Part shown: piece after piece, positions 1-27,446 of the stretch
Layout of the letters: each line of letters starts with the position of its first letter
Numbering within the stretch: position 1 is the stretch's first letter
IMG/VR virus record: IMGVR_UViG_3300044630_002989
Span: 1-27,446 of that record
Strand: one strand, 5' to 3'
Length of the DNA stretch: 27,446 nucleotides
Source: a virus
The notes under the pieces: model-generated
Told to the model about the DNA's origin: nothing
Database searches by the model: none
The model's input: only the letters and a program-made list of their open reading frames with translations
Program-made: the position numbers and the translations under genes

Positions 1-633
1 GGTGGTTCGAGTTATACTTATGACATAACGGCATACGAAAATTGGACAACTGGCGGAAGTGGAGGCTCAAATGCTGGTACAAGAAGTGGTGGTGGATATT
101 CGGCTGTTTCTTTCTCAAACGGAGGAATCGGTTATTGTCACTTCAATATTGGAGAAATGATGGAAACTTACGACATATTTGGAGCACATACTGTATATAA
201 GAAGATAAGAATGATATTTGATGGTACTGACAACAACGGAGATGCTTGTGTGGTTGGGTTCTTTGCTACTTCTGGAGGCGTAACTGCTGCAGGAAACCCA
301 AAACTTGGATTCAAAGTAAGCAGAACCGCTGGTGTTAAATCAGTTTCTTTTTATTACCCAGACGACACGGGAAGCCCTCAACAATATGATTTTTCAGCAC
401 CACAAGTTGCCAATATAACTTCTTACGGATACAATGTTTACATGATTTGTAACGGAACTTCAATCAAGTTATACTTTAAGCATTTAGATGAATTGATTTT
501 TGAAAACGGAGATGACGCAGATTGGGACACTTACGGTGTGCTTCCAGTGTTTGGAATAGCATCTCAGTCTGGAACGACTGGTAGTACTGGGGCTGACGTT
601 GCACAAGTTTTAGTAACAGACATCGCTCCGTAA
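1..633 (+). CDS. Virion/tail-associated protein, 5' end outside window
   Basis: The frame is open from the first base, so this is the C-terminal 210 residues of a longer gene. An in-frame ATG at 157 is probably internal, because the upstream residues keep the same Gly/Ser/Tyr-rich, beta-type composition. The visible part has alternating hydrophobic and polar residues, many Gly, Thr and Asn, and no membrane segment or catalytic motif. This is typical of a jelly-roll or lectin-like domain at the end of a tail protein. It sits directly upstream of other tail genes on the same strand. Assignment as structural rests on composition and neighbours, not on a recognised family. Confidence 0.6.
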   Translation, partial: GGSSYTYDITAYENWTTGGSGGSNAGTRSGGGYSAVSFSNGGIGYCHFNIGEMMETYDIFGAHTVYKKIRMIFDGTDNNGDACVVGFFATSGGVTAAGNPKLGFKVSRTAGVKSVSFYYPDDTGSPQQYDFSAPQVANITSYGYNVYMICNGTSIKLYFKHLDELIFENGDDADWDTYGVLPVFGIASQSGTTGSTGADVAQVLVTDIAP

Positions 634-655
634 AAATTGACACTTTAAATAAAAA

Positions 656-1654
656 ATGGCACCACCGCTTACATTTTGGATAGACTCTTATAGCAACAGG
701 CTTGCTGCTAATTGGAATTCGTTTGTTTTTGCTGGAAGACCAGAGTTCAGACAAGGTGATGCTGTTCCAGTACTCCTTAGATGGATTCAAAGACCAGCAC
801 TAAGCACATCATTTATGGAAGAAATTCCCTTTGGGAATTACGACATAATGTTTGAAGTTGGCAACATTGGGTGGAGACCAAGTGGCGGGCAGTGGTATCT
901 AAATAATGAAGACTATAGTACAGACCTTATTGAATGGAATGCCGAAGCGTCGGATGTAGAAGTTAAACTAAACTCTATTCTTCCAATAGTTCAGTCTGGC
1001 GGAGTACGCGTTACTCGGTCAAACGACGATGGGTATAAAATCATATTTGTTGAAAACGGAGTAAGAGAGCCAATCACTGGGTTCGGGGAAGGCTTAGTTC
1101 CCACCTGCAATGTGGTTGTAAGCACCGTTACGCTTGGCTCTGCATCCACTAAGGCGGTCTTCTGGGTGACTCTAAGGCAGATAATCGTTAGCGAAGAGGT
1201 TGGTAACTGGACAACGGAGGCAGCCTGTACTGCCGCTGTTAGTCAATTAAAGCCAGACATTTGGGATGTTTACTTAACCAGTCAGCCACAAGATGGAAAC
1301 TTCTCAATATCCGTGGATGCTGGCTCACCAATCACTATTAGTGTTCTAGAGACCCCTGCCTCATTCCAAACCAAACTTGGGGCTGGTTTTGTTGTAACAA
1401 AGCAGGGAGACTACACTTGGCGCATTAGAAGCGACGATGGCTCTGCCTTTACGGTTACCATTGAAGACGACGCAAACATAGTATCTTTTGTCGGCAAAGA
1501 GAACACTATTCTCTTAAACGACCAATTAGTATCAGAAATGCTCTCTGGCTTGTCAATGACATCCTCAATGCTAGAGATATCCATACTTGCGGATGGCAAC
1601 AAACAGACCATATTGTCTATACCGTGTACGGTGGTTGGCAAGGTCACAGGGTAA
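656..1654 (+). CDS. Putative tail/baseplate structural protein
   Basis: This 332-residue protein starts at ATG 656 after an A-rich stretch without a Shine-Dalgarno sequence. It is Thr/Ser/Val-rich and beta-strand-like, with no signal peptide, membrane segment or recognisable enzyme motif. Its stop overlaps the next start as TAATG, and it lies between two other tail-type genes, so it was probably translated with them as a structural operon. No family was recognised. A virion role (fibre connector or baseplate component) is inferred from position and composition. Confidence 0.6.
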   Translation: MAPPLTFWIDSYSNRLAANWNSFVFAGRPEFRQGDAVPVLLRWIQRPALSTSFMEEIPFGNYDIMFEVGNIGWRPSGGQWYLNNEDYSTDLIEWNAEASDVEVKLNSILPIVQSGGVRVTRSNDDGYKIIFVENGVREPITGFGEGLVPTCNVVVSTVTLGSASTKAVFWVTLRQIIVSEEVGNWTTEAACTAAVSQLKPDIWDVYLTSQPQDGNFSISVDAGSPITISVLETPASFQTKLGAGFVVTKQGDYTWRIRSDDGSAFTVTIEDDANIVSFVGKENTILLNDQLVSEMLSGLSMTSSMLEISILADGNKQTILSIPCTVVGKVTG

Positions 1655-1971
1655 TGCAGTTCACTTCATTCAAGAGAGGGACTACCTTCACTGGGACAAT
1701 AAGATATGTCCCAAGGGCAGATAATCTTCCAAATTTAATTGGGGGAACCGCCACATCAAGAATCAAAGATACCCTTGGCAGAAGGCATACGCTTGACTGT
1801 ACCATTTCGGAAGACGGTCTTACGATTACCGTAACTGGCTCAAGCGATGTAACAATTCAAATGACCCTTGGTCCAGCATTCTGGGATGTCGCTGTTGATG
1901 TTGGCGGAAGCGTAATAGCAACAAATACTTGGCAGTTTGAGGTAACAGAACTTATATCAGTTCCATCTTAA
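1654..1971 (+). CDS. Small tail-fibre-associated protein (beta domain)
   Basis: The chosen start is ATG 1654, which overlaps the preceding stop as TAATG. An upstream in-frame ATG at 1624 would overlap the previous gene by 31 nt and is less likely. The product is 105 residues. It begins with a strand-rich region (KRGTTFTGTIRY) and later reads FWDVAVDVGG followed by TWQFEVTE. This resembles the small Ig-like or BppU-N-like proteins often encoded just before a tail fibre. Its stop overlaps the fibre gene start, again as TAATG. Function is inferred from layout only. Confidence 0.6.
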   Translation: MQFTSFKRGTTFTGTIRYVPRADNLPNLIGGTATSRIKDTLGRRHTLDCTISEDGLTITVTGSSDVTIQMTLGPAFWDVAVDVGGSVIATNTWQFEVTELISVPS

Positions 1972-4900
1972 TGACTTTAATCGCGCAAATCAATGGTACT
2001 GCTGCGTTTGTTGCATCTGTAAACGGCTCAACGCCGTTTAATATAACTGCTGCTACATCGTCTGAGTTTGTTGCTTCAATGGCTGCTATTGGTCCGCAAG
2101 GACCATCTGGCGTTGCGACCGCCACCTTCCCCATAATCTATACCTCAGAGACTCAGAACGTCTCTATTGAGCCAAACTACTTTGCGTTAGTTTCTGCCTT
2201 AGACGACTATCTTCTAATTACAGACGCTGCAATTACGTATCAGACAATTGCTGGTATGAATGTGTATCTGACTGCTGCTACCGCAGCGTCAACTTACTAT
2301 CCATTAACTAACCCCTCTGGGTTTATTACATCGGCTGCACTAACACCTTATCTTCTTTCGGCTACTGCGGCTACAACTTACTACCTCCAGACCAATCCGT
2401 CTGGATTTATTACAGCGGCAGCACTTACTGGGTACGCCACTGAAGCGTTTGTAACATCGCAGGGGTACATTACTTCGGCTGCTTTAACACCGTACTTAAC
2501 ATCGGCTGACGCTGCTACAACTTACTACCTTCAAACCAATCCTTCTAATTTTATCACAAGTGCTGCTCTTAGCGGGTACGCCACTGAGACTTGGGTTGGC
2601 GAACAAGGGTTTCTAACTGCTCCGTATAATCCGTTTGACCAGACTCTAAACACAGCAGATACGGTTCAATTTGCGGAAGTCCGTACGGATACCGTTAGAC
2701 CGAAGAGTCTAAACGCAAACTTAAATCTTACAGTTTATAACGATACGGGTCTCGGCATTTACTACACCAACTACTTTGATGCCTTCACCAATAAACTGGT
2801 GTTTGATACTGATGCTGGTGGCATAACCTTCCCAGACGGAACAAGTCAAACTACCGCTTGGACTGGAGACCTTGGCGACTATCTGCCTTTAGCGGGCGGC
2901 ACAATGACGGGTGCTATTACTTATGGAGATGTTGGTGGTGTTACAACTACCCTTTCATCTTCTGGGCTTAATGTAGTAAACTCAGCCGAGGGTAGCGGTG
3001 CGACTGTTGGATACGACACATTACTTGGTGTTGGTTATGTTATTCTAAACAAACCCGCTGATGGTACATCTATTGAACTTACTGCCACAGGCATAACCTT
3101 CCCAGATGGGACTGTTCAAACAACTGCCGCCGATGGCGGCGACTTCTTGCCTCTTGCAGGTGGGACGATGACGGGTGCTATTCTATTTGGAACTGCTGGT
3201 CAGAACATTGATGTGGGTTCTTTTGACAATGGAACAGGTGGTTCAAATGGCATTTCTCTTAACTGTGCAGTTAATTACGAACTTAACTGGCAAGGTGGCT
3301 TTCTTGAAAACAGATACTCTGGAACTGCATATCCAATCGGACTAAACTCTAATTTAATTTTTGGCACTATCGGCTCTGGGATTTACACAGAGATTAGTAG
3401 CAATGGTTCGGTTTGGGCTACTGTCGACAATTCTGCTTACGGTGAATACACAAAGCAAAGATTTTACATCGGAACTTCTGGAGCATTAAACCCAGTTTGG
3501 ATTGATGCTTCATTGAATATGGGTACTAGTGGAAATCCAAGTATTCAAATTCAGCCAGACGGTGCTTCTGGAGATGCAATGAAAATTGACGGATTTGGCT
3601 TAACCTTCCCAGACGCAACTGTTCAGACGACTGCTTGGACAGGGACTTATAATCCGTTCGACCAGTCGCTTAACACTACTGACACACCAACATTTGTATC
3701 AGTAAACTTAGTATCTGGCGGAGACTCTGGTTCACTTACCGCGACTTCCATTGACCTTGGCTCTTTAAGCATAAATGCCGCAGGAACGGGAATCAATTTA
3801 GGGGCTGGTTCTGGACTCTCAATCACTTTCCCAGACGCAACGATACAGGATACAGCGTTTAACTTAACGAAGTTAGCAAGTTGGTTTGGTGCTTCACAGT
3901 CTGGCAGTATCGCCACATTTAACCCTCCGCTATCGGGACAATTCTTGTACTATGACGGGACATATTTGAATTGGGGAGATGTTCCAAATCCGTTCGACCA
4001 GTCTCTCAACATTGGTGATGCTCCGTCTTTCGGAAGCATTACGATTACAGACCCCTCTACAAATATAACCTTAAACGGAGCCATCCAATTCTCAGACACA
4101 AGTACGCAGACCACAGCCTTCCCTCCTTCTGGCGGAACTACGCTTCAGTACATAGACGGAACTGGCGGGCTTCAAACATTCCCAACTGGAGGTGCGGCAA
4201 CAAGATTAGAGACTACGGTTTATAATAACTCTGGTACAACTATTCCTCAGCACCGTTTAGTTTACATCAATGGTCGCCACGGCAATGACCCAACAATCGC
4301 CCTTGCACAGGCTAATTCCGAAGTAACATCTCGTGGTACATTTGGATTCACTACTGCGGCTATTTCAAATATGTCGCTTGGTACTGTTATTCAAGTTGGC
4401 TTGCTTGAGGATGTACACTATACGGAATCAATGACTGATGGCGACTTGTTGTTCCTTTCACCAACGGTTGCTGGGGGCTGGACGAACACTCAACCATCCT
4501 CACCAAATCATTATGTTAATGTCGGAACAGCCATCCGTGTTCATCCAACTCAAGGGTCAATCCAAGTACGAGTTGTAAACTCAAACGAGTTAAGTGAATT
4601 AAGTGATGTGCAAATTACATCTGCCGTAAGCGGAGATTTAATTGTTAAGAACGGTAGCGGTTATTGGGTAAGCCAATCTAAGGCTACCGCTGGGATTGCA
4701 CCAATTGGAAGCCCGACCTTCACGGGAACCGTCACCATACCCGCTGGTGCTTCGATTGATGGGTATTTAACTACAACATCGGCAAGCACTACATACGCCC
4801 CGTTGGCTTCGCCAACATTTACAGGCAACCCTCAAGCACCAACGAAAGCAGAAGGAGACAATACTACTTCGATTGCAACTACTCAGTTTGTAACAACTGC

Positions 4901-5828
4901 TGTTGCGGGAGGCGGAGGTGGGGGTGGTGCGAATGTCATCGACATTCAAACCTTTGGTAGTGCTGGACAAACAAGCGAACTTGTAACAACTTGGACTAAA
5001 CCTGCTGGAGCAAAGTTAGTTGTTGTTCATATTTTTGGTGCTGGTGGTGGCGGTGCTGGTGGTTCTTGTCAAGCAACTGGAACCGCAAGGAGTGGTGGTG
5101 GTGGAGGTGCTGGAGGTGCTTATTCGTTCTATAACATTTTACCATCAGACCTTGGTGCTACTTGTGATGTTCGTGTTGCGGTCGGTGGTGCTGGTGGAGC
5201 AGGTCGCAGTACTTCTGGAACGCAACTTGCGGGTGGCGCAGCAAACCAGTCTGGAAACGCAACGGAGTTTGGAAATACAAGTCCAGCAACAAAGTATTGG
5301 AGGTCTAATCTATCAAACGCTACTACGGCTGGCTCTGCTACTGGTGCTGTTGGTACAGGCGGTTCAATACTTGGAATGCAAGTTGCGGCAATAAACACAA
5401 ACGGTGCGAGTGGGCAAAGCACAACTGGCTCTACTCCAGCGGCGATTTCTACTGGGATACTTTCGGCTGGCTCTGGCGGTGGTGGTGCTGGTGCTGCTGC
5501 GGCATCTGTTGTTAATGCGGCTGGAGGTGCTGGTCAGTCGAGAAGTGCATCTACTTTCAACGGTATCTCAACAGCCCTTGCGGGCGGTGCTGGCGGAACA
5601 ACTGCTGGTGTACAGGCAACTGCTGGTGCTGATACTGATGTCATCTTTGGCAGAGGAATGGGTGGTGGTGGTGGATTTTATATGACAGGCGTAGCGGGTG
5701 GAACTGGTGGACGAGGTGGATTCCCTTCTGGCGGTGGTGGAGGCGGTGGTGCGTCTGACCTTGGATTCCTTTCGGGTGCTGGCGGGCAAGGCGGCAACGG
5801 AAAAATCATTGTTATAACTTACTTCTGA
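1971..5828 (+). CDS. Large repetitive tail fibre with glycine-rich C-terminal tip
   Basis: The 1285-residue fibre probably forms a trimeric shaft that contacts the host receptor. Visible parts in order are: a short collagen-like GPQGPSG near residue 40; three tandem SAALxxY/TTYYxxTNPS repeats (about 100-215); several NPFDQ(S/T)LN segments (about 218, 560, 672); five copies of a (I/L)TFPD(G/A)TxQTTA-type motif (about 283, 373, 543, 617, 705); two PLAGGTMTGAI motifs (about 302 and 390); and a fibre motif SPTFTGNPQAPTKAEG with SIATTQFV near 946-974. From about 979 to the end it is very glycine-rich. PLAGGTMTG and FPDGTxQTTA are well-known phage fibre repeats. The glycine-rich end resembles polyglycine-II adhesin tips such as phage S16 gp38. 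No chaperone or autocleavage domain was seen. Confidence 0.88.
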   Translation: MTLIAQINGTAAFVASVNGSTPFNITAATSSEFVASMAAIGPQGPSGVATATFPIIYTSETQNVSIEPNYFALVSALDDYLLITDAAITYQTIAGMNVYLTAATAASTYYPLTNPSGFITSAALTPYLLSATAATTYYLQTNPSGFITAAALTGYATEAFVTSQGYITSAALTPYLTSADAATTYYLQTNPSNFITSAALSGYATETWVGEQGFLTAPYNPFDQTLNTADTVQFAEVRTDTVRPKSLNANLNLTVYNDTGLGIYYTNYFDAFTNKLVFDTDAGGITFPDGTSQTTAWTGDLGDYLPLAGGTMTGAITYGDVGGVTTTLSSSGLNVVNSAEGSGATVGYDTLLGVGYVILNKPADGTSIELTATGITFPDGTVQTTAADGGDFLPLAGGTMTGAILFGTAGQNIDVGSFDNGTGGSNGISLNCAVNYELNWQGGFLENRYSGTAYPIGLNSNLIFGTIGSGIYTEISSNGSVWATVDNSAYGEYTKQRFYIGTSGALNPVWIDASLNMGTSGNPSIQIQPDGASGDAMKIDGFGLTFPDATVQTTAWTGTYNPFDQSLNTTDTPTFVSVNLVSGGDSGSLTATSIDLGSLSINAAGTGINLGAGSGLSITFPDATIQDTAFNLTKLASWFGASQSGSIATFNPPLSGQFLYYDGTYLNWGDVPNPFDQSLNIGDAPSFGSITITDPSTNITLNGAIQFSDTSTQTTAFPPSGGTTLQYIDGTGGLQTFPTGGAATRLETTVYNNSGTTIPQHRLVYINGRHGNDPTIALAQANSEVTSRGTFGFTTAAISNMSLGTVIQVGLLEDVHYTESMTDGDLLFLSPTVAGGWTNTQPSSPNHYVNVGTAIRVHPTQGSIQVRVVNSNELSELSDVQITSAVSGDLIVKNGSGYWVSQSKATAGIAPIGSPTFTGTVTIPAGASIDGYLTTTSASTTYAPLASPTFTGNPQAPTKAEGDNTTSIATTQFVTTAVAGGGGGGGANVIDIQTFGSAGQTSELVTTWTKPAGAKLVVVHIFGAGGGGAGGSCQATGTARSGGGGGAGGAYSFYNILPSDLGATCDVRVAVGGAGGAGRSTSGTQLAGGAANQSGNATEFGNTSPATKYWRSNLSNATTAGSATGAVGTGGSILGMQVAAINTNGASGQSTTGSTPAAISTGILSAGSGGGGAGAAAASVVNAAGGAGQSRSASTFNGISTALAGGAGGTTAGVQATAGADTDVIFGRGMGGGGGFYMTGVAGGTGGRGGFPSGGGGGGGASDLGFLSGAGGQGGNGKIIVITYF
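2270..2600 (+). repeat. Tandem in-gene repeats of tail-fibre shaft
   Basis: About three diverged copies encode the pattern SAALTPYL-SA-AATTYYLQTNPS-FIT followed by GYATE. They lie within the N-terminal third of the fibre gene. They keep codon-level similarity (for example, repeated runs for ACTTACTACCT and ACATCGGCTGC), which suggests relatively recent duplication or ongoing recombination among copies. Confidence 0.6.
4906..5800 (+). repeat. Glycine-rich low-complexity coding region (fibre tip)
   Basis: GGT/GGC/GGA-rich codons encode repeated GGAGG and GGGGG blocks separated by Ala/Ser/Thr-rich strands. Long open frames on both other forward frames here are by-products of this biased composition, not genes. 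Confidence 0.7.
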
Positions 5829-5977
5829 TGAATACTATAACCGACCATCTTGGATTAGTCTGGACTCGCTCAGAGGACGGGACTACATTGACCTGCAAAG
5901 ACTCTGAAATAGTCGTAGTTGGCGTTCCAGAGATGACCATTGAATACCTGCTCTCAATAGCATACTTAACAGAATGA
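5828..5977 (+). CDS. Small protein after the tail fibre (49 aa)
   Basis: The ATG at 5828 overlaps the fibre stop as TGATG, and the stop overlaps the next start as ATGA, so translational coupling on both sides supports a real gene. The 49-residue product is acidic at its start and ends in a hydrophobic helix (MTIEYLLSIAYLTE). No family was recognised. It may be a small fibre-associated or lysis-region protein. Confidence 0.55.
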   Translation: MNTITDHLGLVWTRSEDGTTLTCKDSEIVVVGVPEMTIEYLLSIAYLTE

Positions 5978-6177
5978 AAACACTACTAATCTTATCTATC
6001 TTCTTATGCGGTTGCGTAAACCAATCCGTAAGCACCTTGGTTATGCCAGAAAGAGAAATGTCTATTTATCGACTTGAGAGCCGTATTGAAAGGCTTGAGT
6101 CATACAGCAAGGAAGAAACTAAGGCTGAGTGCGATATGTTACGCAGACAGATAGACTCAATTAGAAAAGCAAAGTAG
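5974..6177 (+). CDS. Small lipoprotein, o-spanin-like candidate
   Basis: This 67-residue protein begins with a hydrophobic signal and an LCGC lipobox (Cys14 would be lipidated), so it should be anchored in the outer membrane of a Gram-negative host. The remainder is a charged heptad-like helix (YRLESRIERLESY). That architecture fits a small outer-membrane spanin subunit, and the next genes encode membrane proteins of a lysis region. The start overlaps the previous stop as ATGA. No partner i-spanin is obvious. Phage lipoproteins can also act in superinfection exclusion. Confidence 0.55.
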   Translation: MKTLLILSIFLCGCVNQSVSTLVMPEREMSIYRLESRIERLESYSKEETKAECDMLRRQIDSIRKAK

Positions 6178-6212
6178 AAACAGTTTAAGGTTGATAAAGA
6201 CCCATTGGGTAT

Positions 6213-6944
6213 ATGAGGTCATTAACAATTATTGCACTATCGCTTGCGCTAAGTGGATGCTGGTCTAGTTCTAAGAAACTCCCAGAGCCAGCAACTGATG
6301 TTGGTCTATCTGGAGCAGAAGCCAACTACGATAAGATTTCAAACAAGATAGACAGCCGTGTAGCGGCTGCCATCATTGTTGCCAAGGATAACGCCAAGGA
6401 CGAAAAGACAGTTACTGGCGAACTCTCCGTAGCACAAGCAATGCTTGATGCCCCAAGTCCAGACGACCTCGCTTGGGCTAAAGCCCGTGCTGAAAAAGGT
6501 GATGAAGTCTTCTACGCAGAACAAGTCAAACAAGCACGCCAACTAGCCGCAGCGATGATTGCAGCAAGTAAGAACTACGAAGCAGAGAAGGCTCGTAAGC
6601 AAGCAGAGTTTGATGCTGCTCTTATTGCTAAGGATAAAGAATTCAAAGCATTAGAACTTTCAAAGAACAACGACCGTCTGATGTTTGCTGGTGGCGCATC
6701 GTTAGCCGCTGGACTTGCTCTTATGTTCTTTTTCCCAATTGCTAAGGGAAAACAGTTTGGTGCAGTGCTTCTTATCGTTGGTGTCATTCTTGGTGGAATC
6801 CCGTTTGTATCTGGAGAATCTTGGTTCAAACAAGCCATTGGGTGGACAATTGCTATTGTTATAATCCTTATTATTACTTGGTTTATTCTAAGTAGAAAAA
6901 AGGAATGTTCGGCACAGCCAACCAATGACAACCCAACCAACTGA
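6213..6944 (+). CDS. Lipoprotein with coiled region and three C-terminal membrane segments; possible unimolecular spanin
   Basis: This 243-residue protein has an LSGC lipobox (Cys16), a long Ala/Lys/Glu-rich helical region (about 35-150) and then three hydrophobic segments (about 155-175, 178-198, 205-226), ending in a basic tail. An outer-membrane lipid anchor plus a C-terminal inner-membrane anchor is the layout of unimolecular spanins such as T1 gp11, which join and fuse the two membranes during lysis. Known u-spanins are usually shorter and have one transmembrane segment, so this is only a candidate. The 3' end overlaps the holin-like gene by 20 nt, consistent with a lysis cassette. Confidence 0.6.
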   Translation: MRSLTIIALSLALSGCWSSSKKLPEPATDVGLSGAEANYDKISNKIDSRVAAAIIVAKDNAKDEKTVTGELSVAQAMLDAPSPDDLAWAKARAEKGDEVFYAEQVKQARQLAAAMIAASKNYEAEKARKQAEFDAALIAKDKEFKALELSKNNDRLMFAGGASLAAGLALMFFFPIAKGKQFGAVLLIVGVILGGIPFVSGESWFKQAIGWTIAIVIILIITWFILSRKKECSAQPTNDNPTN

Positions 6945-7284
6945 TACAGAATTCGCAAATGCTATTGAAGACTTCAAGGGCGGCGGCTGGATTGTCTCTG
7001 TCCTTGGTGGTGCTGGGATGCTTGCAAGGCTATTGCTTGATGACGAACACCACCCTGCAATATTTTGGATTAGAAGGCTTCTTGCTGGTTCAATTGTTGC
7101 AGTTATTTGCTATTTTGGAATTTCACTTAGCGGGAGCGAAATTACTGGGTTCAAGAGGGCGTTCCTCTTATGCACCGCTGGTGCATTCAGCCCAGAGTTA
7201 ATGGAGTTGTCGCTAAAACAATATAAGAAAGGATTAGATGAAAAAACTCAAAAAAGAAAGCGCAATAAGCGAAACAAGGCTTGA
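6925..7284 (+). CDS. Putative holin (LydA-like)
   Basis: This 119-residue protein has a short soluble N-terminus, a Gly-rich hydrophobic segment (WIVSVLGGAGMLARLLL), a polar DDEHH turn, a second membrane helix (LLAGSIVAVICYFGISLSG), a third hydrophobic stretch and a very basic tail (KTQKRKRNKRNK). This order matches LydA/holin-superfamily-III proteins that permeabilise the inner membrane at lysis. It overlaps the lipoprotein gene by 20 nt upstream and the next membrane-protein gene by 47 nt downstream. Function is by family resemblance and position. No dual-start motif is evident. Confidence 0.6.
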   Translation: MTTQPTDTEFANAIEDFKGGGWIVSVLGGAGMLARLLLDDEHHPAIFWIRRLLAGSIVAVICYFGISLSGSEITGFKRAFLLCTAGAFSPELMELSLKQYKKGLDEKTQKRKRNKRNKA

Positions 7285-7576
7285 ATTCATTATTGCTTCC
7301 CTCGCAGGGTTCCTTTTCGTCTTTGGAATCGCTGGGTGGATTGCAACTGATGGCGTTCAACTTGGTTTCAAGTTATTACAGAACCCCAAGAGCATGGCGG
7401 CAATCGCCACGGAGGACGGGTTGTTTACGGACGAGGGCATAGTATCCTTTAGCAAGATACGTGGCATCATCGAAAACCTTCAGTTATTTTCAATCGCAGC
7501 CCTTTCCTTCGGTGCGATTGTGTGTGCAGCGTTTGTCTACAGGCTAAAGAAAAGAATTAGAATCGAGAGAATCTAA
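7238..7576 (+). CDS. Two-helix inner-membrane protein, possible antiholin or second holin
   Basis: This 112-residue protein has a basic N-terminus (MKKLKKE), a first membrane helix (about 17-36), a polar loop of about 45 residues and a second helix (about 84-104) followed by a basic end. It starts inside the holin gene, so its basic N-terminus is overprinted on the basic holin tail. Position and topology suggest a role in lysis timing, but no family was recognised. Its stop is one base from the stop of the convergent reverse gene. Confidence 0.55.
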   Translation: MKKLKKESAISETRLEFIIASLAGFLFVFGIAGWIATDGVQLGFKLLQNPKSMAAIATEDGLFTDEGIVSFSKIRGIIENLQLFSIAALSFGAIVCAAFVYRLKKRIRIERI

Positions 7577-7577
7577 C

Positions 7578-7910
7578 TTACTTAATTGTTTCCCAAGCAG
7601 CGTCTGTTGCTTTGTAAGCGTTTGAGAGGTCGGTCTTTACGCTTACCCAGAGTTCGCCAGACTGAGAATCCCTTAGTGTCTGTTTAGCAATCTCAAGTTG
7701 GCAAAATAGCATTTCGTGAGCATCATCAGATGGTGTGGCGTACTTGCCGACATTGTCCAAAAGCCAGTTATAGTCATCAACCTTCTTTGACTGGTAGTGA
7801 TAGTTCGCCAATAGAGTCTTGGCTCGTTGAAGAGAAACCATTGCTGCACAGATTTCCATAAACGCTTTATGCGTTTTTTCCGTTGAGATGTTATGTGTGA
7901 GTTCGCTCAT
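7578..7910 (-). CDS. Hypothetical helical protein (110 aa)
   Basis: The longest frame starts at 8066, but the start chosen is ATG 7910. A TTGACA/TATTCA promoter ends only 5 nt before this ATG, and the upstream extension is cysteine- and serine-rich and would lie inside the promoter. The protein (MSELTHNISTEK start) is predicted alpha-helical with a conserved-looking AKTLLANYHY segment. No family or catalytic motif was recognised. It is convergent with the lysis region and is the only reverse gene in the left half. Confidence 0.55.
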   Translation of the reverse strand: MSELTHNISTEKTHKAFMEICAAMVSLQRAKTLLANYHYQSKKVDDYNWLLDNVGKYATPSDDAHEMLFCQLEIAKQTLRDSQSGELWVSVKTDLSNAYKATDAAWETIK

Positions 7911-7915
7911 AGTAT

Positions 7916-7945
7916 TGAATATGAACAAATATTGCGGTTTGTCAA
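7916..7945 (-). promoter_or_regulatory. Predicted promoter for the reverse gene at 7910
   Basis: On the reverse strand TTGACA (7940-7945) is followed after 18 nt by TATTCA (7916-7921); the ATG begins 5 nt later. With a start point about 7 nt past the -10, the transcript would be leaderless. This geometry recurs at other genes in the window. Confidence 0.45.
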
Positions 7946-8110
7946 CAACTGATTGCGAATGTGTGCACTCGCTTGCGAATAAACTGACGGAATGACTTGA
8001 CAGGGTTCTGATTATCTCCCCCTTTAACCCCCTCTCTATTGCTTCGCAACTGTACGCCATTGTCATTGTAAGGCTCTTGGATATGCTCGTGGCTGTCTGC
8101 CCCTCGCTAT

Positions 8111-8152
8111 CCCATGTAAGGTCTTCAAGCGGCTTCAGACAAAGACTATGGG
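8111..8152 (+). other. Nested hairpin in intergenic region (possible structured RNA)
   Basis: CCCAT (8111-8115) pairs with ATGGG (8148-8152), GTCT (8121-8124) with AGAC (8137-8140), and AAG (8127-8129) with CTT (8133-8135), giving a nested interrupted stem. It lies in the stretch 7946-8211, which has no convincing gene. No poly-T follows, so it is not a standard terminator. It could be part of a small RNA or a chance fold. Confidence 0.25.
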
Positions 8153-8163
8153 TGGAGGCTAAT

Positions 8164-8193
8164 TGTTAGTAAGTAGTGAACAGTGTTAGTAAG
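8164..8193 (+). repeat. Direct repeat TGTTAGTAAG, 20-bp period, upstream of promoter
   Basis: Two exact 10-bp copies lie at 8164-8173 and 8184-8193. They start exactly 20 bp apart (about two helical turns), 18 bp upstream of the -35 box at 8212. This placement fits a pair of binding sites for a transcription activator or repressor. A TATACT sequence at 8199-8204 could be an additional -10 box. Confidence 0.45.
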
Positions 8194-8211
8194 ATAGTTA
8201 TACTTATTCGC

Positions 8212-8240
8212 TTGACTATGTGACTTCTTGAGGTTTTATG
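8212..8240 (+). promoter_or_regulatory. Predicted promoter for 8250 gene
   Basis: TTGACT (8212-8217), 17-nt spacer, TTTATG (8235-8240), then GGCAGTCTT and the ATG at 8250. The nine bases between -10 and ATG nearly match those before the gene at 14065 (GACAGTCTT), so the two promoters are related and both predict near-leaderless mRNA. Confidence 0.5.
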
Positions 8241-8249
8241 GGCAGTCTT

Positions 8250-8459
8250 ATGACACAACTAGAAATAGCAGAACACATCGCAAATCGAGGCTCAAAGGCT
8301 TTGGTTGCCATTGAGTCCATCTCAATTCGTATTAGTAAGATACTTCAATCCGAATCCTCGGCAGAGGATAAGGTTGAACGCATCACCCACCTCAACAAGG
8401 ACATCTTTGTTAAAGTGATGGAAGGAACTTCCTCATTCTATAAGATTGAAAAGAAGTAA
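8250..8459 (+). CDS. Small helical protein (69 aa)
   Basis: The start is set at ATG 8250 rather than ATG 8238, because 8238 lies in the -10 box of the predicted promoter and the GNCAGTCTT-ATG context is shared with 14065. The product starts MTQLEIAEHIANRG and is predicted to be two or three amphipathic helices. No family was recognised. It is the first gene of the rightward early-type cluster and could be a small regulator or host-takeover protein. Confidence 0.5.
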   Translation: MTQLEIAEHIANRGSKALVAIESISIRISKILQSESSAEDKVERITHLNKDIFVKVMEGTSSFYKIEKK

Positions 8460-8461
8460 TC

Positions 8462-8572
8462 ATGGAACGCCAAACCATTATGCTTATTGCGCTAGCGTTC
8501 ATCATCGGGATGAATGTTGGTGGTATGATTGCCATCTATCTTATGAAAGATAAACAATCGCTTGACAATTAA
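8462..8572 (+). CDS. Tiny single-pass membrane protein (36 aa)
   Basis: The ATG is 2 nt after the previous stop. The product has one hydrophobic helix (IMLIALAFIIGMNVGGMIAIYL) framed by a charged N-terminus and a KDK C-terminus. It resembles in size and layout the tiny membrane proteins at 15306 and 16150. The -35 box of the next promoter lies inside its last codons. Function is unknown. Confidence 0.5.
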   Translation: MERQTIMLIALAFIIGMNVGGMIAIYLMKDKQSLDN

Positions 8573-8590
8573 GTTAAACTCTATTCTATG
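8562..8590 (+). promoter_or_regulatory. Predicted promoter for 8600 gene
   Basis: TTGACA (8562-8567), 17-nt spacer, TCTATG (8585-8590), then nine bases to ATG 8600. The same -35/-10/ATG geometry occurs at 8250 and 14065. The upstream ATG at 8588 overlaps the -10 and is unlikely to be used. Confidence 0.5.
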
Positions 8591-8599
8591 AATACCACT

Positions 8600-8866
8600 A
8601 TGAAAAAAACTAAAACCAAAAAGACCGCTCTTCCCAAAAACTGGAAGACAATCGTAATGTATCACATTCAAGCAGAGGAGGGCGTTTGGGAAATTGCCAA
8701 AGATACTTTTGGCTATTACGAGCAACCCAAGTGGCATCCAATGTTTAATGATTGGGTTTGCCTTGTTCAACTGATGGAATCTACACCAAGGTTTCGAAAA
8801 GACTTGGGCGGAATCAAGAACTATGATACCTGCGGATACCTCCTCAACTCAAAGGTTGTTGTCTAA
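8600..8866 (+). CDS. Hypothetical protein (88 aa)
   Basis: The start at 8600 (MKKTKTKKTALPKNW) was chosen over ATG 8588 because the promoter geometry places transcription start between the two. The protein has a basic N-terminus and a Trp/Tyr-rich body (EGVWEIAKDTFGYYEQPKW). No recognised domain. It is transcribed from its own predicted promoter and followed by a 47-nt gap with two TTGACA boxes. Confidence 0.5.
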   Translation: MKKTKTKKTALPKNWKTIVMYHIQAEEGVWEIAKDTFGYYEQPKWHPMFNDWVCLVQLMESTPRFRKDLGGIKNYDTCGYLLNSKVVV

Positions 8867-8913
8867 ACATAACGCTTGACATAAGTTGACAATACGCAAT
8901 CGTCAGAGAACAA

Positions 8914-9117
8914 ATGAGCAAACACAAACAGTCAAGGAAACCGATGCCACTACCTTCACGTCCCTTCAAGGACGTGCTTGGTGGGGTGCAGGAACAACTA
9001 GCAAACCAAGACATTAAAGACGCTTACGCGGACTGGCATACAGACCCAGCGGACAGCGGTTGGGATTGGGACGCTCCTTCAGAGCGTGACCAAAGGATGT
9101 GGAAGATTACTGAGTAA
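8914..9117 (+). CDS. Small hydrophilic protein (67 aa)
   Basis: ATG 8914 is preceded by tandem TTGACA boxes at 8876 and 8886 but no good -10 box or Shine-Dalgarno. The protein changes from a basic N-terminus (MSKHKQSRK) to an acidic, Trp-rich C-terminus (DSGWDWDAPSERDQRMW). Unknown function; composition and strand fit a small early phage protein. Confidence 0.5.
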   Translation: MSKHKQSRKPMPLPSRPFKDVLGGVQEQLANQDIKDAYADWHTDPADSGWDWDAPSERDQRMWKITE

Positions 9118-9148
9118 CCGATTGGGTTCACAACCCAAGCGAAAGCAT

Positions 9149-9177
9149 TTGCAATCATTTCATAAACATTTTACATA
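9149..9177 (+). promoter_or_regulatory. Predicted promoter for 9190 gene
   Basis: TTGCAA (9149-9154), 17-nt spacer, TACATA (9172-9177), then 12 nt to ATG 9190. It matches the other predicted sigma70-type promoters, with a leader of only about five bases. Confidence 0.4.
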
Positions 9178-9189
9178 TAACACATCATC

Positions 9190-9402
9190 ATGGATAAAAA
9201 CATTAGAGACACTGAAAAATCAGACGCAATCAAACAGGCTGCGGCAATTCTTGGACGACTTGGCGGCAAGGCTGGAAGAGGCGATAAAAAGCGCCGTCCA
9301 TCTGCCGTCTGTCGAGCAGCGGTTATGAAACGCTGGGAGGCTTACAGAAAGCGCAAGGAGTTGGATAAACAGGCTGGAGATAACACTCCGTCAGCACAGT
9401 AA
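9190..9402 (+). CDS. Small basic protein (70 aa), possible nucleic-acid binder
   Basis: The product is rich in Lys, Arg and Ala (GRLGGKAGRGDKKRRPSAV followed by a helical KRWEAYRKRKE). A basic, Gly-containing patch followed by a helix suggests nucleic-acid binding, but no family was recognised. Its stop overlaps the next start as TAATG. Confidence 0.5.
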   Translation: MDKNIRDTEKSDAIKQAAAILGRLGGKAGRGDKKRRPSAVCRAAVMKRWEAYRKRKELDKQAGDNTPSAQ

Positions 9403-9635
9403 TGGAATCGCTTCAATTGGCGCTAACCATTTGCGCTTGGATTGGCTTTGCCATCTTTAGTCTGTTTGCTTTCATCGGAATGCGATTCACTGGCGTTGCT
9501 TGGAAGTTTGCGGCTGAACTAGCCATCGCAGACTACAAGGCTCGCAAGTTAAGACAGATGAGTCCAGAACTTGCTAAACAGGAAATCGACAAACTCCTTA
9601 AAGAGATTGATAAAGAAGATGCAAAAAAAGGCTGA
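9402..9635 (+). CDS. Single-pass membrane protein with charged tail (77 aa)
   Basis: The N-terminal half is a long hydrophobic stretch (LALTICAWIGFAIFSLFAFIG). It is followed by a charged, helical cytoplasmic-type tail rich in Glu and Lys. The start overlaps the previous stop (TAATG). The topology is typical of tiny phage membrane proteins of unknown role. Confidence 0.5.
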   Translation: MESLQLALTICAWIGFAIFSLFAFIGMRFTGVAWKFAAELAIADYKARKLRQMSPELAKQEIDKLLKEIDKEDAKKG

Positions 9636-9831
9636 TAGAAAACTCTTAATGCAAAAGTGGTACAGGGAAGCATCTTTAAAAAACGAAACAGTTCAATGGG
9701 CGTGTCACCACGCAACAAAAGAAGTTGGTTACAGAGTTAACAAAAACGAAATGCAATACTGGGCTATGAAAAACGGACACCCTTATCTTGACGAAGTCGG
9801 GATGGATGGTATACGTAAGAAGATTACATGA
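9619..9831 (+). CDS. Hypothetical basic protein (70 aa)
   Basis: ATG 9619 was chosen because it follows an AAGAAG purine stretch and overlaps the previous gene by only 17 nt. The longer frame from 9571 would lie almost wholly inside that gene. The body (WYREASLKNETVQWACHHAT) has aromatic and His/Cys residues but no clear metal site. Its stop overlaps the next start as ATGA. Function unknown. Confidence 0.45.
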   Translation: MQKKADRKLLMQKWYREASLKNETVQWACHHATKEVGYRVNKNEMQYWAMKNGHPYLDEVGMDGIRKKIT

Positions 9832-10124
9832 GCGAACAAGAAGAAGAAAGACCAGACAATGGAGCCGATAAGTATTTTATCGGAGGTGGAGAGCACGGCT
9901 TCATTGGAAAAGCCAAGGCTTGTTACATTATTGTATTTGATGATGAGCCTCAGTTAATGAAGTTCTATGACATGATAAAGGTCATGAAGAAGATGCATCC
10001 AGAAATCAAGACGCACGGAGGTCGTGTAAGTAAGTTCGTTGATGACTTCCTTGTTGGTAAAGAAGAGATTCTAGTCGAATCAAGAAAGCGTTCTAAATAT
10101 AAAAAAGACGAACCACTCCAGTGA
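9828..10124 (+). CDS. Hypothetical protein (98 aa)
   Basis: It starts ATGA-overlapped with the previous gene, and its stop is overlapped by the next GTG. It has an acidic N-terminus, a hydrophobic core strand (ACYIIVFDDEPQLMKFYDMI) and a basic C-terminus (ESRKRSKYKKDE). The pattern suggests a compact alpha/beta domain. No family was recognised. Confidence 0.5.
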   Translation: MSEQEEERPDNGADKYFIGGGEHGFIGKAKACYIIVFDDEPQLMKFYDMIKVMKKMHPEIKTHGGRVSKFVDDFLVGKEEILVESRKRSKYKKDEPLQ

Positions 10125-10507
10125 GTAAAGTCATATCAGATATAGATGGAACGATTATAAACTTTGGTAAACCAATCAAGGCTACCTGTGATTGGCTGAA
10201 AAAGATGAAGAGTGAAGGAAGAGACATCGTCTACCTCACAAACAGGTCTGAGTCAGAGCGCGCCACCACGATTAAACAACTTAAAGAGATAAACGTTCCG
10301 TTCTCTGGAACAAAGAGTTTAATAATGAATGATACTGGCGAAGACGCACCAATATTTAAATCAGAAGTAATTCAAGAGATGATTGATGACGGGGAAGATA
10401 TTTACGCGTTTATGGACGACAGAGTTGACACAAGAGCCGCTGTTCGTAAGATTGATAAAAAGATTCTCGTATTAGACCCAGCAATTAAAATCGAAAAAAA
10501 CAAATAA
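10121..10507 (+). CDS. HAD-superfamily phosphatase (PNKP/5'-nucleotidase-like)
   Basis: This 128-residue HAD phosphohydrolase starts with GTG 10121, overlapping the preceding stop. Motif I is DIDGT (Asp7 nucleophile, Asp9 acid/base), motif II is YLTNRS (Thr40), Lys80 can serve as motif III, and motif IV is MDDRVDTR (Asp99, Asp100). The spacing fits a capless HAD related to the 3'-phosphatase domain of polynucleotide kinase or small nucleotidases. Likely substrates are nucleotide or nucleic-acid 3'-phosphates, but specificity cannot be read from sequence. Confidence 0.8.
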   Translation: MSKVISDIDGTIINFGKPIKATCDWLKKMKSEGRDIVYLTNRSESERATTIKQLKEINVPFSGTKSLIMNDTGEDAPIFKSEVIQEMIDDGEDIYAFMDDRVDTRAAVRKIDKKILVLDPAIKIEKNK

Positions 10508-10510
10508 CAA

Positions 10511-10732
10511 ATGTACAACGAACGAAAAACCAGTGGCATGACGCTGCTGATGCACATTAGCCGTGCACGTGGTAGACTTAAGAAAAGAAACCCAAACGGA
10601 ATTGTTGGAGTTACCGTTGGACAGGCTGAACAAATTATTGCCGAGTTCAAGGATATGAAAGCACAGAGAGACGAGGCTATGCGAATCCTTGGTCTTCGCT
10701 CATTGCCAAACGGTTCTGCTTATCAGAAATGA
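10511..10732 (+). CDS. Small helical protein (73 aa)
   Basis: It lies between the HAD phosphatase and the PAPS-reductase-like gene, overlapping the latter as ATGA. It has a basic central part (ISRARGRLKKRNPNGIVGV) and a helix with AEQIIAEFKDMKAQRDEAM. It may bind nucleic acid or partner the following enzyme. No family was recognised. Confidence 0.5.
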   Translation: MYNERKTSGMTLLMHISRARGRLKKRNPNGIVGVTVGQAEQIIAEFKDMKAQRDEAMRILGLRSLPNGSAYQK

Positions 10733-11820
10733 GCAAGTACAAGAACCACATTGGTAAAAACGTTTACGATGCTGCAAAGGAGCGCATGCATCATATCTAC
10801 GACATCCATGACTCCGTCATGGTGTTGTTCTCTGGTGGCAAAGATTCACAGGTTGTCTTACATCTAGCATGGGAGGTTGCTCAAGAGCGCGGACTTAAAC
10901 AGGTTAATGTCGTCTACCAGCATGATGAGTTTGTTATGAAGTCTATATTAGACCTTGTAAGAAACTATGCTAGCATGCCTTGGGTTAAGATGCATCACCT
11001 TGTACTTCCAAAGATTGGCGTAAGATATGTATTCAACAAGCCAGTCCAGTACAAGCAATGGGACTACAAGAACAGGGAGATTTATATGCCGATACCAGAG
11101 TACGCCATCAGACCCCCAGCGGATATGTGGGAAAACTTCTGGGGTGCAGAGGAGATAGAAAGTTTCCAGTGTGGGTTATTTGAAGGCAAGGTTGCTCAAG
11201 TAAACGGAATCCGTGCATCCGAAAGCCGCTACCGTTGGCGAGCATCAGTTAACAAACTAATCGAGAACTACATCAACTACTCTATATCGGATAAGGCTGC
11301 TACGTTATGTAAGCCAATCTTCGACTGGGAGGAGAAGGATGTGTTTAAGTATCTATACGACAACAAGTTACAGTACTGCAAGTTGTATGATTGGCAGTTC
11401 TTTGCGAAGATGGGTTTAAGAACCAGTCAGCCACTCCACCCAGACAAGATTAAAGAATTAAAGAAACTGAGGCAACTAGACCCACAGTTCTACGACAGAC
11501 TGTTGGCTATCTTCCCAGACCAAGAAATACATGACAGATACTCTGAGGACAGGGACGACGAGAAGATAATCAACACTTACTGCAACGAAGGACTTGTCGG
11601 AGTCTTGAAGTATATCCAAGACTACATTCTTGACAAAGACCTCCAAGCAATGGCATTGTCTCGTGTGTATCAACTCCAACAACTAATGGAGTCTGATAGA
11701 AACAAAGCAATGAACAACTATCCAGTTAAATATATATTGAAGTACTTCATGAGAGGGCAGTTTGGAAAACTGCTTCTTCCGAACAGAACAGGTCACAAAG
11801 AGTGGAAAAATTTAACATGA
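10729..11820 (+). CDS. PAPS-reductase/PP-loop family protein, IbrA-like
   Basis: This 363-residue protein carries a PP-loop SGGKDS at 35-40, the nucleotide-binding signature of adenine-nucleotide alpha-hydrolases (PAPS reductase, DndC, IbrA). Downstream are VVYQHDEF, an RASESRYRWR segment, and a helical C-terminal region beyond 200 (KPIFDWEEKDVFKYL). That architecture matches the phage and plasmid IbrA-type branch (PAPS reductase domain plus a DUF3440-like region) rather than metabolic CysH. The next gene, overlapping as ATGA, is ParB-like, and this pairing is known as IbrA-IbrB. Chemistry in phages is unproven. Roles in regulation or sulfur-based DNA modification are possible. Confidence 0.85.
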   Translation: MSKYKNHIGKNVYDAAKERMHHIYDIHDSVMVLFSGGKDSQVVLHLAWEVAQERGLKQVNVVYQHDEFVMKSILDLVRNYASMPWVKMHHLVLPKIGVRYVFNKPVQYKQWDYKNREIYMPIPEYAIRPPADMWENFWGAEEIESFQCGLFEGKVAQVNGIRASESRYRWRASVNKLIENYINYSISDKAATLCKPIFDWEEKDVFKYLYDNKLQYCKLYDWQFFAKMGLRTSQPLHPDKIKELKKLRQLDPQFYDRLLAIFPDQEIHDRYSEDRDDEKIINTYCNEGLVGVLKYIQDYILDKDLQAMALSRVYQLQQLMESDRNKAMNNYPVKYILKYFMRGQFGKLLLPNRTGHKEWKNLT

Positions 11821-12488
11821 ACGAAAAGAAACTAGAACCAATAGAAGACATTCAATGGATACACGTTGATGACTTAAAGGCTAATCACTATAATCCAAAC
11901 AGGGTGATGAACGCTGAGATGAATCTCATTGAGCGTTCCATTCTGAAGACTGGATGGATTCAGCCAATTCTTGTAAACAAGAACAGAATCATTATTGATG
12001 GGTTCCACAGATGGACTCTATCGCGCTTGTCTACTCAGTTTAAAGAACGTTACCAAGGCAAGGTTCCCTGTGCTGTCTTAGACGTATCAGACGCAGAGGC
12101 TATGATTATTACCGTTCGAATCAATCGTGCAAAAGGAACGCATCTGGCGTTCCGTATGGCTGATTACGTTAAGGAAATTGTTGAGAAACATAAAGTTCCC
12201 ATTGACCAACTTGCTCGTGATATTGGAGCAACACTAGATGAGGTTCAGTTGTTAATGCAGAACGACGTGTTTGCCGCCAAGGACATTGAGAACTGGACGT
12301 ACAGCGAGGCTTGGGTTCCCGCTGAAAGCGGAAGAACACATATGCCAACACTATTTGACATGATTGACGGTAAAGAGGTTATTGAAAATAAAGAAGATGC
12401 ATCTGGTCATTTCAATGATGTGCCAGAAGAAGAAAGAATATTTATCAAGGAACGTCGCCGTCGTCGCATGAAAAAGAAACTTCAATAA
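11817..12488 (+). CDS. ParB/Srx-fold protein, IbrB-like
   Basis: The start is placed at ATG 11817, overlapping the upstream stop as ATGA; a GTG at 11802 is an alternative. The N-terminal 100 residues have the ParB signature in order: NPNRV (26-30), GWIQPILV (46-53) and IIDGFHRW (59-66), followed by a helical region and a very basic end (ERRRRRMKKK). ParB/Srx domains bind or hydrolyse nucleotides (CTP in ParB). In IbrB-type proteins they act with the adjacent PAPS-reductase-like protein. Plasmid partition is unlikely here, as no ParA gene is present. Confidence 0.82.
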   Translation: MNEKKLEPIEDIQWIHVDDLKANHYNPNRVMNAEMNLIERSILKTGWIQPILVNKNRIIIDGFHRWTLSRLSTQFKERYQGKVPCAVLDVSDAEAMIITVRINRAKGTHLAFRMADYVKEIVEKHKVPIDQLARDIGATLDEVQLLMQNDVFAAKDIENWTYSEAWVPAESGRTHMPTLFDMIDGKEVIENKEDASGHFNDVPEEERIFIKERRRRRMKKKLQ

Positions 12489-12868
12489 TGGAAACACACC
12501 CAAACATCGACCCGTTAAAGATTGCTGGAAAAGTAATCGGACTTCACCCAGACGTATCTAAAAGATACAAGATAGAGGTGTTCTCTGTCCCAGAGGTGCT
12601 TAGTTACATTGACGAAACGAGTGGAGACGAGATGAAAAGGATTGGATACGTGTGCAGGTATTCAGTTAAGTTTAACTTTAAAGGTGCTGGAAGGAAAGTG
12701 GTCTCTTATAAAATCAACTCAATGGAAGTTGAGTCAGCAATAAACCCAGAGATAAAACTTGCTAAGACAATAACAACTTGGTTAGAAACCAGAGCCGAAA
12801 CCATCCTTGCCGAGAACTTATACGATATTATTATGTCATGGGGAGATAAGAACCAAAATGACAACTAA
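12488..12868 (+). CDS. Hypothetical protein (126 aa)
   Basis: It starts as TAATG on the ParB-like gene. The middle is strand-rich (KRIGYVCRYSVKFNFKGAG), and the C-terminal half is helical (TWLETRAETILAENLYDII). No family or catalytic motif was recognised. Translational coupling with the IbrA/IbrB-like pair suggests possible involvement in the same process. Confidence 0.55.
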   Translation: METHPNIDPLKIAGKVIGLHPDVSKRYKIEVFSVPEVLSYIDETSGDEMKRIGYVCRYSVKFNFKGAGRKVVSYKINSMEVESAINPEIKLAKTITTWLETRAETILAENLYDIIMSWGDKNQNDN

Positions 12869-13070
12869 GGTTGTCAGAACCCATGAGTGCGTTGCCTGTG
12901 GCGCATTGTTCAAAGCCGATAAGAACACTTCATCTACAAGGTGGAAGATTGTTCTCAAGCCACCCCTGTACTTCAAAACTTGGGGAAGGATACATAAGTT
13001 TAAATGTACTTCGTGTGGTCAAGCCCATGAGTTTCAAGAAATGACCCTTTCTAATCCAAGAAAGAAATGA
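12858..13070 (+). CDS. Small zinc-ribbon protein (70 aa)
   Basis: ATG 12858 (MTTKVV) is preferred to the longer frame from 12807, limiting overlap with the previous gene to 11 nt. It has HECVAC near the N-terminus and KCTSC about 40 residues later, making a four-cysteine zinc ribbon. A basic patch lies between them. It likely binds nucleic acid or another protein. Its stop overlaps the next start as ATGA. Confidence 0.6.
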   Translation: MTTKVVRTHECVACGALFKADKNTSSTRWKIVLKPPLYFKTWGRIHKFKCTSCGQAHEFQEMTLSNPRKK

Positions 13071-13402
13071 GTTACAGGGGTGATATAGAAAAGGCTATCT
13101 TTAACGCAGACAAGGCAATGGCTTGTGTACGGAGGCTTGTATCGAAGATGGACTGCAAGCCATACGAAGACTTTGTTCTTCTTGACGAGGCAACGTTTGG
13201 CATTATGTATTGCAACAGTTCGTTGAACAGGCTAATCGTTGACATTGAAATAAGACAGGGCACCAACTCAAACAAAACCGATGAAAAGCCCCAAAGTCAT
13301 AAAAAGAAAAAACCTCAAGTACGGGGGCGTTCCAGTCTGGGGAACAGCAAAGTTCTCAAGAAACCCAATCATCGAACTGGATTCAAAACTAAAAGGGTTT
13401 GA
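13067..13402 (+). CDS. Hypothetical protein with overprinted basic tail (111 aa)
   Basis: The first 70 residues look like a normal folded helical domain (IEKAIFNADKAMACVRRLV). After 13281 the frame continues over the next gene and becomes a low-complexity Lys/Arg/Ser tail. This tail is probably tolerated or adapted as a nucleic-acid-binding extension. It overlaps the HEXXH gene by 122 nt. Function unknown. Confidence 0.5.
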   Translation: MSYRGDIEKAIFNADKAMACVRRLVSKMDCKPYEDFVLLDEATFGIMYCNSSLNRLIVDIEIRQGTNSNKTDEKPQSHKKKKPQVRGRSSLGNSKVLKKPNHRTGFKTKRV

Positions 13403-13535
13403 GCATTTAACTATTTTATGTCACGAAGCACTACACCTCGCATACGGAAAAATGCCAGAAGCGGAAATAAGACAGGGAGCAAAACTAATGGCAGCAACAA
13501 TCTGGAGCCAAAACTACCGAAGGTTCGAAAGGTAA
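13281..13535 (+). CDS. Minimal HEXXH metalloprotein (84 aa)
   Basis: The HEALH motif (His48, Glu49, His52) is preceded by the hydrophobic HLTIL, and Glu60 and Glu62 lie 8-10 residues after His52. This is the helix of a zinc metallopeptidase (SprT/zincin-like). At 84 residues it is far shorter than typical proteases, so it may be a minimal metalloprotein. It overlaps the upstream frame by 122 nt and the downstream frame by 118 nt, so most of the gene is overprinted. Confidence 0.6.
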   Translation: MKSPKVIKRKNLKYGGVPVWGTAKFSRNPIIELDSKLKGFEHLTILCHEALHLAYGKMPEAEIRQGAKLMAATIWSQNYRRFER

Positions 13536-13819
13536 AGAAGTACAAGGAGTGCGGATACATTCTTGATATCCTTGACGCAGCAAGAGAAGACGCAATTAGA
13601 CTTGAGCCAAGGCAAACGTTTGACGATGCCATCGTAGCCATAGATACCAATGGCGTACTCGTATATTCAGCAAGACTAGCATTGCAAGCCCTTGTCCGTC
13701 ATGAAGGCATGAACATAGATGATGCAGATGAATGGTTCCAGTACAACACACTAAGAGCAATAGAATATGTCCCGAAAGAAACAAGACCCATCTTCCTCCT
13801 CGAAGAAAGAGATACTTGA
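13418..13819 (+). CDS. Hypothetical protein with overprinted basic N-terminus (133 aa)
   Basis: The only ATG that precedes the folded part lies at 13418, inside the HEXXH gene. Residues 1-39 are basic and low-complexity, encoded by overlapping DNA, while 45-133 look like a helical globular domain (DILDAAREDAIRLEP; LALQALVRHEGMNIDDADEWF). No ATG, GTG or TTG closer to the folded part was seen. Function unknown. Confidence 0.5.
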   Translation: MSRSTTPRIRKNARSGNKTGSKTNGSNNLEPKLPKVRKVKKYKECGYILDILDAAREDAIRLEPRQTFDDAIVAIDTNGVLVYSARLALQALVRHEGMNIDDADEWFQYNTLRAIEYVPKETRPIFLLEERDT

Positions 13820-14030
13820 GGTATCGCAGTACGATTGCGACACAAGGTTTCTTGTGACATCAGAAACAAGGGAAGACCAAGTACATCTTGTAGACCTTGA
13901 TTGTGAACGCGGAGCAGAATGCTCCTGCGAAGACTGGGAGTTTCGAAACAAGGATTGGGTGCTTGGTAAGTGGAGATACACCTGCAAACATATTAACGCT
14001 GTAAGAAAGAAAATGGATGGATTTGCTTGA
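13767..14030 (+). CDS. Small SWIM zinc-finger protein (87 aa)
   Basis: The SWIM pattern CxC-x18-CxH is visible as CSC (52-54) and CKH (73-75), with hydrophobic residues around it (DWEF; GKWRYTCKHINAV). SWIM domains bind DNA or proteins and occur in MULE transposases, MEKK1 and bacterial SNF2 helicases. A stand-alone 87-residue version is unusual. The N-terminus is Ser/Lys-rich. It overlaps the upstream gene by 53 nt. Its stop overlaps the next -35 box. Confidence 0.75.
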   Translation: MSRKKQDPSSSSKKEILEVSQYDCDTRFLVTSETREDQVHLVDLDCERGAECSCEDWEFRNKDWVLGKWRYTCKHINAVRKKMDGFA

Positions 14031-14055
14031 CAGAGCAACGAGACCCATTTGAATA
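14027..14055 (+). promoter_or_regulatory. Predicted promoter for 14065 gene
   Basis: TTGACA (14027-14032), 17-nt spacer, TGAATA (14050-14055), GACAGTCTT, then ATG 14065. The -35 overlaps the SWIM gene stop. The initially transcribed bases match the promoter of 8250. Confidence 0.55.
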
Positions 14056-14064
14056 GACAGTCTT

Positions 14065-14532
14065 ATGAACAATCACGATATCACACTTACACGCATTAAC
14101 CTGCAACTTGGAATGTCCGAAGAGACTTACTGTTTCAAGGCTAACCTGTTAATCGACGGCAAGAAGGTCGCCACGGTCTCTAACAACGGCAAGGGCGAGT
14201 CTACACGCTTTGGTTGGGATAGTCCCGAGTACAGGGAGAAGTTCCAGCAGGACGAGTCTCAGATTGAAGACGTAATCATAAAGCATCTTTCGCAGTCAGC
14301 CATTGAAAAGGATAAGGCAAACTCAGTTCGTCGTATCAAGCGTTACTTCCAAAGCGGTCTTTACTTTGCCAAGGTTGGAGTGGACGACAAGTGGTATGGT
14401 TATTTAAAACTAAAAACGGAAGAAGACTTTAAGGCAGCCCGTGAAAAGTTATCTAAGGTTAGCGGAGTGGATAAGGTTTTAAACGATATCCCCATCGAAG
14501 AAGCACTGCCTTACTTTATTAAATTTGAATAA
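14065..14532 (+). CDS. Hypothetical protein (155 aa)
   Basis: It starts 9 nt after the predicted -10 box, giving a near-leaderless transcript. The N-terminal 60 residues are strand-rich (ITLTRINLQLG; FKANLLIDGKKVATV) and the C-terminal 95 are helical and charged (EEDFKAAREKLSKVSGVDKVL). No recognised motif. It begins a new transcription unit, so it may be expressed early and strongly. Confidence 0.55.
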   Translation: MNNHDITLTRINLQLGMSEETYCFKANLLIDGKKVATVSNNGKGESTRFGWDSPEYREKFQQDESQIEDVIIKHLSQSAIEKDKANSVRRIKRYFQSGLYFAKVGVDDKWYGYLKLKTEEDFKAAREKLSKVSGVDKVLNDIPIEEALPYFIKFE

Positions 14533-14534
14533 CA

Positions 14535-14708
14535 ATGGACCTCCACAATCACAAACGCAGATTCTTTAAGTTGAGTCGTGCCGAACTATCAATTCACATC
14601 ACGAACGCTGTTGCCGCTGGCAACAAGCCACTTGCAGAAGCATTGCAGGAGGTCTATACCATTAAGCGATTAAAGAACCAAGAGGCACGACGACGCTTTA
14701 ATTCTTAA
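14535..14708 (+). CDS. Small basic helical protein (57 aa)
   Basis: ATG 14535 lies 2 nt after the previous stop, and its own stop overlaps the next start as TAATG. The product (MDLHNHKRRFFKLSRAELSI start) is basic and helical, ending NQEARRRFNS. It is a likely translated small gene in a coupled series. No family was recognised. Confidence 0.5.
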   Translation: MDLHNHKRRFFKLSRAELSIHITNAVAAGNKPLAEALQEVYTIKRLKNQEARRRFNS

Positions 14709-15034
14709 TGAAACGGGGAACACTTACAGTTCATCAAGCAGTCGTGAGCGCAAACGGATGCGAATACCGTTGTGACTTTGATGTATTCTTTGAGGCATCA
14801 AAGATAGACGCAAAGTTATATGACGCAAATGGACTTGATACTCCAGACGATGGAAGCGATGAAATCGCTTTCTTGTTCGTAACGGTCACAAGTGCTGTAA
14901 ACGAATCTAATTCCGAGCAAGTAAGACTAACAATTGATGAGTCTATAAACTTAGACGAGGCACTGATTGACTTCTGCTACGAGAGTCACGACATTCAAAT
15001 CGAAGCGTTCAAGCAATGGAATAACGCAGAATAA
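14708..15034 (+). CDS. Hypothetical acidic protein (108 aa)
   Basis: It overlaps the previous stop (TAATG). The sequence is acidic and strand-rich (GCEYRCDFDVFFEASKIDA; DDGSDEIAFLFVTVTSAV) with a helical C-terminus. Acidic small phage proteins are sometimes DNA mimics, but nothing specific supports that here. Confidence 0.5.
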   Translation: MKRGTLTVHQAVVSANGCEYRCDFDVFFEASKIDAKLYDANGLDTPDDGSDEIAFLFVTVTSAVNESNSEQVRLTIDESINLDEALIDFCYESHDIQIEAFKQWNNAE

Positions 15035-15047
15035 CTCATAATCACTC

Positions 15048-15076
15048 TTGACTTCCTTAAAAAACCTGCTTTAATA
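15048..15076 (+). promoter_or_regulatory. Predicted promoter for the histone-fold gene
   Basis: TTGACT (15048-15053), 17-nt spacer, TTAATA (15071-15076), with 18 nt to ATG 15095. The -10 is identical to that of the promoter at 16116. The short leader CTTCACACCACAAAT has no Shine-Dalgarno. Confidence 0.55.
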
Positions 15077-15094
15077 AAACTTCACACCACAAAT

Positions 15095-15304
15095 ATGGCA
15101 TCTACAAAATACATCAAAACATCGGCTATCAAGAAACTAGCCAAGGGAAAAGGGAAACGCGTATCAACCGAGTTCCTTCTTTCACTTGACGAATACATCA
15201 ACCAGAAGATTGGTAACGCTTGCGAAGAACACAATGGCGGTAAAAAGACATTAGATATTGGTCTTGCCGCTTACTTCTTTGGAACCACAGTAACACGTAA
15301 ATAA
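15095..15304 (+). CDS. Putative histone-fold DNA-binding protein (bacterial-histone type)
   Basis: This 69-residue protein can be laid along the histone fold: a short basic helix 1 (SAIKKLAKGKG, 10-20), loop 1 KRVST (21-25), long helix 2 (EFLLSLDEYINQKIGNACEE, 26-45), loop 2 NGGKKT (47-52), and helix 3 (LDIGLAAYFF). The GKKT tetrad aligns with the archaeal-histone GRKT that carries the Arg-Thr pair contacting DNA. Size and pattern resemble the single-fold bacterial histones related to Bdellovibrio Bd0055. It has its own predicted promoter, and a short membrane-protein gene follows 1 nt later. A role in packaging or silencing DNA is inferred. A plain small helical DNA-binding protein is the alternative. 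Confidence 0.65.
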   Translation: MASTKYIKTSAIKKLAKGKGKRVSTEFLLSLDEYINQKIGNACEEHNGGKKTLDIGLAAYFFGTTVTRK

Positions 15305-15305
15305 T

Positions 15306-15467
15306 ATGTTTTATTGCATCGCATTCTTTATCATCGGATTCACAACAGGTATGTTTGTTTTCAGAAACAACGCAACCAAGGCTGAAGCAGTAATCCAGAA
15401 AACCGCCACAGCGGTTGAGGCTGCTACTCAGAAGGTGAAGAAGAAGACAGCACGTAAGGTTAAGTAA
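15306..15467 (+). CDS. Tiny single-pass membrane protein with basic tail (53 aa)
   Basis: The ATG is 1 nt after the previous stop. An N-terminal hydrophobic helix (FYCIAFFIIGFTTGMFVF) is followed by an Ala-rich helix and a Lys-rich tail (KVKKKTARKVK). The topology suggests inner-membrane anchoring with a basic cytoplasmic end. Function unknown. An AAGGTT-AAGT-AACCTT hairpin spans its stop at 15456-15471. Confidence 0.5.
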   Translation: MFYCIAFFIIGFTTGMFVFRNNATKAEAVIQKTATAVEAATQKVKKKTARKVK

Positions 15468-15486
15468 CCTTCAGCCCGTTCTTGGT

Positions 15487-15798
15487 ATGATTATCGACGA
15501 CAGAGTTCTCAAAGAGAAACTGTCGAAGAAACTCTATAGCGCAGATAACAAATATTTATCTGAACAGAGGGCGCTGCTTAGACAAGCAGTCGCCTCCCTC
15601 AAGTCACTAGATAAAGATTTAAAATCGCTAACACAGTTTAATGATAATACCAAGAACGAGGTTATGGGTTTCAACGACAAGAAACTTGATGAGCAACAGC
15701 GTATCCACACATCAAGTGAAGCGGCTCAAGAGTTCGTAAACGCCAAGTCCGCCATAGAGAAGATGATGTTCTTACCTTCTGATGAGCCAAAGGTTTGA
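15487..15798 (+). CDS. Coiled-coil hypothetical protein (103 aa)
   Basis: A long charged helix with heptad spacing (LLRQAVASLKSLDKDLKSL) indicates a coiled coil. It starts 19 nt after the previous stop and overlaps the convergent HNH gene by 27 nt at its 3' end. No family was recognised. Confidence 0.5.
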   Translation: MIIDDRVLKEKLSKKLYSADNKYLSEQRALLRQAVASLKSLDKDLKSLTQFNDNTKNEVMGFNDKKLDEQQRIHTSSEAAQEFVNAKSAIEKMMFLPSDEPKV

Positions 15799-16095
15799 GT
15801 AAGCCCACTCTGGATTGTCATGAATGTAATTGTGGCACTGTCTGCAAACGGCAGAGAACATTGCAACATCGTTCAGTCTCTCTTGCCATCTCCCAGCCCT
15901 GTGATGAATGTCGGTCGGAGGTCTTTTCTGACAGCAATGACAAAGGTTGTTCTTCTCTAAGTACTCTTTTCTAATTAACGAATAGTCAGTCAATTGCTTT
16001 CTCCTCTTCTTCGAAACCTTATTTAACGGCTTTCTTTTTAACGATGAACCATTGTTCTTTAATGGCTTACCTCTTTTGAGTGGACTGCGCTTCAT
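15772..16095 (-). CDS. HNH endonuclease (NinG-like small nuclease)
   Basis: ATG 16095 (MKRSPLKRGKPLK) is preferred to a TTG at 16104. The 107-residue protein has a basic N-terminal extension, then CHCC and CRQCH zinc-binding pairs around the core TDIHHRAG, and a final HDNPEW. This is a well-known small phage HNH family related to NinG-like recombination nucleases. It is inserted in reverse between forward genes, convergent with 15487-15798 and divergent from 16150. It may be a free-standing homing nuclease or process recombination intermediates. Confidence 0.8.
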   Translation of the reverse strand: MKRSPLKRGKPLKNNGSSLKRKPLNKVSKKRRKQLTDYSLIRKEYLEKNNLCHCCQKRPPTDIHHRAGRWQERLNDVAMFSAVCRQCHNYIHDNPEWAYSNLWLIRR

Positions 16096-16115
16096 GGCGA
16101 GCAATAAGAAACCAC

Positions 16116-16144
16116 TTGACTACCGAACACAAACACTTTTAATA
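16116..16144 (+). promoter_or_regulatory. Predicted promoter for 16150 gene
   Basis: TTGACT (16116-16121), 17-nt spacer, TTAATA (16139-16144), then AAAAC and ATG 16150. Start of transcription at or next to the ATG is predicted, making this the clearest leaderless candidate. It lies in the divergent gap upstream of the reverse HNH gene. Confidence 0.6.
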
Positions 16145-16149
16145 AAAAC

Positions 16150-16308
16150 ATGAATACCACACTACTATCAATACTGATTCTCGTCCTTGGCGGCTTTGCC
16201 GCATATCAAATCCACGAGATGCAAATGAAGATGAAACGATTACAAGCCGACTTCAATGCGGTTATCGAGGCTCTTGAAAGCCTCGTCACAAGCGTAAAGA
16301 ATAAATAA
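16150..16308 (+). CDS. Tiny single-pass membrane protein with coiled tail (52 aa)
   Basis: An N-terminal hydrophobic helix (LLSILILVLGGFAAY) is followed by a Met/Lys/Gln-rich amphipathic helix. It is transcribed from the strong promoter 5 nt upstream, and the next gene starts 1 nt after its stop. Layout resembles 8462 and 15306. Function unknown. Confidence 0.55.
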   Translation: MNTTLLSILILVLGGFAAYQIHEMQMKMKRLQADFNAVIEALESLVTSVKNK

Positions 16309-16309
16309 C

Positions 16310-16588
16310 ATGTCAAGAAAAGCATCAACCAGAGTCAGTAAGGAAAACAAACCAATCACTTTAAGGGAAGCGGTTGTGCTTGGAGTTAAAAGCGGATGGA
16401 CTTCCAAGGAGACGGCTTACGAGACTAATTGGAACCATAACTCCCTTCAGTCTTACGCGGCAAGAATGTCTCTATCGTTTGCGTATGCTGGACAAGGTAA
16501 CGCACCAAAGTATACTCCATCTAAATTAGAATCGGTATTACCGAACATCAAGTTGGTATATAAGGAGTCGAGGTTTACAAAGAAGTAA
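16310..16588 (+). CDS. Helix-turn-helix protein (92 aa)
   Basis: Residues 17-55 contain a homeodomain-like helix-turn-helix: TLREAVVLGVKSGWTSKETA (helix 1-2) followed by NWNHNSLQSYAARMSLSF, with basic flanks. This layout resembles transposase/repressor HTH modules that read DNA. The ATG is 1 nt after the previous stop. It may regulate phage genes, but its target is not known. Confidence 0.55.
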   Translation: MSRKASTRVSKENKPITLREAVVLGVKSGWTSKETAYETNWNHNSLQSYAARMSLSFAYAGQGNAPKYTPSKLESVLPNIKLVYKESRFTKK

Positions 16589-16617
16589 TTGCACCGAGGG
16601 GGGTTGTCATTTCTTAC
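16589..16617 (+). promoter_or_regulatory. Possible promoter for 16624 gene
   Basis: TTGCAC (16589-16594), 17-nt spacer containing a G6 run, TCTTAC (16612-16617), six bases, then ATG 16624. Spacing matches the leaderless class, but both boxes are weak. Confidence 0.35.
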
Positions 16618-16623
16618 TTCAGT

Positions 16624-17259
16624 ATGACAACTGAAGATAAATCTAACCACAAGTTCATTGCCAAGGAACTTAGCAATGAAGATGTAAAGTTTTTATATAA
16701 AAACTACTACACTAACGAAAAGCCTCAAGGCTTTGGTACTAAGGTTCTGAATGCATTAAAGTTTGTTTCCAACAAGTTGTTTGATGCAGTTGTGTTTATG
16801 CTTGAGTCAGTTGGTTACTCAATCGAGCAATTGTTTGCGCTAACATCAAGGTTGATTCAAATTCGCATTGGCTTGTTCGATGCGTCCAAGGTTTCTCTTT
16901 GCGAAGAGATTAAAAGACTTGATGGAGAGTTGGCTGAATTTAAACTTAAAAACAAACGATTGGATGCCGAAAACTATCTCTTGTATAACTCGTTAACAGA
17001 ACTTGAAGTTGCTGGGAACAGAACTTACGACAAGTGTGTTCAATGGTTTGGCTTAGAAGCAGAAGAAGCAATTAGATGGAGAACGGCATTACTAAGTTCA
17101 AATGCATCAAGAGGTTTTAATTATGATGAAGCATCGTACTACCACGATGCCAGAGTGAATCACGAGTGGATGGAACAGAGTTGCAAAAAGCAGGAAAAGA
17201 AAGAGGACGAGAAACCAAAAGGTCGCTCGTCCTCGAGGGGCAAGAAGCGGAAGAACTAA
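16624..17259 (+). CDS. Hypothetical coiled-coil protein (211 aa)
   Basis: The N-terminal half has hydrophobic helices without a clear transmembrane span (NALKFVSNKLFDAVVFML; QLFALTSRLIQIRIGLF). A coiled-coil stretch at about 95-125 (CEEIKRLDGELAEFKLK) and a basic, Ser-rich C-terminus (GRSSSRGKKRKN) follow. No family was recognised. The coiled coil points to oligomerisation, and the basic tail to nucleic-acid contact. It converges on 17263-17682 with a 3-nt gap, where a short CTAAC/GTTAG hairpin lies. Confidence 0.55.
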   Translation: MTTEDKSNHKFIAKELSNEDVKFLYKNYYTNEKPQGFGTKVLNALKFVSNKLFDAVVFMLESVGYSIEQLFALTSRLIQIRIGLFDASKVSLCEEIKRLDGELAEFKLKNKRLDAENYLLYNSLTELEVAGNRTYDKCVQWFGLEAEEAIRWRTALLSSNASRGFNYDEASYYHDARVNHEWMEQSCKKQEKKEDEKPKGRSSSRGKKRKN

Positions 17260-17262
17260 CTA

Positions 17263-17682
17263 TTAGTTAGCACCTTCTTGAGCGTCACGAGCAATACCTT
17301 CTTCTGAGACTCTTTTCATAAGAGCCTTCATTTCGACCTTCTGCTCGTCCGTCAGTTCGCTATCTGCATCGACTCCTGCTTCGTCCAGTTCGTTCTCTGT
17401 GAACTCCATGTCAAGGAGGTCAAGTGTCAAACGATAACCGTCTAAAACACCTGCAAGAGTTGCAATGCACTCTTCTTCGCTTTGCTCACCGTTTCCGACA
17501 ATTGAATAGTCGCCTTTTACGTCATTGACGCGGCGAATTTCAAAGTAGTCGAGACCTTCGTGAACCCAGAAAGCACCGACGAGGTACTCTTTGGTTGCGG
17601 GGTCGTAGTGAGACTCTGGCGAGAGGAAGAATTTATTCAGTTCTCTTACGTAGTCGTTGATTGTATCTTGATTTTTAGCCAT
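17263..17682 (-). CDS. Acidic hypothetical protein (139 aa) in the CYTCACCC promoter group
   Basis: The product is strongly acidic, especially after residue 90 (MEFTENELDEAGVDADSE). A strand-rich region lies near 30-60 (EYLVGAFWVHEGLDYFEIRR). No family was recognised. Its promoter and leader (CTTCACCCACACACC before the ATG) match those of recT, DUF669 and DUF932, which suggests co-expression with recombination genes. DNA mimicry is possible for so acidic a protein but is not shown. Confidence 0.6.
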   Translation of the reverse strand: MAKNQDTINDYVRELNKFFLSPESHYDPATKEYLVGAFWVHEGLDYFEIRRVNDVKGDYSIVGNGEQSEEECIATLAGVLDGYRLTLDLLDMEFTENELDEAGVDADSELTDEQKVEMKALMKRVSEEGIARDAQEGAN

Positions 17683-17691
17683 ATGGTGTGT

Positions 17692-17734
17692 GGGTGAAGT
17701 TATTTAATGAAATTGGATAGTCTGTTATTGTCAA
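17692..17734 (-). promoter_or_regulatory. Promoter with CTTCACCC start element
   Basis: Reverse strand: TTGACA (17729-17734), 17 nt, TTCATT (17706-17711), 6 nt, CTTCACCC (17692-17699), and the ATG ends at 17682. It has the same exact spacing as the promoters at 18976, 20757 and 24399. The -35 lies inside the 3' end of the RuvC-like gene. Confidence 0.6.
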
Positions 17735-18197
17735 GCCACCATTTCGCAATTAACAATGCGTCAGTTGTTTGATTAGTCAGACCAGCACAAGGGTATTTCG
17801 ATTTTGCATGCTGAGTCAATACCTTTTTCCATTCTGAGTGTTTCATGTCGCCTCTTTTGCACCCAATGGATTCACGGATTGGCTTCTGCCATACTTGAGG
17901 GACTACTCTTACTGGGATGATGTCGTTAGCCATTAGATACCCAACCATGATACCAAAGGACTCAAACAGTACCGCTATGCGGGACGATGGAATCATTGTA
18001 CCCATGAACTTGGGTGGTTCTTCAATAACTACTGCTCTAAGGTCGTCCGTACAACCAACCGCTTGGTTAAGCACTGGAAGGATGTCCTCTGGCTTCAGCC
18101 CCTTGAGCGGAATCAAAGTAAAGTCTGTACCGTTCTTACAGATACATACTGCTCCCGATGCCCCAGTGTCGATTGCTACAAAGTGGAAGTCGCTCAT
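17700..18197 (-). CDS. RuvC/RNase H-fold Holliday-junction resolvase
   Basis: This 165-residue protein has FVAIDTGASGAV near the N-terminus (Asp10), VVIEEP (Glu59/Glu60) and TTDALLIAKWW (Asp146). These are the acidic residues of a RuvC-type RNase H fold that binds two metals and cuts four-way junctions. Length and the closing DALLIA helix match phage and bacterial RuvC-like resolvases. It overlaps the lysozyme-like gene as ATGA. A role in resolving recombination intermediates before packaging fits the nearby recT/exonuclease genes. Confidence 0.82.
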   Translation of the reverse strand: MSDFHFVAIDTGASGAVCICKNGTDFTLIPLKGLKPEDILPVLNQAVGCTDDLRAVVIEEPPKFMGTMIPSSRIAVLFESFGIMVGYLMANDIIPVRVVPQVWQKPIRESIGCKRGDMKHSEWKKVLTQHAKSKYPCAGLTNQTTDALLIAKWWLDNNRLSNFIK

Positions 18198-18631
18198 TTT
18201 GAGTAAAGGTTGTTAACTCGCTCGCAGGAGTCTTTGATTCGACTTCCGAGGTTCTGATACCCACCGCTGTTCAAAAAGCCCTCAGCGCCCATTCTCCACG
18301 CAGCATAGACCTCTTGTGGGGTTGGCTCCCTCTTCAAGAAGGGTGATAGACGGCTAACGATACATTCAAGGTACGCTTTGGCGTACTTCTTTGATATCTC
18401 CTTGTCGTGCGAATAAACAGCCCAACTATAAGATAAACCCAACCGCTTGCCAGCATCAGCCCAACTAGCCCTGTGCATCTGCCATGCACCTCTTGCTTTA
18501 GAACGGTCGCCAATACTTCTATGGTTCATTCCGCTTTCAACCATTCCGATTGAGTTAATGAGTTTCTCGCTATCCAGCGAGAACACGGTAGTCGCAAATA
18601 TAAAATTAAGTATCAGAAGTCGGAGGCTCAT
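18194..18631 (-). CDS. Secreted lysozyme-like transglycosylase (SLT fold), endolysin candidate
   Basis: Residues 1-18 are a hydrophobic signal (LRLLILNFIFATTVFS). The mature part starts DSEKLINSIGMVESGMNH, where Glu32 in VESG matches the catalytic Glu of soluble lytic transglycosylases. GDRSKARGAWQMH (41-53) fits the glycine/Gln motif, and AYLECIVSRL with an AAWRMGAEGFLNS segment completes the fold. It would cleave peptidoglycan after export through Sec. It lies in a reverse operon with the RuvC-like gene, far from the holin. Confidence 0.75.
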   Translation of the reverse strand: MSLRLLILNFIFATTVFSLDSEKLINSIGMVESGMNHRSIGDRSKARGAWQMHRASWADAGKRLGLSYSWAVYSHDKEISKKYAKAYLECIVSRLSPFLKREPTPQEVYAAWRMGAEGFLNSGGYQNLGSRIKDSCERVNNLYSK

Positions 18632-18944
18632 TATAGTTCTTTATAATCTCAAGGAGGACAGTTTTAGCATCAATCCAGTCCTCCTTTGAAACCTCATGCC
18701 GAACCATGTCAAGCATCATATCTCCACACTTAATAGCCTCGTTAGTCTTACCGTCCGCCAAAGCCTCATGCATTGCCCACCAAACAAGATTAGTGGCAGC
18801 AGCAATCATGTAAGCCTGTTGTGTACCCAATGTCGGTTCACAAAAAGGTTCTATTTCTTTTCCGCAAATTGTACGGTTAGAAAAAGCCAATAGAATACGT
18901 GGGTCGTTATTCTTGAAGCCGTCATCGTCTTCATCCTTTTTCAC
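18606..18944 (-). CDS. Hypothetical protein (112 aa)
   Basis: The best start is GTG at 18944 (MKKDEDDDGFKNND), which lies inside an 18-bp palindrome. The protein has an acidic N-terminus and a long helical body (MIAAATNLVWWAMHEALAD). It overlaps the lysozyme gene by 26 nt. No family was recognised. It is the first gene of the reverse operon with the lysozyme and RuvC-like genes. Confidence 0.5.
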   Translation of the reverse strand: MKKDEDDDGFKNNDPRILLAFSNRTICGKEIEPFCEPTLGTQQAYMIAAATNLVWWAMHEALADGKTNEAIKCGDMMLDMVRHEVSKEDWIDAKTVLLEIIKNYNEPPTSDT

Positions 18945-18960
18945 ATAAATGTATTTATGT
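18943..18960. promoter_or_regulatory. Palindromic operator candidate ACATAAAT-GT-ATTTATGT
   Basis: A perfect 8+8-bp inverted repeat with a 2-bp centre covers the GTG start of the reverse gene and lies 15 bp upstream of the -35 box of the recT promoter. This position would let one dimeric regulator control both divergent units. Confidence 0.5.
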
Positions 18961-18975
18961 CATCCTCCATAACGC

Positions 18976-19018
18976 TTGACAATATACTTCATATCATTTC
19001 TATACGAAGTCCTCACCC
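18976..19018 (+). promoter_or_regulatory. recT promoter with CCTCACCC start element
   Basis: TTGACA (18976-18981), 17 nt, TCTATA (18999-19004), 6 nt, CCTCACCC (19011-19018), then ACACAC and ATG 19025. It is the strongest -10 of the four members of this promoter group. The predicted mRNA leader is about 14 nt with no Shine-Dalgarno. Confidence 0.65.
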
Positions 19019-19024
19019 ACACAC

Positions 19025-19420
19025 ATGAATAACGAAAACGAAGATATTATCGAAATCCCTTCAGTTACGCAAGTAACCAAAACCAGTAACCAAGCAGAGC
19101 ACAACAGCACTCTGTCGTTCTACGGAAAAATCAACGACCCTCTCATTGCCATTAGAGAGATGGGCGAAATGATTGCAGGTAGCGGAATGTTCGGTTGCAC
19201 AAAGGCTGAACAAGGTATGGTGCTTGCGATGCAGTGCCTCGCTGAAGGCAAGGCTCCGTTGAGGGTAAACTCTCAATGCGTGCTGACGCAATGCTTGGAC
19301 GATTCCTTGCAACAGGCGGAGAAGTACAATGGGTTCGTCGTGACAACGAAGTTGTCGATGCACTTTGGTCTTACGGCAAATCGAAAGACGTTCCAATTAA
19401 ATGCTCCATTGAGGATATGA
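19025..19420 (+). CDS. RecT-like annealase, N-terminal part (frame-disrupted)
   Basis: Residues 1-79 match the start of a RecT-type single-strand annealing protein (IREMGEMIAGSGMFGCTKAE; MQCLAEGKAPL). After about 19260 the frame departs from the family and ends in non-homologous residues. The rest of RecT continues in another frame at 19276-19878. Comparison with family layout suggests that about ten codons between EGKAPL and the next EGKLSM block are absent, causing the shift. It has its own class promoter. Either a real disruption or an assembly error is possible. Confidence 0.6.
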   Translation: MNNENEDIIEIPSVTQVTKTSNQAEHNSTLSFYGKINDPLIAIREMGEMIAGSGMFGCTKAEQGMVLAMQCLAEGKAPLRVNSQCVLTQCLDDSLQQAEKYNGFVVTTKLSMHFGLTANRKTFQLNAPLRI

Positions 19421-19878
19421 AAGCCAACGGAGTTGCAATGGACAGGACTGGAAAGTTCTTTAAAACTAATTGGCAGAAGTTCCCACGACAAATGCTCACA
19501 GCACGAGTCATCTCTGAAGCCGTTAGATTACTCGCACCACAATTAGTCGCTGGCGTATATACACCCGAAGAAGTTCAAGACTTTGTAACGGAGAGTAAGC
19601 CAGCATACCAATCAATAAAGGTACAGGTTCAGCCAGTACAGGCTATTGAAAATAAATCAAACGGAAGGCACACCGTTCCAGCAGATACGAACTTACGGGC
19701 AAACTTAAACAAGAGACTGGATGACCTTCTTTTGATTCACGAGCCATCTGCAACAAGGGAGTTAGTTAAACTTGGGTACATCAAGGAGGGTCAAAACTAT
19801 TATGACCTTGATGCCCTTTCCGCTGGTCGTCTACTCGACAACCCAGCAAAGTTTATCTCACGCTTAGAACAACGCTAA
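19276..19878 (+). CDS. RecT-like annealase, C-terminal part
   Basis: The in-frame sequence before the ATG reads VEGKLS, then MRADAMLGRFLATGGEVQW, a conserved RecT-family block. Downstream, FPRQMLTARVISEAVRLLAP and VAGVYTPEEV match the family's C-terminal core. The protein would anneal single strands during recombination. It lies just before the PD-(D/E)XK exonuclease, the usual partner. The N-terminus is encoded in another frame upstream at 19025. The 200-residue frame could be translated separately from ATG 19276, but would lack the family's first 80 residues. Confidence 0.65.
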   Translation: MRADAMLGRFLATGGEVQWVRRDNEVVDALWSYGKSKDVPIKCSIEDMKANGVAMDRTGKFFKTNWQKFPRQMLTARVISEAVRLLAPQLVAGVYTPEEVQDFVTESKPAYQSIKVQVQPVQAIENKSNGRHTVPADTNLRANLNKRLDDLLLIHEPSATRELVKLGYIKEGQNYYDLDALSAGRLLDNPAKFISRLEQR

Positions 19879-19883
19879 ACGTT

Positions 19884-20783
19884 ATGGGAAACTATAAGAC
19901 GGACGATAATACAAAGCAGGACAAGCCTCTTGCGGTTGGCATTCAACAAAATGTTGATGCCCCAGACTACCACCGAGCAATCGGTATTACCAAGTCTGGA
20001 CTAATGATGCTTAGAAAATCCCCTGCACACTACTGGAACTGGTTAAACTCAGAATCCACAGACTCCACCCAAGCGATGAACCTTGGGACTGCTACGCATA
20101 CGCTTCTGTTTGAACCAGAGCGTTGGGCAAAGGATATCCTTATCATTCCTTCTGACGCTCCAAAGAAAGCAACCAAGGCTCAGATTGAAGCAAAGAAACC
20201 ATCACCAGAGGCGTTAGCCTCGATTCAATGGTGGGATAACTTCAAGAAGCAATCCGAAGGCAAATGCATTATTGATGACGAACAATTCATTCAAGCGAAG
20301 GGAATGGTTAATGCCGTCCTCTCCTGCGAAGAAGTCTTACCGTTACTTAAGCACAAGTCTGCAAAGACCGAACTGTCTATTAGCGCCATTGAGAATATTA
20401 ACGGAATCGACATTAAATGTAAGATGCGTTGCGACCTTCTAACAGAAGATGGCAAAACGATTCTAGACCTCAAGACATGTATGGACTCGTCATACGATGA
20501 GTTCAGCAGGACGTTCATGTCTCAAGGCTACTGGATGCAAGCCGCACACTATATTGCGACAGCAAGGCTTGCTGGTATCCCAGTCGAGAGATTCATATTT
20601 GTTGCAGTTGAGAAAGAGCCACCATACTGCGTTTCAATGTACCAGTTGGACGATACCTCATTATCACGGGCATTCGCAATCCGCGAGCGTCTGTTAAAGG
20701 TTCTTGCACACTGCACGGCTAACGGAAAATATCCTGCATCAAATGGTGTTTCAAACTTGACAATGCCGTTCTATATCAATTAA
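19884..20783 (+). CDS. PD-(D/E)XK exonuclease (RecE/DUF3799-like)
   Basis: This 299-residue nuclease carries the typical start YHRAIGITKSGLMMLRKSPA (substrate-binding helix), GTATHTLLFE with His72, and the catalytic core CDLL (Asp184) followed by LDLKTC (Asp195-x-Lys197). That order matches the phage PDDEXK exonucleases that work with RecT-family annealases. It would degrade one DNA strand from double-strand ends so that annealase can act. It starts 5 nt after the recT stop and is probably co-transcribed. Confidence 0.82.
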   Translation: MGNYKTDDNTKQDKPLAVGIQQNVDAPDYHRAIGITKSGLMMLRKSPAHYWNWLNSESTDSTQAMNLGTATHTLLFEPERWAKDILIIPSDAPKKATKAQIEAKKPSPEALASIQWWDNFKKQSEGKCIIDDEQFIQAKGMVNAVLSCEEVLPLLKHKSAKTELSISAIENINGIDIKCKMRCDLLTEDGKTILDLKTCMDSSYDEFSRTFMSQGYWMQAAHYIATARLAGIPVERFIFVAVEKEPPYCVSMYQLDDTSLSRAFAIRERLLKVLAHCTANGKYPASNGVSNLTMPFYIN

Positions 20784-20799
20784 CTATTAACCCTCACCC
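20757..20799 (+). promoter_or_regulatory. DUF669/SSB promoter with CCTCACCC start element
   Basis: TTGACA (20757-20762) lies in the end of the exonuclease gene. It is followed by 17 nt, TTAACT (20780-20785), 6 nt, and CCTCACCC (20792-20799). The ATG at 20823 follows after an A/C-rich, Shine-Dalgarno-free leader of 23 nt. Confidence 0.6.
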
Positions 20800-20822
20800 A
20801 AAATAAATAACACAATACACAC

Positions 20823-21248
20823 ATGAGTAAATTCAAAATCGACCTCAACGCCTCAGACCGTCCAGACTACTTCAGAGAAGAAGGTAACTATGTAGTTACA
20901 GTCTCCAATGTCGAACGTCTGCTGACCCCCAACGGCATTGAGAAAGCAGTAGTCACACTGTCTGACGAAAAGAATCGCTCCATTAAAGATGACCTTTTAA
21001 ATAAGGACACCGTTTACTGGAGACTGAATCAACTCGTCATCGCAAGCGGAATGAGCATCGCCAACGGAACTGAAATGGACTTCGCAAAAAGCGGAGAGTT
21101 TTTCAACTTCGTCAAAGGCTTTGTCGGACACAAGATTACGATTACGCTTAAGAGCGAGTCGTATACCTCCAAGCAAGGAGAGCAAAAGAGTATCCTCAAG
21201 GTCTCCAAGTTCTCTAAAGCGGCTGTCTCCGCTGACTCACCGTTCTAA
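20823..21248 (+). CDS. DUF669-family, SSB-like protein
   Basis: This 141-residue protein has the DUF669 pattern: a strand-rich N-terminal part (EEGNYVVTVSNVERL), then DTVYWRLNQLVIASGM (conserved WRL segment) and a helical end. The C-terminus SADSPF resembles the acidic SSB tail tip ending in Pro-Phe. DUF669 proteins occur next to RecT/exonuclease modules and are thought to bind ssDNA. It has its own class promoter and a strong terminator just after it. Confidence 0.72.
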   Translation: MSKFKIDLNASDRPDYFREEGNYVVTVSNVERLLTPNGIEKAVVTLSDEKNRSIKDDLLNKDTVYWRLNQLVIASGMSIANGTEMDFAKSGEFFNFVKGFVGHKITITLKSESYTSKQGEQKSILKVSKFSKAAVSADSPF

Positions 21249-21260
21249 TTGACAAACAGA

Positions 21261-21295
21261 GTTGGCTACTAAAACCCCGTAGTAGCCAACTTTTT
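21261..21295 (+). terminator. Rho-independent terminator
   Basis: A perfect 11-bp stem GTTGGCTACTA/TAGTAGCCAAC with an 8-nt loop is followed by five T residues (21291-21295). It ends the DUF669/SSB unit. Confidence 0.85.
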
Positions 21296-21316
21296 ATCTT
21301 TCCAGAAATTTAAGAA

Positions 21317-21397
21317 GGTGTCGTTATAGTCTATGGTCTCCCCTCCGTGTGCGGGTGAGGCTGTGTACGTTCAAGGGAACTATACTATAACGGCACC
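21317..21397 (+). ncRNA. Candidate structured RNA/element with anti-leader sequence
   Basis: GGTGTCGTTATAGT (21317-21330) pairs with ACTATAACGGCACC (21384-21397) with one G-U pair. AUGGU/ACUAU and UCCC/GGGA extend the stem inward. The apical part has GTGTGCGGGTGAGG (21347-21360), the reverse complement of the C(C/T)TCACCC-type leaders with one mismatch to the recT leader. No clear promoter was found, and a terminator lies just upstream. It could therefore be a transcribed RNA or an operator copy left by a rearranged promoter. Confidence 0.35.
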
Positions 21398-21419
21398 GCT
21401 ATTTCTAACATAACATTAC

Positions 21420-21839
21420 ATGAACGAATCAAAGGATTCTTACGAAAAAATACTGGCTGACATGTCCAACTTATTGGACACTCTTGCGGCTGCGGCTGGA
21501 GGAGAAATCAAGGTGCCAGAATACATTATGAAGAACGCGGAGCGTGGACTTCAATTAAACAGAGAAGGTTACGGAGGAGACGGCTTAACAGATAAAACAA
21601 AAAAGGAAGCCAGAGATATGGCAAAGGGTAAGGTAACACTTTCCAAGTGCGTCCGAATGGCTGCTTGGTTTGCCCGACACAAGCCAGATACGCAAACAGA
21701 AGGGTTCAAGAAGAGGTCATCTCCAGACTATCCATCTGCTGGTCTTGTTGCTTGGCTCCTCTGGGGTGGCGACGCAAGCGGTTCAATGAAAGCAGCGGAA
21801 TGGGCAGAAGCCCAAGTCAAGCGCATCAGGGGTGAATAA
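21420..21839 (+). CDS. Small phage protein with WALLWGGD-type domain
   Basis: The C-terminal half reads ARDMAKGKVTLSKCVRMAAW, ARHKPDTQTEGFKK, then PSAGLVAWLLWGGDAS. This conserved phage domain (RARxLxxG, RMxxFFARH, AWxLWGGD) is found alone or inside head maturation/virion polyproteins. The role is not established. The 139-residue protein starts 30 nt after the structured element, without a Shine-Dalgarno. Confidence 0.65.
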   Translation: MNESKDSYEKILADMSNLLDTLAAAAGGEIKVPEYIMKNAERGLQLNREGYGGDGLTDKTKKEARDMAKGKVTLSKCVRMAAWFARHKPDTQTEGFKKRSSPDYPSAGLVAWLLWGGDASGSMKAAEWAEAQVKRIRGE

Positions 21840-21844
21840 CTTTA

Positions 21845-21916
21845 CGGTGGGTAGTTCAACGGATAGAACCTCCGCCTTCTAAGCGGATGATTCGGGTTCG
21901 ATTCCCGACCGACCGA
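21845..21916 (+). tRNA. tRNA-Arg (anticodon UCU)
   Basis: Cloverleaf: acceptor CGGTGGG/CCGACCG (one G-G mismatch at pair 5-68), D-stem GTTC/GAAC, anticodon stem TCCGC/GCGGA with loop CTTCTAA (anticodon TCT), T-arm TCGGG/CCCGA with TTCGATT, discriminator A. CCA is not encoded. It reads AGA, a common arginine codon in these genes. Confidence 0.9.
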
Positions 21917-21964
21917 TTTAAATAGTCTTGCAGGAAGACCAAACAGAACAACATTGAGAAGACG

Positions 21965-22510
21965 ATGTCTTCAAATGTAATACTTGTTACTGGTTTTGCG
22001 AGAACAGGAAAGGATACGTTAGCAAGGGCGATGTCGGTCTACAATCCAAAGTATATGCAGGTATCCTTTGCCGAACCTCTAAAGAGAGCGTGTAACGCAA
22101 TCATGGTTCAGTTAGATGTAGAAATAGATTTCTTCAAAGAAGAGGACAAGGTGGCGAACAGAGAAGTTCTCATAGAGGTGGCTAAGTCCGCAAGAAGGAA
22201 GGACAGAGATGTGTTCGCGAAGATTCTTTCCAAGAAGATTGGCGGTCTGCTAGAGATTGGATACTCTCCAGTCATATCGGATTGGAGATACATAAATGAG
22301 CACGAAGTGCTCTTGAGGACATTTGGTAAAGAAAGAATCGTAACCGTAAACATAATGCGAGACGGCTCAAAGGCGGTATCCGAAGAGGAATTAAACTCTA
22401 TAGCAGAGATTACATCTAAAATAGAATTCGATTACTCAAGGTCTTTTGAAGACGGAGGTGTTGAATCCATTAACGAATGGGGATTCAATATAGCGCAAGA
22501 GAGCCTTTGA
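21965..22510 (+). CDS. Deoxynucleoside monophosphate kinase-like P-loop kinase
   Basis: The P-loop GFARTGKDT occupies residues 10-18, followed by a substrate-type segment QVSFAEPLKRACNAIM and VISDWRYINEHE, which contains the DxRxxNE motif of phage dNMP kinases (T4 gp1-type). It would phosphorylate dNMPs to supply precursors for phage DNA. Length (181) is in the expected range. It lies just after the tRNA, and its stop abuts the stop of the convergent HNH gene. Confidence 0.8.
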   Translation: MSSNVILVTGFARTGKDTLARAMSVYNPKYMQVSFAEPLKRACNAIMVQLDVEIDFFKEEDKVANREVLIEVAKSARRKDRDVFAKILSKKIGGLLEIGYSPVISDWRYINEHEVLLRTFGKERIVTVNIMRDGSKAVSEEELNSIAEITSKIEFDYSRSFEDGGVESINEWGFNIAQESL

Positions 22511-22894
22511 TTACTTATAAGACTCTGGGTCTTTAAGTCTTCTCTCGTTGAAGTGACGAATTCTGTGACAGTTGGAACAGAGCATAATGCACTTCTTAAT
22601 CTCGTTCCAAAACTTTTCGGTACTGGATGTTTTTGAAAACTTTAAATCCTTTTTGCTTGGGTCAAGATGGTGAAAGTCAAAAATTGTATAATTGTTTTTT
22701 GATGACTTAATTCCGCAGTCAGTACACTTTTCTCCAAAGTGTTTATAAGCCTCTATTCTCAAAGCCCTCTTCTTGATGGTCTCCACCTTTCTTCTGCATG
22801 ACCTGCAAGTTGTTCTAAGAGTCTTTGTTTGATTAGAATGAAGACTAAAAGCAGTAAGCGGCTTGGACACATTGCACCTGTTGCACTGCTTCAT
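22511..22894 (-). CDS. HNH endonuclease with N-terminal zinc finger
   Basis: The N-terminus has CNRCN and CRSCR pairs separated by about 25 residues (a small zinc finger). The nuclease part has CTDCG, DFHHLDP (catalytic His) and LCSNCHRIRH. It is a typical 127-residue free-standing phage HNH, perhaps mobile. It lies downstream of a reverse terminator and convergent with the dNMP kinase, with no base between stops. Confidence 0.8.
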   Translation of the reverse strand: MKQCNRCNVSKPLTAFSLHSNQTKTLRTTCRSCRRKVETIKKRALRIEAYKHFGEKCTDCGIKSSKNNYTIFDFHHLDPSKKDLKFSKTSSTEKFWNEIKKCIMLCSNCHRIRHFNERRLKDPESYK

Positions 22895-22903
22895 TGCTGT
22901 AAT

Positions 22904-22929
22904 AAAAAAGAAGCCTCCCTTACGGAGGC
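22904..22929 (-). terminator. Reverse-strand rho-independent terminator
   Basis: GCCTCC/GGAGGC (6 bp, loop GTAAG on the reverse strand) is followed by TTCTTTTTT. It lies just after the stop of the zinc-ribbon gene and before the HNH gene, so it ends the LexA-like/zinc-ribbon unit. Confidence 0.85.
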
Positions 22930-22937
22930 AACTGTTA

Positions 22938-23231
22938 TTACGTCTCTTCTTTGTCTTCTAAGGGCTTTGTAGACTTAACCCCTTGCATTGCTATTGGAAT
23001 GTCTGGGTTGATGTCCCAGAACGTCCTGTCTCCGCATGACATACACCATACGAACCCAGTCCACTTTGCTCCATTTGCAAAGAACGTTGTAACCCTTCCC
23101 CAATCATTGTCTCCGCAAACGCATGCGTTCTTTGGGACATACCTTGACAAGTATACGGTTGGAGAGATGAACCCAATTAGTTCGTCTTCCCGCACAGGAG
23201 TATAAACTCTTTTGCCTTGGGGGTTAAACAA
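22938..23231 (-). CDS. Zinc-ribbon protein (97 aa)
   Basis: CVCGD and CMSCGD make a four-Cys zinc ribbon with a Trp-rich region between them. The 5' end overlaps the LexA-like gene by 55 nt. The longest form starts with TTG 23231, and a GTG at 23195 is a shorter alternative. It may bind DNA or RNA. Function unknown. Confidence 0.55.
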   Translation of the reverse strand: MFNPQGKRVYTPVREDELIGFISPTVYLSRYVPKNACVCGDNDWGRVTTFFANGAKWTGFVWCMSCGDRTFWDINPDIPIAMQGVKSTKPLEDKEET

Positions 23232-23428
23232 ATGGCGCGAGCGCGACCCCTTGTTGCGGTAATGTATCCCTTTCGTTCAAGGGCGTACATGTGTCCGCTT
23301 ACAGCATTCGTGCTAGATAGATTTAACCCATCGCACATCTCTCTGTAAGAGGGAGGATATTGTTTCGTACCAATGTACTGGCTTATAAACGTAAGCACCT
23401 TGGTCTGTTGTTGTGTTATATTATTCAT
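23177..23428 (-). CDS. LexA-like winged-helix DNA-binding protein, no protease domain
   Basis: This 83-residue protein matches the LexA N-terminal domain in order: QQTKVLTFISQYI, YPPSYREMCDGLNL, SSTNAVSGHMYALERKGYI and ARAICLT. The S24-type peptidase domain and cleavage site are absent, so it cannot self-cleave like LexA. It may regulate phage genes or bind host SOS-type operators. It follows the DUF932 terminator, so it is probably transcribed from read-through or a weak local promoter. Confidence 0.75.
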   Translation of the reverse strand: MNNITQQQTKVLTFISQYIGTKQYPPSYREMCDGLNLSSTNAVSGHMYALERKGYITATRGRARAICLTPKAKEFILLCGKTN

Positions 23429-23433
23429 ATAGA

Positions 23434-23465
23434 AAGTAAAAGGGAGGGAGCCGAAGCCCCCTCCC
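23434..23465 (-). terminator. Reverse-strand terminator after DUF932 gene
   Basis: GGGAGGG/CCCTCCC flank a UUCG-type tetraloop (GC-TTCG-GC inside), giving about 10 bp of stem, followed by TTTTACTTT on the reverse strand. It sits between the DUF932 stop and the LexA-like gene. Confidence 0.8.
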
Positions 23466-23472
23466 GATTTGA

Positions 23473-24348
23473 TTAGTTGTTAGATGCGTTCTCAGTGAAC
23501 TCGAACAACTCGCTACCAGCCCTTAGTCCTTCAGAAGACAATACACGAAGTACGCCAGTGGTTGAACGTTCGGCAAGGTCGAATCGCTTGTTTGAAATCT
23601 CGTGTGTCAAGTGCTGTGTGGCAGCATTGTAGAGACTCCAAATTGTCCGCTCCTTGTCTTCTTCATATCGTGGTGCTTCCCAAATCTGACCGATTGATTC
23701 AGCAATACGCTCAGACAAAACCTTACGCTTTGACATGTTCTTTAACGCGTTGTGTCCCTGTTTCTGAGTGATAATCGTTTGAGACATTCTGTTGAACAAT
23801 GGCAACGAACTTGAGTAGTTGTTGATTGCTTCTTCTAATCGTGATTGGAAGAACTCAGTGTTGATGGACATCGTGTGCTTCTTCATAACGCTAACAGTGT
23901 TCGAGGGAACAGCCAATCCGTTAGAGCAGATGATTCGGAACATTCCAACTTGGAAGGAAGCACCAATTGTTCCGTCAAAAGAGTTTTGAACCTTTAGACG
24001 AAGAATAAGGTCATCCTTCTTTTTCTCTCCAACGCTGACACGCTTATCAACGAAGTCGTAGATTGCGTGTGCCCGTGCACCGCCGTGGGTAACGACAATC
24101 TTTCGCTTGCGTTCCCCGAGTGTTAACTTGTCAAACAGTTGCTCTGCTTGACCGAAGAATTCGCTGTTCTGCACGACACCGTAACGGCTCGTTACGCATC
24201 CAAGCGTCTTCATTGTATCGGAACGCTGTGTGCCGTAGAAACTCGTTGGGTTCCCAGCAGCATCATATAGCATGACTTTTTCTACGTGGTAGTCAAAGGT
24301 GCTCGATTGGCGTTCAGTGGTTGTATCTTCAGTATTGTGTGTATTCAT
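23473..24348 (-). CDS. DUF932-family phage protein
   Basis: ATG 24348 (MNTHNTED) is chosen over a longer frame to 24450, because the class promoter leader CCTCACCCATACACAT directly precedes it. The 291-residue protein shows the DUF932/phage-plasmid-like pattern: GCVTSRYGVVQNSEFF near the N-terminus, LRLKVQNSFDGTIGASFQVG and RIICSNGLAVPS in the middle, and a helical C-terminus. Members are common in phages near recombination genes; biochemical role is unclear. Co-regulation with recT and DUF669 suggests DNA metabolism. Confidence 0.75.
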   Translation of the reverse strand: MNTHNTEDTTTERQSSTFDYHVEKVMLYDAAGNPTSFYGTQRSDTMKTLGCVTSRYGVVQNSEFFGQAEQLFDKLTLGERKRKIVVTHGGARAHAIYDFVDKRVSVGEKKKDDLILRLKVQNSFDGTIGASFQVGMFRIICSNGLAVPSNTVSVMKKHTMSINTEFFQSRLEEAINNYSSSLPLFNRMSQTIITQKQGHNALKNMSKRKVLSERIAESIGQIWEAPRYEEDKERTIWSLYNAATQHLTHEISNKRFDLAERSTTGVLRVLSSEGLRAGSELFEFTENASNN

Positions 24349-24356
24349 ATGTGTAT

Positions 24357-24399
24357 GGGTGAGGGTGTACAAGTTGATGGAGAAACAACGGCATGTCAA
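24357..24399 (-). promoter_or_regulatory. DUF932 promoter with CCTCACCC start element
   Basis: Reverse strand: TTGACA (24394-24399), 17 nt, CAACTT (24371-24376), 6 nt, CCTCACCC (24357-24364), then 8 nt to the ATG. The -10 is weak, but spacing is identical to the other three members. Confidence 0.55.
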
Positions 24400-24457
24400 A
24401 TTAAATTTTGATTTATTTTCAAGCCCGTATCTAAGCCGTATTGTGTCCACATAGTTC

Positions 24458-24486
24458 TTGCTATCGTATGACTATTCAATCCAATA
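24458..24486 (+). promoter_or_regulatory. Possible weak promoter for 24505 gene
   Basis: TTGCTA (24458-24463), 17-nt spacer, CCAATA (24481-24486), then 18 nt to ATG 24505 with CTAACTCAC before it. Spacing matches the other promoters, but both boxes are poor. Confidence 0.25.
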
Positions 24487-24504
24487 GAGACCTCTCTAAC
24501 TCAC

Positions 24505-24897
24505 ATGGACTCAAACTATCAAAACGAATCAAATGACCAACCAAGCCACGACCTTACCCTTGGCAATGTTTGCACAGTAATCAAAGGTAAGCACGTTGGC
24601 AAAACTGTCCTTGTAATCAAGGCTGGTGTCCAGACCAAGTTCGGTCTGAGAGCAATCACAGTTGAGCATTATGACGTTGGCGAAGCAAGCCAAGAGAAAG
24701 TCTGGGTATCCCCAGAAGAATTGGCTTACAGTGGTATGGACGATATGCCAACTGCTGAAAGAATTAAAGAGGCAGACTTCCAAGAATGGAAAGCCCGCAA
24801 GGATGCTGGCGTACCACCGAAGTCAGCCTTCCCCAAGAAGACTTGGCAGGGTAAGAGTAATTGGAAAGACAAACGTCCAACCGATACAGGTTTCTAA
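24505..24897 (+). CDS. KOW-like small protein (130 aa)
   Basis: The N-terminal half reads LGNVCTVIKGKHVGKTVLVI, which has the KOW motif of RNA- or protein-binding SH3-like domains (NusG, ribosomal proteins), and continues with strands (LRAITVEHYDV). The C-terminal half is basic and unstructured (KTWQGKSNWKDKRPT). It lies upstream of the primase-helicase, separated by a structured leader. A role in transcription or RNA binding is inferred from the KOW pattern only. Confidence 0.5.
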   Translation: MDSNYQNESNDQPSHDLTLGNVCTVIKGKHVGKTVLVIKAGVQTKFGLRAITVEHYDVGEASQEKVWVSPEELAYSGMDDMPTAERIKEADFQEWKARKDAGVPPKSAFPKKTWQGKSNWKDKRPTDTGF

Positions 24898-24904
24898 TAT
24901 TTTT

Positions 24905-24973
24905 GGGACTGGGAGTGCCAATATGGTAACACTTGGCAGGGTTAGTTCATACCCTTGTTTGGCTCCCAGTTCC
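24905..24973 (+). promoter_or_regulatory. Structured leader of primase-helicase gene with alternative hairpins
   Basis: GGGACTGGGAG (24905-24915) pairs with CTCCCAGTTCC (24963-24973), extended by CCAA/TTGG across a 2-nt bulge. Inside, AGGGT/ACCCT forms a hairpin. An alternative, incompatible hairpin pairs TGCCAA (24916-24921) with TTGGCA (24933-24938). Such switching is attenuator-like. It ends 11 nt before ATG 24985. A T-run after the long stem is not present, so it is not a simple terminator. Confidence 0.4.
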
Positions 24974-24984
24974 TCTATTTCTTT

Positions 24985-27027
24985 ATGACTCCATTTGAAA
25001 GAGCACAAAGGTATGCCCAAGCCGTCCCACCAGCGGTTAGTGGGCAGAGTGGTCATAGCAATACATTCACGCTAGCGACCACCTTGACATACGGGTTTAA
25101 CCTTGGCGAAGGAGAGGCGTATCAGATAATGTCTGAATGGAATCGCTCATGCCAACCTCCTTGGAATGATAAAGATTTAAAGCACAAGATTCGTTCGGCG
25201 ATAAACACGCCACACACCTTATACACGAGAGGGTGGATGCTTGAAGACAACAGCAACCTCGCTCCGAGAAAACTTATGAAAAATGAACAAAACGTAACTC
25301 AATCTGGAAAGTTCAAGGTAAACCTTGGAAAAGCAGCAAGCGAGTCAATGGCTCCGACTGTTAGAATAACAACAAGGGAATTACTGCTAAACTGTTTTAA
25401 GCCAGATGAAGTTATATGCATAACAAACGAAGTGGGTCACGATGAAGACGGAAGGTTCTTCCCATCATCTAAAGGAACGTTCCAAACAACTCAGTGGTGG
25501 GTGGACAACTACTTTGGTGACAGAGAAGACGAACTCTTCCGTGACAAGCCACAAGGTGCTTTCGTTCGCATCAATCCAATCAAGCAAGGAGACTATAGCG
25601 GACGTGACGACAGTGTTTCCATTTTCCGACACGTTCTTGTCGAGTTTGATAGCAGACCCAAAGAAGAACAGTATGCCATCTTTAGACAGTCAAACCTTCC
25701 AATCTCAGCACTGATTGACTCTGGTGGAAAATCAATTCACGCATGGGTTAGAATTGATGCCAAGGACGAAGAAGAATGGCGGCTCCGCCGCCAAGCGGTA
25801 TTTGATTACCTTTCCGATTACGAGCCAGATGCTATGACAAAGAATCCATCTCGCTGGTCACGCCTTGGCGGAATCATGCGCGGATTAAAAGAACAAACCA
25901 TCCTTGCTCTTAATGTCGGTTCAAACTCTTGGAGTGACTGGGTTTCTTACTTAGAGTCATCAGAAGTCCCAGATGAGATATCCGTAGACGACCTGTATGA
26001 GTACGATACCGACAACGACCCCACAACCGTTCTTGGCAACAGATGGTTATGCAGGGGTGGCTCACTATCTATCATCGGTCAGTCGGGCATTGGTAAGTCA
26101 TCCTTCCTCATGCAGATGGCAATCATGCTCGCCATCGGTCGAGACTTCTTTGGCATCCATGTAGTGCGACCTTATAAGTGCGTTGTCATGCAAGCCGAAA
26201 ATGACACAGGTGATTTGGCGGAGGCATTTAAAGGCGTTGTATCATCAATGTCCCTTACTGATGAGGAAAAGGATAGACTAAGAGGGAACATCAAGTTCTA
26301 TCGTGAAACCGTAAAGGTCGGAGAGGCTTTCGTTAAACAGGCAAGAAAATTGATTGTCCATAATAAGGCAGACTTTTTCTTTGCAGACCCTCTGCTATCA
26401 TTTGCAGGTGGCTCACTTAGCGAGCAAGCGTACGCATCACAATTCCTCCGCAACTGGATTCAACCAGTCTTAATGGAAACTGGTTGTGTATGGGTATGGC
26501 TTCATCACACAGGCAAGCCAAAGGATAAAGAGTCTTCCTCTGGTGCAACAGTCAGCGACATCGCTTACTCTGGTCTTGGAAGTTCCGAATTAACTAACTG
26601 GAGCAGAGAGGTGGCGGTCTTACGAAGAACCGATAAGGTTCGTCCGTTCTTTGAACTGATACTTACGAAGCGTGGCAAGAGGGCTGGCATACTTGATAAA
26701 GATGGCAAGACCACCCATACCTTGAATCTACGCCACGCAGAAGGTCGTATTCTATGGGAGGTCAATGACGAGAACGTCATGACCAACTTTGGTCTTAGAG
26801 ACTTAAAGAAGATGGAGCAGATGCCTCCGAATCAACACATGGCAAGGGGAGAGAGCGACCTTGTTAACCACATATCACAAGCACTTGGAATCGGAACCGC
26901 AACGGCACTCGATGTGGCAAACCATCTCATACGCCTGTCGCCAACAAACCCAATCATTATATGGGACCAAACAAAGCAATGCTGGGTTGGTTCAAAGTGG
27001 AAAGAAGGCGGCTTAGACCCTTACTGA
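24985..27027 (+). CDS. Primase-helicase (AEP-like primase plus RepA-like ATPase)
   Basis: ATG 24985 is chosen because the longer frame from TTG 24955 would start inside the leader stem. Residues 1-80 contain a helical PriCT-like module (EAYQIMSEWNRSCQPPWND). A primase-type domain follows with HVLVEFDS (Glu220, Asp222), SGGKSIHAWV (His252) and PSRWSRLGGIMR. A RecA-like ATPase has Walker A GQSGIGKSS (365-373), Walker B FFFADP (Asp468) and WLHHTGKPK. A C-terminal segment may be a winged helix. This is the architecture of phage and plasmid primase-helicases that unwind and prime DNA. Glu in place of the usual first Asp of AEP motif I is notable. Confidence 0.85.
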   Translation: MTPFERAQRYAQAVPPAVSGQSGHSNTFTLATTLTYGFNLGEGEAYQIMSEWNRSCQPPWNDKDLKHKIRSAINTPHTLYTRGWMLEDNSNLAPRKLMKNEQNVTQSGKFKVNLGKAASESMAPTVRITTRELLLNCFKPDEVICITNEVGHDEDGRFFPSSKGTFQTTQWWVDNYFGDREDELFRDKPQGAFVRINPIKQGDYSGRDDSVSIFRHVLVEFDSRPKEEQYAIFRQSNLPISALIDSGGKSIHAWVRIDAKDEEEWRLRRQAVFDYLSDYEPDAMTKNPSRWSRLGGIMRGLKEQTILALNVGSNSWSDWVSYLESSEVPDEISVDDLYEYDTDNDPTTVLGNRWLCRGGSLSIIGQSGIGKSSFLMQMAIMLAIGRDFFGIHVVRPYKCVVMQAENDTGDLAEAFKGVVSSMSLTDEEKDRLRGNIKFYRETVKVGEAFVKQARKLIVHNKADFFFADPLLSFAGGSLSEQAYASQFLRNWIQPVLMETGCVWVWLHHTGKPKDKESSSGATVSDIAYSGLGSSELTNWSREVAVLRRTDKVRPFFELILTKRGKRAGILDKDGKTTHTLNLRHAEGRILWEVNDENVMTNFGLRDLKKMEQMPPNQHMARGESDLVNHISQALGIGTATALDVANHLIRLSPTNPIIIWDQTKQCWVGSKWKEGGLDPY

Positions 27028-27028
27028 T

Positions 27029-27349
27029 ATGCCAAAGTTAAAACAAAAGAAACCCAAGGGGGGGCGCAAGAAGGCGGGGGGGTCTAAGATACCCCGTACC
27101 GAAATACACCAAGCAGTCCACGAAGATAAAACAGTAACATATATCATAAGTTGCTGGACGAAGAGCATGTCAAATCTACCATCCATTGGAAGCAATCTGA
27201 CTGTCATGATGGGAACGGGATACACCGTCAAAGACGGATATGTAGTTAGACTTGAATTAACAGAATCAAAAAATAAAAAAGGGACATACGAGCAGACACT
27301 TGAAAGGGTAAACGGTATGCCGTCTCCAGAATCAAAGTCGCCATTTTGA
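27029..27349 (+). CDS. Small protein with basic N-terminus and SSB-like SPF tail (106 aa)
   Basis: The ATG is 1 nt after the primase-helicase stop, suggesting co-translation. The N-terminus is Lys/Gly-rich (KKPKGGRKKAGGSK), encoded with two G7 runs. The middle is strand-rich (VTYIISCWT; YVVRLELTES), which fits a small beta-barrel. The C-terminus ESKSPF matches the SSB-like tip of the DUF669 protein. ssDNA binding is inferred, not shown. Confidence 0.55.
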   Translation: MPKLKQKKPKGGRKKAGGSKIPRTEIHQAVHEDKTVTYIISCWTKSMSNLPSIGSNLTVMMGTGYTVKDGYVVRLELTESKNKKGTYEQTLERVNGMPSPESKSPF

Positions 27350-27395
27350 CCATACTTTAAACGAAATAAAAAATCGTTAAGTTGGTGTCGGTCTA

Positions 27396-27446
27396 TTAAA
27401 GAAGTTTGCGAAGCAAACTCTTACAGCACTCATCAAGAGTGTTCCG
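27396..27446 (-). CDS. Possible reverse gene, 3' end only
   Basis: On the reverse strand the last 51 bases read NTLDECCKSLLRKLL and stop at 27396. Hairpins AGTTTGC/GCAAACT and CACTC/GAGTG lie in the same stretch, so it may be non-coding instead. The window end prevents a decision. Confidence 0.2.
   Translation of the reverse strand, partial: RNTLDECCKSLLRKLL

Follow-up and report, generated by a model that had tools for sequence, protein, structure and literature searches.

The nearest described case to the sequence unit reported here is that of the Start-Associated Sequences (SAS and ESAS) of Cluster K mycobacteriophages (PMC3203893), which are short and asymmetric, occur as about 11-19 repeats per genome beside ATG starts in the non-structural half, are not common in other phages or in the host, and have an unknown function. 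The SAS, 5'-GGGATAGGAGCCC, holds a Shine-Dalgarno core and lies 3-7 nt from the start codon (PMC3203893). The present unit resembles the SAS in being repeated, linked to ATG and associated with non-structural genes, but it is without the Shine-Dalgarno core (AGGAG), its distance to ATG is 8-44 nt and it is locked to a promoter. Repeated intergenic motifs were also described for PB1-like phages such as JG024, where they were found by sequence only and were suggested to be promoter-related (PMC3008698); they differ from the unit as AT-rich boxes with no described fixed register from -35 to leader. Phage promoters of the sigma70 type, used by the host RNA polymerase, have TTGACA in common with the unit and, as judged from the relatives' units, also the 17-nt spacer and the -10 hexamer, often extended by TGn, whereas the conserved 8-mer at its expected transcript start does not belong to the sigma70 consensus. 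A literature search found no paper joining CTTCACCC with a phage promoter.

The window, that is, the whole stretch of DNA analysed, is a virus record of 27,446 bases without a close match among the described phages. No match was obtained by megablast of 50,697 phage records, and a single-sequence search of viral contigs gave no close protein relatives of the window exonuclease or the DUF932 protein. The pattern TTGACA-N29-CYTCACCC was found at 4 exact sites in the window by a pattern scan (Table 1), as compared with 0.00 expected by chance and none in any of 100 dinucleotide shuffles of the window. The initial annotation had placed four such sites here, each with a perfect TTGACA and a 29-nt gap and each 6-23 nt before a start codon; all of these proved exact, and the 8-mer ends 9, 6, 23 and 8 nt before ATG at sites 1-4, respectively. 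The 8-mer alone occurred 6 times in the window (1.35 expected) and TTGACA alone 29 times (23 expected), and the significance therefore lies in the combination of both elements. The -10 boxes vary, as had also been noted: they are indeed weak in the window, with 2-3 of 6 matches to TATAAT at spacer 17, but good in the relatives. Recognition by sigma70 is thus less secure in the window.

Table 1. Positions of the promoter-like units and of the genes beside them in the window.
Feature	Position	Strand	Description
Degenerate fifth unit	15048-15087	+	TTGACT, 16 nt ending TGC, TTTAAT, 4 nt, CTTCACAC; then CACAAAT-ATG of histone-like gene
Histone-fold-like gene	15095-15304	+	69 aa, basic; homologues at L107, L109, L111, L116, L103, L173 and L194
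Gene behind site 1	17263-17682	-	Acidic protein, no family match
Site 1	17692-17734	-	-35 TTGACA 17729-17734; weak -10 TTCATT; -35/-10 just behind, or within, 3' end of Holliday-resolvase-like gene 17700-18197; 8-mer CTTCACCC 17692-17699; leader ACACACCAT, up to ATG of gene 17263-17682
Site 2	18976-19018	+	-35 TTGACA 18976-18981; 8-mer CCTCACCC 19011-19018; leader ACACAC, up to ATG 19025 (recT)
recT-like gene behind site 2	19025-19878	+	Overlapping frames 19025-19420 and 19276-19878
Exonuclease gene (DUF3799/exo VIII-like)	19884-20783	+	Next gene after recT
Site 3	20757-20799	+	-35 TTGACA 20757-20762, inside 3' end of exonuclease gene; -10 TTAACT; 8-mer CCTCACCC 20792-20799; leader of 23 nt, up to ATG 20823 (SSB-like)
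SSB-like gene behind site 3	20823-21248	+	phrog_378, E 1.8e-6
DUF932 gene behind site 4	23473-24348	-	DUF932, E 8e-20
Site 4	24357-24399	-	-35 TTGACA 24394-24399; -10 CAACTT or TCAACT; 8-mer CCTCACCC 24357-24364; leader ATACACAT, up to ATG of DUF932 gene 23473-24348

A held-out test was done by using a matrix trained on the relatives' sites only, which was then applied to the window (54,806 positions). The four window sites ranked 1-4 of the 54,806 positions with 10.9-23.9 bits, and the position ranked fifth reached 1.6 bits. With the promoter part of the matrix alone, the sites ranked 38, 57, 10 and 2. For the window, this test is free of the selection bias in the collection of the relatives' units.

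The gene names given earlier (recT-like, SSB-like, DUF932 and an acidic protein without family) were retained, with the restriction that the recT-like name applies to the second frame only: of the two overlapping frames only this one matches PF03837 (E 3e-6), and the gene is frame-broken. The junction of the frames is without the residues expected from RecT proteins and is therefore due either to a viral deletion or to an error in assembly. Also in the window, an 83-aa protein consisting of a LexA DNA-binding domain only (E 2e-22) is encoded at 23177-23428 (-), and a PAPS-reductase-domain gene followed by a ParB_N-domain gene lies at 10729-12488 (+), an arrangement which we take to be like that of IbrA/IbrB.

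Relatives were found by searching viral contigs for the pattern extended by AC, by a further scan that gave L010, and by additional searches. The unit is present before a start codon in at least 11 further uncultivated phage contigs, related or partly related to the window, namely G001 (L010/L107), G002 (L062), G003 (L063), G004 (L064), G005 (L069), G006 (L071), L102 and L103 (both with weaker forms), L173, L194 and L124/L211. The scan of related phages that had been proposed as a check was thus positive, and the proposal of a promoter-like unit common to several genes, with the 8-mer at the expected transcript start, is supported. A relaxed pattern occurred in 3-8 copies in each of G001-G006, whereas shuffled sequences gave 0-1 and reversed ones none. 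Several contigs have 4-8 copies, located before ATG starts of non-structural genes, and in G002 and G004 the sites with a downstream frame lie outside the structural modules.

Genes shared by the window and its relatives include those for the exonuclease (26-31% identity) and a small membrane protein, and G001-G006 have more genes in common with each other than with the window. Exonuclease homologues in the motif-carrying relatives are often immediately preceded by the unit, as in G004 and G006; among 30 homologues the unit was found only at L096, L099, L100, L102 and L103. Since the window exonuclease is nearer to loci without the unit (L077-L082, 36-38% identity), the cassette does not simply follow the exonuclease tree: the two may have different histories, or the unit may have been lost in the unit-free loci. 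Single exact TTGACA-N29-CCTCACCC matches in viral contigs numbered 57 and were mostly rejected as chance (one copy, no leader, no homologues), L010 being the only real case among them. The unit was absent among the TTGAC sites listed for phage C75C1, whose terminase and portal are about 31% and 27% identical to those of G004, and it was not found in any described phage that could be searched. A scan of 84,980 genomes with TTGACA-N29-CYTCACCCA-N0-28-CAYATG gave 3 isolated, chance-like matches in a collection from which the host may be absent.

For the analysis of anatomy, nine sequences supplied 51 units; gaps of 27-32 nt and at most one mismatch were admitted, so that spacing and consensus are partly selected; the -35 is TTGACN in all 51 by selection. 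Within these limits, 40 of the 51 units have 29 nt between -35 and 8-mer (sd of this gap 0.6 nt), and 39 have a -35/-10 spacer of 17 nt. The -10 of the relatives is GATACT, TATAAC, TCTACT or TCCACT, in most cases extended by TGn, and is followed by 6 nt up to the 8-mer. From the start of the 8-mer to ATG the distance ranges over 8-44 nt (sd 7.3 nt, 51 units). Since the distance to -35 is nearly constant and that to ATG variable, the 8-mer marks the expected 5' end of the RNA. Among copies in the same genome the 8-mer is 78-100% identical and the spacer 24-61% identical, and for 33 of the 37 8-mers that precede an ATG frame by at most 60 nt the -35 is in register. Some leaders are without the strict 8-mer (CTCAACCC, CTTCTCCC and TTCCACCC), a point against the RNA-tag reading given below. 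We read the sites as lineage-specific, sigma70-type promoters of non-structural genes plus an unstructured 5' leader tag. Few sites with both -35 and -10 in the relatives' genomes are without the 8-mer, and on this account the unit can equally be taken as the promoter and leader used by default in the non-structural half of these genomes.

A regulon for recombination and replication genes, as suggested by the initial annotation, is too narrow a description, since the genes behind the unit in the relatives mostly encode small proteins without known function, the most recurrent one being a histone-fold-like protein of 62-72 aa. The histone-like gene of the window is preceded by a degenerate unit, and its homologues in several other phages by the full unit. 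The 69-aa protein was predicted to fold as helix-long helix-helix with moderate model confidence (pLDDT 71). Its 3 sequence matches in the PDB set (E 0.04-0.06) were all bacterial histones, and so were its best structure matches, HBb and HLp, with a probability of up to 0.82 and E 0.6; on the basis of these matches it is probably a phage-encoded histone-fold protein. This target gene product has the same predicted helix pattern as the prokaryotic alpha3 histones, with HBb and HLp as best structure matches, but it differs from the 'phage histones' described with them, whose C-terminal tetramerisation helix is absent from the 69-aa protein (PMC11390915).

The occurrence of the unit was also determined without the bias of a DNA pattern, at 16 histone-like loci found by protein only. 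It was present at 6 of the 16 (L200, L204, L210, L211, L208 and L209), all of them contigs already found by the DNA pattern; L208 and L209 correspond to G003 and G005, respectively, in which the unit became visible once the correct, later start codon was used. The strict 8-mer was absent from the other 10 loci, some of which have related C/A-rich leaders, which indicates that the strict unit is a feature limited to part of a wider phage group. At L202 and L203, TAA-TCACCCACACAC-ATG stands right behind the upstream stop and just before the histone-like gene, with no promoter; TCACCCACACAC has the same leader letters as window site 2.

The leaders of the 51 units contain 4% G, 40% A and 42% C, and a Shine-Dalgarno core was found in 0 of the 51. 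Shine-Dalgarno sites are also rare in the other genes of these phages, being near, or modestly above, the shuffled level in most genomes. The 8-mer was predicted to be unpaired with a probability of 0.85, as compared with 0.57 in random leaders. The predicted accessibility of the start codon was the same as in random leaders (p 0.25), which speaks against the 8-mer as an RNA tag. TCACCC showed no enrichment before genes without the promoter, and a role as a general signal for translation can therefore be discounted. Immediately after tRNA-Arg, G004 and G006 have a gene whose leader is TTTTCACCCACATTTCCTACCACATG or a variant close to it, very similar to the promoter-borne CTTCACCCACACCTACCACATG of the same contigs and without an intervening promoter; G001 and L103 have a partly decayed leader at the same place behind the tRNA. 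Processing of the tRNA 3' end would create a new 5' end behind the tRNA. These tRNA-linked leaders, which represent one related gene in related phages and have a nearly intact 8-mer in two only, hint at a role in RNA, or could be left over from the insertion of a tRNA downstream of a promoter.

For the function of the 8-mer, a role at the RNA level is favoured over one in transcription initiation, and we consider it about an even chance that a sigma70-type promoter is combined with an 8-mer and leader acting in RNA as an unstructured 5' tag. Under this explanation, promoters of the sigma70 type would drive the non-structural genes in a group of uncultivated tailed phages, and we infer that the host RNA polymerase is used and that +1 is the first base of CYTCACCC; the promoter anatomy, its conservation, the fixed spacing of the 8-mer to the promoter, the depletion of G and the predicted lack of structure are seen in the sequence itself. 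The 5' end of the mRNA would then probably be a fixed, G-free CYUCACCC tag, after which a short leader rich in A and C would lead to ATG with no Shine-Dalgarno site, and the unstructured tag would support a Shine-Dalgarno-independent start of translation or shield the 5' end. The 8-mer had been proposed to be a regulatory site or a leader element; the leader element fits best with the leader, Shine-Dalgarno and tRNA data, and nothing in the data points to an 8-mer-binding co-regulator. A more specific version is put forward with considerable doubt, in which the G-free 5' tag, made by the fixed-register promoter or by tRNA end processing, is read by a ribosomal, host or phage factor for the start of translation or the protection of RNA.

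The 8-mer might instead act in DNA as a transcription-initiation element (in start choice, promoter escape or factor binding beside RNA polymerase) that coordinates these genes, a possibility we regard as serious but less probable. The locking of the 8-mer to the promoter (29 +/- 0.6 nt) and its near absence before promoter-free genes are consistent with such an element, as are the three G002 units that have a 16-nt spacer and still hold 29 nt from -35 to the 8-mer, and the start region of G002, G003 and G005, which is almost all pyrimidine and in this respect unusual for bacterial start sites. Three points count against it: the 8-mer is without dyad symmetry; the LexA-domain gene, the only regulator-like gene noticed near the window sites, is unmatched in the relatives that carry the motif; and the leader is found again after a tRNA gene, where there is no promoter.

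It is unlikely that the 8-mer has no function and was merely carried along in recently copied promoter cassettes. Copies in the same genome do have some short stretches outside the core in common, for example in the leaders of G004 and G006, but -35 and 8-mer have been kept where the spacer, the discriminator and the rest of the leader differ from copy to copy, and this contrast holds in genomes of 44-64% G+C with proteins mostly 28-57% identical. Least probable of all is a small RNA from a hairpin at about 21304-21406 (+), whose apical loop GGGUGAGG would pair with the CCUCACCC 5' ends and control the four mRNAs, for although the hairpin is more stable than every shuffle (-41 kcal/mol, z -4.7), folds better than its complement and has a loop and flank complementary to CCTCACCC plus part of the ACAC leader, no comparable complementary-loop hairpin was found in the motif-carrying relatives, the two further 8-mers of the window can be accounted for by chance (1.35 expected), and the hairpin is without a clear promoter. 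The hairpin lies after the terminator-like stem of the SSB-like gene.

For more than ten years, repeated start-linked motifs have been known in phages with their function unsettled. The present unit is simple, is registered to a promoter and occurs in phages of 44-64% G+C in which Shine-Dalgarno sites are rare, and it thus offers a clean test case for how phage mRNAs start or are translated without Shine-Dalgarno pairing. TTGACA-N29-CYTCACCC before ATG also provides a handle by which a group of uncultivated phages can be collected and their promoters and gene starts annotated. Possibly the unit is a signal, so far undescribed, by which transcription or translation is started, and if the CYUCACCC tag is indeed read by a factor, it would be a previously undescribed, Shine-Dalgarno-independent leader signal.
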